Part shown: one piece after another, positions 1 through 57,948 of the stretch
Numbering within the stretch: position 1 is the stretch's first letter
How the letters are laid out: each line of letters begins with the position of its first letter
Source: Kiloniellaceae bacterium
GTDB lineage: Bacteria; Pseudomonadota; Alphaproteobacteria; Kiloniellales; J153
Assembly: GCA_021776135.1 (NCBI GenBank)
Contig: JAJFGL010000038.1
Location: 1-57,948 of the forward strand
Reading direction: 5' to 3'
DNA: 57,948 bases
The notes under the pieces: model-generated
The model's database searches: none
Seen by the model: the letters and a program-made list of their open reading frames with translations, nothing else
Told to the model about the DNA's origin: nothing
Translations under genes and position numbers: made by a program

Positions 1-135
1 ACCGCCCAGAAGTCGCTCAAACGCAGACCAATCGAGAAGCCCGGAAATCTTCTGCAAACGAGCACCCCGGTCAGCACCCCGCTTCATAACAACCCCATCA
101 GACCAGCCTAACTGACCAATTCGACGCTCTGTCAT
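1..135 (-). CDS. IS5-like transposase, N-terminal fragment cut by window edge
   Basis: Reading the minus strand from an ATG at 135 gives an open frame beginning MTERRIGQLGWSDGVV and continuing to the window edge, 45 codons seen. A GGAG Shine-Dalgarno lies just upstream of the ATG. The opening resembles the N-terminus of IS5/IS1182-type DDE transposases (DUF772 region). The catalytic domain would lie outside the window, so neither completeness nor activity can be judged. The terminal inverted repeat should lie between about 140 and 180, but I could not identify it without the other end. Family assignment is from memory of the family's N-terminus. Confidence 0.6.
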   Translation of the reverse strand, partial: MTERRIGQLGWSDGVVMKRGADRGARLQKISGLLDWSAFERLLGG

Positions 136-182
136 GCTTCACTCCAATCAATGAACTAACAAAATCATCGAATCACTATCTA

Positions 183-267
183 TCCCTTCGTGCAAAGGTC
201 TCCAGGATGAGGATCATCATGTATGGCATTAAGAAAAACTTCATGCTGAGCCTGTCGAAGCACGCAC
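183..267. repeat. Intergenic palindromic repeat, copy A
   Basis: This 85-base stretch is closely similar to 13590-13669. Both contain an outer pair of inverted arms (CAGGATGAGGAT on the left and CATGCTGAGCCTGTC on the right) around a variable centre with ATGGCAT and AAGAAAAA. Copy A has the more degraded left arm. The rest of 136-309 holds no gene. The repeat sits between an insertion-sequence edge and the end of the methyltransferase gene, and it could form a cruciform or transcript hairpin. Confidence 0.8.
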
Positions 268-309
268 AGCGCCGAGGCGGGCCTGCCATCGCCAAGGCGC
301 CCACCCCCC

Positions 310-1881
310 TCAGGTAAAGGCGTCGGGCATGGAGTCCTTTTTTTCCCGGATGTAGGCTTGCAGGGCCTCGTCGATGGCGGGGTCGAGGTCCGGGGCCTGA
401 TAATCGGCCAGGATCTTCTTCCATAGGGTGTTGGCGCGGCGGGCGGCGTCCTGGCTGCCTTCTTCCTGCCACTGCTCGAAGCTGTTGTTATCGGCGATGT
501 TGGAACGGAAAAAGGCGGTCTCGAAGTTGGCCTGGGTATGGGCGCAGCCGAGGAAATGACTGCCCGGCCCGACCTCGCGTATGGCGTCCAGGGCCTGGCC
601 GTTATCGGATAAGTCGTAGCCCTCGCAGAGCTTATGCATCATGCCGAGTTGATCGGCGTCCATGACCAGCTTCTCGTAAGACGAGGCGAGCCCGCCCTCC
701 ATCCAGCCGGCGGCGTGAAGCACGAAATTGACCCCGCCCTGGACCGTGGGCAGCAGGGTCTGCGCGCTCTCGTAGGCGGCCTGGGCATCGGGCGCCTTGG
801 ACCCGCATAGCGAACCGCCGGAACGGAAGGGTACGCCGAGCCGGCGCGCCAGGGCCGCCGCCCCGTATAACACCAGGGCCGGTTCCGGGGTGCCGAAGGT
901 TGGGGCGCCGGACTGCATGGAAATCGACGACGCGAAGCTGCCGAAGACCGCCGGCGCGCCGGGGCGCACGACTTGGGTAAAGGCCAATCCGGCCAAGGCC
1001 TCGGCCAGGGTCTGGGCCAGGGTTCCCGCCGGGGTGACCGGCGACATGGCGCCGGCCAGGATGAAGGGGGTCACGATGCAGGCCTGATTATGGCGGGCAT
1101 AGACCTTGAGCGCGCCGAGCATGGTGCCGTCGAAGGTCATGGGCGAGTTGGCGTTGATCAAGTTGATCATCACCGTGTTGGCCTCGACGAAATCCTCGCC
1201 GAAGACCAGCTTGGCCATGGCGACGCTATCCTCGGCGCGCTCCGGCGCCGTGACCGAACCCATGAAGGGCTTATCGGAATAGCGGATATGGCTGTAAACC
1301 ATGTCGAGATGGCGCTTGTTAACCGGAACGTCGACCGGCTCGCAAACCGTGCCGCCCGAGTGATGCAAGGCCGGCAAGGAATAGGTCAGCTTAACGAAAT
1401 TTTGGAAATCCTCAATCGTCGCGTAACGCCGGCCTTGATCCAAATCGTGCACGAAAGGCGGCCCATATACCGGCGCGAAGACCAGATTATCGCCGCCGAT
1501 CTGGACGCTGCGTTCCGGGTTGCGGGCGTGCTGGGTGAACTCACTGGGCACGGTCTCGATCAGCTTCCGGCATAGGCCACGCGGAAAGCGGACCCGCTCG
1601 CCCTCGACCTCGGCGCCCGCGTCCCGCCATAGGGCAAGGGCCTCAGGGTCGTCGCGAAACTCGATCCCGATTTCCTGCAAAATCGTATCGGCGTTTCGCT
1701 CGATAAGCTCGAGACTCTCTTCGTTCAAGACCTCATAGGCCGGGATTTTACGGGTGATGTAGCGCATCGCCGTTATGCCGCCGCCGCGCCGCGCCGCGCG
1801 CCGGGCCTCGGCCCCGCCGCCGCTACGCCGCCCGCGCCGGCCTCCGGCCTCCACAGCGGCGTCAGGCGCCGTATCCTTCAT
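310..1881 (-). CDS. Trimethylamine methyltransferase (MttB) family protein, non-pyrrolysine
   Basis: A 523-residue protein of the MttB superfamily, which transfers a methyl group from quaternary or tertiary amines to a corrinoid protein. No in-frame amber codon interrupts it, so it belongs to the pyrrolysine-free branch (glycine betaine-type MtgB and relatives) rather than true trimethylamine MttB. Residues 10-40 are a low-complexity Arg/Gly/Ala stretch that leads into an ITRKIPAYEVL motif, which I recall as usual for alphaproteobacterial members. I chose ATG 1881, with GGGGAA upstream, over an in-frame TTG at 1896. A flavin-linked demethylase and a betaine-homocysteine methyltransferase follow nearby, suggesting betaine or related methylamine use. 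No corrinoid protein gene is adjacent, so the methyl acceptor and exact substrate are unknown. Confidence 0.85.
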   Translation of the reverse strand: MKDTAPDAAVEAGGRRGRRSGGGAEARRAARRGGGITAMRYITRKIPAYEVLNEESLELIERNADTILQEIGIEFRDDPEALALWRDAGAEVEGERVRFPRGLCRKLIETVPSEFTQHARNPERSVQIGGDNLVFAPVYGPPFVHDLDQGRRYATIEDFQNFVKLTYSLPALHHSGGTVCEPVDVPVNKRHLDMVYSHIRYSDKPFMGSVTAPERAEDSVAMAKLVFGEDFVEANTVMINLINANSPMTFDGTMLGALKVYARHNQACIVTPFILAGAMSPVTPAGTLAQTLAEALAGLAFTQVVRPGAPAVFGSFASSISMQSGAPTFGTPEPALVLYGAAALARRLGVPFRSGGSLCGSKAPDAQAAYESAQTLLPTVQGGVNFVLHAAGWMEGGLASSYEKLVMDADQLGMMHKLCEGYDLSDNGQALDAIREVGPGSHFLGCAHTQANFETAFFRSNIADNNSFEQWQEEGSQDAARRANTLWKKILADYQAPDLDPAIDEALQAYIREKKDSMPDAFT

Positions 1882-1968
1882 CTTCGCGTTCCCCAAGGTT
1901 TAGTCACTCAAACACTAGTATTCGGCCCAGTGGGTCTATCGCTCTAGCATTTCCGCGACAGCGATCCG

Positions 1969-2466
1969 CTAATTCGCGGCGCGGGCGCCCGGCTTGGTTT
2001 TCTGCCATGCCGCCAGGGCGGCATGGGCCTTGGATTCAGCCCGCGCGGCATAGTCACCGGTAGAATCCGCGGGCGCCGCCAGTTCGATCACATAGCCATT
2101 GGGATCCCTGAAATAGATCGAGCGGATGAAGCCGTGGTCGGCGACGCCGCGTGTCTCTATGCCTTCGGCCTTGCCCTTTTCGAACATGGCCTGGAGCGTC
2201 CCGGCATCGACCTCGAGGGCGATGTGCAGGTCGTAGTCGTGTTGCGCCTTGAACTCGAAGGGCGTGCCGGGCACCTCGAAGAAGGCCAGATACGAACCGT
2301 CGCCCAAGCGGTAAAAACTATGCAGCACCCCGGCCTCGCGGCCGGTCTTGGTTTCCCCGATCTCGAAGGCATCGGCCAGGGGCAGGCCAAGGAAGTCCTC
2401 GTAAAAGCGGCGTGTTTGCTCGGAATCCCGGCATCGATAGGCGTTGTGGTGCAGTCCTTTGATCAT
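1969..2466 (-). CDS. VOC family (glyoxalase/bleomycin resistance/dioxygenase) protein
   Basis: A 165-residue protein with the vicinal-oxygen-chelate fold. It opens with MIKGLHHNAYRCRD, where the His is the usual first metal ligand. LHIALEV mid-protein and YFRDPNGYVIELAAP near residue 130 carry the remaining ligand positions. AGGGA lies at a suitable distance before ATG 2466. The C-terminal tail after about residue 140 is Ala/Lys-rich and not part of the fold. It lies 87 bases upstream of, and in the same direction as, the MttB-family gene, so they may be co-transcribed. The substrate cannot be read from sequence; lyase, dioxygenase and isomerase roles all occur in this family. Confidence 0.8.
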   Translation of the reverse strand: MIKGLHHNAYRCRDSEQTRRFYEDFLGLPLADAFEIGETKTGREAGVLHSFYRLGDGSYLAFFEVPGTPFEFKAQHDYDLHIALEVDAGTLQAMFEKGKAEGIETRGVADHGFIRSIYFRDPNGYVIELAAPADSTGDYAARAESKAHAALAAWQKTKPGARAAN

Positions 2467-2664
2467 CGATCCATCCCTATTCTCTGAAGACTACGGCTTC
2501 ATCTTGGACTCCGGGGGGATATTTGCAATCCTTTCGCACCCGCCCCGTCCCTGGCGCGGGTGTCGGAATCGCGCACGCCCGCGTCGCAATCCGCCTGGAA
2601 GCCGTATATCCTATCGGCCAATTTCGGGGCCGTACAAAGACCGTAAAGTTAAGGAGACCCAGTC

Positions 2665-5100
2665 ATGAAATCGCAGGCGCGCGTGGTGGTGATAGGTGGC
2701 GGCGTGGTCGGGGCCGGCACCCTCTATCACCTGGCCAAAAAGGGCTGGAGCGATGTCGTCCTCCTGGAACGCACCGAGCTGACCGCCGGATCGACCTGGC
2801 ATGCCGCCGGTCTCTTGCCGCTGTTCAACATGAGTTACAGCGTCGGCCAAATCCACAAGTACTCGGTCAAGTTCTACAAGACCCTGGAGGCGGAAACCGG
2901 CCAAGCGGTCGGCTTCACCGTTTGCGGCAATTTGCGCTTGGCCACCAACCAGGCGCGCATGGACGAATACCGCCACTACGCCGGAACCGCGCGCACCATC
3001 GGCATCGATGTCGAATTCCTGACCCCGAGCGAAATCAAGGATCTGGTGCCCTTCTGCGAGACCGGCGACCTGGTCGGCGCGATCCTGCACCCGGACGACG
3101 GCTACATCCAGCCCGCCGACGTCACCATGGCCATGGCCAAAGGCGCGCGCGACATGGGCGCCACCATCTATCAGCACACCCCGGTCACGGCGATAGAGCA
3201 GCAGGCCAATGGGGAATGGCTGGTGAAGACCGATAAGGGCGACATCACCTGCGAGCATGTTGTCTCGGCGACCGGCAACTATGCGCGCCAGACCGGGCGC
3301 ATGGTCGGGCTCGATATACCCAGCATCCCGGTCGAGCATCAATTCATCGTCACCGAACCGCATCCCTTATTGCAGGCGCGCAAAAAGAACGGTGAGCGCG
3401 AAATGCCGGTGCTGCGCGAATCCGACGCCTCCTACTACATGCGCGAGGAACGCCAGGGCTTGCTTCTGGGCCCCTACGAAAAAGGCGCGCCGGCCTGTTT
3501 CCTGGACGGGGTGCCGGCGAGCTTCGAGAAAGACCTTTTCCCCGGCGACCTGGAACGCCTGGAGCCGCATATCGAAGCCGCCATGGCGCGGGTGCCGATC
3601 TTCGGCGAGGTCGGGGTCAAGGACGTCATCAACGGCCCCATCGCCTATACCCCCGACGGCAGCCCCATGGTCGGCCCCGCCTGGGGTCTGAAAAACTTCT
3701 GGATCAACGAGGGCCACAGCTTCGGCGTCACCGCCGCCGGCGGCGCCGGATGGCAGCTTGCTGAGTGGATCGTCGAGGGCCAGCCGACCATCGACATGCT
3801 GGGCGTCGATCCGCGCCGTTTCGGCGGCTATGCCGGCAAGGCCTTCCTCAAGGCCAAGAACGAGGAAGCCTACGCCAACGTCTTCGTCATTCACTATCCC
3901 GACGAGGAGCGGCCGGCCGCCCGCCCGCTCAAGACCTCGCCCTGTTACGACCGCATGAAGAACCTGGGCGCCGTGTTCGGGCAAATCTTCGGCTGGGAGC
4001 GGCCCAACTGGTTCGCGCCCAAGGGCGTGGAAGCGAAAGACGCCTGGTCCTTCCGGCGCGCCAACTACTTCGAGCATGTGGGCAACGAGTGCAAGAACGT
4101 GGCCGAGAACGTCGGCGTCCTGGACATGACCGCGTTCTCTAAGTTCCAGGTCTCCGGGCCGGGCGCGGAAGCCTATCTCGACCGCCTGGTCGCCAACCGC
4201 CTGCCCAAGACCATCGGCCGGGTGAACCTGTGCCATGCGCTGAACAAACAAGGCGGTGTGCGTTCCGAATTCACCATCGTGCGCGACGGGCCACAGAGTT
4301 TCTATCTGGTCTCGGCCGGCGCGCAGGAGCGTTACGACTGGGACTACCTGTGCAAGCAGGCGCCGGACGACGGTAGCGTGCGCCTGGAAAAGATCACCAC
4401 CCAGCACGGCGTTCTTGTGGTCGCGGGACCGAAATCGCGCGACCTCATGCAAAGGGTTAGCAACGCCGATTTCTCCACCGCCGCCTTCCCCTGGCTGACC
4501 ACCCGCTTCGCCGATGTCGGCGTCGCGCCCTGCCGCCTGGTCCGGGTCAACTTCGTCGGCGAACTGGGTTGGGAAATACATCACCCCTTGGAGATGCAGA
4601 ACCATATCTTCGACGCCTTGATGAATGCGGGCGGCGATCTGGGCCTGAAACCCTTCGGCATACGGGCCATGAACGCCCTGCGTCTGGAGAAATCCTACCG
4701 CCTGGTCGGCACCGAACTATCGATCGAATACGCCGCCTTCGAATCCGGTTTGCAGCGCTTCGTGCATCCGAACAAGGGCGACTTCATCGGCCGCGACGCC
4801 TTGGTTGCCTGGCAGCAGCGCGGCTTCAAGAATGCTTTCGTGACCCTGGAGGTCGAGGGCGTGACCGACGCCGATGCCCTGGGCAACGAACCCTTGTTCA
4901 AGGACGGCCAGATGGTAGGCCGGGCGACCGCCGGCGGCTTCGGTTGGCGCCTTGGCAAGAGCCTGGCGCTCGGCTTCCTGAAGCCGGACTTGGCCGAAAT
5001 CGGCACCGAGGTCGAAATCGAGATTCTCGGCAAGAACCACCCCGCCCAGGTGATTGAGGACTCGCCCTACGATCCCCAGAACGAGCGGCTGCGAGCCTGA
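2665..5100 (+). CDS. Dimethylglycine/sarcosine dehydrogenase-like FAD oxidoreductase with GcvT domain
   Basis: An 811-residue flavoprotein. The N-terminus carries the dinucleotide-binding loop VVVIGGGVVGAG. It is followed near residues 42-49 by GSTWHAAG, where His46 matches the histidine that holds FAD covalently in dimethylglycine and sarcosine dehydrogenases. The DAO domain runs to about residue 380. After a linker, the second half is an aminomethyltransferase (GcvT)-type, folate-binding domain containing GELGWEIHHPLEMQ. Such enzymes oxidatively demethylate N-methyl amines and pass the one-carbon unit to tetrahydrofolate. AAGGAG at 2651-2656 fixes the start. It is divergent from the VOC/MttB pair, and with the downstream betaine-homocysteine methyltransferase it could form a betaine-to-sarcosine route. 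The exact substrate is an inference. Confidence 0.88.
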   Translation: MKSQARVVVIGGGVVGAGTLYHLAKKGWSDVVLLERTELTAGSTWHAAGLLPLFNMSYSVGQIHKYSVKFYKTLEAETGQAVGFTVCGNLRLATNQARMDEYRHYAGTARTIGIDVEFLTPSEIKDLVPFCETGDLVGAILHPDDGYIQPADVTMAMAKGARDMGATIYQHTPVTAIEQQANGEWLVKTDKGDITCEHVVSATGNYARQTGRMVGLDIPSIPVEHQFIVTEPHPLLQARKKNGEREMPVLRESDASYYMREERQGLLLGPYEKGAPACFLDGVPASFEKDLFPGDLERLEPHIEAAMARVPIFGEVGVKDVINGPIAYTPDGSPMVGPAWGLKNFWINEGHSFGVTAAGGAGWQLAEWIVEGQPTIDMLGVDPRRFGGYAGKAFLKAKNEEAYANVFVIHYPDEERPAARPLKTSPCYDRMKNLGAVFGQIFGWERPNWFAPKGVEAKDAWSFRRANYFEHVGNECKNVAENVGVLDMTAFSKFQVSGPGAEAYLDRLVANRLPKTIGRVNLCHALNKQGGVRSEFTIVRDGPQSFYLVSAGAQERYDWDYLCKQAPDDGSVRLEKITTQHGVLVVAGPKSRDLMQRVSNADFSTAAFPWLTTRFADVGVAPCRLVRVNFVGELGWEIHHPLEMQNHIFDALMNAGGDLGLKPFGIRAMNALRLEKSYRLVGTELSIEYAAFESGLQRFVHPNKGDFIGRDALVAWQQRGFKNAFVTLEVEGVTDADALGNEPLFKDGQMVGRATAGGFGWRLGKSLALGFLKPDLAEIGTEVEIEILGKNHPAQVIEDSPYDPQNERLRA

Positions 5101-5285
5101 ATCGTTCAATCTCCCAAGTCGCGCGGGATCGCGACTCGGAGGCGAAAATTTGCGATTTTGGCCCGTTCAAACGGCGCCGCGGGCCCGGCGGCGCGATAAA
5201 AAGGCGCTCAACAGGCCCGAATCGCATGTTTTTTCGTGCTCAGACCCAAAAATAACACAAATCTCACTTTCGTTTTTCACCCCGA

Positions 5286-5305
5286 ATGCACTACATATTG
5301 TGCAT
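5286..5305. promoter_or_regulatory. Inverted repeat upstream of HU gene
   Basis: ATGCAC (5286-5291) and GTGCAT (5300-5305) are perfect inverted arms around an AT-rich centre, 25 bases before the HU start codon. This may be an operator or overlap the promoter. The rest of 5101-5329 holds no gene. It contains a short 7-bp GC hairpin (5117-5136) just after the flavoprotein gene, without a T-run. Confidence 0.3.
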
Positions 5306-5329
5306 CCGCAATCCAAGGGGGACCATATT

Positions 5330-5635
5330 ATGAGTAAAACAGCATTCGTCGAACAGATCGCATCCAAGGGCAAGGTCAGTAAGGCCGAGGCCAAACGCAT
5401 GATGGAGCTGGTGCTCGGCGAGATCGAAATGAGCTTGAAACGGGCCAAGAGAAATGGCGGCAAGGTCACCATCGGCACCTTGGGAACCTTCACCATCGCC
5501 AAGCGCGGTGCCCGCGTGGGCCGCAATCCGCAAACCGGCGAATCGATCAAGATCAAGGCGTCCAAGAACCTGCGGTTCCGCCCTGCCATGAACCTGAAGC
5601 GCGCCGCCGGCTGCACCAAGGCCCGGGCCGCGTAA
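5330..5635 (+). CDS. HU/IHF family DNA-binding protein
   Basis: A 101-residue histone-like protein. It opens MSKTAFVEQIA and has the typical helix-turn-helix dimer core. This is followed by the beta-arm region RGARVGRNPQTGESIKIKAS, in which the NPQTGE turn contacts the minor groove, and then FRPAMNLKRA. The C-terminal tail is slightly longer than in 90-residue HU and is basic. I chose ATG 5330 with an AAGGGGG Shine-Dalgarno. An open frame extends upstream from 5054, but that part has no HU similarity. A strong terminator follows, so it is probably monocistronic. It acts in nucleoid architecture. Whether it is HU or a more specialised paralogue cannot be decided here. Confidence 0.92.
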   Translation: MSKTAFVEQIASKGKVSKAEAKRMMELVLGEIEMSLKRAKRNGGKVTIGTLGTFTIAKRGARVGRNPQTGESIKIKASKNLRFRPAMNLKRAAGCTKARAA

Positions 5636-5687
5636 CACCGCCGCGCCGGATTATTCCGGCAATTGAGGCTTAACGGCAAGCCTAAGG

Positions 5688-5716
5688 CCGCCGCCCCATT
5701 CGGGCGGCGGTTTTTT
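5688..5716 (+). terminator. Rho-independent terminator after HU gene
   Basis: CCGCCGCCC (5688-5696) pairs perfectly with GGGCGGCGG (5702-5710) across a five-base loop and is followed directly by six T residues (5711-5716). It lies 52 bases after the HU stop codon and before the methyltransferase start. Confidence 0.92.
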
Positions 5717-5768
5717 CTTGTGCCAAGTAGGAATATAAGAACTCTTCTCGGCTAGTCTGAACGGTAAG

Positions 5769-6821
5769 ATGAACCACTTTCACATGTCCAACCGCTTTAC
5801 CCAACTCCTGGCCGAGGACCGTGTCCTCTTGGCCGACGGCGCCACGGGAACCAACTTCTTCGCGGCCGGCCTGCAAGCCGGCGACGCCCCGGAGCTTTGG
5901 AACCTGGAGGAACCGGCCAAGGTGCGCGCCTTGTGCCAAGCCTTCGTAGAGGCCGGGTCGGATATCATCTTGACCAATACTTTCGGCGGCACCCGCAACC
6001 GCCTGAAGCTTCATAAGTCGCAAGACCGTGTTCACGAGATCAACCTGGCCGCCGCCCGGCTAGCGCGCGAGGTCGCCGATGCGGCCGAGCGGCCCGTGGC
6101 CGTCGCCGGCTCCATGGGCCCGACCGGCGACTTGTTCGAGCCCTTGGGGCCCTTAACCATCGAAGCCGCCACCGAGGCTTTCGCCGAACAGGCCGTGGCC
6201 CTGGCCGAAGGCGGCGCCGATCTGCTTTGGATCGAGACCATTTCTTCGGTCGAGGAGATAACCGCGGCCGTGGCCGGCGCCGCCAAGACCGGCCTGCCGA
6301 TCCTCTGCACCCTCAGTTTCGACACAAATGGACGGACCATGATGGGCATCACCCCGGCCCAGGTCGCGGAACTGGCCCAAAGCCTGAACCCCAAGCCCCT
6401 GGGATACGGCGGCAACTGCGGTATCGGCCCGGCCGAGCTTCTGGTTGCCCTGGCGAATATGAAAGAGGCGGCGGGCGCCAACGACATTCTGGTCGCCAAG
6501 AGCAACTGCGGGGTGCCCGAATGGATCAACGGCGCGATTGTGTATCAGGGCTCGCCGGATCTCATGGCCGACTACGCCCGCACGGCGGCCGATATCGGCG
6601 CGCGTATCATCGGCGGGTGCTGCGGCACCAGCCCGGAACACGTCGCCAAGATGCGGGCGGCGCTGGACGGTTACGTGGCCGGCCCGAAACCCAGCATCGA
6701 AGACATCGTTAAAAAATTCGGCCAGGTATCCATGGGCGGCCTGGCGCAACACGCCGACCCTGCAAGCGGGCCCCAAAAGCGCACGGCGGGCCGGCGCCGA
6801 GGCCGCGCCGCGCGCTCTTAA
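5769..6821 (+). CDS. bmt: Betaine--homocysteine S-methyltransferase
   Basis: A 350-residue member of the homocysteine S-methyltransferase family, which makes methionine using glycine betaine or a related methyl donor. The N-terminal DGATGTNFF is the conserved substrate loop. The zinc cysteines are visible in GGNCGIGP and, near the C-terminus, GGCCGTSP. The length fits the short rhizobial-type enzyme. The start is either ATG 5769 or ATG 5784; neither has a strong Shine-Dalgarno, so I give the longer form. The last 20 residues are Arg-rich and probably disordered. The gene ends one base before the stop codon of the convergent amidohydrolase gene. Its nearness to the demethylase and MttB-type genes supports a betaine role, though other methyl donors occur in this family. 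Confidence 0.85.
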   Translation: MNHFHMSNRFTQLLAEDRVLLADGATGTNFFAAGLQAGDAPELWNLEEPAKVRALCQAFVEAGSDIILTNTFGGTRNRLKLHKSQDRVHEINLAAARLAREVADAAERPVAVAGSMGPTGDLFEPLGPLTIEAATEAFAEQAVALAEGGADLLWIETISSVEEITAAVAGAAKTGLPILCTLSFDTNGRTMMGITPAQVAELAQSLNPKPLGYGGNCGIGPAELLVALANMKEAAGANDILVAKSNCGVPEWINGAIVYQGSPDLMADYARTAADIGARIIGGCCGTSPEHVAKMRAALDGYVAGPKPSIEDIVKKFGQVSMGGLAQHADPASGPQKRTAGRRRGRAARS

Positions 6822-6822
6822 G

Positions 6823-8289
<1,467 letters not shown>

Positions 8290-8307
8290 TCAAAAAAACG
8301 TCGGGGT

Positions 8308-8339
8308 GGAGGCCGGTACTCATGCGCGTACCGGCCTCC
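8308..8339 (-). other. Strong intercistronic hairpin between ABC binding protein and hydA
   Basis: Twelve bases at 8308-8319 pair perfectly with 8328-8339 across an eight-base loop. On the minus strand it lies just after the binding-protein stop codon. A run of seven T follows only about ten bases later, so it is not a textbook terminator. Such hairpins often protect or attenuate transcript so that the binding protein is made in excess of downstream products. Confidence 0.75.
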
Positions 8340-8350
8340 CAGGTTCGGCG

Positions 8351-9343
8351 TTACATGCCCTTGGCTTTATCGGTCACCGCATGGGTCCAGGCGCCTTCCG
8401 GGGCGCTGGTGATGACCGGATCGGAACCGCCGGATAGCAGGGTTTTCACCGTCCGCTCGTAATCCTTGGGATCGAGGGTGCCGTCGGAACCGGCGGTCAG
8501 CTTGTTGATCTCGCCCATCATGCGGATTTGATGTTTTTCCGTCTGGGCGCCGGTCTCATCGTTCTCCAGCACGATCAAGGCCGCGTCCTTGGGGTGCGCG
8601 CGCGCCCAGGCCCAACCCTTCATGCTGGCCGAAACGAAACGGGCCATGGTCTCGACGAACTTGGGATCCTTCAGCCGCTTTTCCAGAACGTAGAGACCGT
8701 CTTCCAGAGTCGCGACGCCTTCGTCCTCGTACTTGAAGACCACCAGTTCGTCGGCGGGAATACCGGCGTCGATGACCTGCCAGTATTCGTTATAGGTCAT
8801 GGTCGAAACGCAGTCCGCCTGCTTTTGCAGCAAGGGATCGACGTTAAAGCCCTGCTTCAGCACGGTTACGCCGCCGGAACCACCCTTGGTCGATATACCC
8901 AGGCGCGACATCCAGCTCAAGAAGGGATACTCGTTGCCGAAGAACCAGACCCCTAGGGTCTTGCCCTTGAAGTCGGCCGGGCTGGCGATGCCGGTTTCCT
9001 TGCGGCAGGTCAGCATCATGCCGGAGCGCTTGAAGGGCTGGGCGATATTGACCAGGGCCACGCCCTTTTCGCGCGACGCCAGGGCCGAAGGCATCCAATC
9101 GATGATCACGTCGGCGCCGCCGCCGGCGATTACCTGGGGCGGCGCGATGTCGGGACCGCCGGGGCTGATCGCGACATCGAGACCGGCGTCGCGGTAAAAG
9201 CCTTTATCCTGGGCCACGTAATAGCCGGCGAATTGCGCCTGGGTGACCCACTTGAGTTGCAGGTTCACTTTTTCCGCGGCTTGCGCCGCGCCCGCCACGG
9301 TCATTATGGCGGCGGCCGCCATTAGAATTGAAACGCGCTTCAT
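8351..9343 (-). CDS. ABC transporter substrate-binding protein, NMT1/THI5-like
   Basis: A 330-residue periplasmic binding protein. A signal peptide (MKRVSILMAAAAIMTVAGAAQA) is followed by KVNLQLKWVTQAQFAGYYVA, typical of the SsuA/THI5/NMT1 class that binds pyrimidine-like, thiamine-precursor or sulfonate ligands. AGGAGG lies upstream of ATG 9343. An open frame extends further upstream but overlaps the permease and is not coding. It forms an importer with the next two permeases and the ATPase. Gene context (dihydropyrimidinase, carbamoyl-amide hydrolase, RutR) points to a pyrimidine, dihydropyrimidine or hydantoin ligand; this is inferred. Confidence 0.88.
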   Translation of the reverse strand: MKRVSILMAAAAIMTVAGAAQAAEKVNLQLKWVTQAQFAGYYVAQDKGFYRDAGLDVAISPGGPDIAPPQVIAGGGADVIIDWMPSALASREKGVALVNIAQPFKRSGMMLTCRKETGIASPADFKGKTLGVWFFGNEYPFLSWMSRLGISTKGGSGGVTVLKQGFNVDPLLQKQADCVSTMTYNEYWQVIDAGIPADELVVFKYEDEGVATLEDGLYVLEKRLKDPKFVETMARFVSASMKGWAWARAHPKDAALIVLENDETGAQTEKHQIRMMGEINKLTAGSDGTLDPKDYERTVKTLLSGGSDPVITSAPEGAWTHAVTDKAKGM

Positions 9344-9381
9344 TATCAGCCTCCTGTTGGTTTTAGTTAATCTAGTTTGTT

Positions 9382-10518
9382 CTATCGCCTTTGCCTGTAT
9401 GACGGGTGCCAAAAGGTCACGGCCCGTTCGCATAAGGCCATTGCGCCATAGAATGCCGATCCAGCCAAGGCCGCCATGGCGATTTCCGCCCACACCATGT
9501 CGACGTTCATGCGCCCGACCTCGGTGGAAATCCTGAAACCCATGCCGACAATCGGGGTGCCGAAGAATTCGGCGACGATGGCCCCGATCATGGCCAGGGT
9601 CGAATTGATCTTCAAGGCGTTGAAAATAAAGGGCATGGCCGCCGGCAAGCGCAGCATGAACAAGGTCTGCCAATACCGGGCGCCGTAGGAGCGCATCAGA
9701 TCGCGTTCCAGCACGCCCGCGGCGCTCAAGCCGCTGACCGTGTTCACGAGCATGGGAAAGAAGGTCATGATGACCACCACCGCAGCCTTGGACTGCCAAT
9801 CGAAGCCGAACCACATGACCATGATCGGCGCCATGCCGACGATGGGCAGGGCGCTGACCAGGTTGCCGAGGGGCAAGAGGCCACGCTTCAGAAACGGCAC
9901 CCGGTCGACCAGGATCGCGACCGCGAAGCCGCTTCCGCAGCCCATGACGTAGCCGCTGATCACCGCCTTGATAAAGGTCTGATGGAAGTCCGCCGCGAGT
10001 ATGTCGAGCGATCCCGCTATCCGCACGGCGATCATGCTGGGTGAAGGCAGCAGCACCTGCGGCACGCCGAACCCAACAGTCAGAACCTCCCAAAGAAAGA
10101 GCAGCCAGCACCCGAACATCAAGGGCACCAGAAGATCGGCAAGCCGCTGCGCCCAAGTATTAAGGCTGCGAAAGCTGGAGATGGCGTCCAGCCCGCACCA
10201 AACGGCGGTCCAGAGCGCGAAGATAAACAGCCAAAAGCCCAATTGCGCCTCGCCGCCGGCGCCGGCCTGGTACAGCACATATAAGGACATACCCCCGCCA
10301 AGCCCAACGGCCCCAAGCAGAAGCAAGCCAAGGGGCAGACCCCGGAGCGCACCGCGCGCCAACCAGACAGACATGGCGGCGAAGATAAGCACCGAAACCG
10401 ACAGCGCCGGTATATCGGACCAAGACAGGGCGCTCTCGCCCGCACTCAAGGGAAACAGCAAGGCCGCCAAGGCAAGGATGGCGCTGGCCATCATCCAGGG
10501 ATTGCGAACCGCGATCAT
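9382..10518 (-). CDS. ABC transporter permease with long N-terminal membrane extension
   Basis: A 378-residue SsuC/ThiX-type permease. The core (about residues 130-378) has the usual six membrane segments and an EAA-type loop near GARYWQTLFMLRLPAAMPFIF. Ahead of it, residues 1-125 hold several extra hydrophobic segments not found in standard 250-300-residue family members. The start at ATG 10518 overlaps the upstream permease stop as ATGA, indicating translational coupling. The open frame continues upstream to 10617, but that part lies inside the neighbouring gene. It pairs with the next permease as a heterodimer. Confidence 0.87.
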   Translation of the reverse strand: MIAVRNPWMMASAILALAALLFPLSAGESALSWSDIPALSVSVLIFAAMSVWLARGALRGLPLGLLLLGAVGLGGGMSLYVLYQAGAGGEAQLGFWLFIFALWTAVWCGLDAISSFRSLNTWAQRLADLLVPLMFGCWLLFLWEVLTVGFGVPQVLLPSPSMIAVRIAGSLDILAADFHQTFIKAVISGYVMGCGSGFAVAILVDRVPFLKRGLLPLGNLVSALPIVGMAPIMVMWFGFDWQSKAAVVVIMTFFPMLVNTVSGLSAAGVLERDLMRSYGARYWQTLFMLRLPAAMPFIFNALKINSTLAMIGAIVAEFFGTPIVGMGFRISTEVGRMNVDMVWAEIAMAALAGSAFYGAMALCERAVTFWHPSYRQRR

Positions 10519-11429
10519 GGCCGTCCGCCCATGGCGCGGACTACCACGCGTTCCACGACTCCCACCAAGACCACCATGGCGGCGGCCAAGGCGGCGGCGG
10601 TAAACAGCGCTGACCAAATTTGAATCGTCTGGCCATAGTATGACCCGGCGAGCAGACGCGCACCCAGGCCGCCTTGGGCGCCGGTCGGCAGCTCCCCGAC
10701 GATGGCGCCGACAAGACTTATCGCGACCGCGACTTTAAGACTTGTGAACAGGAAGGGAAGCGAGGCCGGCCAACGCAGTTTCCAAAACGTCTGCCAGGGG
10801 CTCGCGCTATAGGTGCTCATCAAATCCATTTGCAGGGGGTCGGGGGAGCGCAAGCCCTTTACCATGCCGATGGTAACTGGGAAAAAACACAGGTAGGTGG
10901 AAATCAGCGCCTTGGGCACCAGGCCCTTCAAGCCTATCGCCCCGAGGACAACCACGACCATGGGTGCGATCGCCAGAATCGGTATGGTCTGGGACGATAT
11001 GATCCAGGGCATGAGACTTTTCTCGAGGGTGCCGACATGGACGATGCCGACCGCCAGCACTATGCCCAGAACGGCGCCGGTGGCGAATCCGAGCAGGGTC
11101 GAGGATAGCGTCACCCAGGTATGAAAGACCAAGCTGCGTTTCGAGGTAACTTTCTGGTCGATGATGGTCTTCTTCAACTCGGCCAGGATTTGATGAGGCG
11201 CCGGTAAAATCGGCCGGTCTTGAGCCCAGGTCCCTTCGATCAAGTCCACGGCGCCCCAGTCCGCGTTCGCGCGCTTGAATACATCCATCTGGCGCGGGGC
11301 GTTCATGTACACCGCCCCCGCGTACCAAATAACGACAATCGCCAGGACAACCACGGCTATGGGACCGGCATGTCCGGCGAAGATCCGCGCGGTCAGACCG
11401 GGAACCGCCCCCTGCCCCTCAATCGTCAT
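10515..11429 (-). CDS. ABC transporter permease
   Basis: A 304-residue inner-membrane permease of the SsuC/TauC family. An N-terminal hydrophobic helix (AVVVLAIVVIWYAGAV) is followed by a periplasmic stretch and the permease core, with the EAA-like cytoplasmic loop at YSASPWQTFWKLRWPASLPFLF. The track frame opens at 11543, but ATG 11429 overlaps the ATPase gene by 11 bases and starts just before the hydrophobic segment, so I prefer it. It works with the adjacent permease and ATPase in uptake. Confidence 0.87.
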   Translation of the reverse strand: MTIEGQGAVPGLTARIFAGHAGPIAVVVLAIVVIWYAGAVYMNAPRQMDVFKRANADWGAVDLIEGTWAQDRPILPAPHQILAELKKTIIDQKVTSKRSLVFHTWVTLSSTLLGFATGAVLGIVLAVGIVHVGTLEKSLMPWIISSQTIPILAIAPMVVVVLGAIGLKGLVPKALISTYLCFFPVTIGMVKGLRSPDPLQMDLMSTYSASPWQTFWKLRWPASLPFLFTSLKVAVAISLVGAIVGELPTGAQGGLGARLLAGSYYGQTIQIWSALFTAAALAAAMVVLVGVVERVVVRAMGGRP

Positions 11430-12240
11430 AGCTATGCCCAGCGCGCAAGCCTTCGCGGACCCGGTGCGCGACCTCCAGGAATTCCGGGGTTTCGCGTATG
11501 TCGAGGCTCCGTTCGCGGGGAAAATCGGCCTCGATGACATCAATGATCCTGCCGGGTCGGGGCGACATGACCACGATCTTAGTGGATAGGAACACCGCCT
11601 CGGGGATCGAATGGGTGACGAAGACCACTGTTTTTTGGGTCTTGGCCCAGAGCTGTAACAACTGCTCGTTCAGATGATCGCGGACGATTTCGTCGAGCGC
11701 CCCAAAGGGTTCGTCCATCAACAGCAAATCCGGGTCGAAACACAGCGCGCGGGCGATGGAGGCGCGCTGCTGCATCCCCCCCGAAAGCTGCCAGGGAAAT
11801 TTCTTTTCGAAACCGCTCAGGTTCACAAGCTCGAGATAGTCGCGCGCTTTCTCCCGCCGCGCGCCCGCCGCCATGCCCATGATCTCCAGCGGCAGGGTCA
11901 CATTGCGTTCGATCGTGCGCCAGGGATAAAGCGCGGGCGCCTGAAATACATAGCCGTAACCGCGCGCCAACCGCGCCTCGTGCGCCGGGACGCCGTTGAC
12001 CGAAAGATTTCCGCCTGTCGGTTGTTCAAGATCGGCGATCGCCCGCAAAAGCGTCGTCTTGCCGCAGCCAGAAGGGCCGATCAGGGAAACGAATTCGCCC
12101 CGCCCGATCTCCAAATCGATGTCCGAGAGGGCATGAACCGGCCCATCCGCCGTCTGGAACGACAGTGTCAGGCCGTGGGCCCGCACGACGCTATCGCCGT
12201 CGCTGCCGGCCGGACCGGATTGTACCGGGCTGGGCGTCAT
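11419..12240 (-). CDS. ABC transporter ATP-binding protein
   Basis: A 273-residue ATPase of the nitrate/sulfonate/taurine/thiamine-precursor importer class. Visible motifs are Walker A GPSGCGKTT, Q-loop VFQAPALYPWR, signature LSGGMQQR, Walker B LLLMDEPFGALDE and the switch His in VTHSIPEAV. I chose ATG 12240, with GGGAG upstream, over ATG 12282, which lies inside the preceding hydrolase gene. It energises the importer encoded by the two overlapping permease genes and the binding protein downstream. Confidence 0.9.
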   Translation of the reverse strand: MTPSPVQSGPAGSDGDSVVRAHGLTLSFQTADGPVHALSDIDLEIGRGEFVSLIGPSGCGKTTLLRAIADLEQPTGGNLSVNGVPAHEARLARGYGYVFQAPALYPWRTIERNVTLPLEIMGMAAGARREKARDYLELVNLSGFEKKFPWQLSGGMQQRASIARALCFDPDLLLMDEPFGALDEIVRDHLNEQLLQLWAKTQKTVVFVTHSIPEAVFLSTKIVVMSPRPGRIIDVIEADFPRERSLDIRETPEFLEVAHRVREGLRAGHSYDD

Positions 12241-12256
12241 GGGGACTCCCAGGCCC

Positions 12257-13501
12257 TCAAACGGCGTGACCCGCTTTCTCAAGCACGGCTCTCAGCAACA
12301 CCTGCCCGCCGGCGGTGATCCATTCGGGCTTGGCGTCCTCGATCTCGTTATGGCTGATACCGTCGATGCAGGGAATGAAGATCATTGAGGTCGGCGCGAC
12401 ACCGGCCATGTAGCAGGCATCGTGTCCGGCGCCGGAGACAATATCGCGCATGGGATAGCCGCATTCCTCCGCTGCCTTACGCACCGCGCCGATGCAGGTA
12501 TCGTCGAAGTGGATCGGTGCGTAATAGAAGATCTGCTCCAATTCCAACTCCAGTCCGATGTCGGCGCAAATCTTATCGACCCCGGCGCGCATGGCCGCGT
12601 CCATCTTGGCCAGAACCGCATCGTCGGGGTGGCGGAAGTCGATGGTCAGGAAAACCTGGCCGGGGATGACGTTGCGCGAATTGGGCATGACGTTCAGCAT
12701 ACCGCAGGTAGCGCAAGCGACCGGGGCGTTATCGAGGCCGATCTTGTTGACAAGTTCGACCATGCGCGCCGCGCCTAGAAGGGCGTCTTTTCGCCGTGGC
12801 ATGGGCGTGGGCCCGGCATGGGATTCGACCCCGGTGATCGTCAGTTCGTACCAGCGCTGCCCCTGGGCGTCGGTCACGATACCGATGGGCTTTTCCTCGG
12901 CCTCCAAAATCGGCCCCTGCTCGATATGGGCCTCGAAATAGGCATGAACGTCGCGCTTGCCGACTTCGTCCTCGCCGGCGTAACCGATGCGCTCCAGCTC
13001 CTCGCCCATGGTCTTGCCGTCGGCATCGGCGCGCGACAGGCCGTATTCCAGATCGTAAACGCCGCCGAAAACGCCCGAGGCGACCATGGCCGGGGCGAAG
13101 CGCGAGCCCTCTTCGTTGGTCCAGACCGCGACCTCGATCGGCCTTTCGGTTTCGAAACCCAAGTCGTTCAAGCTGCGCACGACCTCAAGCCCGGCCAGCA
13201 CCCCATAGACGCCGTCGAAGCGCCCGCCGGTCGGTTGAGTATCCAGATGACTGCCGGTGATGACCGGGGCCAGGCCGTTGTCGCGGCCCGCGCGGCGGGC
13301 GAAAATATTGCCCATCTTGTCCACCCTGATGGTACAGCCCGCATCCTTACACCACTTAACGAAAAGATCGCGGCTCTGCTTGTCCAGATCGGTCAGGGCC
13401 AAGCGGCAGCAGCCGCCCTTTTCGGTCGCGCCGATCTTGGCCATGTCCATGAGGCTGTCCCACAGCCGTTTAGGATCGATGGATAGGTTTTTATCGCTCA
13501 T
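12257..13501 (-). CDS. M20-family beta-ureidopropionase / N-carbamoyl-L-amino acid hydrolase
   Basis: A 414-residue metal-dependent amidase of the HyuC/AmaB/allantoate amidohydrolase group. Metal ligands appear in GSHLDTQPTGGRFDG, TNEEGSRF and HIEQGP, with a late His in DGISHNEIE. In reductive pyrimidine breakdown such enzymes cleave N-carbamoyl-beta-alanine to beta-alanine, CO2 and ammonia, the step after dihydropyrimidinase. It is the promoter-proximal gene of the minus-strand operon, 16 bases before the ABC ATPase, and faces rutR across a region with a RutR operator. Hydantoin-derived N-carbamoyl amino acids are the main alternative substrate. Confidence 0.88.
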   Translation of the reverse strand: MSDKNLSIDPKRLWDSLMDMAKIGATEKGGCCRLALTDLDKQSRDLFVKWCKDAGCTIRVDKMGNIFARRAGRDNGLAPVITGSHLDTQPTGGRFDGVYGVLAGLEVVRSLNDLGFETERPIEVAVWTNEEGSRFAPAMVASGVFGGVYDLEYGLSRADADGKTMGEELERIGYAGEDEVGKRDVHAYFEAHIEQGPILEAEEKPIGIVTDAQGQRWYELTITGVESHAGPTPMPRRKDALLGAARMVELVNKIGLDNAPVACATCGMLNVMPNSRNVIPGQVFLTIDFRHPDDAVLAKMDAAMRAGVDKICADIGLELELEQIFYYAPIHFDDTCIGAVRKAAEECGYPMRDIVSGAGHDACYMAGVAPTSMIFIPCIDGISHNEIEDAKPEWITAGGQVLLRAVLEKAGHAV

Positions 13502-13589
13502 GCCGTCCTCCCGTCGTTTGTTATTGCGCGGTTATTGCCCCGCGTGCCGCCAGCATTCAAGAACTTATCGCTGCAAGAAATCCCGCGCG

Positions 13590-13669
13590 TCCTTCGCCAA
13601 GCTCAGGATGAGGATAATCGTGCATGGCATAAAGAAAAATCCTCATGCTGAGCCTGTCAAAGCACGCAC
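13590..13669. repeat. Intergenic palindromic repeat, copy B
   Basis: This 80-base element is the better preserved copy of the repeat at 183-267. Its left arm CCTTCGCCAAGCTCAGGATG (13591-13610) is nearly the reverse complement of the right arm CATGCTGAGCCTGTCAAAG (13644-13662). It would fold into a long imperfect hairpin around a centre containing GCATGGCAT. It lies between the carbamoyl-amide hydrolase start and the RutR operator. Related elements with a CTCAGGATGAGG core are, as far as I recall, dispersed in many alphaproteobacterial genomes. Confidence 0.85.
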
Positions 13670-13743
13670 CCCGCCGATCCAAACTCTCGCGCGGCAGCGA
13701 CTCCACCAGTTGACAGAACCGTCATCATCAATTCATGTTGTTT

Positions 13744-13759
13744 CTGACCAAATGGTCAA
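13744..13759. promoter_or_regulatory. RutR operator
   Basis: CTGACCAAATGGTCAA matches the published RutR consensus TTGACCA-N2-TGGTCAA at all but the first base and is a near-perfect inverted repeat. It lies in the 337-base divergent region between the pyrimidine operon (start 13501) and rutR (start 13839), where it could control both. An AT-rich stretch directly follows. Confidence 0.88.
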
Positions 13760-13838
13760 ATTATTTTTTAACTAGGGATACCGCTAGGGTCAAGCCGGTA
13801 TCCGTCATTATGGGCGGTTTCGCCCCGGAAACAGTGCG

Positions 13839-14489
13839 GTGAAACTGGCACGAAGCGAATCGGCGAAGCCCTCGAAGACCCGTATCCAGATGCGCAACGA
13901 GGCCCGCATTCTGGACGCGGCGGAGCATGTTTTCGCCGAGCACGGCTTCCGGGGCGCCACCGTCGATCGAATCGCGGCGCGGGCGGGCATGTCCAAGCCC
14001 AACGTCCACTATTATTTCAAACGCAAGGCGGACCTCTATTTCGCGGTCCTGATGCGCATCCTAGAGATTTGGCTGGCGCCCTTGAAGGATCTCGACCCCG
14101 GGGGCGACCCGGCTCGGGAATTGCGCCACTACATCGCGGCTAAGCTAAGATTCTCGCGCGATAACCCGATCGCCTCACGCATCTTCGCCACCGAAATCCT
14201 GCAAGGCGCCCCGGTGCTGGAGCGCTACCTGGGCGAAGACCTGCGCCGCCTGGTCGAACGCAAGGCCAAGGTCATCCGCCACTGGATCGACACCGGCAAG
14301 CTAAACGATGTCGATCCCTATCACCTGGTCTTCCTGATCTGGGCCGCGACCCAGCACTACGCCGACTTCGCCCCCCAGGTGACAGCCGTCATGGGCCGCA
14401 AAACCCTCGGCAAGGACGAGTTTGAGCGGATCGAGGACTCGCTGTGCAAGATTATTTTGAGCGGGCTGCTGCCGCGCGGGGAAATATAA
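13839..14489 (+). CDS. rutR: Pyrimidine-responsive TetR-family regulator RutR
   Basis: A 216-residue TetR-family repressor. The N-terminal helix-turn-helix is at about residues 35-65 (GFRGATVDRIAARAGMSKPNVHYYF). The ligand domain carries segments closely matching E. coli RutR, notably ILEIWLAPLK and TQHYADFAPQV. RutR releases DNA on binding uracil or thymine. The start is GTG 13839; an ATG at 13890 is possible, but E. coli RutR also has an N-terminal extension. A RutR-type operator stands 80 bases upstream. Here the target appears to be a reductive (dihydropyrimidinase) pathway rather than the rut pathway, since no rutA-like gene is visible. Confidence 0.9.
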   Translation: MKLARSESAKPSKTRIQMRNEARILDAAEHVFAEHGFRGATVDRIAARAGMSKPNVHYYFKRKADLYFAVLMRILEIWLAPLKDLDPGGDPARELRHYIAAKLRFSRDNPIASRIFATEILQGAPVLERYLGEDLRRLVERKAKVIRHWIDTGKLNDVDPYHLVFLIWAATQHYADFAPQVTAVMGRKTLGKDEFERIEDSLCKIILSGLLPRGEI

Positions 14490-14625
14490 GCGGCGCACGG
14501 CAACCATGCACATGGCGGTCCGGCCGAAAAAGGCTCCAGCGGGCCGGCGGGCTTGACTTGCATCAATGCATAGGTGGCCTCCGCCACTCTAAGAACATAG
14601 AAAAGCATGTAAAAGGCGAATGGCG

Positions 14626-14871
14626 ATGGAAGAAAAATTGGGGCTGCTGGAAACTGTCGCCAAGTCAATCCGGTGCAAGGCGCATCGACTTGGTTCCTTT
14701 GTCGCCGAAGAGTTCAAAGAATCCGAGAACGAGGCCCAGGAACGCGCCCATCTTGCCACCATAGGCGATCACCCCTTTATCGGCTGTAGCCCCTGCCAGC
14801 CGGGCGATGTCATTCCCCTTTCGAACACAGCGCCCAACCCCGCCGCCACCGCGCGTTCGGAAAATTCGTAG
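14626..14871 (+). CDS. Possible small hypothetical protein
   Basis: An 81-codon frame starting at ATG 14626 with AAAAGG nine bases upstream; ATG 14620 is in frame and also possible. The first half is charged and could form a helix (MEEKLGLLETVAKS, then EEFKESENEAQERAH). The second half is low in structure and ends in Ala/Pro-rich sequence running into the repeat at 14872. No family recognised. An overlapping minus-strand frame of equal length (14665-14916) makes the coding call doubtful. Confidence 0.25.
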   Translation: MEEKLGLLETVAKSIRCKAHRLGSFVAEEFKESENEAQERAHLATIGDHPFIGCSPCQPGDVIPLSNTAPNPAATARSENS

Positions 14872-14897
14872 GGCGGAATAGCGAAGCGTATTCCGCC
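14872..14897. repeat. Short palindromic repeat
   Basis: GGCGGAATA (14872-14880) and TATTCCGCC (14889-14897) are perfect inverted arms around GCGAAGCG. It resembles the element at 15128-15155 (GGCGGATTA with TAATCCACC) and a degraded one at 43082-43110, so these look like one family of dispersed intergenic elements. Confidence 0.7.
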
Positions 14898-15127
14898 GAA
14901 TGTTTCGTTCCGCCATGCTCTCCAGTTAGCCGGCATTCTCCCCATAAGATTCAGCGTCTTTCCTAGGTCAAAGGTGATCGTCAGGCATCTTCGACGTTGG
15001 GCGGTTATGCATTGACTGTTCTGCGCTGCACTGAACGTAGTGTCACGGCATGAGTTCGTCGAGAGGTGTAATCATGTAGTCATCGATTCGATTCAGCTCG
15101 CGTAGAATGTATCGCCACAGCCAGTAT

Positions 15128-15155
15128 TGGCGGATTACGCTAACGCTAATCCACC
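15128..15155. repeat. Short palindromic repeat
   Basis: TGGCGGATTA (15128-15137) and TAATCCACC (15147-15155) form inverted arms with one mismatch around CGCTAACGC. It is the same family as 14872-14897. It lies in the leader of the adenylate cyclase gene, 56 bases before the start codon, where a transcript hairpin could affect expression. Confidence 0.7.
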
Positions 15156-15210
15156 CTACGTGCTACGTGCTGTGCACCGGTGTGGATGTTCTAGTGGAAA
15201 GCGAAATATC

Positions 15211-16626
15211 ATGAGTACTTGGGCCAGACCTTTTGAAGACACCTCTTCCGGCGCTGGCGTGACGGATCGGGGCCGCGCCGCCGAGGCGCCGAGCCGCCGT
15301 GCCCAAGATGCGCTTGCCCGCGACAAGCGCGAGGGCCTCGATCTTGCGGTCAAGGCGCGCTGGATCGCGCTCGCCGTCATCGCGATTCTGCTGCCCTTCA
15401 TCAATCCGAGACTGGAGGTTCTCTACTATGAAGCGCTCCTGTGCGGTTTTGGCCTGATCGGCTGGGCCCAGAAGCATATCGGCCGTCTTGGCCTGTCGCG
15501 TCCCGAATTGTTCCTGATGTTCTGCGATCTTGCTCTCATGACCATCGCCTGCGTCGCGCCGAATCCTTTCAGCCATGTGGATTGGCCGCTGGCCATGTAT
15601 TACCGCTTCGATAATTTCGTCTATTTCTTCGTGCTGCTCGCGGGTGCGACCCTGGCTTATTCCTGGCGCACGGTCGTGGCCATGGGCACCTGGACCACCG
15701 GGTTGTGGCTCTCAGCCGTTTCTCTAATCTGGCTGTTCTCCGGTAGCTACCCCGAACTCACCGATGGGGCGAAGGCCGCATTTGGCAACAACGAGCGCAT
15801 GGCGGGTATACTCGACCCGAACAATCTCCGCTTCGAGCTTAGGGTACAGGAGGTCGTTGTTTTTCTGATCGTGGCGGCAATGCTTGCGCTGACATCGCGA
15901 CGCTCGAACCGCCTCTTGATCGGGCACGCTCTCCTGGAGCGCGAACGCGCCAATCTCGCGCGCTACTTTTCTCCCAATATGGTGGATGAGCTTTCCTCGA
16001 ACGACGAACCGCTCAAACAGGTGCGTAACCAGAATATCGCGGTCCTGTTCGTCGATATTGTCGGCTTCACGGCCTTCGCCGCTGATAAGACGCCGGAACA
16101 GGTCATCGACACCCTGAGGGCGTTTCACGGACGCATGGAACGAGAGGTCTTTCGCCATGATGGCACCTTGGATAAATACCTCGGCGACGGCCTCATGGCC
16201 ACCTTCGGCACTCCCTTGACCGGCAAAACCGATGCCCGGAATGCCTTGAAGTGCGCCCGCGCCATGGCCACGACCGTCGAGACCTGGAACGGCGAGCGGA
16301 CGGCAGACGGCGAGCCGCCCATCCGCGCCAGCTTCGGCCTCCACTACGGGCCGGCGGTTTTGGGCGATATCGGCATGAACAGGCTGGAATTCGCCGTGAT
16401 CGGCAGCACGGTCAATATCGCCAGCAGGCTCGAAGCCCTGACCCGCGTACTTGGCGTGGTCTTGGCCGCCAGCGACGCCATGATCGAGCGCGCGCGCCAA
16501 GAGCCGGGCGGCGAGGGTGGAGAACTGGAGGGCTTCGCCAAAAAGCCGGACCAAGCGATCCGCGGCATCGGGCAACCGATGACGGTGTGGACGCTTGGCC
16601 CACACAACTCACTTAGCGGCAATTAA
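15211..16626 (+). CDS. Class III adenylate/guanylate cyclase, membrane-anchored
   Basis: A 471-residue cyclase. Residues 1-45 are charged and cytoplasmic. Five or six hydrophobic segments follow (for example WIALAVIAILLPFI and VVVFLIVAAMLAL) up to about residue 235. The catalytic domain occupies roughly 265-445: AVLFVDIVGFTAF holds the first metal-binding Asp, and LDKYLGDGLMATFG the second with the substrate loop. The order membrane domain, short helix (LLERERANLARYFSP), cyclase domain is common in proteobacterial enzymes. I chose ATG 15211 because the extra upstream frame, opened by a TTG at 15127, runs through the repeat at 15128. Substrate preference (ATP or GTP) was not resolved. No dedicated cAMP receptor is adjacent. 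Confidence 0.88.
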   Translation: MSTWARPFEDTSSGAGVTDRGRAAEAPSRRAQDALARDKREGLDLAVKARWIALAVIAILLPFINPRLEVLYYEALLCGFGLIGWAQKHIGRLGLSRPELFLMFCDLALMTIACVAPNPFSHVDWPLAMYYRFDNFVYFFVLLAGATLAYSWRTVVAMGTWTTGLWLSAVSLIWLFSGSYPELTDGAKAAFGNNERMAGILDPNNLRFELRVQEVVVFLIVAAMLALTSRRSNRLLIGHALLERERANLARYFSPNMVDELSSNDEPLKQVRNQNIAVLFVDIVGFTAFAADKTPEQVIDTLRAFHGRMEREVFRHDGTLDKYLGDGLMATFGTPLTGKTDARNALKCARAMATTVETWNGERTADGEPPIRASFGLHYGPAVLGDIGMNRLEFAVIGSTVNIASRLEALTRVLGVVLAASDAMIERARQEPGGEGGELEGFAKKPDQAIRGIGQPMTVWTLGPHNSLSGN

Positions 16627-16636
16627 AGCTTCCCGC

Positions 16637-17239
16637 TCACCAGCCGCCGGTGTCCAGCCACATGCCCAGGTCTTCCAGGCGGTCATAACCCCAGAAGGCT
16701 TCGCCGTCGGCGATAAAAAAGGGCGAACCGAAGACGCCCTTCTTGAGCGCCGCTTCGACCTCGGATTTCAGGCGGGTCTTGATGCGCGGGTTTTGCAGGG
16801 CCGCCATGACTTCCTCGGGGTCGTGGCCTTGCTCCTCGGCGACCTCGGCGACCTCCTGAGGTTCGGCGATGCTCTTGCCCTCGCCAAAGGCCCGCTCGTA
16901 GAGGGCCAGGGCCAGATCCTGGGCCTCTTCGGCATTGTCTTCCTCCAACCAGTAGTACGCCCGGCACGCCGAAACCGACATGAAGGGAAACCGCTTGGGT
17001 ATCGTGAAGGGTATATCGAAGAGCCGAGCGGAACGCGCCAGGTCGTGATGGGCATAGTCGCCCTTCATGGGCAGGCCCAGCAGCGGCTGGGCTCCGGTGG
17101 TCTTGAATACCACGCCCAGAAGAAACGGCCGCCACCTGATCTCGCGGTTGTGTTCTTCGGCTATTTCGCCCACGCGCTGGGCGGCCAGGTAACCGTAGGG
17201 GCTGGAAAAATCGAAGTAAAAATCAATGGGACTGGGCAT
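16637..17239 (-). CDS. 2-hydroxychromene-2-carboxylate isomerase family (DsbA/kappa-GST fold)
   Basis: A 200-residue thioredoxin-fold protein. It opens IDFYFDFSSPYGYLAAQR, where the Ser of SSPYGY is the glutathione-activating residue in this family. The helical insertion carries RFPFMSVSACRAYYW, and the C-terminal GVFGSPFFIADGEAFWGYDRL is the cis-Pro region with the usual GVFG-PT/F motif. The family isomerises hydroxychromene carboxylate in naphthalene breakdown, but most members are uncharacterised glutathione-dependent enzymes. No aromatic pathway genes are nearby, so the true substrate is open. It converges with the cyclase gene, ten bases apart. Confidence 0.87.
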   Translation of the reverse strand: MPSPIDFYFDFSSPYGYLAAQRVGEIAEEHNREIRWRPFLLGVVFKTTGAQPLLGLPMKGDYAHHDLARSARLFDIPFTIPKRFPFMSVSACRAYYWLEEDNAEEAQDLALALYERAFGEGKSIAEPQEVAEVAEEQGHDPEEVMAALQNPRIKTRLKSEVEAALKKGVFGSPFFIADGEAFWGYDRLEDLGMWLDTGGW

Positions 17240-17448
17240 CTTTCGGCCAGGGCTCCTGATGCGGTTGCGATTCGCGCAGCAGCATACCCTCCCTGAGTGA
17301 AAGAGGCTAACGCAAGTCCAGCGCCGCGGCGAAATTCCAGCCGTTAACCATAGCGCTTAGTTGCCGATCCGCCGCCGTCCTTCTATACTTTCTCTAACAA
17401 TGGGCCAGAACGGCCCTCGTGAATATTGGGCACGGGAGACGGTATCTG

Positions 17449-18741
17449 ATGGCGCCCCTGGGCGGGGACCCAACAGCGCCGGCGCTACCGGAGAAGGACG
17501 CCACCAACCGCTTGGCTTGGTTGAGCCAGCATGGCTCGCCGGCCGAGGCGCGGTGGTTTCGTGCGGCCATCATCGGCCGATACGAGGACTTCTTGCGGTG
17601 CAGCGTCGATTGGTTGTGGGAAACCGATGCCGATCTGAACTTGAGCTACGTGTCTTCGCCCGTAGCTCTGAGGCTGGGTATCCCGGCCCAGGTTCTGCTT
17701 GGCCGCCCGTTATTGAGTCTCGGTCATTTCCTTGACAGCGCGCCCTTCGCGGATCGCCGCCCGTTCCGCGATGCGGTTTTCGCCATGACCGGCGCGGAGG
17801 ATCGCGAGGTCGTCTATCGCCTGAACGGAGTCCCCTATTTCGGCCCGGATCATGGCCGCTTCGCCGGCTTCCGGGGCACCGCGAGCGCCCCCCTCCCGGC
17901 CCCGGCATCCAGGCCCGAGGCCGGACAAGAAGAACTTGCGGCCCTCCACCGGACATTGGAAGAGGCCTTGTTGGAGAACGCGGATCTAAAATGGCGGCTC
18001 TCCCACATGGATAGCCCCGCCGCGGCGCCGCGGTCCGAGGCCGCGCCTTCCTCGCCCGCCGAAGCGGATTCGCTGGCGCGAACCGCCCATGAATTGCGCA
18101 CCCCCTTGAACGCGGTCGTGGGCTACGCCGATCTGGGTCTGAGCGAGGCCTTCGGTCCGCTCCCAGAGCGCTATTCGGACTGTTTCCGCACCATCAGAGA
18201 GGCCGGCCGGCATATGGACAGCCTGGTCTCCGGACTTCAAGACTTGAACCGGGCGTCCGAAGCGGCCGCGCTCGCGTCCGAACCCGTCGATATCGGGGCC
18301 GTGGTGGCCAAGGCGAAATCCATGATCGCCTTGGCGGCGCGCGAGGCCAAGGTCGATATATCCAAGGTCGGCGCGGTGGCGGGCGGCCGGGTACTCGGCG
18401 ATCACCGGGCCTGCGTTCAGATCCTCCTCAACCTCTTGTCCAATGCGGTGAAGTACACCCCGGCGGGCGGCTCGGTCGGCCTGGAAACCATCGCCGGCCC
18501 CGGCGCCACCCTGCAAATCGTGGTTTGGGACAGCGGTATGGGCATATCGCCCGAGGAGCAGGAAAATGTGTTCGAGGCGGCCTATCGCACCAGCGCGGTA
18601 CGGGCCGCCAAAACGATTCCCGGATCGGGCCTGGGCCTATCGATCTCGCGTAATCGCGCCCGCGACATGGGCGGCGATCTAAGGGTCGTCTCTCAGCCGG
18701 GCCAGGGTTCGCGCTTCATCCTATCCCTGCCCGTGGCCTAG
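17449..18741 (+). CDS. Soluble PAS-domain sensor histidine kinase
   Basis: A 430-residue kinase without membrane segments. Residues 45-145 look like a PAS domain ([20 protein letters not shown]). A short coiled segment (165-185) leads to the dimerisation H-box [15 protein letters not shown] with phospho-acceptor H214. The ATPase domain shows the N-box [12 protein letters not shown]1 DSGMGI and G2 [19 protein letters not shown] chose ATG 17449, with GGGAG ten bases upstream, over an in-frame GTG at 17419. No response regulator gene is adjacent, so it is an orphan here. The 3' end overlaps the convergent acyl-CoA dehydrogenase gene by 26 bases. Confidence 0.88.
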
Positions 18742-19900
18742 GGCCTGTGGCCGCGATTTGGCGGCTGATAACCAGGCGCTGGATGTCCGAGGTGCCTTCG
18801 TAGATCTGGCAAACCCGCACGTCGCGATAGATACGCTCAACGGGAAAATCGGCCAGGTAGCCGTAGCCGCCGTGAATCTGTATGGCGTCGGAACACACCC
18901 GCTCCGCCATTTCGGAGGCGGTGAGCTTGGCCATGGCCGCCTCTTTCAGGCATGGCCGGCCGGCGTCGCGCAGGGCGGCGGCGTGAAGCACCATCAACTC
19001 CGCCCCGTGCAGACTGGTCGCCATATCGGCCAGCCTGAAAGCAACCGCCTGGTGTCCGAAAATGGCCTTGCCGAAGGTCTCGCGCTCGCGCGCGTAGCTG
19101 AGGGCCGCCTCGTAGGCCGCGCGCGCCATGCCCAGGGACTGGGCCGCGATGCCGATGCGCCCGCCCTCCAGGTTCGACAGCGCGATTTTGTACCCCTGCC
19201 CTTCCTCGCCAAGCAGCAGACTGGGGGGCAGCTCTAGATCATCGAACACGATCTGACAGGTGTCGGAGGCCCTCTGGCCGAGTTTTTTCTCGACCGAGGC
19301 GACCCGGTAACCGGGCGTATCCGTGGGCACGATAAAGGCGCTGATGCCTTTCTTACCGGCGGCCGGATCGGTCACGGCGAAAACGATCGCCACCTGGGCA
19401 TTTTGTCCCGAGGTGACGAACTGCTTCACCCCGTTAAGGATATAGCGGTTGCCGACTTTCTCGGCCCTGGTGCGTATCGCGGCGGCGTCGGAACCAGCCT
19501 GGGGTTCGGTCAGGCAAAAAGCGGCGAGCATGCCGCCGCCCGCCATGGGCTTCAGGAAGCGCTCCTTCTGTTCGGAGGTGCCGAATTTAAGGACCGGCAT
19601 GCAGCCGACCGAGTTGTGGACGCTCATGATGGTCGAACACGCACCGTCACCCGCCGCGATCTCGGCCAGGGCCAGGGCATAGGAGACATGATCGGCCCCG
19701 GCCCCGCCCCAGGCCTCGGGCACCAACATGCCCATGAAGCCGAGGCCGCCCAGTTCGGCCACGGCTTCGCTGGGAAAGCGCGAATCGCGGTCCCAGGCCG
19801 CCGCCTGGGGCGCCAGGCGGTCGCGCGCGAAGGCGCGCGCGGCATCGCGGATCATGGTTTGCTCTTCGCTCAATGCCGCCCGGTTCGGAGTTTCGGTCAT
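18716..19900 (-). CDS. Acyl-CoA dehydrogenase
   Basis: A 394-residue FAD enzyme of the short/branched-chain acyl-CoA dehydrogenase group. Signature segments are [11 protein letters not shown] and [17 protein letters not shown] in the flavin/beta domain, [18 protein letters not shown], and the C-terminal [20 protein letters not shown] followed by [14 protein letters not shown], where the Glu of YEGT is the usual catalytic base. It introduces the alpha-beta double bond in fatty or branched-chain acyl-CoA oxidation and passes electrons to ETF. The thiolase gene 2.3 kb away may belong to the same metabolism, but the genes are not contiguous. It is transcribed toward the histidine kinase, and their 3' ends overlap. 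Confidence 0.92.
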
Positions 19901-19992
19901 GGTACGCCTGCCCTTGTTAGGATTCCCAAGTTTAGACTATATCAAGTCTGAGCGATGTTGATCCATCTCCCGATGACGATTGGAATGAGATC

Positions 19993-20655
19993 ATGCTGAA
20001 ACTGGAAGGGGTTTTAACCGGTGACCAGATTGCCGAGATTCTGCGCATCGTCGCGGATGCCAAGTTCGTTGACGGCACGGTCAGCGGCAAAGGGTCACTG
20101 AAAAAGAACCTTCAGGTTGACCGCGGCGCGTCCCAGTACGAGACCGCGATCCGGATCGTTGCCGGGGCGCTCATGGCTAACAAGGACTTCAAGGCCTATG
20201 CCATGCCCAAGCAGATCACGCTGGAATTCAACCGCTACGATCCCGGCATGTTCTACAAGGCGCATATGGACGCCGCTCTCATGGGCGGGATACGCGGGCA
20301 GCCCCTGCGCACGGACTTGTCCTTCAGCGTTTACCTGAGCAACCCGGATAGCTACCGCGGCGGCGAGTTTGTCCTGGAAACCCCTTACGGACAGGAACGG
20401 ATCAAGGAAAAGGCCGGCAGCGTCATCGTCTATCCCTCGACCATGCTGCATTGGGTGGAGCCGGTCGAAGAAGGCTCGCGCCTGGCCGCCGTGGGTTGGA
20501 TTCAATCCATGCTGCGTGACGAATCCCAGCGCCAGATCATGCGCGATATAGAAGCGCTAAGGGCTCATACCGCAAAAGCCTTCCCGGATTCCGAGACACA
20601 GGAACGCTTCGACCGCTTGCATAGCAACCTGATGCGCTATTGGGCCGAAGTCTAA
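19993..20655 (+). CDS. PKHD-type Fe(II)/2-oxoglutarate hydroxylase (YbiX/PiuC family)
   Basis: A 220-residue dioxygenase close in length to the 225-residue PiuC/YbiX family. The iron facial triad is H91 and D93 (YKAHMDAAL) and H153 (TMLHWVEPV), and R163 binds 2-oxoglutarate. LRTDLSFSVYLSNPDSYRGGEF is the core beta region. Family members often sit beside TonB receptors for iron, but here the neighbours are acyl-CoA dehydrogenase (divergent) and a LysE exporter (convergent, overlapping by four bases), so context gives no substrate. Confidence 0.9.
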   Translation: MLKLEGVLTGDQIAEILRIVADAKFVDGTVSGKGSLKKNLQVDRGASQYETAIRIVAGALMANKDFKAYAMPKQITLEFNRYDPGMFYKAHMDAALMGGIRGQPLRTDLSFSVYLSNPDSYRGGEFVLETPYGQERIKEKAGSVIVYPSTMLHWVEPVEEGSRLAAVGWIQSMLRDESQRQIMRDIEALRAHTAKAFPDSETQERFDRLHSNLMRYWAEV

Positions 20656-21266
20656 GCACGCCTGGCCAGCGCCAGCCACACACCGGCGCCGATCAGAAGG
20701 CTTCCCACGACGCGGTCGGCGCTCCGCCGGCGGGCGCCCTTGCCAAGCCAGGCCCGCGACCGGCCCGCCAGGAGGGCATAGGATCCATCCAGAAGGGTCG
20801 CGATGGTCAGGTAGGTGACGCTGAGCACGAAAATCTGAACCCCTAAGGGGGCATCGGGATTGACGAACTGGGGAAAGAAAGCGGCATAAAACAGCCAGGT
20901 CTTGGGGTTCGTCAAAGCGACCGCGAAGCCTTGCCAAAAGAGGCCCTTCGGCACCGCCCCGGCCGTGCCGCCGGAATCGGGCGCGGGCGCACGCCAGCGC
21001 TGAATCCCAAGCCAGATAAGATACCCAACCCCGATCCAACGAAGCCACTCGAAGACAGCCGCGAAGGCGACGATCAGCGTGGTCATACCCAGGGCCACGA
21101 AGGCAAGTTGCACCGCTTGTGCGCACTGGGCGCCCAGCACCGTGGCGAAAGCCGTGCGCGCGCCATGGGCGATGGCGTGGGCGACAATCAAGGTCACGTT
21201 CGGGCCGGGTATGGCGATCAAGACCACGGTCGCGAACACAAACGCGAAATACAGTTCCAGACTCAT
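20652..21266 (-). CDS. LysE family amino-acid/small-molecule exporter
   Basis: A 204-residue inner-membrane protein with about six hydrophobic segments. It opens MSLELYFAFVFATVVLIAIPGPNV, where IPGPN is the family signature. NPKTWLFYAAFFPQFV is the second conserved region. RhtB/LysE proteins export amino acids or homoserine lactones. The stop codon overlaps the convergent PKHD gene. No regulator is adjacent and the substrate is unknown. A second, distinct LysE member lies at 32770-33399. Confidence 0.88.
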   Translation of the reverse strand: MSLELYFAFVFATVVLIAIPGPNVTLIVAHAIAHGARTAFATVLGAQCAQAVQLAFVALGMTTLIVAFAAVFEWLRWIGVGYLIWLGIQRWRAPAPDSGGTAGAVPKGLFWQGFAVALTNPKTWLFYAAFFPQFVNPDAPLGVQIFVLSVTYLTIATLLDGSYALLAGRSRAWLGKGARRRSADRVVGSLLIGAGVWLALARRA

Positions 21267-21288
21267 GCCGCCGTTCCCTTTCTAGCCC

Positions 21289-21981
21289 CTACCAAGGGAG
21301 AATCGAACCGTCATAGTTGAAAAACTTACCGGTGTCCCCGGTGTCCAGCCGGTCGATAACGCCACGCATGCCCTTAACGCTCTCGGCCGCCGTTATGGCG
21401 GCGCTCTCGCCGCCCATGTCGGTCTTGACCCATCCAGGGTGGAAGGCGACCACCGCGATGCCGCGCGGCGCCAGATCGACGGACAGGCTTTTCACCACCG
21501 CGTTCAGAGCCGCCTTGGACGAGCGGTAGATGTAAGCGCCGCCGCCGCTATTGTCGCCCATGGAGCCCATTTTACTTGAGATGTTGACCATCAGCTTGCG
21601 CTTGCCCAGGGCCACATGTTCGACGAAACGTTCGGCCATGCGCATGGGCGCCAGCACGTTAGCCGCGAAGACCGGCGGCCAATCGCTGTAATCGGTCTCG
21701 CCGAAGCCTGTCCTTGGGCCATAGATCCCGGCATTGTTGAGCAGGATATCGATCGGCTCGTCGGCCAGCTCGCGCGCCAGGCTGGCGACCTTCAGGCCGT
21801 CGGTTACATCGAGCTTGTGCAGAGTCACCGCGCCCACGGTTCCCTCGATCAGTTCCTGCAAGTCATTGGCCTTATCGGGATTGCGGCAACAGGCATGCAC
21901 ATGCCAGCCGTCGTCCGCGAAGGAGCGGGCGAATTCGTAGCCGATGCCCCGGTTGGCGCCGGTGATAAGAACGCTAGCCAT
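21289..21981 (-). CDS. Short-chain dehydrogenase/reductase (SDR)
   Basis: A 230-residue NAD(P)-dependent oxidoreductase. TGANRGIGYEF is the cofactor loop, NNAGIYGP the structural motif, and YRSSKAALN carries the catalytic Tyr and Lys after a Ser in VNISSKMGS. The C-terminal region KFFNYDGSILPW is typical of the sniffer/CsgA-like carbonyl reductase subgroup. I chose ATG 21981 with GGAAGGG upstream; the frame extends to 22005. It follows the small DUF1272 gene in the same direction. Confidence 0.9.
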   Translation of the reverse strand: MASVLITGANRGIGYEFARSFADDGWHVHACCRNPDKANDLQELIEGTVGAVTLHKLDVTDGLKVASLARELADEPIDILLNNAGIYGPRTGFGETDYSDWPPVFAANVLAPMRMAERFVEHVALGKRKLMVNISSKMGSMGDNSGGGAYIYRSSKAALNAVVKSLSVDLAPRGIAVVAFHPGWVKTDMGGESAAITAAESVKGMRGVIDRLDTGDTGKFFNYDGSILPW

Positions 21982-22014
21982 CCCAAACCCTTCCAAAAAT
22001 ATCAAAACCGGACT

Positions 22015-22206
22015 TCATGCGGCCGCCGTGCTGGGCCCGCGCCGTGGGCGCGCCACCAACTCGCCGCCGCAGTTGGGGCAAGTATTGGCCATCTTGTGCG
22101 TGCAATCGCGGCAAAAAGTGCATTCAAAGCTGCAAATATAGGCTTCGCTTTCATGTGGAAGCGCGGTTTCGCAAGCCTCGCAGCCCGGTTTCATGATTAG
22201 GGCCAT
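22015..22206 (-). CDS. DUF1272 zinc-ribbon-like small protein
   Basis: A 63-residue protein rich in paired cysteines: CEACE near residue 9, then ICSFECTFCRDC and CPNCGGEL. The Cys spacing matches DUF1272, a small family of unknown function thought to bind zinc. The start ATG 22206 lies one base after the thiolase stop codon (TAACATG), so translation is probably coupled. The tail after residue 52 is basic and Ala-rich. It may share an operon with the thiolase and the SDR. Confidence 0.8.
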   Translation of the reverse strand: MALIMKPGCEACETALPHESEAYICSFECTFCRDCTHKMANTCPNCGGELVARPRRGPSTAAA

Positions 22207-22207
22207 G

Positions 22208-23395
22208 TTAGTGCATCCTCTCGACCGCCACGGCGGTCGCCTCGCCACCGCCGATGCACAGGGCCGCGACACCGCGTTTCAGATCGTACTTCTCCAAGGC
22301 CGCGATCAGCGTGACCAGAATGCGGGCGCCGGAAGCCCCGATCGGATGACCGAGGGCGCAAGCGCCGCCATGCACATTGACCTTGTCGGCGGGTAAATCC
22401 AAATCGCGCATGGCCGCCATGGTCACGACCGCGAAGGCCTCGTTGATTTCGTAAAGATCGACCGCGTCCTTCGGCCAGGCGGTTTTCCGCAGCAGTTTTT
22501 CGATCGCGCCGATGGGCGCGGTGGTGAACTGAGCCGGCGCCTGGGCGTGGGTGGCATGGCCGCGCAGGATGGCGCGCGGGATCAGTCCCCGGCGTTCAGC
22601 CTCGGAAGCACGCATGAGAACCAGGGCCGCCGCGCCATCGGAAATGGAACTGGAGTTCGCCGCCGTCACGGTCCCGCCATCGCGAAAGGCGGGCCGCAGT
22701 TTGGGAATCTTGTCCAGGTTAGCCTTGCGCGGCTGTTCGTCTTGTTCCACGCGCCGTTCGCCGTTGCGGTCCTTGACGGTGACGCCGACGATCTCGCGCG
22801 CCGCAGTGCCGTCCTCGGTCGCGCTCTGGGCTCGTTTCAGGGAGCGGATGGCAAAGTCGTCCTGGGCCTCGCGGGTGAATTGGTATGCCTGCGCCGTATC
22901 CTCGGCATAGGAGCCCATGAGGCGGCCCTTGTCGTAGGCGTCCTCCAGGCCGTCCAGGAACATGTGGTCCATGATCTGGCCGTGGCCCATGCGATACCCG
23001 CCCCGCGCCTTGGGCAGCAGGTAGGGCGCGTTGGTCATACTCTCCATGCCGCCGGCGACCATGACCGCGCCTGAACCGGCCAACAACCCGTCGTGGGCCA
23101 GCATGGCCGCCTTCATTCCCGATCCGCACATCTTGTTGACCGTGGTGCAGCCGACCGCCTCCGGCACCCCGGCGCCGAAGGACGCCTGACGCGCCGGGGC
23201 CTGGCCAAGCCCGGCCGGCAAGACGCAGCCGAAAAGTACCTCGTCCAGATCCTCGGGCGCCACGCCGGCGCCTTGCAGCGCCCCGCCAATCGCGGCCGCG
23301 CCAAGCTGCGGCGCGGTCAGGGGCGCCAATTCACCCTGGAAGCCGCCCATGGGCGTGCGCGCCAAGCCGACGATTACGATGGGATCTTCGGTCAT
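22208..23395 (-). CDS. Acetyl-CoA C-acyltransferase (thiolase)
   Basis: A 395-residue thiolase. The nucleophilic Cys lies in [11 protein letters not shown], the general-base His in [17 protein letters not shown] and the second Cys in [11 protein letters not shown]. It catalyses reversible condensation or cleavage of acetoacetyl-CoA or 3-ketoacyl-CoA. I chose ATG 23395 ([10 protein letters not shown]), with GAGGA upstream. The next gene, encoding a DUF1272 protein, starts immediately after its stop. The RraA-like gene lies 37 bases upstream in the same direction, so it could be distal in the long malonate-region transcript. Biosynthetic and degradative roles are not separable. Confidence 0.92.
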
Positions 23396-23431
23396 GTTCA
23401 AGTCGTCCTCATAGCAAATTATCGTCTTGTC

Positions 23432-24193
23432 TTACGTTTCGGGTTCGCCGGCGTCCAGCCAGGTCTGGTAGGCTTCCAGCGCCGCTTCGCCGGGCGGGTA
23501 CAGCCCGACCAGGGAATCGTTTTGGCTGACCCGGAATAGCACGAAACGCTCGAAGCGTTCCTGCTCTTCGGATGCCTCGGCGACCTCGTCCGCCAAGCCC
23601 CTGGGGATCACGACCACGCCGTCCCCGTCGCCGGCCAGGATATCGCCCGGCAGGACGGCAACCCCGCCGCAGCCGATGGGCTGTCCCCAGTTCGCGAAGA
23701 CCAGACCGCTAATGCTGGGCGGCGCGGCGATACCGGCGCAAAATACCGGCAAGCCAACCGCGCGGACCCCGGCGGCATCGCGCATGGCGCCGTCGCTGAC
23801 GGCGGCCGCAACGCCGCGCTGGCGCATACGCATAACCAGGATATCGCCCAGGGTGGCGTTACCCTCATCCCCGCGCGCGTCGATCACGGCGACCTGGCCC
23901 GGATTCATGGCCTCTATCCCTTCGCGTATGGAACCGGGCCGGGCATAGCTTTCCGGCGTGCCCAAATCCTCGCGCAAGGGCAAAAATCTGAAGGTAAAGG
24001 CCTCGCCGACGAAGTGGCTTTGCGCGGGATCGAGGGCCTGGGGCCCCTTCATCCAGACCCGGCGCAGACCCCGCTTCAATAGCTGCATGGTCAAGGTCGC
24101 GGTGGTGACCCGGCCCAAGCGGGCAAGGGTGTCCGCGGCCAGCCGGGGACAAGACCCATAGGCGTCCAGCATATCCATACCGGAGCCTGTCAT
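23432..24193 (-). CDS. RraA-like protein / HMG-aldolase-type
   Basis: A 253-residue protein of the RraA/4-hydroxy-4-methyl-2-oxoglutarate aldolase superfamily. The conserved segments are VAVIDARGDEGNATLGDIL, AVSDGAMRDAAGVRAVGLPVF and GGVAVLPGDILAGDGDGVVVIP, the last containing metal and oxoacid-binding positions. It is longer than the 160-residue E. coli RraA and closer to the longer family members that act as oxaloacetate decarboxylases or aldolases. It starts at ATG 24193, three bases before the cupin stop. The downstream position in the malonate region fits a small-acid metabolic enzyme better than RNase regulation, but this is inference. Confidence 0.78.
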   Translation of the reverse strand: MTGSGMDMLDAYGSCPRLAADTLARLGRVTTATLTMQLLKRGLRRVWMKGPQALDPAQSHFVGEAFTFRFLPLREDLGTPESYARPGSIREGIEAMNPGQVAVIDARGDEGNATLGDILVMRMRQRGVAAAVSDGAMRDAAGVRAVGLPVFCAGIAAPPSISGLVFANWGQPIGCGGVAVLPGDILAGDGDGVVVIPRGLADEVAEASEEQERFERFVLFRVSQNDSLVGLYPPGEAALEAYQTWLDAGEPET

Positions 24194-24196
24194 GCC

Positions 24197-24676
24197 CTAG
24201 TAAGGAGTGCCATCTTTATGGACATATTTCTCTTCGCCGTCGACCGAGCGCACCAGCATGTCAATATCCGGATAATCGACCTCGTCCAAGGCGGTGCGGT
24301 CGCCGACCTCCAGGTAAACCGCCTCCTCTTGGGAGCGGTTGACGAGCATGTGGCCGTCGCGCTTCCCGGCGGGAAAGCCGGCCACCATGCCGGCGCTCAA
24401 GACCTGTTCCCCGGCATCTGTGACCAGGGTCAGTTCGCCGGAGACGATAAAGACGAACTCGTCCTGCTTGCTGTGCCAGTGGCGCTGGGCCGAGGCCGTG
24501 CCGGGCGGCAAGGCGGTCAGATTGACGCCGAAATTGGTGAGCCCCAGGGCATCGCCGAGAATGCGCTTCTCGCGCTTGGCGGCCTCGGCATGGTAAGGCG
24601 CCGGATAGCTGTTTCCTACGCGCGGCGTTAGGGCCGCGGGATCGAGGGCGGGCGATTTCACTTTACTCATGGACAT
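24197..24676 (-). CDS. Cupin-domain protein
   Basis: A 159-residue single-domain cupin. The metal motif 1 is at HWHSKQDEFVFIVSGELTL and motif 2 is at GMVAGFPAGKRDGHMLVNRS. I chose ATG 24676, nine bases after GGAG; ATG 24670 is also in frame. It lies four bases after the PLP decarboxylase stop, so it is probably co-translated. Cupins of this type often bind small organic acids or act as isomerases. The function here is not known. Confidence 0.83.
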   Translation of the reverse strand: MSMSKVKSPALDPAALTPRVGNSYPAPYHAEAAKREKRILGDALGLTNFGVNLTALPPGTASAQRHWHSKQDEFVFIVSGELTLVTDAGEQVLSAGMVAGFPAGKRDGHMLVNRSQEEAVYLEVGDRTALDEVDYPDIDMLVRSVDGEEKYVHKDGTPY

Positions 24677-24680
24677 AAGA

Positions 24681-25868
24681 TTAGCTCCTGGCCGCCGGCG
24701 GTGCATCGTGAACCTCAACGAAGGCTTCCGGATAGAAGCCGTTGAAATGGGTCGCCAAAGCATTGGAATAAGCGCCGAGTTGATCGATCTCGATCCAGTC
24801 GCCCTCGCGCGTGTCTTCCGGCAGGTCGAAAGTGCCAGGAAGTACGTCGAGAGAATCGCAAGTCGGGCCGTTCAGGATGAAGGGCCGCAATTTCGGCGCC
24901 GCCTCCCCCTGCAGACGGATAAGCCGCACCGGCATGCGGATATCGACCTGGGTCATCTCCGACAGGCTGCCGTAGATGCCGTCGTTGATGTAGAGGCGGT
25001 CGTCCTTGCGCAACTGGACCTGGGTCAGGAGCGAACAGCCGGCGGCGACCAGCGCCCGGCCCGGTTCCGAGAATACCTCGACCGTCGGCTTCAGCCCTAT
25101 ATCGTTCAGGCCGCCGCGAATTTCCGCCATGTAGTCTTCCAAGGGCGGCACCTGGGTATTGGCGTAATAGGCGGGGAAGCCGCCGCCCACGTCCAGGCTA
25201 TCGATTTCCACCCCGGACCTGGCGATTATGTCCCCGCACAGGGCCAGGGCTTTGCGGTAAACTTTGGGTTCCCGGCACTGAGACCCGATATGAAAGGCCA
25301 GTCCGGTCTTGCAATCCCGGTTGTTCGCCGCGCGCAGCAAGGCCACCGCCTCGTCCGGCCCGGTCCCGAACTTGGAAGCCAGATCGTAGAGCGAATCGCC
25401 GGTATCTTCGGTCTTGATACGCACGATAATGGTCAGATCCTTGCCGCCGGTTTCTTCCAGCACCTTGGCCAGTTCGTCCTCGTGGTCGATGACATAGTGC
25501 CGGATACCATAGGCCTTGTGGGTCATGCGAATCGCCGCGCGGGCCTTGACCGGGTGCATGAAGTAGGCGTGGGCGTCGGGGTAAGTATCGCAAATCTGCG
25601 CGATCTCGGGCAGGGAGGCGGTATCGAAATGCCGGATCCCGCCCCGGTACACGGCGTCGAGCACCTCCGGGCGCGGGTTGCACTTGACCGCATAGAGCAC
25701 GGTGCCGGGAAAAAGCGAGATGAAACGCTTAGCGGTCTCGGTCAGTAGCTTGGGGCGCAGGCAATAGACCGGATATCCCGGCTGCAAGGCGCGCACGACC
25801 GACACCACGTCATCGAAGCGCCGCTTGGCCCGCGCGTCGGGCGCGCGTTTTTCTTGTAGCCCGTCCAT
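24681..25868 (-). CDS. Type III PLP-dependent ornithine/diaminopimelate-type decarboxylase
   Basis: A 395-residue alanine-racemase-fold decarboxylase. K62 in VLYAVKCNP is the PLP lysine. SLDVGGGFPAYY and SEPGRALVA form the phosphate/PLP site. C337 in GPTCDSLDVLP is the catalytic Cys typical of ornithine/lysine decarboxylases rather than arginine decarboxylases. The start ATG 25868 shares its A with the malonyl-CoA decarboxylase stop (TAATG), so translation is coupled. It is followed within five bases by a cupin gene. Ornithine or lysine is the likely substrate. Why it is coupled to malonyl-CoA decarboxylase is unclear. Confidence 0.85.
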   Translation of the reverse strand: MDGLQEKRAPDARAKRRFDDVVSVVRALQPGYPVYCLRPKLLTETAKRFISLFPGTVLYAVKCNPRPEVLDAVYRGGIRHFDTASLPEIAQICDTYPDAHAYFMHPVKARAAIRMTHKAYGIRHYVIDHEDELAKVLEETGGKDLTIIVRIKTEDTGDSLYDLASKFGTGPDEAVALLRAANNRDCKTGLAFHIGSQCREPKVYRKALALCGDIIARSGVEIDSLDVGGGFPAYYANTQVPPLEDYMAEIRGGLNDIGLKPTVEVFSEPGRALVAAGCSLLTQVQLRKDDRLYINDGIYGSLSEMTQVDIRMPVRLIRLQGEAAPKLRPFILNGPTCDSLDVLPGTFDLPEDTREGDWIEIDQLGAYSNALATHFNGFYPEAFVEVHDAPPAARS

Positions 25869-27328
25869 TAGCGCAATCCCAGCCGCCGCAAGGGATCCAG
25901 CCCGTTCGGTTCCTTGACGGGCTTGCACAGGGTTTTGACCTCCGCGCTCATGGCGAGCGTGCCGTCATTCATATAGGCCTCGTGGTTGGCTTCGATCCGG
26001 TCGAGACTATAGCGGTAATTTACCATCAATCCGGCTGAAAGTTTCAGTCCATGTTCGGAATCGTCGCCGAGCCAGGATATGTGCTCCAGGCGGGCGCCGT
26101 TCTTCAGGTGAAACCGGGCCACGGGGTCGATCGGCCGACCGTCGCCGCGGCACTGCAAGAAATAGCACCCGCAAAGCCGAAGCAAGGGTTCCTTTAAGGC
26201 TTTGCAAACAACCGGGTCCGCCGGCCAGTTTTCGCGCTCCAGCACGGCGTCCAGGGCGACGGCGGTATCGTCGCTGCCGCCCAGGGCCCGCACCCCGCCC
26301 AGGGCCGCCTCGTCAAAGGCCGCTTCCAGGATCTCGTGTTTGCAAGACGACAGCCAGGCCCTGAATCCGGGAACCGGCGACAAGGTCGCGAAGGTTTCGA
26401 TACGCGGCAGTTCATGGCTCAAGCGCGCCACCGCCCGCTTAATCAGAAACTCACCGAAGCTAATCCCCCGCAAGCCTTTCTGGGTGTTGCTGATGGAGTA
26501 AAAAATCGCGGTATTGGCCGCTTGCGGGTCGGCGCGGGGCGCGTCCTCGTCGAGCAGGGCTTGTACGTTACGGGCCATGCCCTTGACCAAGGCGACCTCG
26601 ACAAAGGCCAGAGGCTCGTCCGGCATGCGCGGATGGAAAAGCGCGAACAGGCGGCGGTCGGATTCGAGCCGATTGCGTAAATCGTCCCAGGAACGAATTT
26701 CATGCACGGCCTCGTAGGCGATTACTTTCTCCAGCAGCGCCGCCGGCGACTCCCAGCTTAGTTGCCGCAGATTGAGGAATCCGGTGTCGAACCAGGACTC
26801 CAGAAGACCGCGCAGGTCATTGTCCAGGCCGTCCAAGGCGGGGCCCCGGTCCTTGAAGCTCAAGAGATCGGCCCGCATATCGACTAAAAACCTAACACCT
26901 TCCGGCAAGGCATTGAACTGGGTCAATAAACGAATCCTAGGCGGGCGCGTCGCCTGGTGCAGATCCTGAAGCGCGCGCAAGCGCTCCGCCGGCCCCGGCG
27001 CGGCGCCGAAGGCGGCGGCCGCCGCCGCGACCCGGTCCTCGTCGGCGGCGAAATCCTCGGCCATGATCTCCAGGAATCGGCGCCGCCCGTCCCTATCCAA
27101 CTGGATATAGGTCTGGCCCAGGCCGGCCGCGCGCATACGGGCCGATACCTCGCCGCCGCGCGCCTCCAGGCAAGCGCCCATGAGCTTCTTGAGGCTGGCC
27201 GAATCGCCGCCGGCCGGGCCTTGCCCGTTCAGGCCGATGGTCCGGGCCGCGCTTTGGGCGATATCGCGCCAAACCCCCGCCAGGTTCGACAGGGTACGCC
27301 CGATCAAGGTGGTTTCGTTGGTTTCCAT
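25868..27328 (-). CDS. matA: Malonyl-CoA decarboxylase
   Basis: A 486-residue protein from ATG 27328 (508 from an in-frame TTG at 27394; neither start has a clear Shine-Dalgarno). It matches malonyl-CoA decarboxylase throughout. The N-terminal helical domain includes MRADLLSF. The GNAT-like catalytic part includes STP-like HPRMPDEPLAFVEVAL, YSISNTQKGLRGISFGEFLIK and the conserved PVARFHLKNGARLEHISW with the catalytic His. It converts malonyl-CoA to acetyl-CoA and CO2. It lies 20 bases past the start side of the TRAP large-permease stop. The context (TRAP genes, MatR, malonyl-CoA synthetase) makes malonate breakdown the likely role. Confidence 0.92.
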   Translation of the reverse strand: METNETTLIGRTLSNLAGVWRDIAQSAARTIGLNGQGPAGGDSASLKKLMGACLEARGGEVSARMRAAGLGQTYIQLDRDGRRRFLEIMAEDFAADEDRVAAAAAAFGAAPGPAERLRALQDLHQATRPPRIRLLTQFNALPEGVRFLVDMRADLLSFKDRGPALDGLDNDLRGLLESWFDTGFLNLRQLSWESPAALLEKVIAYEAVHEIRSWDDLRNRLESDRRLFALFHPRMPDEPLAFVEVALVKGMARNVQALLDEDAPRADPQAANTAIFYSISNTQKGLRGISFGEFLIKRAVARLSHELPRIETFATLSPVPGFRAWLSSCKHEILEAAFDEAALGGVRALGGSDDTAVALDAVLERENWPADPVVCKALKEPLLRLCGCYFLQCRGDGRPIDPVARFHLKNGARLEHISWLGDDSEHGLKLSAGLMVNYRYSLDRIEANHEAYMNDGTLAMSAEVKTLCKPVKEPNGLDPLRRLGLR

Positions 27329-27366
27329 GGCTTTAGGGTCGTTGGAACCGGAGGTCGTAAAAACAT
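27304..27366 (-). CDS. Possible proline-rich leader peptide overlapping matA start
   Basis: An AGGAG (27370-27374) lies three bases before ATG 27366, which opens a 20-codon frame ending at TGA 27304-27306. Seven of its 20 residues are Pro, including two Pro-Pro pairs. It overlaps the matA start codon in another frame, and it is the only good Shine-Dalgarno in this leader. This might set up translational coupling or ribosome pausing, or it might be chance. Confidence 0.25.
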   Translation of the reverse strand: MFLRPPVPTTLKPWKPTKPP

Positions 27367-27413
27367 TAACTCCTATGTATGAAGCCTTCGCCAAGCGGCC
27401 AAGCGATCCTGAT

Positions 27414-28733
27414 TCAGATTTGCCGGCCCATCATGGCGGTTGGCAGCCAAAGGGCGATCTGCGGGAACAGGCAGAGGAGGACGATGCCCAGGACCATGCA
27501 CAGCATATAGGGTAAGGCGCCCCAAAGAATCGTTTGCAAACGCACGTCCGGAGCGATGCCGTTGATGACATAGAGGTTGAGCCCGACCGGCGGCGTGATC
27601 AGGCCAATCTCCATATTTATGGTCAGAACCACGGCGAACCAGATGGGGTCGAAACCGACCGCCTCGATCACCGGAATCAGGGTCGGCGCGGTCATGAGGA
27701 TGACCGCCACGGGGGGCAGGAAAAACCCGGCGACCAGCAGGAAAATATTGACGTAGAACATCAGAACCCAGCGATTGACGTCCAAATCGCCAACCCATAT
27801 GGCCAAGGACTGGGTGATGAAAAGCGACGACATCATGTAGCTGAACAGAGCGGCGGCGGCGATGATGGTCATAATCATCACCGATTCGCGCGTTGCCGTG
27901 CTGACCACATTCCAAAGCGCGGAGAAGTCGGTCATGCGGTAGACCACGATCACCAGGATAATGCAGAACACCGCGCCGACGCCGGCGGCTTCCGAAGGGG
28001 TCGCCACACCGCCGTAAAGCACCCAGAGTATGCCGCCGATGATAACCAGGAAAGGACCGACCTTTGGCAAGACAGCCAGACGTTCGCGCAGGGTGAAATG
28101 CTGCGCTTGCCCTTGGCGGAATTTGAAGCCGCCGCGCCAGGAAGAAAATAAACCCCAAGCGATGAACAACAAGGTCAGCATAAGACCGGGCAGCAACCCG
28201 GCAATGAACAAGCGTCCGATCGAGGTTTCGGTCGCGATCCCATACACGATCATGGTGATGGAGGGCGGGATCAGAATGCCCAAGGTGCCTCCGGCGGCGA
28301 TTGACCCGGTGGCGATCGAGGCCGGATAGCCGCGCTTACGCATTTCGGGAATACCCATTTTGCCGATGGCGGCGCAGGTCGCCGGCGAAGAACCGGACAG
28401 GGCCGCGAAAACCGCGCAGGCGCCGATGTTGGAAATCATCAGGCCGCCCGGCACCCGGTACAGCCAGCGGTCGAGCGCCTCGTAGAGGTCGGCGCCAGCC
28501 CGCGATGAAGCTATGGCCGCCCCCATGAGGATGAACATGGGAATCGACAGCAGGGCGAACTCGTCCAAGCCGCCATAAAAAATATCCGGTATCACCGACA
28601 AAGCACCCAAACCATCGTAAACAACCAGGAAAAGCACGGCCACCGCGCCCAGGGAAAACGCTACCGGCGCCCCGGTCAAAAGCACGGCGACGGTCACCGC
28701 CGAAACAACGATGCCCAGTTGCAGTTCGTTCAT
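27414..28733 (-). CDS. matM: TRAP transporter large permease (DctM/MatM type)
   Basis: A 439-residue membrane protein of the DctM/IT superfamily with about twelve hydrophobic segments. Marker regions are LLSIPMFILMGAAIASS, GSSPATCAAIGKMG and TPPVGLNLYVINGIAP. It forms the transport channel with the small subunit, whose stop overlaps this start by four bases (ATGA, 28730-28733). The substrate is probably malonate, from the operator and neighbouring mat genes. The family alone would say C4-dicarboxylate or other organic acid. Confidence 0.9.
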   Translation of the reverse strand: MNELQLGIVVSAVTVAVLLTGAPVAFSLGAVAVLFLVVYDGLGALSVIPDIFYGGLDEFALLSIPMFILMGAAIASSRAGADLYEALDRWLYRVPGGLMISNIGACAVFAALSGSSPATCAAIGKMGIPEMRKRGYPASIATGSIAAGGTLGILIPPSITMIVYGIATETSIGRLFIAGLLPGLMLTLLFIAWGLFSSWRGGFKFRQGQAQHFTLRERLAVLPKVGPFLVIIGGILWVLYGGVATPSEAAGVGAVFCIILVIVVYRMTDFSALWNVVSTATRESVMIMTIIAAAALFSYMMSSLFITQSLAIWVGDLDVNRWVLMFYVNIFLLVAGFFLPPVAVILMTAPTLIPVIEAVGFDPIWFAVVLTINMEIGLITPPVGLNLYVINGIAPDVRLQTILWGALPYMLCMVLGIVLLCLFPQIALWLPTAMMGRQI

Positions 28734-29248
28734 GGCGCTTCCGGCTTAGGCAAGCCAAAGGGCGCTTCACGGCCGGTCAGTAGTGCGAGAATATCGGCGA
28801 TATATTGTAAGGACAGCAAACCAAGACCGATCGGCAGGGCGGCGCGGGGTATCCAGAGCACCGGGGCCCAAACCGTTTCCGCATGCCAGCCGCCGGCCCA
28901 GGCCTCATGCCACCAAAACACGCTCGCCCACAGCAGAATCAAGCAGAACGCCAGGGAGATCGCCGCCGCCAGCAAGGCCAGGGCAAAGCGCGGACGGCCG
29001 CCCAGGTACAGGGGCAAGAGGTCGACATTGACGTGCCCGCGGTTCAGCAGAAGATAAGGACTGCCCAGAAAGGTCGAGGCGATCAGGCTGAAGGTTACGA
29101 ATTCGTGCTGCCAGATGGCGGAGGCGTTCAGGACATAGCGGACGAAAACCAACTGGCATACGACCAAGGCGGAGGCGAGCAACAGCAAGGCCGCAAGGAT
29201 GCCGCACAAACGGGACAGGCCGCGCACACTATCGATGAATCGAGTCAT
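28730..29248 (-). CDS. matQ: TRAP transporter small permease (DctQ/MatQ type)
   Basis: A 172-residue protein with four hydrophobic segments in the DctQ pattern: LCGILAALLLLASALVVCQLVFVRY, the second after GSPYLLLNRGHVNVDLLP (a typical DctQ loop), then two more. It partners with the large permease, with which it overlaps by ATGA. A stem-loop separates it from the upstream binding-protein gene. Confidence 0.88.
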   Translation of the reverse strand: MTRFIDSVRGLSRLCGILAALLLLASALVVCQLVFVRYVLNASAIWQHEFVTFSLIASTFLGSPYLLLNRGHVNVDLLPLYLGGRPRFALALLAAAISLAFCLILLWASVFWWHEAWAGGWHAETVWAPVLWIPRAALPIGLGLLSLQYIADILALLTGREAPFGLPKPEAP

Positions 29249-29275
29249 GGAGTTCTTGGTCCAGCGAAAGCGCGC

Positions 29276-29301
29276 CCGCCCCTGTTAGTCTTTAGGGGCG
29301 G
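29276..29301 (-). other. Intercistronic stem-loop in TRAP operon
   Basis: CCGCCCCT (29276-29283) pairs perfectly with AGGGGCGG (29294-29301) over a ten-base loop, in the 80-base gap after the binding-protein stop and before matQ. There is no T-run on the minus strand after it. A position between binding protein and permeases suits a transcript-stabilising or attenuating hairpin. Confidence 0.65.
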
Positions 29302-29328
29302 ACACGGTTTCGAACTTGGAACGCGGGC

Positions 29329-30336
29329 CTAATCGACGGCCAGCGCCTTTTCTATCAAGGCGGCGCCGCCGGGTACTTTCTCGGCGAAGATCTTGTAGGA
29401 CGATGCCTTGGCGATCGCGACCCAGGCGGCCTGTTGCGCGGAGGTCATGGCGGCCACCTTCACGCCGTTCTTCTTGTAGGTATCGACCAGTTTCTGGTCG
29501 AGCGACTTGGCGGCGCCGAAGAAGAAGTCTTCCGCTTCCTGTCCGGCGGCCATGAGCGCGGCCTGCTGCTTAGCGTCGAGCTTGTTCCAGCTTTTCTTGG
29601 ACATCAGGATCGGCTCGTACATGAACCACAAGGCGTTGGCGCCCGGCTCGGTCAGGCACTTGACCTGCTCGTAAATACGATAGGAAACGAAGCTGCCGGA
29701 ACTGGTGTTGGCCCCGTCCAGAACGCCGGTCTGCAAGGCCGAGTAAATGGCCGAGGACGGCATGGAGTTTATAGAAGCACCGGCGGCGACCAGCATCTGC
29801 TCGAAGGCCGGCCCGGCGGCGCGCATGACCTGGCCCTTGGCGTCGGCGGGATCAAGAATGCAATTCTTGTTGGAGGCGAAACCGCCGGCCAGCCAAGCAT
29901 CGGAGATAACGACAATCCCCGCGTCATCGATGATCTTCTTGATGTCATCCATGAAGGGCGAATCGTTCAGACGCTTGGCGTGATCGTGGTTCTTGACCAA
30001 GCCCGGCATAAGGGTGGCGCTGAACTGCGGGTGACGTCCGGAGGCGTAGTCGAGCGGGAAAGCGGAGATATCCAACTGTCCCTTGACCATGGCGTCCCAC
30101 TGCTGCTTTGGCTTGAACAGCGACTTGCCCGGATAAATCTTGATGGTGAGGCCGACATTGGCGGCCTCGGCTCCGCGCTTGATCATCTGCACCATTTCGT
30201 CGCGGACATCGCCCTTGCCGCCCGGCCATTGGTGCGAGGCGCGCAGGGTCATTTCGCCGGCCATGGCGCCGGTGGTAAAGACGATCGCCGCCGCCATGCC
30301 GGCCACGGCCAGCGTGATCTTGGATAATCTTGCCAT
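29329..30336 (-). CDS. matP: TRAP transporter solute-binding protein (DctP/MatP type)
   Basis: A 335-residue periplasmic protein with a signal peptide (KITLAVAGMAAAIVFTTGAMAG). The DctP core follows: LRASHQWPGGKGDVRDEMVQM near the start, then PADAKGQVMRAAGPAFEQML, where the conserved Arg that salt-bridges the ligand carboxylate lies in MRAAG. GGAGG precedes ATG 30336. It is the promoter-proximal gene of the minus-strand operon and divergent from matR, with palindromic operators between. Malonate is the inferred ligand. Confidence 0.9.
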   Translation of the reverse strand: MARLSKITLAVAGMAAAIVFTTGAMAGEMTLRASHQWPGGKGDVRDEMVQMIKRGAEAANVGLTIKIYPGKSLFKPKQQWDAMVKGQLDISAFPLDYASGRHPQFSATLMPGLVKNHDHAKRLNDSPFMDDIKKIIDDAGIVVISDAWLAGGFASNKNCILDPADAKGQVMRAAGPAFEQMLVAAGASINSMPSSAIYSALQTGVLDGANTSSGSFVSYRIYEQVKCLTEPGANALWFMYEPILMSKKSWNKLDAKQQAALMAAGQEAEDFFFGAAKSLDQKLVDTYKKNGVKVAAMTSAQQAAWVAIAKASSYKIFAEKVPGGAALIEKALAVD

Positions 30337-30435
30337 CTCGGTTTTCCTCCCTAGGATTATGTGAACTCACCAAGCGTTCTGCGGCCCGGTATAGTCATCG
30401 GTAACGATACACAGGGGGTTTGGCCCTGTCTACTC

Positions 30436-30445
30436 TTGTATACAA
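30436..30445. promoter_or_regulatory. Putative MatR operator 1
   Basis: TTGTATACAA is a perfect 10-base palindrome. It equals the central ten bases of the MatR operator I recall from Rhizobium (ATTGTATACAAT). It lies in the 185-base divergent region between matP (30336) and matR (30522). Confidence 0.8.
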
Positions 30446-30458
30446 AAATATGTTTATT

Positions 30459-30470
30459 GTATAATTATAC
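30459..30470. promoter_or_regulatory. Putative MatR operator 2 / promoter palindrome
   Basis: GTATAATTATAC is a perfect 12-base palindrome, 23 bases from operator 1 start to start and preceded by ATT, so the left half-site (ATTGTATA) matches the MatR operator half. It also resembles -10 elements on both strands. A role as a second binding site or as the promoter core, or both, is possible. Confidence 0.6.
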
Positions 30471-30521
30471 TTACGCATCGCATACCTATGCGCAAGAAAA
30501 ACGGTGGAAAAGGGACATCGC

Positions 30522-31232
30522 GTGCACGAGGTCAAACCCCGAGTCTCAAAGATCAAAAAAGACCAAACCCGCTTGGCGGAAGATTTACGCTGTAGCCTGG
30601 AGACGGAGATCCTGTCCGGACTCCTGTTACCGGGCGAGCGCCTGGACGAATCCGGTTTGGCCAAGCGCTTTGGCGTCTCACGGACACCGGTGCGCGAAGC
30701 GCTGTTACAGCTCGCCTCTTCCGGCTTGATCGAGATGCGTCCGCGCCAGGGCGCCGTGGTCGCGACCGTGACGGTGCAAGACCTGATGCAGATGTTCGAG
30801 GTTATGGCGGAGCTCGAGGCCATGTGCGCCCGCCTCGCGGCCCGGCGTATAAATCCGGTCGAACGCGCCGCCATCGCGGCCGCGCACGAGACTTGCAAGA
30901 CCGCCGCGCGAAGTCAGGATCTAGGCGCCTACTACAAAGCCAACCGGGTGTTTCACGAAGCGCTCTACGCCGGCGCCCACAATGCTTATCTTCAAGACAA
31001 GACGCGCAGCCTGCGTAACCGGCTTAGCGCCTATCGCCGCTACCAGCTTCACCAGGTCGGCCGCGTAGCGCGGTCCCTCGCCGAGCATGAAGCCGTGGTC
31101 GAGGCGCTCATGGCGGGCGATGCCGAGGCGGCGGAGAACGCCATGCGGACCCATGTCGCCATACAAGGCGATGTTTTTTCGGACCTGATCTCGCTTTTAC
31201 CGCCACGTTATCTGCAAGCAGCCGCTAAATGA
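30522..31232 (+). CDS. matR: GntR/FCD-family regulator MatR
   Basis: A 236-residue regulator from GTG 30522, chosen for AGGGA six bases upstream; GTG 30504 is also in frame. The winged helix (about residues 15-85) contains LAKRFGVSRTPVREALLQLASSGLIEMRPRQGAVV, the classic GntR recognition segment. The FCD ligand domain follows, with metal-site His residues in FHEAL, EHEAVV and MRTHVA. It is divergent from the TRAP genes and overlaps matB by four bases. By analogy with rhizobial MatR it would repress the locus until malonate or malonyl-CoA is present. Confidence 0.88.
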   Translation: MHEVKPRVSKIKKDQTRLAEDLRCSLETEILSGLLLPGERLDESGLAKRFGVSRTPVREALLQLASSGLIEMRPRQGAVVATVTVQDLMQMFEVMAELEAMCARLAARRINPVERAAIAAAHETCKTAARSQDLGAYYKANRVFHEALYAGAHNAYLQDKTRSLRNRLSAYRRYQLHQVGRVARSLAEHEAVVEALMAGDAEAAENAMRTHVAIQGDVFSDLISLLPPRYLQAAAK

Positions 31233-32731
31233 GCGGCAATCTATACGAGCTGTTCCAGGCCCGCTTTCCGGCGGATCGCGCCCGTGCCTTTATCGAGCTG
31301 GCGGATGGCCGTGTCTACAGCTACGGCGATTTGGAGGATATCTCCGGGCGCTATGCCCGCCTGCTGACGGACCTGGGCGCCGCCGGGGGTGAGCGGGTCG
31401 CGGTCCAGGTCGAGAACTCGCCGGAAACGATTTTCCTCTATCTCGCTTGCCTGCGCGCCGGGGCGGTTATCCTGCCCCTCAATCCGGCTTATACCACGGC
31501 CGAAGCCGGTTATTTCCTCGGCGACGCAGAACCCAGGATCGTGGTCTGCCGCCCCGAAATCGAGGATGCGGTGCGCGAAATCGCCGGCGCCGCCCAAGTC
31601 TTGACCCTGGATCGGGAAGGCGGCGGTTCCCTGCCCGAGGGCGCCCGCGATCTAACGCCGATGGAAGACTGCGCCACAGTGGATGCGGGCAGTATCGCGG
31701 CTCTGCTCTATACCAGCGGCACCACCGGCCGTTCCAAGGGCGCCATGCTGAGCCATGGCAACCTGGCCTCGAACGCCCTGGCCTTGCATGAGATTTGGGG
31801 CTTTGCCCCGGACGATGTCCTGCTCCACGCCCTGCCCCTATTTCATACCCATGGCCTGTTCGTGGCCACCAATTGCGTGCTTCTGAACGGCACCGGTATG
31901 ATGTTCCTGCCTAAATTCGATGCCGGGACGGTGGTAAAGCTGCTGCCGCGCGCCAGCGTGATGATGGGGGTGCCGACCTTCTATACCCGGCTGCTCGCCG
32001 ACCCCGGTTTCGACGCGCAGACCTGCCGGAACATGCGGCTGTTCATCTCCGGCTCCGCGCCCCTGCTGGAGGAAACCTTCCACGCCTTCAAGGCGCGCAC
32101 GGGCTTCACGATCCTGGAGCGCTACGGCATGACCGAGACCGGCATGAACGCCTCCAACCCGCTGGACGGCGAAAGGATCGCCGGGACCGTCGGCTTTCCC
32201 CTGCCCGGGGTCGAGGTCCGGGTGCGCGGCGAGGATGGCCAGGTGCTGGAGCGCGGCGGGGTCGGCGTGCTCGAGGTGCGCGGCCCCAACGTCTTTAGCG
32301 GTTATTGGCGCATGGCCGAAAAAACCAAGGCCGAGATCCGGCCCGACGGCTATTTCGTCACCGGCGATGTCGGTAAGATCGACGCGCGCGGCTATGTCCA
32401 CATCGTCGGCCGGGCCAAGGATTTGATAATTTGCGGCGGCTTCAACGTCTATCCCAAGGAGGTCGAGCTATGCATCGACCGCATTGACGGCGTGGCCGAA
32501 TCCGCCGTCATCGGCATCCCCCACGCCGATTTCGGCGAAGCGGTCGTGGCCGTCATCAAGCGGAAAGCGAAGCATCCCGATCTTACGGCGGAAACGGTCA
32601 TCGCCGCCTGCAAGGGCGAGCTCGCCAATTTCAAGGTTCCCAAGCAAGCCCACTTCGTCGATAACCTGCCGCGCAACGCCATGGGTAAGGTGCAAAAGAA
32701 CGAATTGCGGGAACGCTACACGACGCCCTGA
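31229..32731 (+). CDS. matB: Malonyl-CoA synthetase
   Basis: A 500-residue ANL-family ligase. Its motifs are LLYTSGTTGRSKGAMLSH (P-loop), ALPLFHTHGLFVATN, ERYGMTETGMNASNPL, GYFVTGDVGKID and the C-terminal catalytic Lys in PRNAMGKVQK. The LFHTHGLF and RYGMTETGM segments match MatB-type malonyl-CoA synthetases as I recall them. It converts malonate, ATP and CoA to malonyl-CoA, the substrate of the decarboxylase encoded in the divergent operon. Its start overlaps the matR stop (ATGA), so the two are co-translated. Confidence 0.92.
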   Translation: MSGNLYELFQARFPADRARAFIELADGRVYSYGDLEDISGRYARLLTDLGAAGGERVAVQVENSPETIFLYLACLRAGAVILPLNPAYTTAEAGYFLGDAEPRIVVCRPEIEDAVREIAGAAQVLTLDREGGGSLPEGARDLTPMEDCATVDAGSIAALLYTSGTTGRSKGAMLSHGNLASNALALHEIWGFAPDDVLLHALPLFHTHGLFVATNCVLLNGTGMMFLPKFDAGTVVKLLPRASVMMGVPTFYTRLLADPGFDAQTCRNMRLFISGSAPLLEETFHAFKARTGFTILERYGMTETGMNASNPLDGERIAGTVGFPLPGVEVRVRGEDGQVLERGGVGVLEVRGPNVFSGYWRMAEKTKAEIRPDGYFVTGDVGKIDARGYVHIVGRAKDLIICGGFNVYPKEVELCIDRIDGVAESAVIGIPHADFGEAVVAVIKRKAKHPDLTAETVIAACKGELANFKVPKQAHFVDNLPRNAMGKVQKNELRERYTTP

Positions 32732-32755
32732 ATTCTAAGAGTTGAAGCGTCTTCG

Positions 32756-32761
32756 AAGGAG
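32756..32761 (+). promoter_or_regulatory. Ribosome binding site that points to an ATA start
   Basis: AAGGAG, eight bases before ATA at 32770. No ATG, GTG or TTG occurs in this frame between the preceding stop (TGA at 32743) and ATG 32827, which is 65 bases away and inside the first membrane helix. Confidence 0.7.
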
Positions 32762-32769
32762 ACCCTGCC

Positions 32770-33399
32770 ATACCCTCCTGGGATATACTGCTCGCGTTTT
32801 TCGCGGCCACCCTGGTCTTTGCCTACATGCCCGGCCCGGCCATGATCTATGCCTCGGCGCAGACCCTGGCGCGCGGACGGCGGGCCGGATTCATGGCGGC
32901 GCTTGGCATTCACCTGGGCGGCTATGTTCATGTCGGGGCGGCGGCCTTGGGCCTGGCGGCGATCTTCCAATACGTCCCGGCGGCCTACGCGGCACTGAAA
33001 TTCGCCGGCGCCGCCTATCTGGTGTGGCTGGGTATAAGTATCCTGCGCACCAGGCCGAGCTTGAGCGGCGTGCCCCAAGCGGCCCTTAGATCCGCGCGCC
33101 GGGCCTTTTTCGAAAGCGTGGCGGTCGAGGTTCTCAATCCCAAGACCGCGCTGTTCTTCATCGCCTTCCTGCCGCAGTTCGTGGAACCGGGCGCCGGTTT
33201 AGCGGTCGCGGTGCAATTCCTGATTCTGGGCACCGTCGTCAACCTCACCTTCTCCTCGGCCGATCTGGTTGTTGTATTCCTGGCATCGTCCATAATGGCC
33301 CGGCTTCGGCGCGGCAATGCGGCGGGCCGTTGGATCAAAATCGCCGGCGGATCGCTGCTGGTCGGCCTCGGCCTGCGCCTGGCAATGATGCGGGATTAG
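32770..33399 (+). CDS. LysE family exporter with apparent ATA start codon
   Basis: A 209-residue RhtB/LysE-type inner-membrane exporter. The first helix in frame from ATA 32770 reads PSWDILLAFFAATLVFAYMPGPAM and contains the family PGP motif. NPKTALFFIAFLPQFV is the second conserved region. The first canonical ATG (32827) would delete most of helix 1, and AAGGAG is placed for the ATA. Either translation begins at ATA, or an ATG has mutated to ATA and the gene is damaged, or the base is a sequencing error. It lies 38 bases after matB and may be co-transcribed. The substrate is unknown. Confidence 0.8.
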   Translation: MPSWDILLAFFAATLVFAYMPGPAMIYASAQTLARGRRAGFMAALGIHLGGYVHVGAAALGLAAIFQYVPAAYAALKFAGAAYLVWLGISILRTRPSLSGVPQAALRSARRAFFESVAVEVLNPKTALFFIAFLPQFVEPGAGLAVAVQFLILGTVVNLTFSSADLVVVFLASSIMARLRRGNAAGRWIKIAGGSLLVGLGLRLAMMRD

Positions 33400-33504
33400 C
33401 GGGCCGTTTCTAGCCGCCCGCCTACACGAACCTGGACATGGCTCCGGGGCACGATTTGAAATATACTTCCCACTACACTACGCTCGCACCTCATAGGAGC
33501 CACC

Positions 33505-34344
33505 ATGCCAAAGCTGCTGAGCGAAGATGCTATCGCGCACTACCGGCACGCGGGATATTTCTTTCCGGTCCCGATACTGTGCGCGGAGGAGGTTGCGGGT
33601 TTTCGGCGTCGCTTGGAAGCCTTCGAGGCACAACAGGGTCAACCAATTCAGGGCGGTCACCGCAACAAGTCGCATTTGCTCTTCAAGTGGCTCGACGACC
33701 TGATGCGCCACCGGCGTATCTTGGATGCGATCGAAGATCTCATCGGTCCCGACATCCTGTGTTGGAACACCATCTTTTGGGTCAAGGAAGCTCGCAGCCC
33801 AAACTATGTATCGTGGCATCAAGACTTGAATTACTGGGGCCTGGATGCTCCGGATTTGATCACCGCCTGGCTCGCTTTTTCACCGGCGACTGTTGCGAGC
33901 GGCTGCATGCACGTGCTGCCGGGAAGCCATACGGAAAAGCCCCTGCCCCACGACGATACCTTTCATCAAGACAACATGCTCACGCGGGGCCAAGAAATCG
34001 CGGTTGAGGTCGATGAAAGCAAAACCGTGGCTATGGCGCTCGAACCGGGGGAGATGTCGGTTCACAACGCAGGCATCGCCCATGCTTCGGGGCCGAACAC
34101 CTCGGACGATCGACGCATAGGCATATCGTTGCACTACATGCCAACGCGCTCGCGGCAGGTGGTTGGCGCCTGGGACAGCGCCGCCCTAGTGCGCGGCGCC
34201 GATCGCTATCGCCACTTCGAACCCACGCCCGTTCCGACTTGCGACATGGACCCCGTGTCGGTGGCCTTCCATGGCAAAGCCATCGCGGCTTTGCATGACA
34301 TTTTGTATCAAGGCGCCGAGCAGCAGACGAGCCGCATGGGTTAA
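33505..34344 (+). CDS. Phytanoyl-CoA dioxygenase (PhyH) family protein
   Basis: A 279-residue Fe(II)/2-oxoglutarate oxygenase. The iron ligands are H105 and D107 (YVSWHQDLNYW) and H193 (GIAHASGPN), with the 2-oxoglutarate Arg in DDRRIGISLH. The region SGCMHVLPGSH is a PhyH signature. AGGAG lies before ATG 33505. The family covers natural-product and lipid hydroxylases, and this member resembles SyrP/EctD-like small-molecule hydroxylases in size, without a visible pathway. It converges with the CDF gene, overlapping by four bases. Confidence 0.88.
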   Translation: MPKLLSEDAIAHYRHAGYFFPVPILCAEEVAGFRRRLEAFEAQQGQPIQGGHRNKSHLLFKWLDDLMRHRRILDAIEDLIGPDILCWNTIFWVKEARSPNYVSWHQDLNYWGLDAPDLITAWLAFSPATVASGCMHVLPGSHTEKPLPHDDTFHQDNMLTRGQEIAVEVDESKTVAMALEPGEMSVHNAGIAHASGPNTSDDRRIGISLHYMPTRSRQVVGAWDSAALVRGADRYRHFEPTPVPTCDMDPVSVAFHGKAIAALHDILYQGAEQQTSRMG

Positions 34345-35267
34345 AGCGCGCGCCGGTGTGCCTTGATCGACTGGGCCTCAATGAAAACCCGCGCGATCTC
34401 CGGGAATTCGTTCTTGATTTTTTGTTCCAGGGACGTAATCGCGGCCTCGACATCGTCCGATGAAAGTCCGGAGCGGAAATCGACGCTGAGATTGAGCAGG
34501 ATATCCTGCGGCCCCATGTGCATGGTGAGTATCTCGTTGGTTTGCGCGATACCGTTTTCCTGGGCGATGGCGCGGCGCACCCCCGCGACCACATCGGGCG
34601 CCGCCGCTTCGCCGATCAATAGCGCCTTGGTCTCATAGGCCAGGAACGCGGCGACCAGGGCCAGCACCACACCGATCAAGATCGAGGCGATAGCGTCTAG
34701 TTCCGGCATGTCCAGGGCCTCGGCCAGGTAAATGCCGGCCAGGGCGATAATCAGGCCCAGCATGGCGGCGCTGTCTTCCATGAGCACGGTGAACAACGAG
34801 GGATCCTTGCTGACCTGCAGGGCCCTGAAATATCCCAGGCGGCCCTTGCGGCGCCGGAATTCCCGGAAGGCGACGATCCAGGAGGCGCCCTCGAAAACGA
34901 TCGCGAGGCCAAGCACGATGTAGTTGATCGCGGTGTCCGTGACCGGGTGCGGGGCGGTGAGCTTGGACACGCCCTCATAGACCGACACCCCGGCGCCGGT
35001 CGCGAACAGCATGATCGCCACCACGAAGGCCCAGAAATACAACTCGCGCCCATAGCCGAAGGGATGGGTGCCGTCCGCCGGTTTATCGGCCCGCTTCATG
35101 CCGTAAAGCAGCAATCCCTGATTGCCGGTATCGACCAGGGAATGAACCGCCTCGCTGAACATGGCGGAACTGCCGGTTAAGGTCGCCGCGATGAATTTCG
35201 TCACCGCGATCAGGCCGTTCCCGACCAGGGCGGCGATGACGGCGGTTCTTGAGCCACTTGCGGCCAT
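34341..35267 (-). CDS. Cation diffusion facilitator family metal transporter
   Basis: A 308-residue CDF protein, from ATG 35267 with AGGA upstream (an in-frame GTG lies at 35297). It has six membrane segments, and the metal site in helix 2 is visible as FSEAVHSLVDTGNQGLL (His and Asp, H-x-x-x-D type). The helix-5 counterpart appears near LDAIASILIGVVLALVAAF. The C-terminal cytoplasmic domain begins near RRAIAQENGI and contains LTMHMGPQDILLNLSVDF. The His/Asp ligands suggest Zn, Mn or Fe efflux, but the metal cannot be fixed from sequence. Confidence 0.88.
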   Translation of the reverse strand: MAASGSRTAVIAALVGNGLIAVTKFIAATLTGSSAMFSEAVHSLVDTGNQGLLLYGMKRADKPADGTHPFGYGRELYFWAFVVAIMLFATGAGVSVYEGVSKLTAPHPVTDTAINYIVLGLAIVFEGASWIVAFREFRRRKGRLGYFRALQVSKDPSLFTVLMEDSAAMLGLIIALAGIYLAEALDMPELDAIASILIGVVLALVAAFLAYETKALLIGEAAAPDVVAGVRRAIAQENGIAQTNEILTMHMGPQDILLNLSVDFRSGLSSDDVEAAITSLEQKIKNEFPEIARVFIEAQSIKAHRRAL

Positions 35268-35314
35268 GCTGTTTCCTGACTTGCGGATGTCCGGCACGAG
35301 TTTATACCAAGCCT

Positions 35315-37711
35315 ATGAGAAACAAACGTCTCTTGCTCGCGCGTCTGCTTTCTTGGGCCCTTTGGGGCCTGGCGGCCCTGGCCGGCTTGAGCGTCCTGGC
35401 CGCCGGTGGCGGCTATTTGTGGTTACGCGGCTCGCTTCCCGAAACCCAAGGCACGGTCAGCGCGGCCGGCTTGACCGCCCCGGCTGAGATTCTGCGCGAC
35501 GACGAGGGCATGGTCACCATACGCGCCGATAACGAGACGGACGCGGCCTTCGCCCTCGGTTTCGCTCATGCCCAGGACCGGCTGTGGCAAATGGATTTCA
35601 CCCGCCGCGGCGGCGCCGGGCGCGTCGCCGAGGTCGTGGGGGCGCGCGCCCTGCCCTTCGACCGCTTTATGCGGACCCTGGGTTTGTACCGGACCGCCGA
35701 AGCCAATCTGGTGGGCCTGCCGGACCAGACCCGCGCGGTTGTGGATGCCTATACGGCGGGGGTAAACACCGTGATCTCGCAAAGACAAGGCCCGCTGCCG
35801 CTGGAATTCCAAATCCTGCGCTATGAACCGGAGCCCTGGCGCCCGGCCGACAGCCTGGTTTGGGGCCGGCTCATGGCCTTGCAACTATCCGGCAATTGGC
35901 ACGACGAGATTTTGCGCGCGCGCCTCGCCAAGCGCCTGACGGCGGCACAGATTGGCTTCCTGTGGCCGGCCTATCCCCAGGACGCGCCCACGACGATCGA
36001 AGACCGGACGGACGCCGCCGGCGGGATATCCTTGGAGCGCCTGGCCGGACTCCTGCCCTGGGATCTGGCGCCCAAGGACGCCTCGAACGCCTGGGTTCTG
36101 GATGGCGCCCGCACCAAAAGCGGGGCGCCGATCCTGGCCAACGATCCGCATCTGGCCCTCGGCGCGCCGGGCTATTGGTATCTGGCGCGGATCGAAACCC
36201 CAAAACGCACCCTGAGCGGGGCCACGGCGCCCGGCCTGCCATTCATGATGCTGGGGCAGAACGGCCGGGTCGCCTGGGGCTTCACGACCGCGCACAGCGA
36301 CACTCAAGACTTGTTTATCGAACGCACCCTCAAGAACGATCCAAGCCGTTACGAAACACCGGACGGCCCGCGCGAATTCGTTACCCGGCAGGAAATTATT
36401 CTCGTAAAGGATCAAGCGCCGGAGACTTGGACGGTTCGCGAAACCCGTCATGGGCCGGTCCTCTCGGACGCGCTTCAGGACCAAGTAAATGACGACGGCA
36501 CGGTCCTGGCCTTGGCCTGGCCCGCCTTGCGCGCCGACGACCGGACGGCGGCGGCCTTTCACGGCATGAACCGCGCGCGCGATACCGGAGAATTCCTGAC
36601 CGCGCTGCAAGACTTCCATAGCCCCCATCAGAACATTGTGTTCGCCGATACACGGGGGCGGATCGGATTCGCCGCGCCGGGGCGAGTACCGATCCGCGAG
36701 AACGGCGACGGCCGCCGGCCGGTGCCGGGTTGGAGCGGCGATTACGACTGGCGTGGCGAGATTTCTTTCGCCGATTTACCGCAAGCCAGCGATCCGGCGG
36801 CGGGATCCTTTATCAGCGCCAATAACAAAATCGTCCCCGAGAGTTACCGCTATCTTCTGACCGCCGATTGGCAGGCGCCTTACCGGGCTCAACGTATCGA
36901 TACCCTGCTGAACGGGACCGCGAAAACCGGCTGGACGATCGAAGGCACCATGGCCGCGCAACTCGATATCGCCTCGCCGGCCGCGCATGCGCTTCTGCCG
37001 CTGCTGTTATCGACGCCGGTCACCTCGAAGCGCGGGGCCGAGGCCCTGGCCATATTGCGGGCTTGGGATGGACGCATGGAACGCGACGCGGCCGCGCCGC
37101 TGATTCTTTATGCCTGGGCCGGAAGCCTGACCCGAAGGCTCATGGCCGACGAAATCGGCCCGGCTTTCGATAAGTTCCGCAAGCCCAAGCTCGCGCTCCT
37201 GACCGCCATCCTGCGCGATGCACCGGTCTGGTGCGACGACGTGAACAGCGACACGGTCGAGACGTGCCCTGCCCAAGCGGCGGCGGCTTTGGAAACCGCC
37301 TTGGCTGAACTGGACCGCCGCTTCGGCCGGCCCTTGGACCAACTGCGCTGGGGCGAGGCTCATAGGGCCCGCTTCGCCCATCCAATTCTGGATCAAGTGC
37401 CTTTGGCGGACATGCTCTTCGGCTATGGCATCGAGACCTCGGGTGGGACCTATACCCTCAACCGCGGCGCCGCCGCCTATGGCACCGACCCGGAGCGGCG
37501 CTTCGAGAATATTCACGGTCCCGGTTACCGGGCCATCTACGATCTCGGCGATCCCAACAATTCGCGCTTCATGATCGCCACTGGACAATCGGGAAATCCC
37601 CTGTCGCCGTGGTATGGTAACCTGGCGGAGCGCTGGCGCGACGGCCAATACTTAAAACTGGTCGGTCCTAAGACAGGAACCACGCGGCGTTTGCGGCTCA
37701 CTCCGCGCTAG
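35315..37711 (+). CDS. Penicillin acylase family hydrolase
   Basis: A 798-residue N-terminal-nucleophile hydrolase precursor. An N-terminal hydrophobic anchor or signal (LLSWALWGLAALAGLSVLAA) is followed by the alpha-subunit region. Autoproteolysis would expose Ser257 in DASNAWVLDG, the nucleophile of the beta subunit. DNGTLLANDPHL-like ILANDPHLALGAPG and the LGQNGRVAWGFT segment are typical. Exported members hydrolyse beta-lactam side chains, acyl-homoserine lactones or other amides. I prefer ATG 35315; the frame opens at 35249. It is divergent from the CDF gene, 47 bases apart. The natural substrate is unknown. Confidence 0.87.
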   Translation: MRNKRLLLARLLSWALWGLAALAGLSVLAAGGGYLWLRGSLPETQGTVSAAGLTAPAEILRDDEGMVTIRADNETDAAFALGFAHAQDRLWQMDFTRRGGAGRVAEVVGARALPFDRFMRTLGLYRTAEANLVGLPDQTRAVVDAYTAGVNTVISQRQGPLPLEFQILRYEPEPWRPADSLVWGRLMALQLSGNWHDEILRARLAKRLTAAQIGFLWPAYPQDAPTTIEDRTDAAGGISLERLAGLLPWDLAPKDASNAWVLDGARTKSGAPILANDPHLALGAPGYWYLARIETPKRTLSGATAPGLPFMMLGQNGRVAWGFTTAHSDTQDLFIERTLKNDPSRYETPDGPREFVTRQEIILVKDQAPETWTVRETRHGPVLSDALQDQVNDDGTVLALAWPALRADDRTAAAFHGMNRARDTGEFLTALQDFHSPHQNIVFADTRGRIGFAAPGRVPIRENGDGRRPVPGWSGDYDWRGEISFADLPQASDPAAGSFISANNKIVPESYRYLLTADWQAPYRAQRIDTLLNGTAKTGWTIEGTMAAQLDIASPAAHALLPLLLSTPVTSKRGAEALAILRAWDGRMERDAAAPLILYAWAGSLTRRLMADEIGPAFDKFRKPKLALLTAILRDAPVWCDDVNSDTVETCPAQAAAALETALAELDRRFGRPLDQLRWGEAHRARFAHPILDQVPLADMLFGYGIETSGGTYTLNRGAAAYGTDPERRFENIHGPGYRAIYDLGDPNNSRFMIATGQSGNPLSPWYGNLAERWRDGQYLKLVGPKTGTTRRLRLTPR

Positions 37712-37733
37712 ACTGGGAGGGAGATCTAGGATC

Positions 37734-39005
37734 ATGACAGTAACCCCGGAAGATATCCGCCTCGCGCGCGACCTGATCGCCGGCGAGGTGGTCCGCACAC
37801 CCCTGGTTCCGGCGCGCCGTCTTGGCGAGGCCCTGGGCTGCGAGCTGTATCTCAAGCTGGAGAACCTGCAGTACACCGGCTCGTTCAAGGACCGCGGTTC
37901 CCTGGTCAAGCTCAAGAGCCTGACGCCCGCCCAGGCCAAGCGCGGGGTAATCGCCATGTCGGCCGGCAATCACGCGCAAGGGGTCGCCTATCACGCTCAG
38001 CGCCTGGGCATTCCGGCGACCATTGTCATGCCGGAATTCGCCCCCGCCACAAAAGTCGAGCGGACCAAGAGCTTCGGCGCCCGGGTGATGCTGACCGGCG
38101 AAACCCTGGATGCCTCCGCCATTGCCGCGCGCGAAATCGCGGCGAAAGAAAACCTGTCCTTCGTTCACCCCTACGATGACCCGCTGATCGTCGCCGGCCA
38201 AGGCACCATCGGTTTCGAGATGCTGGAGGACATGCCCGATCTCGACACCATCGTGGTGCCCATCGGCGGTGGCGGCATCATTTCCGGCATCGCCATCGCG
38301 GCGAAATCGATCAAGCCGGACATACGCATGATTGGGGTCGAGGCCGAGCTGTTCCCCTCCATGTACCAAGTACTTCGCGGCCTACCCCCGGCGAGCGGCG
38401 GACAAACCCTGGCCGACGGCATCGCGGTCAAGAATCCGGGCGAGCTGACCCGCAAGATCATCGCAGACCTGGTCGAGAACATCGTTCTGGTCGATGAAAA
38501 CCTGATCGAGACCGCCGTGCACACCCTGGTCGAGCAACACAAGATCGTCGCCGAGGGCGCCGGGGCCGCCGGCGTGGCCGGGCTGATGAAAGACCCCAGC
38601 GCCTTCGCCGGGCGTAAAGTCGGCGTGGTCATCTGCGGCGGCAACATCGACGTGCGCATGCTGTCCTGGGTCTTGACCCGCGGCCTGGTGCGCGACGGGC
38701 GCATGGTGCGCCTGCGCATCGGCATCGTTGACCGGCCGGGCGTGCTGTCCCAGGTCACGCAATTGATCGGCATGACCGGCGGCAACATCATCGAGGTTTA
38801 CCATCAGCGCCTGTTTTACGACGTCCCGGCCAAGAACGCCGATGTCGACGCCATGGTGGAGACCCGAGACGCCGAGCATGTGGCGGAGATCGTCGAGGCC
38901 CTCAAGGCCAAGGGCTTCCCAACAAGGGTACTCTCGTCCCGCTCCGACGAGGGCCTGTCGCCCAGCACCAATCTGACCCCCGGCGCGGCGGCACCGCCCG
39001 CCTAG
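37734..39005 (+). CDS. Threonine ammonia-lyase (threonine dehydratase)
   Basis: A 423-residue fold-type II PLP enzyme. K52 in TGSFKDRGS is the Schiff-base lysine. SAGNHAQGVAYHA and the glycine loop PIGGGGIISGIA bind the cofactor. The C-terminal RIGIVDRPGVLSQVTQLIG is an ACT-like regulatory domain of the catabolic-type (TdcB-like) or short IlvA form. It deaminates threonine (and serine) to 2-oxobutyrate. The last 20 residues are a low-complexity tail. It lies 22 bases after the acylase gene. Confidence 0.9.
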   Translation: MTVTPEDIRLARDLIAGEVVRTPLVPARRLGEALGCELYLKLENLQYTGSFKDRGSLVKLKSLTPAQAKRGVIAMSAGNHAQGVAYHAQRLGIPATIVMPEFAPATKVERTKSFGARVMLTGETLDASAIAAREIAAKENLSFVHPYDDPLIVAGQGTIGFEMLEDMPDLDTIVVPIGGGGIISGIAIAAKSIKPDIRMIGVEAELFPSMYQVLRGLPPASGGQTLADGIAVKNPGELTRKIIADLVENIVLVDENLIETAVHTLVEQHKIVAEGAGAAGVAGLMKDPSAFAGRKVGVVICGGNIDVRMLSWVLTRGLVRDGRMVRLRIGIVDRPGVLSQVTQLIGMTGGNIIEVYHQRLFYDVPAKNADVDAMVETRDAEHVAEIVEALKAKGFPTRVLSSRSDEGLSPSTNLTPGAAAPPA

Positions 39006-39010
39006 GCGGT

Positions 39011-40318
39011 TTATCGGCGCCTAGCGTGCCGCTCGACGCGGAACTTCATTTTGCCGAGCCGGACCTGCGCACCCGGCGTGAGCGGCGCGGGTCCGCCGCT
39101 GGGATCCACGAGGCGTTCATCCACCGCCGTGCCGGCGCCGGAATGCAAGCCGATTATCCCAAGGTCTTCGCCCAGGGGAATTACTTGCGCATGTTTTTTG
39201 GCGATTCCGTCGGCGTCCAGGCAGCGGTCGCAGGCAGGGTCGCTACCGATCACCAATCCCTTCGGGGCCCGGCGCAGGTCTTCTTGCGTGATCACGATAT
39301 CGAGCGGACCGCCCTCCACATCCTCGCAGCGCAGCCGCCAAGCGGTCTCATGCCTTTCGTGCCGCCACGGCGGCAGGCGAAACAAGTGCCCAAGCGCGCG
39401 GGCGCCATTGCGCGTGGCCGCACCGCCGAGAACGACGATGTGAACGGCACGCCGAGGCCAGTGTTTGATCAGGAGCAGAGCAAGGGCGAGAACGGCGGCG
39501 ACGGCGGCCGCCGCGTACCAATAAAAATTAGTCGTGGCCACACCGAGAATTACCCGGCAGACCTTTTGCGTGCCCTTGTAGGGAATACCCAGGGCCTTGA
39601 GCTTTTCCACCAAGACAGAAACATGGGAAGCGAAGAACACGCCCTGGATCACATCGTAGACGATGGGCATACCGCTTGGCGTCATGAATAGCGCGATTTC
39701 GCGTTCGGTATTCATACCCACGACCTGGCCGCAGGGATTGACGACCGGCCCGCCGCTGTTACCGGGGTTGGTGGCGGCCGAATGCTGGATTATCTGGATT
39801 CGGGGACCGTCCCGGGTCCAGGCGCCCTCGAATATTCGATTGGCGACTCCGGCGGTGAAGCTGGTCCCGCTGTCGGCGCCGAGCCTTTCCCCCGCGCCCG
39901 GGTATCCGATGGCGAACACCGTCATCCCCTTGGTCGGCGTATCGACACCCGATTCGCTAAGAACCACCGGCCGCCGGTTCAGGTTCTCCACTTTCAACAC
40001 CGCCAGATCCTCGTCGGGATAGGCCTGAACCACCTTGGCCGCCCGGCGCGCCCCGGGTGCGGCGCCGCTCTCAACCACGAAGAGGCTCCAGCCCTGATCG
40101 ATATGCGGCCGGACAACATGATAAGCGGTCACGGCATGGCCCTGTGAGCTAACGACGAACCCACTGGCGCTCGCGATCCGGCCCGGTCCCTCAACAAGAA
40201 CGCGGACCATGCTCGGTTCGACCAATCTCGCCACCGTCGTCGGCTCGATAGCGGCAGCCGGCTGCGCCGCATATAGGCTCAGGGCGCTGGCCGCGAGGAT
40301 CGGGAGGCGAAGTGTCAT
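39011..40318 (-). CDS. Membrane-anchored trypsin-like serine protease with C-terminal FHA domain
   Basis: A 435-residue protein. A signal peptide (about 1-23) is followed by an S1C-type protease domain with H67 (VTAYHVV), D104 (DEDLAVLKV) and S188 (NPGNSGGPV) in the right order. A membrane helix (about 265-285) comes next, then a region consistent with an FHA fold, including KGLVIGSDPACD and AKKHAQVIPLG, at about 310-430. No PDZ domain is seen, unlike DegP. The topology would place the protease in the periplasm and FHA in the cytoplasm, a signalling-type arrangement. The open frame extends upstream to 40699 but that part overlaps the next gene. It converges with the ammonia-lyase gene. Confidence 0.82.
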   Translation of the reverse strand: MTLRLPILAASALSLYAAQPAAAIEPTTVARLVEPSMVRVLVEGPGRIASASGFVVSSQGHAVTAYHVVRPHIDQGWSLFVVESGAAPGARRAAKVVQAYPDEDLAVLKVENLNRRPVVLSESGVDTPTKGMTVFAIGYPGAGERLGADSGTSFTAGVANRIFEGAWTRDGPRIQIIQHSAATNPGNSGGPVVNPCGQVVGMNTEREIALFMTPSGMPIVYDVIQGVFFASHVSVLVEKLKALGIPYKGTQKVCRVILGVATTNFYWYAAAAVAAVLALALLLIKHWPRRAVHIVVLGGAATRNGARALGHLFRLPPWRHERHETAWRLRCEDVEGGPLDIVITQEDLRRAPKGLVIGSDPACDRCLDADGIAKKHAQVIPLGEDLGIIGLHSGAGTAVDERLVDPSGGPAPLTPGAQVRLGKMKFRVERHARRR

Positions 40319-40472
40319 GGCGCGAATACTACGACACCTATAGGGCGCGCGGGACAAGCGATTTGACCGGCCCCCCCTTGACGGCGGGATTAGCCCGGCC
40401 GAGGGCCTTGCGCGCACCGCGTGCCGGGGCCACCCTGAGCCCAGGGAAAACCTACGCGCGGAGAGGCTAAAC

Positions 40473-41849
40473 ATGACCGCCCCCGTCTTCAAGAACGTGC
40501 TGGAAAGCATTGGCAATACCCCCATGATCAAGGTCAGCCGGCTCGATACCGGCCCCTGCCGCCTGTTCCTCAAGCTGGAGAACCAGAACCCCGGCGGCTC
40601 GATCAAGGACCGCATCGGCGTGTCCATGATCGAGGCGGCGGAAAAGGACGGCTCGCTCAAGCCCGGCGGCGCCCTGATTGAGGCGACCGCCGGCAACACC
40701 GGCCTGGGCCTGGCCCTGGTGGCGGCGCAAAAGGGCTACCGCCTGACCATCGTGGTGCCCGACAAGATGGCGCAGGAGAAAATTTTTCACCTGCGCGCCC
40801 TGGGGGCCGAGGTGATGCTGACCCGTTCCGACGTCGGCAAGGGCCATCCCGACTACTATCAGGACATAGCCGAGCGCGTCGCCGGCGAGACCGGGGCCTT
40901 CTACGTCAATCAATTCGCCAATCCGGCCAATGCTCTAGCGCACGAAACTACCACAGGCCCTGAAATATGGGAGCAGATGGGCCGCGATCTGGACGCGGTT
41001 GTCTGCGGCGTCGGCTCCGGCGGCACCATCGCCGGGCTATCCCACTACTTCGCCAAGATGGCGCCCGAGGCGGAGATGATCCTGGCCGACCCCCAAGGCT
41101 CGATCCTGGCCGAATACATCGAGACCGGAAAGCTCAACCCCGATGTTGGCTCCTGGCTGGTCGAGGGCATCGGCGAGGATTTCCTGCCCCCCGTCGCCGA
41201 TCTCTCCCGGGTCAAGACCGCCTATAGCATCCCCGACAAGGAAACCATGCTGACCGCGCGCGAGTTGCTGGCCAAGGAAGGCATACTGGCCGGCTCCTCC
41301 ACCGGCACCCTGGTCGCCGCCGCCTTGCGCTATTGCCGGGCGCAAAGCGCGCCCAAGCGTGTGGTGACCCTGGTCTGCGACAGCGGTAACAAATACCTGT
41401 CCAAGATGTACAACGACTACTGGATGCTGGATCAGGGCTTTCTGGAGCGCGAAAGCACGGGCGATCTGCGCGATCTCATCCTGCGCCGCCACGCCGAGCA
41501 AGCCACGGTCACGGTGGCGCCCGAAGACACGCTACTGATCGCCTATGGGCGCATGAAGCTCTATGACATGTCGCAGCTTCCGGTCCTCGACGGCAAGGAC
41601 CGCGTTGCCGGGATCATCGACGAAAGCGATATCCTGCTCGCCGTGACCCGCGACGAGGCGGCCTTCAAAACCCCGGTGAAAAACGCCATGACCAGCCGCC
41701 TGCAAACCGTCCAGGCCAATCAGGACATGGACGGCCTACTCCCCATCTTCGACGCCGGCCACGTCGCCATCGTGGTCGAGGGCGAGAAGTTTTTAGGCCT
41801 GATTACGCGCATAGATTTGTTGAACCATTTAAGAAGGAAGATGCGCTAG
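40473..41849 (+). CDS. Cystathionine beta-synthase (PLP enzyme with CBS domains)
   Basis: A 458-residue protein. The fold-type II PLP domain has K45 in NPGGSIKDRIG and the TAGNTGLGLAL loop. Two CBS modules follow (about 340-455), including ILLAVTRDEAAFKTPVKNAM and HVAIVVEGEKFLGLITRIDLL. The architecture (synthase plus C-terminal CBS pair) matches cystathionine beta-synthase rather than CysK. It joins serine and homocysteine. A cystathionine gamma-lyase/synthase gene lies 8.3 kb downstream in the same direction, so the pair would give reverse transsulfuration. A CysK-like activity with sulfide cannot be excluded. Confidence 0.88.
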   Translation: MTAPVFKNVLESIGNTPMIKVSRLDTGPCRLFLKLENQNPGGSIKDRIGVSMIEAAEKDGSLKPGGALIEATAGNTGLGLALVAAQKGYRLTIVVPDKMAQEKIFHLRALGAEVMLTRSDVGKGHPDYYQDIAERVAGETGAFYVNQFANPANALAHETTTGPEIWEQMGRDLDAVVCGVGSGGTIAGLSHYFAKMAPEAEMILADPQGSILAEYIETGKLNPDVGSWLVEGIGEDFLPPVADLSRVKTAYSIPDKETMLTARELLAKEGILAGSSTGTLVAAALRYCRAQSAPKRVVTLVCDSGNKYLSKMYNDYWMLDQGFLERESTGDLRDLILRRHAEQATVTVAPEDTLLIAYGRMKLYDMSQLPVLDGKDRVAGIIDESDILLAVTRDEAAFKTPVKNAMTSRLQTVQANQDMDGLLPIFDAGHVAIVVEGEKFLGLITRIDLLNHLRRKMR

Positions 41850-41931
41850 GGGTGCGGTGCAATGCGCTGACGCTATTGCGCACCGTACGGCTACGAAGAC
41901 TATTGTGTACCTCGATTGCGGCTAGGAGCGG

Positions 41932-42960
41932 ATGAAAAAAAAGCATCCCATTGACGTTCTGAGAGACAGTGCCGGCTCAATGACCATTGGCACTGCCGAT
42001 GACAAGAGCGCGATCACAGGCATGCTTACTTTTACCGACAAACTATTCATAGTGAAAGAGAAAGGCATCTATCAGGTCCAGATGGCCGATGATTTCGATC
42101 CCGACCGCACCAATCCAAGCATCCCAAACGCCCAGAAGTTAGTGCTCAAACACGGATCTAAGTCAGAGTTCGTCGGCCGAACGTTACTCTTGGGCGATCA
42201 GCTATTGAAGGAGATCTATCTTCGGAACAACGTCAAACGCGATCGCATCATGCCACAGATTCTAGAGCTTACCCAAAAGCTATCCCTGATGAATGACATT
42301 GCTAGAGAGCACAAGAGGCAAGAGCGACGAGCCATACGACAAATTGAGAAGGCAGGAGTGCGTTCAGAAACGGACGATACCGCGTTCCACCTCCCTCAAA
42401 TTCCAAGTCTTTCTGAGAACCTCACAACTTTCTTCATCAACGCTAAGTTCGCCTTACAGTGTTTACTCGACATAGCTTACGATATTTACGGCCCACATCT
42501 AAAGAAGAGCTATTTCACGTCTCTCATCAAATTTGCAAGGGACGAGTATGGCAAGGACGATAACTTCTATGAATTTCTTAACAATCAAAAAGACTTCTGC
42601 GAAAACGTCAGAAAAATAAGAAACTGCCTCGAGCATCCGAAGCCCAGCGAAAAAATCGACATTCACAACACGACAATGAATGCCGATGGGGAGGTGTTGC
42701 TGCCACACTTCTATGTCATTCATCCCGACTATCGAAATGAACCGCATTCTGTTACGCATACTTTCGATCATTTTTTCAAAACCCTAATGTTCTTTTCGGA
42801 GGCATTCATTGGTCACATCGTTGGAAAGCACATTGATGCGACAAAGATAAAGCCCTTCCCAATCGGAATCATTGGGCTGCCCAAGAACCGGCGACGTTAT
42901 CCGTATGTTGAATACAGCCTCGGTGCGTTTGATGGAAAAAATTATATTGTCGTAGGATGA
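41932..42960 (+). CDS. Hypothetical protein with RNxxxH (HEPN-like) motif
   Basis: A 342-residue protein not assigned to a known family. Residues 105-145 are a charged helical stretch (IMPQILELTQKLSLMNDIAREHK). Residues 160-240 are helical and end in RKIRNCLEHPKP, where R230, N231 and H235 form the RNxxxH motif of HEPN-type RNases. The N-terminus (1-100) is mainly beta-like and unrecognised. AGGAG lies just before ATG 41932. The gene is clearly lower in G+C than its neighbours (25 of 60 bases in the line at 42421) and uses more AT-rich codons, suggesting transfer. A PIN-like gene follows 301 bases later. Confidence 0.72.
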   Translation: MKKKHPIDVLRDSAGSMTIGTADDKSAITGMLTFTDKLFIVKEKGIYQVQMADDFDPDRTNPSIPNAQKLVLKHGSKSEFVGRTLLLGDQLLKEIYLRNNVKRDRIMPQILELTQKLSLMNDIAREHKRQERRAIRQIEKAGVRSETDDTAFHLPQIPSLSENLTTFFINAKFALQCLLDIAYDIYGPHLKKSYFTSLIKFARDEYGKDDNFYEFLNNQKDFCENVRKIRNCLEHPKPSEKIDIHNTTMNADGEVLLPHFYVIHPDYRNEPHSVTHTFDHFFKTLMFFSEAFIGHIVGKHIDATKIKPFPIGIIGLPKNRRRYPYVEYSLGAFDGKNYIVVG

Positions 42961-43081
42961 CAATCTGATTCTCGTGAATGCTTATCGGTTCTCCCGCGGT
43001 CAAAGCTCGTCACTCGGATCAACCCGCATAGGTCGGAACAGAAAGCCGTTTTCCGCTGCATGTGGTATCATGACGCTCATC

Positions 43082-43110
43082 TGGCGGGTTACACTAACAC
43101 CAACACGCCC
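43082..43110. repeat. Degraded copy of short palindromic repeat, in 42961-43261 gap
   Basis: TGGCGGGTTACACTAACACC followed by AACACGCCC aligns to the element at 15128-15155 with several transitions. It lies in the 301-base gap between the two accessory genes. Nothing else is coding in this gap; a short out-of-frame ORF (43060-43446) runs into the PIN-like gene and is a shadow. Confidence 0.5.
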
Positions 43111-43261
43111 AGCGGCACTACGGCGTCCACACCACCACACTCAGCCGGGCCCTGCACTTCCAATGGATGTGCAAGATCGCAAGACCGGCCCCTCTTTGAG
43201 ACCGCTCTTTTCCGGTATGTTGTGAAAAATCGTCTGCCGACAAGAGGCGCTAATATACCTT

Positions 43262-44203
43262 ATGCAGATTGTCTATCTCGACCAGAATCAATGGGTGAAA
43301 TTGGCCAGGGCCTGGAAGTATCCTTCCGAATATGCCGAGGTGCGGAAGCTATTTGGAGAGATCGAGCGTGCAGTGTTGAATGGGAAGCTTTGCCTGCCCC
43401 TGACGGCAACGAATATTTACGAAACTTACAAGATCAATCGTTCTGAAAGACGACAGGACCTCGCGCTCGTTCAGAGTGCGCTAAGCCAAGGAAAAGTATT
43501 TGTCGGGCGTCACCAACGGTTAGCCAACGAAATTTCGTCGGTAGTGAGGAACATCCACAGCTTGCCTCCCGAAGATCGAGAAGAGTATTGGTTTTTATCG
43601 GACCTCTTCTTCGAAGCGTTCGCCGAGCATGGTGATGATCGAGTACAACTCACATTGCCAAAAAACCTGTTAGCGGCTATGCGTGCTAACCCGCCTTACT
43701 TCCTTCTTTGCTATTTGGTTGGTGCGCCGGACGAGGAACGACAGTTCGCCGTAGGACGGTGGTCGGCTGGGTCGGAAGAACTCCGACAGCGCATCGAAAA
43801 CAACCGTCAGAAGTTGAAGAACGAATCTATGGCGATGCGTAGAAGGATCTACAGCGCACTCCTGATGCTAGGTGAGGTTGAGATCATTCTAGGGTTCGCC
43901 TGTGACGCGGGCGCTCCTTGGCAAACTGTAAACGACATCAAGAGCTCGAATGCGCGGCGGCTAATCCGAGAAGTTCCCGCCTACTATGTCGAGCGTGAGT
44001 TGGCTCTGAGGATTGGCGCACTGGACCGCCCAATAGAAGAGAATGATTTCCGCGACATGACCGCATTCTGCGCTGCCGTGCCGTATGCAGACTGCGTGAT
44101 CTCAGAAAATCTGTTCGTCAATCTCGCCCTTCAAGCCGGACTGGACCAGCATTTTGGAACAACAATTACGACTGATCTAATGGAGGTGGCAAAGTTCCTT
44201 TAG
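43262..44203 (+). CDS. PIN-like domain protein
   Basis: A 313-residue protein. It opens QIVYLDQNQW, the beta-1 strand with acidic D7. E54 lies in ATNIYETY. D265 and D277 lie in NDFRDMTAFCAAVPYADCVI, and the C-terminal SENLFVNLAL with TTITTDL is as in PIN-fold ribonucleases. The middle (about 90-230) is a long helical insert, larger than in VapC toxins of about 130 residues. Composition is lower in G+C, as in the preceding gene. No antitoxin-like small gene is adjacent. A role in RNA cleavage, for example in defence with the HEPN-like neighbour, is inferred. Confidence 0.7.
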   Translation: MQIVYLDQNQWVKLARAWKYPSEYAEVRKLFGEIERAVLNGKLCLPLTATNIYETYKINRSERRQDLALVQSALSQGKVFVGRHQRLANEISSVVRNIHSLPPEDREEYWFLSDLFFEAFAEHGDDRVQLTLPKNLLAAMRANPPYFLLCYLVGAPDEERQFAVGRWSAGSEELRQRIENNRQKLKNESMAMRRRIYSALLMLGEVEIILGFACDAGAPWQTVNDIKSSNARRLIREVPAYYVERELALRIGALDRPIEENDFRDMTAFCAAVPYADCVISENLFVNLALQAGLDQHFGTTITTDLMEVAKFL

Positions 44204-44242
44204 CATTTTAAATCGCAAGATCCCCCCACCCCGGTCAATGCC

Positions 44243-45379
44243 CTAGGCGGGTACGGCCTCGGCCTCGCGGCGTTCGGCGGCGAGCTTTTGGCGTAGCGCT
44301 TCCTCGGCCTCGCCGTAGAAGAAGGCGAGCAGGATCATGCGCCGCCCGGCGGTGACCAGGGTCACCTCGTGCAGCATGGAAACCGAGAACACCACCGCCG
44401 CGCCGGTTCCGGCCCGGAACAACTGCGGCCCGTATTCCGGAAACCGCACATAGCCGCCTTCATAGGCGTCATTGTCGAGCGCCAGGGACATGGCGAAGCG
44501 GCGGTGCGCGGAATAGGGCGTGGTATCGTCCCTATGGGCGAGGAAATGGCCGCCGTCGGCGGCGTGATAGGCGCCCAGACGCAGGGTGTCCGAGCGGGTC
44601 ACCTGGAAGCCGTAAGCCTTCTTGATCTCGGGAAACAAGCGCCGGCGGAACATGCCCAGAATCTCCTGCGCCTCGGCGCCCCGGTCGGGCAGGGCCACAT
44701 CCTCGCGGGACTTCACTTTCTTCATCGGCACATTGCCGCCGTACTCGCCGCTCGCGACCCCGCCCTCGAAGCGTTCGCCGGCCTCCCAATGGGCGATCAG
44801 CCGCTGGCAGTGGGCCTTGTCGAGCACGTCTGGAACGATGAGCACCGGCGCCTGCGCGGCGGCCAGCACCGGGGTCAGCAGGGCGGCCCGTTGGGTGCAC
44901 TCGCCGAGCGCCTCAAGCGCCTGGTCCGCCGCGCCCTGGGCGCCGATGCGCTTCACGACCCGGCGTCCGGGATCGACGATCAGCGTGCACCAGGACTCGG
45001 CGCTGGGCGCGGCGAAGGGGCCGGCCGGGGCACGGCCGAGACCCAGGGCCCGGCCGCACGAAAAGCCCTCGTCCGAGAGAATCGAAAACGGCAAATCGAG
45101 ACGCTGCATGGCCGCCGCGTTGACCGCGACCGGATCGCCGCTGACCGCGAACATCAGGCACCCGAGATCGTTAAACTGCGCCGCCAGCGCGGCGAGGCGC
45201 TTAAGCTCCCGGGCGGCGCCGGGGGCTTCCGCCGAGGTACAGACGAAGATCACCGTGAGCCGGCCCCCGAAACGCGACTGTTCGAGCGAAAACTTACCGC
45301 CCCGGTGGTCGCGCCAATCCATATCGGCGACCAGGTCGCCGGGTTCGAGATAAATCCGTCCGGACGCACTGCTGTTCAT
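44243..45379 (-). CDS. Fusion of peroxiredoxin-like and prolyl-4-hydroxylase-like domains
   Basis: A 378-residue two-domain protein from ATG 45379 with GGAGG upstream. Residues 15-160 have the thioredoxin-like layout of AhpC/TSA peroxiredoxins (LTVIFVCTSAEAPGAARELK, then FAVSGDPVAV and FSILSDEGFSCGRALGL). The usual peroxidatic Cys position in the TPGC-like loop (here APGA) appears to be Ala. Residues 180-355 are a P4Hc-type Fe(II)/2-oxoglutarate domain with H282 and D284 (LAHRDDTTPY), H337 (SMLHEVT) and an Arg in TAGRRMIL. Such fusions are known in proteobacteria but poorly characterised. The substrate is unknown. Confidence 0.8.
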   Translation of the reverse strand: MNSSASGRIYLEPGDLVADMDWRDHRGGKFSLEQSRFGGRLTVIFVCTSAEAPGAARELKRLAALAAQFNDLGCLMFAVSGDPVAVNAAAMQRLDLPFSILSDEGFSCGRALGLGRAPAGPFAAPSAESWCTLIVDPGRRVVKRIGAQGAADQALEALGECTQRAALLTPVLAAAQAPVLIVPDVLDKAHCQRLIAHWEAGERFEGGVASGEYGGNVPMKKVKSREDVALPDRGAEAQEILGMFRRRLFPEIKKAYGFQVTRSDTLRLGAYHAADGGHFLAHRDDTTPYSAHRRFAMSLALDNDAYEGGYVRFPEYGPQLFRAGTGAAVVFSVSMLHEVTLVTAGRRMILLAFFYGEAEEALRQKLAAERREAEAVPA

Positions 45380-45502
45380 GGTTTCCTCCCCGCCGCGCCA
45401 AAAAGGCGCGGGCGCACAGGGTTCCATAGGCCGGTCCGGCACCCACCGGTGCATTGATCCAGGTCAAGTGGGCGGCCGGCCCAAATTATGGTGGGCAATC
45501 CT

Positions 45503-45554
45503 CTTGACTCGAATATTCCTATTTTGTTCTATATCCGCCCTCTATCGCGACTCC
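45503..45554 (+). promoter_or_regulatory. Degenerate duplicate of the SOS promoter of the downstream polymerase
   Basis: This 52-base stretch aligns without gaps to 46876-46927 (43 of 52 identical by my count). It keeps the -35-like TTGACT (45504-45509) and a near LexA box, ATTC-N7-GTTC (45515-45529), one base off consensus. It directly precedes the truncated transposase frame. Confidence 0.65.
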
Positions 45555-45566
45555 TAGAGAGCAGGT

Positions 45567-45989
45567 ATGCGCATGCGGGGCTGGACAGGGTATTTCTGGC
45601 AAGGGCGGTTCTTCTCATCCGCCCTGGATCGGGATTATCTTTGGGCGGCGGTGCGCTACGTCGAGCGCAACCCGGTGCGGGCGCGGATCGTGCGAACGGC
45701 GCGGACCTATCGCTGGTCAAGCGCGGCCGCGCACTGCGGGCTGAGACAAGACCCGGTCTTGACCTCAAAGCCGTCCTGGCGAAGGAAGTTTGAAAGTATC
45801 GGCGACTGGCCCGCTTGGCTGGCCGAGGGCGACGAGCCGCAAAAGCTGGAGGTCTTGCGGCGCAACGTGGACAAGGGTTTGCCCTGCGGTTCGGAGAAAT
45901 TCATCCGGACGCTGGAGAAGTTGACGGGGCGTGCGCTCCGGTATCGGCCGCCTGGACGCCCGAAAAAGCAGCATAATAAAAAAGGGTAG
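45567..45989 (+). pseudogene. REP-associated tyrosine transposase (RAYT), N-terminally truncated
   Basis: A 140-codon frame matching the C-terminal half of RAYT/TnpA-REP proteins. GWTGYFWQGRFFSSALD and AVRYVERNPVRARIV are the hallmark region, with the catalytic Tyr in RYVERNP. Then RWSSAAAHCG and a basic tail RYRPPGRPKK follow. The N-terminal part with the HUH metal motif (about 90 residues) is missing, and the sequence upstream is a copy of the polymerase promoter region, so an internal deletion or recombination joined them. The stop codon lies inside a REP. It should be inactive as a nuclease. Confidence 0.85.
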
Positions 45990-46000
45990 CGTCCCCTTTA
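45978..46000. repeat. REP sequence 1
   Basis: AAAGGGTAGCGTCCCCTTT (45981-45999) with flanking A's. The same unit recurs inverted at 46765-46789 and direct at 46813-46835. It contains the stop codons of both the transposase remnant (plus strand) and the hemerythrin remnant (minus strand). Confidence 0.85.
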
Positions 46001-46138
46001 TCCCTGAATCGCGGCCCGCCGGTCAGCGTCCTTATAGTCGGCGCCCAGCTGGTTGATGATCCGGATCAGCTGTTTATGGTCATCGTCCAAATCGGCGAGG
46101 CCGACGCTCATCTCGCGCTTCCATTCCATGACGCTCAC
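45998..46138 (-). pseudogene. Bacteriohemerythrin, N-terminal fragment truncated at a REP
   Basis: A 46-codon minus-strand frame from GTG 46138 with AAAGGAG upstream. It contains MEWKREMSVGLADLDDDHKQ followed by LIRIINQL, the standard start of single-domain hemerythrins including the first iron His (DDDHKQL). Full-length proteins have about 130 residues. Here the frame stops at a TAA formed by the REP sequence (45998-46000), so helices 2-4 and the other iron ligands are lost. The remainder was not found beyond the transposase remnant. It looks like a gene broken by REP/RAYT insertion. Confidence 0.78.
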
Positions 46139-46323
46139 GGCCAAGCTCCTTTCCTAGTGAATACCCAGAACTGGCGCTCGGGTAGCGCCTCGTCTTGGAC
46201 CGCTATTATTGGATATTCAGGCACCCTCGAACTTGATGCACATCAAGCGGCGCGGGCTTGGCGGAGCGGGGGCCGCGCCGGGGCCCGAGGTTCGGCCCCG
46301 GCGGCGGCCTCAGGCCGGGGCGC

Positions 46324-46557
46324 TTAGCCCAGATAACCGCTCCACTTGCCACGACCGTCGAGTATCGGGCCGGGCCCGTTTTCGATTCCGGCCGCGGTGT
46401 GGGTGCCGGCAGTGTCAATCGCCGCCAGGGCCAAGAGCAGGGCCAGGGTCAGGGCGAGCAAGGATTTCGCGCCGATACCGGCGGCACCGTCGGTTTTCGG
46501 CGCGGATTTCGGGTCGATTTGGCTGAGTTGGTCGATCGTGGAGTGCGCTAGGGACAT
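46324..46557 (-). CDS. Small single-pass membrane protein, unknown
   Basis: A 77-residue frame from ATG 46557 with a perfect AAGGAG eight bases upstream. Residues 1-25 are polar (MSLAHSTIDQLSQIDPKS), then SLLALTLALLLALAAIDTAG is one membrane helix, and the Gly-rich tail ends GKWSGYLG. No family recognised. The strong ribosome site and typical membrane segment support coding, although the frame is short and GC-rich frames occur on the other strand. Confidence 0.5.
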   Translation of the reverse strand: MSLAHSTIDQLSQIDPKSAPKTDGAAGIGAKSLLALTLALLLALAAIDTAGTHTAAGIENGPGPILDGRGKWSGYLG

Positions 46558-46764
46558 CTCAATACTCCTTATCCGATGGAAAACGATGTCCGCCATAGCC
46601 GACGGTACATCTTCGCTTCATTCCCTTTAAGATGTTGAGTATTCAGGCAGTCTTCAAACGATAACTTCTCATTTGACGGATTAGTAGAACTTATTCGAAA
46701 AAACCACCCCGTAAGATCGGAAACACCCCACTAGTGGATGGAATCTAACGCTTAAAAGACGGGC

Positions 46765-46838
46765 AAAAGGGGACGCTACCCTTTATTTTTCGGTGTCCTC
46801 CGTATCGTAATCAAAAAGGGTAGCGTCCCCTTTTTGAT
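46765..46838. repeat. REPIN: two inverted REP sequences
   Basis: AAAGGGGACGCTACCCTTT (46766-46784) and the inverse AAAGGGTAGCGTCCCCTTT (46815-46833) are separated by about 30 bases, a REPIN arrangement. The right copy is itself a long hairpin: ATCAAAAAGGG (46810-46820) pairs with CCCTTTTTGAT (46828-46838), so it could also act as a two-way terminator before the polymerase gene. The AT-rich stretch 46600-46760 before it contains no gene. Confidence 0.85.
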
Positions 46839-46876
46839 GTGGCCCGGTCAATAAGCCCCGCTCCGCCGCTTCCCCC

Positions 46877-46907
46877 TTGACTTAATTGTTCCTGCTTTGT
46901 TCTATAT
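46877..46907 (+). promoter_or_regulatory. SOS (LexA) promoter of Y-family polymerase gene
   Basis: GTTCCTGCTTTGTTC (46888-46902) is an exact alphaproteobacterial LexA box (GTTC-N7-GTTC). It lies between a TTGACT -35 element (46877-46882) and TTCTAT/CTATAT (-10, 46900-46907), so bound LexA would block RNA polymerase. The start codon follows at 46942. Confidence 0.85.
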
Positions 46908-46941
46908 CTGCCCTCTACCGCGAATCCAAAGGGGCAGATTG

Positions 46942-48189
46942 GTGCGCAAGCCGGCGACTGTTGAGCGTCTTTATCTTGATTTCGACGGCTTCTTCGCCTC
47001 GGTGGAGCAGCAGGTCCGGCCCGCGTGCCGGGGCCGGCCGGTGGGGGTGGTGCCATTCGATTCAACCACTTACACCTGCGTCATTGCCTGCTCGAAGGAA
47101 GCCAAGCGCTTCGGCGTGACCAACATCATGCCGGTTTTGGAGGCCAAGCGGATCTGCCCGGATATCGTGCTGGTGCCCCAGAACCCGGATTTGTACCGGC
47201 GCGCCCACCATGCGCTCCTGGCCGAGATTTCGGCGGTCATCCCGGTCGACGCGGTCAAGTCCATCGACGAGCTGACCTGCCGCCTGGAATCTGCCGACCG
47301 GCTTGACCCCCACGGCCTCGCCCGGCGCATCAAAGCCCGCATCCGGGACAATATCGGGCCCTATATCACCTGTTCCATCGGCTTCGCCGCCAACCGGCAC
47401 CTGGCCAAGATGGCCGGCAAGATGGACAAGCCGGACGGGGTGACCGTCTGGCGCCCCCAGGACATGCCCGGTCCCTTGCTCGGCATAGCCCTGCACGACG
47501 TGCCGGGCATCGGCAAGCGCATGGGCTACCGGCTTCAGGACGCCGGTATTTTCACCATGGCCGATCTTTGGAAGTCGCAACCCAAGCACCTGCGCAAAAT
47601 CTGGGGCAACGTGACCGGGGAGCGCCTGTGGTACGCCCTTCACGGCTATGACATTCAGGCGGCGCCATCCGGGCGGGGCATGTTCGGCCATGGCCGGGTT
47701 CTGCCGCCCAAGTTCCGGGATATCCGCCATGCCTATGACTGTTCGCGCCTGCTGCTGGTGAAGGCGGCCCGGCGCATGCGCCGCGACGGTTTCTATGCCG
47801 GGAGCCTGTGGCTGTGGCTGAGTCTGCGCGACAGCCGCTGGTCGGGCGCCGCGCCCCTGCCCATCGTTCACGACGATCAGGCGTGCCTGGCGGGCCTCGA
47901 AATCCTGTGGGCCAAGGCGCGCGCGCAAGTGCCGCGGGAGGCGAAAATCATCCGCCTGGGGGTCACCTTGCTGGAGCTATCCCCGGCCAACGCCCGGCAG
48001 CTCGATATGTTCGTGAACGACGACGACGCGCGCCAACGTTGGGAGCGGGTCACGGCGGCCGTGGATTCCCTCAATGCGAAATACGGCCGGACCATGGTCA
48101 GCCTAGGATCCTGGACGCCGCCGCCCGGCGGCTACGCCGGGGGCAAGATTTCCTACACCCGCATTCCACGGGCGGAGGATTTCTGGTGA
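46942..48189 (+). CDS. Y-family DNA polymerase (DinB/ImpB-MucB-SamB type)
   Basis: A 415-residue translesion polymerase. The palm motif YLDFDGFFASVEQQ holds the first catalytic Asp (D13/D15), ACSKEAKRFGV is the finger region, and VKSIDELTCRL is the SxDE catalytic motif. SIGFAANRHLAKMAGKMDKPDG and DVPGIGKRM (helix-hairpin-helix) follow. I chose GTG 46942 with AAAGGGG seven bases upstream; the frame extends to 46897, inside the LexA box. No beta-clamp motif was clear in the tail. It is controlled by the SOS box and overlaps the next gene by four bases, forming a short DNA-damage operon. Confidence 0.9.
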   Translation: MRKPATVERLYLDFDGFFASVEQQVRPACRGRPVGVVPFDSTTYTCVIACSKEAKRFGVTNIMPVLEAKRICPDIVLVPQNPDLYRRAHHALLAEISAVIPVDAVKSIDELTCRLESADRLDPHGLARRIKARIRDNIGPYITCSIGFAANRHLAKMAGKMDKPDGVTVWRPQDMPGPLLGIALHDVPGIGKRMGYRLQDAGIFTMADLWKSQPKHLRKIWGNVTGERLWYALHGYDIQAAPSGRGMFGHGRVLPPKFRDIRHAYDCSRLLLVKAARRMRRDGFYAGSLWLWLSLRDSRWSGAAPLPIVHDDQACLAGLEILWAKARAQVPREAKIIRLGVTLLELSPANARQLDMFVNDDDARQRWERVTAAVDSLNAKYGRTMVSLGSWTPPPGGYAGGKISYTRIPRAEDFW

Positions 48190-48431
48190 CCTGGAAACAC
48201 GACCTGCAACTGCGCGACCTGGAAGACGGCCGGTCCATCGAGATCGCCTGCCGCCGCTGCGGCCAGACCTATTACCGGCAGGTTCGGGAGCTGCGCGACC
48301 TCGGCGTCCTATCGTATCTGGACGAGGTTGAGGCGCGCCTCGCCTGCAAACGCCGGGGCTGCCGCGGCGGGGTGCGGATATCCCTGATGGACAGCTCCGA
48401 AACCGACGGCTTCGTCGGCGGCCTGCCATGA
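48186..48431 (+). CDS. Small Cys-rich (zinc-ribbon-like) protein coupled to polymerase
   Basis: An 81-residue protein starting at GTG 48186, whose GTGA overlaps the polymerase stop. CRRCGQTYYRQV and ACKRRGCRGGVRI carry two Cys pairs about 30 residues apart, consistent with a zinc ribbon. No known family recognised. The coupling to a Y-family polymerase suggests an accessory factor in translesion synthesis, but this is inference from position. Confidence 0.72.
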   Translation: MTWKHDLQLRDLEDGRSIEIACRRCGQTYYRQVRELRDLGVLSYLDEVEARLACKRRGCRGGVRISLMDSSETDGFVGGLP

Positions 48432-48466
48432 GGCGCGCGGCGCATTCTCTTGGGGACGGGCGAGGA

Positions 48467-49297
48467 TTACGCCCGCGCCCAAACTTGCGGATATAACTCC
48501 GACCCCAGTCCGTCGCCGGGCTTAAGGCCGTGTTCGGTCATGATGGCCGAGTGATCGGGATCCATGCCTTCCTCGCGAAAGCAGACGCGGACATCGTCGC
48601 CAAGCCATTGGGTGTTGAAAATCTTGAGATCGCGCCCCTCGGATAGATTGCCCGAACCGCCATGGACGGTGCGCCCATTGAAGGCCACGCAATCGCCGGG
48701 CTCCATGTCCCAGCTTAGAATGTCGTAATCGCCGCGGTTGTTTTCCACATCGGGGAACGGCACCGTGCCGCCGTCGCGAAACTTCACCCGGTCGCGGCCG
48801 TCCTTGGTCAGCACGGCGAAATCGGTCTGGCGGAATTTCTGTTTCCACAGGTGGGAACCGAGGACGAACTCAAGGGCGCTCTTCTTTTCAACCGGTACGA
48901 GCGGCATCCAGATGCTGCAGGTATCGAAGCCCTTAACCGACCAGTAGGGCTCGTCCTGATGCCAGGGCGTGCGGAATTGCGCCCCCGGCGTGCGCACGAA
49001 CACCGCATCGTAGAAGAAATGCACACGCTCGCTGCCCATGAGCTTTCCGGCGATCCCGGCACAAGGCGAATTGAAGGCAAAATCCCTGTAGCCCTCGATG
49101 TCGCGCCACGCCTGATTGTCGTAAAAACACGTCCGGCCCTCGGCGTCGCGGTCCCATATCCGGCTGCGCGCGCTCGGGCGGGCGATATTGTCTTCTATGC
49201 CGCCGCGCAGGATATCGATCCAATTCCGGTCGAATGCCTGGGGCAAAAACACAACGCCGTCACGGGCAAAAGCCGCGGTATCTTCCTTCGCGATCAT
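48467..49297 (-). CDS. Phytanoyl-CoA dioxygenase (PhyH) family protein
   Basis: A 276-residue Fe(II)/2-oxoglutarate oxygenase. H113 and D115 (RTPWHQDEPYW) and H212 (TVHGGSGNLSEG) form the iron triad, and RDLKIF holds the likely 2-oxoglutarate Arg. LEFVLGSHLWKQKF is typical of PhyH. GGAGG precedes ATG 49297; the frame extends to 49321. It is convergent with the Cys-rich gene. It is the second PhyH member in the window and differs from the 33.5-kb copy in length and core sequence. The substrate is unknown. Confidence 0.88.
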   Translation of the reverse strand: MIAKEDTAAFARDGVVFLPQAFDRNWIDILRGGIEDNIARPSARSRIWDRDAEGRTCFYDNQAWRDIEGYRDFAFNSPCAGIAGKLMGSERVHFFYDAVFVRTPGAQFRTPWHQDEPYWSVKGFDTCSIWMPLVPVEKKSALEFVLGSHLWKQKFRQTDFAVLTKDGRDRVKFRDGGTVPFPDVENNRGDYDILSWDMEPGDCVAFNGRTVHGGSGNLSEGRDLKIFNTQWLGDDVRVCFREEGMDPDHSAIMTEHGLKPGDGLGSELYPQVWARA

Positions 49298-49511
49298 GGC
49301 CTGCCTCCCTCTTCCAGACATCAGAAAATATATTCGCCGAACGATAGGATTATCGGCGGCCGCAAGTAAATTGCTTAGCGAAATGCGACAGATTTTCAGG
49401 TCGTTTTTTGTAGCGATTTACCGGGAGAGCGGCTGCAAAACCTACCTGGAGGCGGCGAAATATCAATTTCCTTGCCTGAAATCCCCTAGCCTTTACGGGA
49501 AGAGCATCGAA

Positions 49512-50092
49512 ATGAAACGCGGAGTTTTGATCGGCGGGGGCGGCATACTTGCGCTCGGCGTCGTTGCCATTGCCGTTATCTTCTTTTTCCTGGGATCCAT
49601 TATCGTAACCGCGGTCGAGACAACCGGGTCGGAGGTGACCAAGACCAAGGTCACCCTGGCCGGCGCCGATATCGACTTGAGCAGCGGCAAGGGCACCCTT
49701 CAGGGCTTCAAGATGGGCAACCCCGCCGGCTTCAAATCGGCACGGTCAGCATCCTGCTCAACCAGCTTCTGGACAAGACCATGGACGCCAATCTTCCCGA
49801 CATCCACCTGAAGGACGTGGGCAAGAAAGAAGGCGGCGCGAGCCCGGGGGAAGTGGCGAGCCAGACCCTCGATGCCGTTCTGACCCGGGTGACCGCGCTG
49901 GTCGGCGGGATCGACATGGGTGCGCTCACCGATGCCCTGGGCGAGGGCGCCGCCGGGGCGCTCAAGAATATCGGCGGCGGTGCCGGCGGCGTTGTAGAAG
50001 GCACGGCCGAGACCGTGGGCGGCGCGGACGAGGGCGCGGCCGAGGGCGCCAAGGGTGCGCTCAAGAGCCTCTTCGGCGGCGGCAAGGACTGA
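49512..50092 (+). pseudogene. Frameshifted membrane-anchored periplasmic protein
   Basis: The frame from ATG 49512 gives an N-terminal membrane anchor (LIGGGGILALGVVAIAVIFFFLG) and a start of a periplasmic beta domain (GADIDLSSGKGTLQGFKMGNPAGFKS). Directly after GFKS the coherent sequence continues in another frame (GTVSILLNQLLDKTMDANLP, then IHLKDVGKKEGGAS) to the stop at 50092. In relatives I recall, a long stretch separates GNPAGFK from this segment, so an internal deletion with frameshift is likely. The end is Gly/Ala-rich low complexity (GALKNIGGGAGGVVEGTAE). Two short peptides may be made. The original function resembled AsmA-like domain proteins of unknown role. Confidence 0.72.
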
Positions 50093-50160
50093 GCGGCGGC
50101 CCCTTTGACAAGTCCCCGCTAAGGGCCACATGTTGAGCCTTGCTCAACACCGAGGTCCTC

Positions 50161-51333
50161 ATGCCCCAAGAACCGAGCCGCCCCAACCGCCCTCACTTCG
50201 CGACCCGCGCCATCCATGCCGGGCAGTCGCCCGACCCCAGCACGGGCGCCATCATGCCGCCGATCTACGCTACCTCGACCTACGTTCAGGAGAGTCCAGG
50301 GGTCCATAAGGGCTACGAATACAGCCGCAGCCAGAACCCGACCCGCATGGCCTATGAGCGCTGTATCGCCGATCTGGAAGGCGGCACGGCGGGCTTCGCC
50401 TTCGCCTCGGGCATGGCCGCGACCTCGACCGCCCTGGAGCTGCTGGACGCGGGCGATCATGTGGTCGCCATGAACGATCTCTATGGCGGCACCTACCGGC
50501 TGTTCGAGAACGTGCGCAAACGCTCGGCGGGCCTGTCGTTCAGCTTCGCCGATATCAGCGACATGAACGCCCTGGAAGCGGCGGTGCGGCCGGAAACCAA
50601 GATGATCTGGGTCGAAACCCCGACCAATCCCTTGCTGACCCTGGTCGATCTGGAGGCGGCCGCCGCCTTCGCCCGCCAGCGCGGCATCTTGTGCGTGGCC
50701 GACAACACCTTCGCCAGCCCCTGGGTTCAGCGCCCCATCGAGCAGGGCTTCGACATGGTCATGCACTCGGCCACCAAGTACCTGAACGGCCATTCCGACA
50801 TGGTCGGCGGGATCATGGTTGTGGGCGCCGACACGGCACTGGCCGGGCGCCTGGCCTACCTGCAAAACGCGGTCGGCGCAGTCCAGGGCCCCTTCGACAG
50901 CTTCCTGGCCCTGCGCGGCCTCAAGACCCTGGCGCTGAGGATGGAACGCCACTGCACCAATGCGCTTGGAATCGCCGAATACCTTGAGGCCCACCCCAAG
51001 GTCGAGCGGGTGTACTACCCCGGCCTGGCCAGCCACCCCCAGCACGCCCTGGCCCAACGCCAGATGGATGCTTTCGGGGGCATGGTGACCATGGTGCTCA
51101 AGGGCGGCTTGGACACCGCCAAGCGCTTCCTTGAGCGGGTCGAAATCTTCGCCCTGGCCGAAAGCCTGGGCGGGGTCGAGAGCCTGATCGAACACCCGGC
51201 GATCATGACCCATGCCTCGATTCCGGCGGAAATCAGGGCCGAAATCGGGATCGGGGACAGCCTGGTGCGGCTCTCGGTCGGGGTCGAGGACCGGGACGAT
51301 CTGATCGCCGATCTGGACCAAGCCCTGCGCTGA
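50161..51333 (+). CDS. Cystathionine gamma-lyase/synthase (Cys/Met PLP enzyme)
   Basis: A 390-residue Cys/Met-metabolism PLP enzyme. K206 in MHSATKYLNGHSD is the PLP lysine, and YEYSRSQNPTR and ASGMAATSTALELL are cofactor and substrate loops. IWVETPTNPLLTLVD and VADNTFASPWVQRP are the standard core motifs. I chose ATG 50161 (GAGG upstream), with an in-frame TTG at 50140. With the cystathionine beta-synthase at 40.5 kb it would complete reverse transsulfuration (homocysteine to cysteine). Gamma-synthase and methionine-gamma-lyase activities are alternatives that sequence alone does not exclude. Confidence 0.88.
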   Translation: MPQEPSRPNRPHFATRAIHAGQSPDPSTGAIMPPIYATSTYVQESPGVHKGYEYSRSQNPTRMAYERCIADLEGGTAGFAFASGMAATSTALELLDAGDHVVAMNDLYGGTYRLFENVRKRSAGLSFSFADISDMNALEAAVRPETKMIWVETPTNPLLTLVDLEAAAAFARQRGILCVADNTFASPWVQRPIEQGFDMVMHSATKYLNGHSDMVGGIMVVGADTALAGRLAYLQNAVGAVQGPFDSFLALRGLKTLALRMERHCTNALGIAEYLEAHPKVERVYYPGLASHPQHALAQRQMDAFGGMVTMVLKGGLDTAKRFLERVEIFALAESLGGVESLIEHPAIMTHASIPAEIRAEIGIGDSLVRLSVGVEDRDDLIADLDQALR

Positions 51334-51450
51334 TCGGGTGGCTTGAAATTCCCTAATTATCCATTTGATATCATAGAGTTAAATTCTTTTTAACTGAGTC
51401 TGTCCACAATGGAGACCGTTGCTTCCATTTTGCGCGGGCAGGATCTCGGG

Positions 51451-52320
51451 ATGCTGGTAATCGTCGGTAGTATCATTGTCGCCGTTGCCGTCTTAGGCGG
51501 TTATGCGCTTCCGGGCGGCCACCTGGCGGTGCTGTTCCAACCCTACGAATTCATGATCATTATCGGCGCCGCCATCGGCGCCTTCGTGATCAGTAACACC
51601 AAGACCATCCTGGCCGGCGCCGGCAAGGGCGTGGGACGCACGCTCAAAGGGCCCAGGCACGGCCGCGACGATTATGTCGAGCTGCTGAGCCTACTTTACC
51701 AGATATTCAAGCTGGCCCGCTCCAAGGGCAACCTGGCCCTGGAAGCGCATATCGAAAAGCCGGAGGAAAGCGATATCTTCGCGCAGTACCCGGCGGTTCA
51801 AGGCGACCATCACGCCATGCTCTTCATTTGCGATTACCTGCGTCTCTTGACCATGGGTTCCGATAATCCGCACGAGTTGGAAAACCTCATGGATCAGGAT
51901 ATGGAAACCCACCATGAGGAAGAACACGCCATCGTTAGTGCCTTGACCACCGTATCCGACGGCTTGCCGGCCCTGGGAATCGTCGCCGCCGTGCTGGGCG
52001 TGATTCACACCATGGGCTCGATCTCCGAACCGCCGGAAGTCCTGGGCCATTTGATCGGCGCCGCCCTGGTCGGAACCTTCCTGGGCATTCTGGTGTCCTA
52101 CGGTTTCGTTGGGCCGCTGGCGACCGCGCTTGGCAACATCGTCACGGCGGATAGCCGTTTCTATGCCTGCATCAAGGCCGGGATTCTGGCCCACATCGGC
52201 GGCCATCCGCCGGCGATCGCGGTCGAGTTCGCGCGCAAGACCTTGTCCACCGATGTCCGGCCCAGCTTCTACGAGCTTGAGGAAGCCTTCGAAAACTTGC
52301 CGACGGCAGCGGCGGCATAG
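51451..52320 (+). CDS. motA: Flagellar motor stator protein MotA
   Basis: A 289-residue protein with four membrane helices. The start MLVIVGSIIVAVAVLGGYAL matches MotA N-termini, so I chose ATG 51451 (AGGA upstream) over ATG 51409. The cytoplasmic loop includes the charged residues that meet FliG (NPHELENLMDQDMETHHEEE). Helices 3 and 4 are ALGIVAAVLGVIHTMGS and HLIGAALVGTFLGILVSYGFVGPLA, carrying the proline and glycine positions of the proton path. It forms the stator with the MotB encoded next. A palindrome AGTTAAA/TTTAACT lies just upstream. Confidence 0.93.
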   Translation: MLVIVGSIIVAVAVLGGYALPGGHLAVLFQPYEFMIIIGAAIGAFVISNTKTILAGAGKGVGRTLKGPRHGRDDYVELLSLLYQIFKLARSKGNLALEAHIEKPEESDIFAQYPAVQGDHHAMLFICDYLRLLTMGSDNPHELENLMDQDMETHHEEEHAIVSALTTVSDGLPALGIVAAVLGVIHTMGSISEPPEVLGHLIGAALVGTFLGILVSYGFVGPLATALGNIVTADSRFYACIKAGILAHIGGHPPAIAVEFARKTLSTDVRPSFYELEEAFENLPTAAAA

Positions 52321-52341
52321 CAGAGCGGCGGAGATCGCGTC

Positions 52342-53316
52342 ATGGCCGATAAGCCCGAAGAGGGTAACGTAGCCCCGATAATCGTTAAAAAGATCAAGAA
52401 GGGCGGCCATGGGCATCACGGCGGCGCCTGGAAGGTCGCCTACGCCGACTTCGTCACCGCCATGATGGCGTTCTTTCTGCTGCTTTGGATCCTGCAGGCG
52501 ACGACGGAGGAGCAAAAACTGGGCATCGCCAACTACTTTGCCCCGGCCAGCGTTTCGCGCTCCACCACCGGCAGCGGCGGCATCATGGGCGGCCGGACCT
52601 TCACAAAGGAAGGGGCCAGTCCCAACGATCAGACGCCGATCGGGGTCATGATTCAACTGCCTACCAGCCCGCCTGATTTCGACAATACGGGCGACCCGCA
52701 GGAAAATACGGCGACAACGGAAACCGGCCCCGGTGGGGCGCAAATGGCCGATCGGGCCGACCAGGATCTCGACGCCGAGCAGCTTGAAGAATTCCTCGCC
52801 AAGCGCGAGGCGGAGCAGTTCGCCCAGGCCGAGCAAGCCTTGCGCGAGGCCATGGAGAATGTCCCCGACCTGAAGGGGCTATCCAACAATCTGCTGATCG
52901 ATCAAACCGAGGAAGGTCTGCGCATCCAGATCGTGGACGAGGACGGCAAGTCCATGTTCCCCTCGGGCAGCGCCAAGATGTTCGACCACACGCGCGAAAT
53001 CCTGTCCCTGGTTGTCGATGCCATAACGACGCTGCCGCAACAGATCGCGATCAAGGGCCATACCGACGCGACCCCCTTCTCGACCAAGAGCGGGTATTCG
53101 AATTGGGAGCTGTCGAGCGACCGCGCCAATGCCAGCCGCCGGGTCCTGATCGAATCGGGTTTGCGGCCGGAAAGGTTCTCCTCCGTGGCCGGTCTCGCCG
53201 ATCAAGACCCCCTGGATCCAACCGATCCCTACACCGCGCGCAATCGCCGGGTTTCGGTGATTCTGCTTCGCGAAACCGGCAGGCCGCCGCAAACCGCCGT
53301 CAAGCCGGCTGAGTAG
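52342..53316 (+). CDS. motB: Flagellar motor stator protein MotB
   Basis: A 324-residue protein. After a basic/His-rich N-terminus (KKIKKGGHGHHGGAWK), the single membrane helix YADFVTAMMAFFLLLWIL carries the proton-binding D36. A linker (about 75-190) leads to the OmpA-like peptidoglycan-binding domain (about 195-315), with GHTDATPF and the NWELSSDRANASRRVL helix. It pairs with MotA, 21 bases upstream. The linker is longer and more acidic than in E. coli MotB. Confidence 0.93.
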   Translation: MADKPEEGNVAPIIVKKIKKGGHGHHGGAWKVAYADFVTAMMAFFLLLWILQATTEEQKLGIANYFAPASVSRSTTGSGGIMGGRTFTKEGASPNDQTPIGVMIQLPTSPPDFDNTGDPQENTATTETGPGGAQMADRADQDLDAEQLEEFLAKREAEQFAQAEQALREAMENVPDLKGLSNNLLIDQTEEGLRIQIVDEDGKSMFPSGSAKMFDHTREILSLVVDAITTLPQQIAIKGHTDATPFSTKSGYSNWELSSDRANASRRVLIESGLRPERFSSVAGLADQDPLDPTDPYTARNRRVSVILLRETGRPPQTAVKPAE

Positions 53317-53391
53317 CGCCCGCCCGTCTTGACGATTTGGCCGCCGGCCCCCATCTGACTAGCACACAAGTGCGGTGGGAGGCCGCGTCCC

Positions 53392-53898
53392 ATGGAATCC
53401 CGAACTAACTTGCCAAGCCTTTCACTGGACGATTACGCCTGGGAAGAGACACCGCCGGACCCGTTATCGGAACCGGGGTTCTACGAGGGTCTGCTATGGC
53501 GCCGCAGCCTGGGCTTCCTGGTCGACGCGATGATCGTTTCGGCCCTGAACCTGGCCCTGGCCACTGCTTTCTGGGTCGCCGGGGTGCTGACCTTCGGCTT
53601 ACTGTGGCCCCTTGGCGCCCTGGCCCTGGCGATTTTCCCGGTCGCCTACCATACCTATTTCCTAGGCCGTGGCGGCGCGACGCCGGGTATGAGCTTGTTC
53701 AAGGTCGAGCTTCGCCACTGGAACGGCAAGCGGCTCGATTACCTTCAGGCCTTCCTGCAAACCGCCCTGTTCTACACCACCGTTCCCTTGACCGGCGGAT
53801 TGATCCTGGCGGTCAGCCTGTTCAGCGACCGCCGCCGCACCCTGCACGACATCCTGGCCGGAACCCTGGCCCTGCGCCGGTTTCCGCCATCCGATTAG
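53392..53898 (+). CDS. RDD family membrane protein
   Basis: A 168-residue protein with three hydrophobic segments. RSLGFLVDAMIVSAL contains the R..D pattern at the start of helix 1 that names the family, and TPGMSLFKVELRHWNGKR and DRRRTLHDILAGTLALRR give the later conserved parts. RDD proteins are of unknown function, some proposed as transporters. GGGAGG lies before ATG 53392. It lies 75 bases after motB in the same direction. Confidence 0.85.
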   Translation: MESRTNLPSLSLDDYAWEETPPDPLSEPGFYEGLLWRRSLGFLVDAMIVSALNLALATAFWVAGVLTFGLLWPLGALALAIFPVAYHTYFLGRGGATPGMSLFKVELRHWNGKRLDYLQAFLQTALFYTTVPLTGGLILAVSLFSDRRRTLHDILAGTLALRRFPPSD

Positions 53899-54024
53899 TG
53901 CCATTTAGCGCAGCGGTTAAGCATAAAGCTTAACGAAACATTACTGGCAAGCTCCCCCCTTTTCCTGCGATAATGGCTCCGCCAAGCGGCATTGGCGAAG
54001 CATAATAACTAATAAAGCCGCGGA

Positions 54025-54804
54025 ATGAGACAGGGACGGAAACCGATCGGACTCGAGCCACGAAACGGCGCGCTTGGCCTTGGCCTGCCGCGGCAGGCGT
54101 TCTTTGTTCTGACCGACACACCCTGCCCCTATGTGCCCGGCCAGCGCGAGAAAAAGCTGATTACCGAAATTTCGCGCGACAACCCGACGGGATCCTATAG
54201 CGCTCTTTCGCGCGCCGGATTCCGGCGTAGCCATCACTTCGCATACCGCCCGGCCTGTACGGATTGCCGGGCCTGTTTGCCGGTCCGCATCCCGGTCCAG
54301 GGTTTCACCCCAAGCCGGTCGCAAAAACGGGTCCGGCGCGCCAACGCGGCGCTTGAGGCATCCGAGGTTCCGGCACAAGCGACGGGCGAACAATACCGCG
54401 TTTTCGCCAAGTACATCGCCTCGCGCCATGGCGACGGCGAGATGTCCGGCATGACCATGGCCGACTACAAGAGCATGATCCATCATAGCCGCGTCGATAC
54501 CCGCATGATCGAATTCCGCGCCGCCGACGGATGCCTGGCCGCGGTATGCCTTATCGACTGGCTGGATGACGGGCCTTCCGCCGTATACAGCTTTTTCGAT
54601 CCCGAACTCAGCCGGCAAAGCCCGGGGACATTCGTGATTTTATGGATGGTCGAAGAGGCGTGGCGCCGGGGCCTGCCCTACGCCTATCTCGGATACCTGG
54701 TCGAGCAATCGCCGAAAATGGCCTACAAGCTGCGCTTCCGCCCCCTGGAAGCCTTCGGCGCCCAGGGCTGGCGAACCTTGGCCGATTCAGCAGAACCTGC
54801 CTGA
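54025..54804 (+). CDS. bpt: Aspartate/glutamate leucyltransferase Bpt
   Basis: A 259-residue leucyl/phenylalanyl-tRNA-protein transferase of the Bpt family, which tags N-terminal Asp or Glu for ClpS/ClpAP degradation. CPYVPGQREKKLIT and the Cys-containing segment CTDCRACLPVRI are N-terminal family marks. SQKRVRRAN, AVCLIDWLDDGPSAVYSFFDP and YLGYLVEQSPKMAYKLRFRPLE complete the transferase fold. The C-terminal 45 codons are duplicated nearly exactly at 55568-55700. Confidence 0.92.
   Translation: MRQGRKPIGLEPRNGALGLGLPRQAFFVLTDTPCPYVPGQREKKLITEISRDNPTGSYSALSRAGFRRSHHFAYRPACTDCRACLPVRIPVQGFTPSRSQKRVRRANAALEASEVPAQATGEQYRVFAKYIASRHGDGEMSGMTMADYKSMIHHSRVDTRMIEFRAADGCLAAVCLIDWLDDGPSAVYSFFDPELSRQSPGTFVILWMVEEAWRRGLPYAYLGYLVEQSPKMAYKLRFRPLEAFGAQGWRTLADSAEPA
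54640..54772 (+). repeat. Direct repeat, donor copy inside bpt
   Basis: 133 bases (54640-54772) recur at 55568-55700 in the same orientation, with a handful of differences by my reading. The repeat covers the C-terminal core of Bpt and is in frame in both copies. The intervening segment holds one thioredoxin-fold gene. Confidence 0.9.
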
Positions 54805-54919
54805 AGACCGGCCCTGACGCCACACCGCAAACAACAACCAAGGACGCCAGCTACGATGGCGTGACTACGGGTGGGACATGCGATCCCTCGCGGATAAATA
54901 ACTATTGAGATAAGTGCCA

Positions 54920-55471
54920 ATGACCCAAACCACCCCCTTCCCAACCGCACCCGAACTTATGGTGTCCGAGTGGTTCAATACCGGCGCGCCAATTACCCTA
55001 TCCGGTCTGCGCGGGAAAATTGTCGTTATCGAAGCCTTTCAAATGCTGTGTCCCGGTTGTGTCTCCCACGGCCTGCCGCAAGCGCAGCAAATCCACGACA
55101 TCTTTCCAAGGGACCAAGTCGCCGTCCTGGGCCTACACACGGTATTCGAACACCACGATGCCATGCGGCCCGTGTCGCTCAAGGCTTTTATCCATGAGTA
55201 CCGCTTGAGCTTCCCCATAGGCGTGGACCAGGCGGGCCATAGTTCCATGCCCAAGACCATGGAGGCCTATGCCATGCGCGGCACGCCGTCCTTGATCGTT
55301 ATCGATCGGCTTGGCCGCCTGCGTGCCAAGCATTTCGGCCGGGCGGGCGATATGGAGGTGGCCTACCAGATCGCTTCCCTGATGGAATTTGGCGCCGCCG
55401 CACCCCAAGAGGATGGGGAGACAAAAGAAACCGGCCCTAAGTGCGATGAGGACGGCTGCGCTTTGCGTTAG
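54920..55471 (+). CDS. Thioredoxin-fold redox protein (TlpA/peroxiredoxin-like)
   Basis: A 183-residue protein without a signal peptide from ATG 54920 (GTG 54914 also in frame). IVVIEAFQMLCPGCVSHGLPQAQ holds the redox pair C44/C47 (CPGC) where TlpA has CxxC. GTPSLIVIDRLGRLRAKHFG is the cis-Pro region. The C-terminal tail adds a second Cys pair (KCDEDGCALR) that could resolve disulfides. The two bpt-related segments flank it. Function in thiol redox is inferred. Confidence 0.8.
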   Translation: MTQTTPFPTAPELMVSEWFNTGAPITLSGLRGKIVVIEAFQMLCPGCVSHGLPQAQQIHDIFPRDQVAVLGLHTVFEHHDAMRPVSLKAFIHEYRLSFPIGVDQAGHSSMPKTMEAYAMRGTPSLIVIDRLGRLRAKHFGRAGDMEVAYQIASLMEFGAAAPQEDGETKETGPKCDEDGCALR

Positions 55472-55507
55472 TAGGATAGCGGCGTCACTATTTGAGCAGG
55501 GAAGATC

Positions 55508-55723
55508 ATGGCCGACGCCCGCAACATCATCGCCATGAAAAGCGGTGGCTACTACAGCGCCCGCATCTTATGGATGGTCGAAGAGGCGCGGCGCCGGGGA
55601 TTGCCCTACGCCTATCTCGGATACCTGGTCGAGCAATCGCCGAAAATGGCCTACAAGCTGCGCTTCCGCCCCCTGGAAGCCTTCGGCGCCCAGGGCTGGC
55701 AGACTGTCGGGACTTCCGCCTAA
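55508..55723 (+). pseudogene. Chimeric fragment ending in a duplicated bpt C-terminus
   Basis: A 71-codon frame with its own AGGGAAG ribosome site. Residues 1-19 (MADARNIIAMKSGGYYSAR) do not come from bpt and resemble the N-terminus of a class I SAM-dependent methyltransferase. From residue 21 it is the Bpt C-terminal core (RILWMVEEARRRGLPYAYLG and on) from the direct repeat 55568-55700. It lacks the Bpt N-terminal domain and the methyltransferase body. It looks like a recombination product and is probably non-functional, although it is open and could be translated. Confidence 0.75.
55568..55700 (+). repeat. Direct repeat, second copy of bpt C-terminal segment
   Basis: Second copy of 54640-54772, in frame. 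The left junction falls between codons of the non-bpt start (…YYSAR) and the bpt sequence; the right junction is at GGGCTGG, after which the two copies diverge. Confidence 0.9.
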
Positions 55724-55797
55724 GGTAGCGAATACTGGCAAGCCGAGGACAAAGCCCCTAGATATGGCTCAGGGACTGCCATAGAGGGAGGGTGCTT

Positions 55798-56097
55798 ATG
55801 ACCGACGAAACCGCCGTAACGGAGTTCAAACCGCACTGGAAGGAGCGCAAGACTTGGTCGCGGGGCCTGTTCATGCTGCTCTTCGTGCTCGTATTTTGGA
55901 TCGCGGAGTTCCTGCTGGCGATGGCCGCCGTGTTTCAGTTCGGCTTCGTCCTCTTCACCGGGCGCGCCAACGACCGCTTGCTGAGCTTCAGCGACGATCT
56001 AAGCTGTCTGTTTTATCAGCTCGTTAGATATCTGACCTTCAAGTCGGATGAGAGGCCCTACCCCTTCAGCGATTGGCCGGGCGGCGCGCCAGACTAA
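55798..56097 (+). CDS. DUF4389 membrane protein
   Basis: A 99-residue protein with one or two hydrophobic segments (GLFMLLFVLVFWIAEFLLAMAAVFQFGFVLFTG) and the motif FSDWPGG near the end, as in DUF4389 proteins of unknown function. GGGAGG precedes ATG 55798; GTG 55792 is too close to it. Its stop overlaps the stop of the convergent parC gene by four bases. Confidence 0.82.
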   Translation: MTDETAVTEFKPHWKERKTWSRGLFMLLFVLVFWIAEFLLAMAAVFQFGFVLFTGRANDRLLSFSDDLSCLFYQLVRYLTFKSDERPYPFSDWPGGAPD

Positions 56098-57948
56098 CTA
56101 AACTTACCGTTCTTGGGGAAGCCTTTGGGCGGCAAGCGTCCGGCCGCCGCGCGCTTGCCCATCCAAGCCCGAAGGTCTGTTTCGGTGCGGGTGCGGCCGC
56201 CGCCCATGGTCCAGGACAATCCCTTGGCGAGGTTAAAGCTGGCGATGTCGGCGAGGCCGCCGTCCTTGTATTTTTGCAAGGTAACGCCGCGCCCCCGGGC
56301 CATTTCTGGCAGCTCCGAGAGCGGAATAACCAGGAGTTTGCGGTTATCGCCAACCATGGCCATGGTGTCCCCGTCCACCGGCTTACAAACTGCGGCTTCC
56401 GCCCCACCGGCCAGGTTGAGCACTTGCTTGCCGTTCTTGGTCTGGGCCAAGACTTCGTCCTGGGGCACCACGAAGCCGCGCCCGTCCGAGGATGCGACAA
56501 TTGACTTTTGCCCCGCCTTGTAGGCGAAGAACGCCACGATCTCCTGATCGTTCGGCAGGTCGATCATCATGCGCACCGGCTCACCCAGACCGCGCCCGCC
56601 GGGCAGCTTATTGGCGCCGATGGTGTAGAAGCGGCCATTGGTTGCGAATATCAGCAGCTTGTCGGTGGTCTGGGCATGGAGCGTGAAGCGGGCCCGGTCG
56701 CCTTCCTTGTACTTGGCGTCCGAAGAATCTTCGGCATGGCCTTTCATGGCCCGGATCCAGCCCTTGGCGGAACACAGCACGGTAATCGGCTCGCGCTCGA
56801 CCTCGGCTTCCAGGGGCACGACAATCTCGTCCGGCGTGTCGCCGAGCTCGGTCCGGCGCTTGCCTATCTCGGTGCGGGGACCGAAGGCCTTCTTGGTCTC
56901 ATCGATCTGCCCGGCGACCGTGGCCCAAACCCGGCCGCCCTGGTCCAGAGTCTTCTTCTCGTCTTTCAGCAGCTTCTTCAGATCGCTCTGCTCGGCGCTG
57001 AGGTCCGCGTGTTCGCCGCGGATGCCCTCTTCTTCCAGCTTACGCAGGGCCCGCAAGCGCATGTTTAAGATTGCTTCAGCCTGACCGTCGCTCAGCTTGA
57101 ATCGCTTCATGAGAACGGGCTTGGGCTCGTCCTCGTTGCGGATGATCTTGATGACCGCGTCCAGGTTCAGGAAGACGACCAGGTAGCCTTCCAGCATCTC
57201 CAGGCGGCGCGCGATCTTGTCGAGGCGGAAGCGCGTGCGCCGGCACAGCACCACATGGCGGTGATCCAGATAAGCGCGCAAGACCTCGCGCAGGTTCATC
57301 ACCCGCGGCGTGTTATCGGCGTCCAGAACATTCATGTTAAGGCTGAAACGGGTCTCCAAGTCAGTTTGGCGGAACAGGGATTCCATCAGCACCTGGGGAT
57401 CGACGTTGCGGCTCTTGGGCTCCAGGACCAGGCGCACGACATCGGTGGATTCATCCATCACATCGCCCAGCATGGCCAGCTTGCGGGCCGACAAAAGCTC
57501 CGCGATCTTTTCCACCAGGCGCGATTTCTGAACCTGATACGGAATTTCCGTGACCACGACCTGATAGCCGCCGCCCTTCAGCTTCTCGGCCTCCCAGCGC
57601 GCGCGCAGACGGAAGGCGCCGCGCCCGGTCTTGTAGGCTTCGACGATGTTCTCGCGCGCCTCGACCAGGATACCGCCTGTCGGAAAATCGGGGCCGGGCA
57701 TGAGCTCGACCAGCTTGCCGACCGTCGCCTTGGGCGTCTTGATCAGGTGCAGCAGGGCGTCGCAGATCTCGCCAACGTTATGGGGCGGAATCGAGGTCGC
57801 CATGCCAACCGCAATACCCTGGGCGCCATTGGCCAGCAAATTCGGAAAGTTGGCCGGCATGACCACCGGCTCTTCGGTCTCGCCGTCGTAGGTCGGGCGG
57901 AAATCGACCGCGTCCTCGTCGATGCCCTCGAGCAGAGCACCCGCGACC
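56094..57948 (-). CDS. parC: DNA topoisomerase IV subunit A (ParC), 5' part outside window
   Basis: About 618 codons of the C-terminal part of ParC/GyrA-type subunits; the N-terminal catalytic Tyr region lies beyond the window. Visible are PANFPNLLANGAQGIAVGMATSIPPHN and the LMPGPDFPTGG segment near the dimer interface, then the coiled-coil tower (RLEMLEGYLVVFLNLD, ILNMRLRALRKLEEE). Beta-pinwheel repeats close the protein (TDKLLIFATNGRFYTIGANK and others). ParC rather than GyrA is preferred because the canonical GyrA-box (QRRGGKG) is not seen and the tail is shorter. It decatenates daughter chromosomes. Confidence 0.88.
   Translation of the reverse strand, partial: VAGALLEGIDEDAVDFRPTYDGETEEPVVMPANFPNLLANGAQGIAVGMATSIPPHNVGEICDALLHLIKTPKATVGKLVELMPGPDFPTGGILVEARENIVEAYKTGRGAFRLRARWEAEKLKGGGYQVVVTEIPYQVQKSRLVEKIAELLSARKLAMLGDVMDESTDVVRLVLEPKSRNVDPQVLMESLFRQTDLETRFSLNMNVLDADNTPRVMNLREVLRAYLDHRHVVLCRRTRFRLDKIARRLEMLEGYLVVFLNLDAVIKIIRNEDEPKPVLMKRFKLSDGQAEAILNMRLRALRKLEEEGIRGEHADLSAEQSDLKKLLKDEKKTLDQGGRVWATVAGQIDETKKAFGPRTEIGKRRTELGDTPDEIVVPLEAEVEREPITVLCSAKGWIRAMKGHAEDSSDAKYKEGDRARFTLHAQTTDKLLIFATNGRFYTIGANKLPGGRGLGEPVRMMIDLPNDQEIVAFFAYKAGQKSIVASSDGRGFVVPQDEVLAQTKNGKQVLNLAGGAEAAVCKPVDGDTMAMVGDNRKLLVIPLSELPEMARGRGVTLQKYKDGGLADIASFNLAKGLSWTMGGGRTRTETDLRAWMGKRAAAGRLPPKGFPKNGKFS

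Follow-up and report, generated by a model that had tools for sequence, protein, structure and literature searches.

Two RNase-type candidate defence genes, one a predicted split-PIN nuclease, at a cystathionine beta-synthase/gamma-lyase junction of a Kiloniellaceae bacterium

DS-3 is described in the excerpted text of PMC13092281 (DefensePredictor) as a one-protein defence system whose PIN domain is split between the N and C termini, which has no antitoxin and whose protection requires the catalytic residues. HARP, a minimal protein-only RNase P (8kd9), also has a split PIN-like domain with an internal helical domain, and the excerpt of PMC10941002 gives it as a protein of ~190 aa (about 23 kDa) with a small 'spike helix'. 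VapC proteins of known structure (3zvk, 5ecw, 5ecd and 5ed0) have 132 aa and a neighbouring VapB. For HEPN proteins, an extract of PMC3710099 gives the rule Rx4-6H, in which R is mostly followed by N, D or H, and Tha is presented in part of PMC11087260 as a HEPN-domain anti-phage system of S. aureus prophages.

Two neighbouring genes, P0001 and P0002, were compared with these systems. They lie in the window, that is, the whole stretch of 57,948 nucleotides analysed (contig JAJFGL010000038.1). P0002 has the layout of DS-3, namely a single protein, a split PIN domain and no conserved antitoxin; the two are likened by description only, as far as the DS-3 excerpt goes, and DS-3, unlike P0002, was tested against phage. 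The PIN fold predicted for P0002 is shared with the four VapC structures (Z 7.5-8.3, 124-126 of 132 residues aligned), and an active-site Asp of Shigella VapC, known from mutants in PDB titles, stands at residue 7, as in P0002, whereas P0002 has 313 aa, a helical insert and no conserved antitoxin that could be found. From HARP (Z 6.2) it differs in length, in a far larger insert (helices ~61-252) and in a patchy, mobile distribution. P0001 resembles the HEPN superfamily, Apea-like members especially, in its Rx4-6H motif, where a polar residue follows R (PMC3710099, extract), and in the defence-like neighbours of some of its relatives, but it reaches no HEPN family cut-off. Tha, again likened by description only and from part of its source, is a precedent for HEPN defence in prophages. 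We think it fairly probable that P0001 and P0002 are independent, horizontally acquired single-gene defence factors of RNase type that share one hotspot, and we rate both as solo RNase defence candidates, a known sort of gene. A word-matched search of the open-licence literature, which did not compare sequences, found neither family described.

Two genes in a low-GC stretch

The features of the locus are listed below in order of position; the names of the two cystathionine genes are our reading of their translations.

40473-41849: presumed cystathionine beta-synthase (CBS) gene
41850-50100: inserted stretch, relative to the related genomes G005, G006 and G008
41850-44235: low-GC left 2.4 kb of the insert, 50% GC, carrying both genes
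41932-42960, + strand: P0001, HEPN-like solo gene of 342 aa (ORF; Rx4-6H motif)
42619-42636, + strand: P0001 motif R230-N231...H235 (translation)
42961-43261: 301-base gap separating P0001 and P0002
42974-43225, + strand: 83-aa ORF in the gap, GTG start
43262-44203, + strand: P0002, predicted split-PIN solo nuclease gene of 313 aa (ORF, model, alignment)
Within P0002: active-site candidates D7, E54, D262, D265 and E282, with D277 in most relatives (alignment)
50140-51333: presumed cystathionine gamma-lyase gene

The coordinates, the + strands and the 301-base gap given for the pair by the first-pass annotation were reproduced on recomputation, and the residues that it had named (R230, N231 and H235 in P0001; D7, D265 and D277 in P0002) stand at the positions assigned to them. 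Its GC counts, 25/60 at 42421 against 36/60 at 41101, were likewise correct. The GC content is 45% for P0001 and 52% for P0002, compared with 62% for the window, and the eight 1-kb segments of lowest GC in the whole window all fall in the region of the gene pair.

Neither protein gave a significant match in Pfam, PADLOC, NCBIfam or PHROGs, sequence searches of the PDB returned nothing useful, and no known defence gene was recognised near the pair when the ORF lists of the window were read by eye. The 83-aa gap ORF is unlike any small ORF near other PIN-family genes, and a plasmid search with the gap DNA found no similar sequence. A promoter scan of 41700-44300 gave a single sigma-70-like site, on the - strand, and shuffled sequences gave more, an outcome that weighs neither for nor against separate promoters.

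P0001 and its HEPN-like motif

RNxxxH arose in 3.7% of P0001 shuffles and the looser Rx4-6H in 90.5%, so that the motif in a single sequence is weak evidence. R230 and H235 are nevertheless invariant in all seven members of the family, whose median identity is ~22% and in which just seven columns are invariant (M1, P155, L160, R230, H235, P258 and E290). The residue after R is N in six members and H in one, and the spacing from R to H is four residues in five members and six in two; conservation and spacing both fit the HEPN Rx4-6H rule. The earlier assignment of P0001 to the HEPN RNases held for a HEPN-type motif, its R and H kept in 7/7 relatives, and for the fold it stays a presumption.

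Profile and structure comparisons were also made. HEPN_Apea of Pfam was reached by 2/6 family members, below the cut-off (E 0.0067 and 0.0085). An hhalign comparison of the family with alignment A8, which comprises five proteins from the HEPN_Apea searches (four above the cut-off and one below; a sixth, L115, was dropped), covered 17 columns around the motif at prob 1.5. The alignment of the P0001 profile A1 with a RiboL-PSP-HEPN protein missed the motif, and A1 against A5, the negative control, gave nothing useful. The single-sequence model of P0001 had a pLDDT of 36.8. The unusable model and the lack of a significant HEPN profile match would both suit another kind of helical protein that happens to carry a conserved R/H pair, a reading which we regard as unlikely: R and H are among the seven invariant columns with a spacing of four or six and N or H after R, and two relatives do touch HEPN_Apea. 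P0001 is most likely a HEPN ribonuclease that would work through R230 and H235, presumably as a dimer held under the control of its own N-terminal region.

The family is sparse. It was present in 2/58 relatives and in 4/398 genomes of the phylum (the source genome included in both counts), a rescan of the same 398 genomes with profile A1 again gave four, and 2/274 genomes were positive in the class of G354 (G354 included). One relative lies on a plasmid, from Photobacterium, and three plasmid searches with P0001 relatives returned that record alone or nothing; no phage match was obtained with P0001.

Some relatives have defence-like neighbours. Seven neighbouring genes, drawn from four of the six other family loci, were scanned with Pfam, and L117 was read by eye. 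AAA_22 and PIN_8 genes lie some kb upstream of the relative in L018, whereas the one neighbour scanned in each of L017 and L019 gave nothing above the Pfam cut-off. On the Photobacterium plasmid, the relative has an endonuclease gene at a distance of 3 kb and, at 7.6 kb, a gene for a PIN-domain protein. In L013 (8931-12546), a GmrSD_N gene, a RiboL-PSP-HEPN gene and the P0001 relative follow one another on the same strand, possibly as a three-gene cluster.

P0002, a predicted split-PIN nuclease, and its family

The AlphaFold2 model of P0002, built from a 39-sequence alignment, had a pLDDT of 92.5 and a pTM of 0.90. The alignment drew 38 relatives from the 69 loci described below and one viral contig, with longer matches favoured. 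In VIA-align, the top five rows were all PIN nucleases, with VapC at Z 8.3, 7.7, 7.5 and 7.5 and HARP at Z 6.2, and the next row fell to Z 3.0; the best row, VapC2, aligned 126/132 residues and was the one row above the value of 8, below which Z may reflect a common arrangement alone. Plain Foldseek of the model against the PDB gave no PIN match (every E > 1), and Foldseek against BFVD gave nothing useful. Strand 2-6 and strands 278-280 and 301-303 flank the helices ~61-252, indicating that a long helical domain of about 190 residues interrupts the PIN core; the domain borders are our own reading of the predicted secondary structure.

An acidic set is expected for a PIN active site, and one of this kind is conserved here. 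D7, E54, D262, D265 and E282 are invariant in 39/39 aligned relatives. D7 and D265, which the first-pass annotation had put forward as PIN residues, were thus fully upheld, and its third residue, D277, was upheld in part, being D in 33/39; E54, D262 and E282 had not been named there. The model, the VapC alignment and the conserved acidic residues also bear out its proposal of a PIN fold with a long helical insert. P0002 is very probably a PIN nuclease by its predicted fold, with a presumed RNase activity.

Seven P0002-family sequences were scanned against a collection of 84,980 species, yielding 69 PIN-family loci in Alphaproteobacteria, Gammaproteobacteria, Nitrospira, Geobacteraceae, Bryobacteraceae, Chloroflexi and many Actinomycetota, and partial matches were found on haloarchaeal plasmids and viruses. 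Closer to the source genome the gene is patchy, being present in 3/58 relatives and in 2/289 class genomes, both counts including the source genome. Viral contigs scanned with P0001, P0002, the Photobacterium relative and profile A4 gave no useful match, and profile A2 gave one locus, a P0002 relative on an IMG/VR contig. Another relative, at 30% identity, is ORF6 of the Pseudomonas phage PfAC03, a Pf phage; most Pf accessory genes are defence-related according to the excerpt of PMC11878078. Searches of E. coli genomes with DNA of the relatives L057 (Pseudomonas) and L118 found no match, a result that is little informative at such divergence. In two Streptomyces loci (L084 9396-12082 and L068 9932-12530), two split-PIN members lie side by side and convergent, and in L040, L041, L042, L047 and L080 PIN-family genes are spread over two or three frames that overlap or adjoin, which probably reflects broken genes or sequencing errors.

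Genomic context was analysed on plasmids, using all seven records with at least 80% coverage from three plasmid searches with family members. Annotated defence or conflict genes were present within 6-8 kb of the relative in 6/7 records, a raw count given without base-rate control, which agrees with the defence setting suggested earlier, here for the PIN family on plasmids. The neighbours were E2, ThiF and patatin on the Mesorhizobium AR10 plasmid; SIR2, together with UvrD + AAA genes that we take to be Gabija-like, on that of Bradyrhizobium CW1; DISARM drmA and drmC on that of Rhodococcus ruber; AbiEii with DUF6088, and a nucleotidyltransferase with an HI0074-type partner, on that of Bradyrhizobium 2S1; an Abi family protein and a DNA adenine methylase on that of R. 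pyridinivorans; and AbiEii on that of Streptomyces NBC_01455. Around the relative on the M. paragordonae plasmid, IS elements and unrelated genes were found and no defence gene. On the R. ruber plasmid (L121 6001-6981), the PIN-family gene starts 23 bases past the end of drmC on the same strand, in an operon-like arrangement.

A second comparison covered genes of at least 150 aa around the family loci, L034 being omitted as it had no gene-caller anchor. The neighbours within 2.6 kb (107/137 given, 30 left out by hand) matched 355 PADLOC families, versus 86 for genes at least 5.5 kb away (104/106 given). Since the families are redundant, many being E1-E2 models hit by two or three proteins, and the two sets differ in length, this contrast is weak support.

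No partner recurs beside the PIN gene. In a clustering of neighbouring ORFs of at least 60 aa, based on a crude gene caller, no non-PIN family occurred in more than six PIN loci; the largest were present in 6, 5, 5 and 4 loci at variable positions beside the PIN gene, and some families of three or four loci reflect synteny common to Streptomyces. Shorter ORFs (35-160 aa) lying no more than 500 bases away were compared at 80 PIN loci, the window among them. No small partner recurred widely, the small ORFs of the window matched no cluster, and in the four largest clusters the members listed are ORFs that overlap the PIN gene. The PIN gene therefore behaves as a solo gene. In keeping with the absence of an antitoxin-like gene noted at this locus, the test speaks against a small antitoxin shared across the 80 loci, though antitoxins that differ between loci would escape it.

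The orphan toxin reading, in which P0002 is a VapC-like toxin whose antitoxin is elsewhere, locus-specific or lost and which would serve element maintenance rather than defence, appears improbable. VapC is the nearest fold, and in PfAC03 the relative is immediately preceded, on the same strand, by an Arc-like DNA-binding gene. The excerpt of PMC11878078 gives 'TA' as the defence system of PfAC03, the ORFs meant not being named there. Weighing against this reading are the lack of a recurrent small partner at PIN loci and the size of P0002, which at 313 aa with a large insert compares with chains of 132 aa in VapC.

To a role in RNA processing, such as HARP-like tRNA maturation, rather than defence, we give little probability. 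It would account for the likeness to HARP, the fifth VIA-align row and itself a split PIN protein with an internal helical domain (PMC10941002, excerpt), but not for the scatter of P0002 among relatives, class genomes and the eight other genomes of the family (absent from all of them), nor for the plasmids, the filamentous phage and the defence neighbours among which its relatives are found.

Returning to the defence reading, we propose that P0002 is a metal-dependent PIN endoribonuclease, its fold predicted and its activity presumed, in which the PIN core (~residues 1-60 and 255-313) is interrupted by the helical domain. That domain most likely keeps the nuclease inactive, senses an infection cue, or both, which would make an antitoxin unnecessary. 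Once triggered, P0002 would cleave tRNA, rRNA or mRNA, and the resulting arrest of translation would stop phage production, as in abortive infection. It is possible, and put forward tentatively, that P0002 founds a widespread family of self-controlled split-PIN RNases in which the variable helical insert would itself sense infection, and which plasmids and Pf phages would carry as one-gene abortive-infection systems. If so, this would be a broad PIN effector family needing no antitoxin, a design with one tested example, DS-3, in the literature examined. The family sits in plasmid defence neighbourhoods yet escapes four family libraries (Pfam, NCBIfam, PADLOC and PHROGs), and it now has testable residues in D7, E54, D262, D265 and E282.

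Probably independent neighbours at the CBS/gamma-lyase junction

Every ORF of the collected loci was searched with profiles of both families. The two families occur together solely in the window and its own copies. None of the 69 PIN-family genome loci carries the HEPN-like family (49 extend 4 kb or more to either side, the rest being limited by contig ends), and the PIN family is absent from all six HEPN-family loci beyond the window (two of these lie on short contigs, 3.1 and 5.9 kb long). The plasmid stretches L121-L126 hold the PIN family alone (0/6 with the HEPN-like family). With no co-occurrence, a two-gene HEPN-PIN system is not supported, and the HEPN-PIN operon was rejected as a candidate. 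That P0001 and P0002 form one system of two RNases, an effector plus a regulator or co-effector, is very improbable: the genes lie on the same strand, 301 bases apart, and are low in GC and RNase-like, but the partner is missing from all 69 PIN and all six HEPN loci. The first-pass annotation had put the two genes forward as one candidate defence system; this is not borne out, as in the loci examined the homologues are adjacent nowhere beyond the window and its copies, and their side-by-side position looks like chance.

The site itself was compared in eight genomes of the same family, anchored on the CBS gene upstream of the pair. In G005, G006 and G008, CBS is followed directly by the gamma-lyase gene, giving three empty sites, whereas in the window the gamma-lyase gene lies 8.3 kb beyond CBS. 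The junction is filled with 1.9 kb of other sequence in G001 and 1.5 kb in G003. G002 has the downstream gene of the window (44243-45454) at 83% DNA identity, with a different ORF at the position matching the pair. G004, in which the gamma-lyase was unmatched in the stretch compared, and G007, in which CBS is at a contig end, were uninformative for the junction. P0001 and P0002 were absent from all eight genomes searched. The empty junctions and this absence indicate that the two genes are accessory cargo, and the empty sites in related genomes support the low-GC accessory insertion proposed in the first reading. The functions of CBS and gamma-lyase do not bear on P0001 and P0002, and further cargo in this bacterial family may be sought at the junction, a candidate hotspot.

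Several smaller features were observed at the junction. In G001, the alternative cargo (L104 7190-8742) comprises a 130-aa ORF without a Pfam match and two further ORFs. In G002, the CBS 3' end occurs twice: another copy of the last ~110 bases (L103 11277-11388; 81% identical) lies ~3 kb downstream of the gene, beyond the cargo, where the contig ends, and is possibly a trace of integration at the 3' end of the gene. The ORF 45567-45989 of the window, which may be truncated, has no Pfam match and presumably resembles a REP-associated tyrosine transposase. The end of this ORF is marked by a 25-base element (45980-46004) that is repeated nearby in the window and is found, identical, downstream of the CBS gene in G003.
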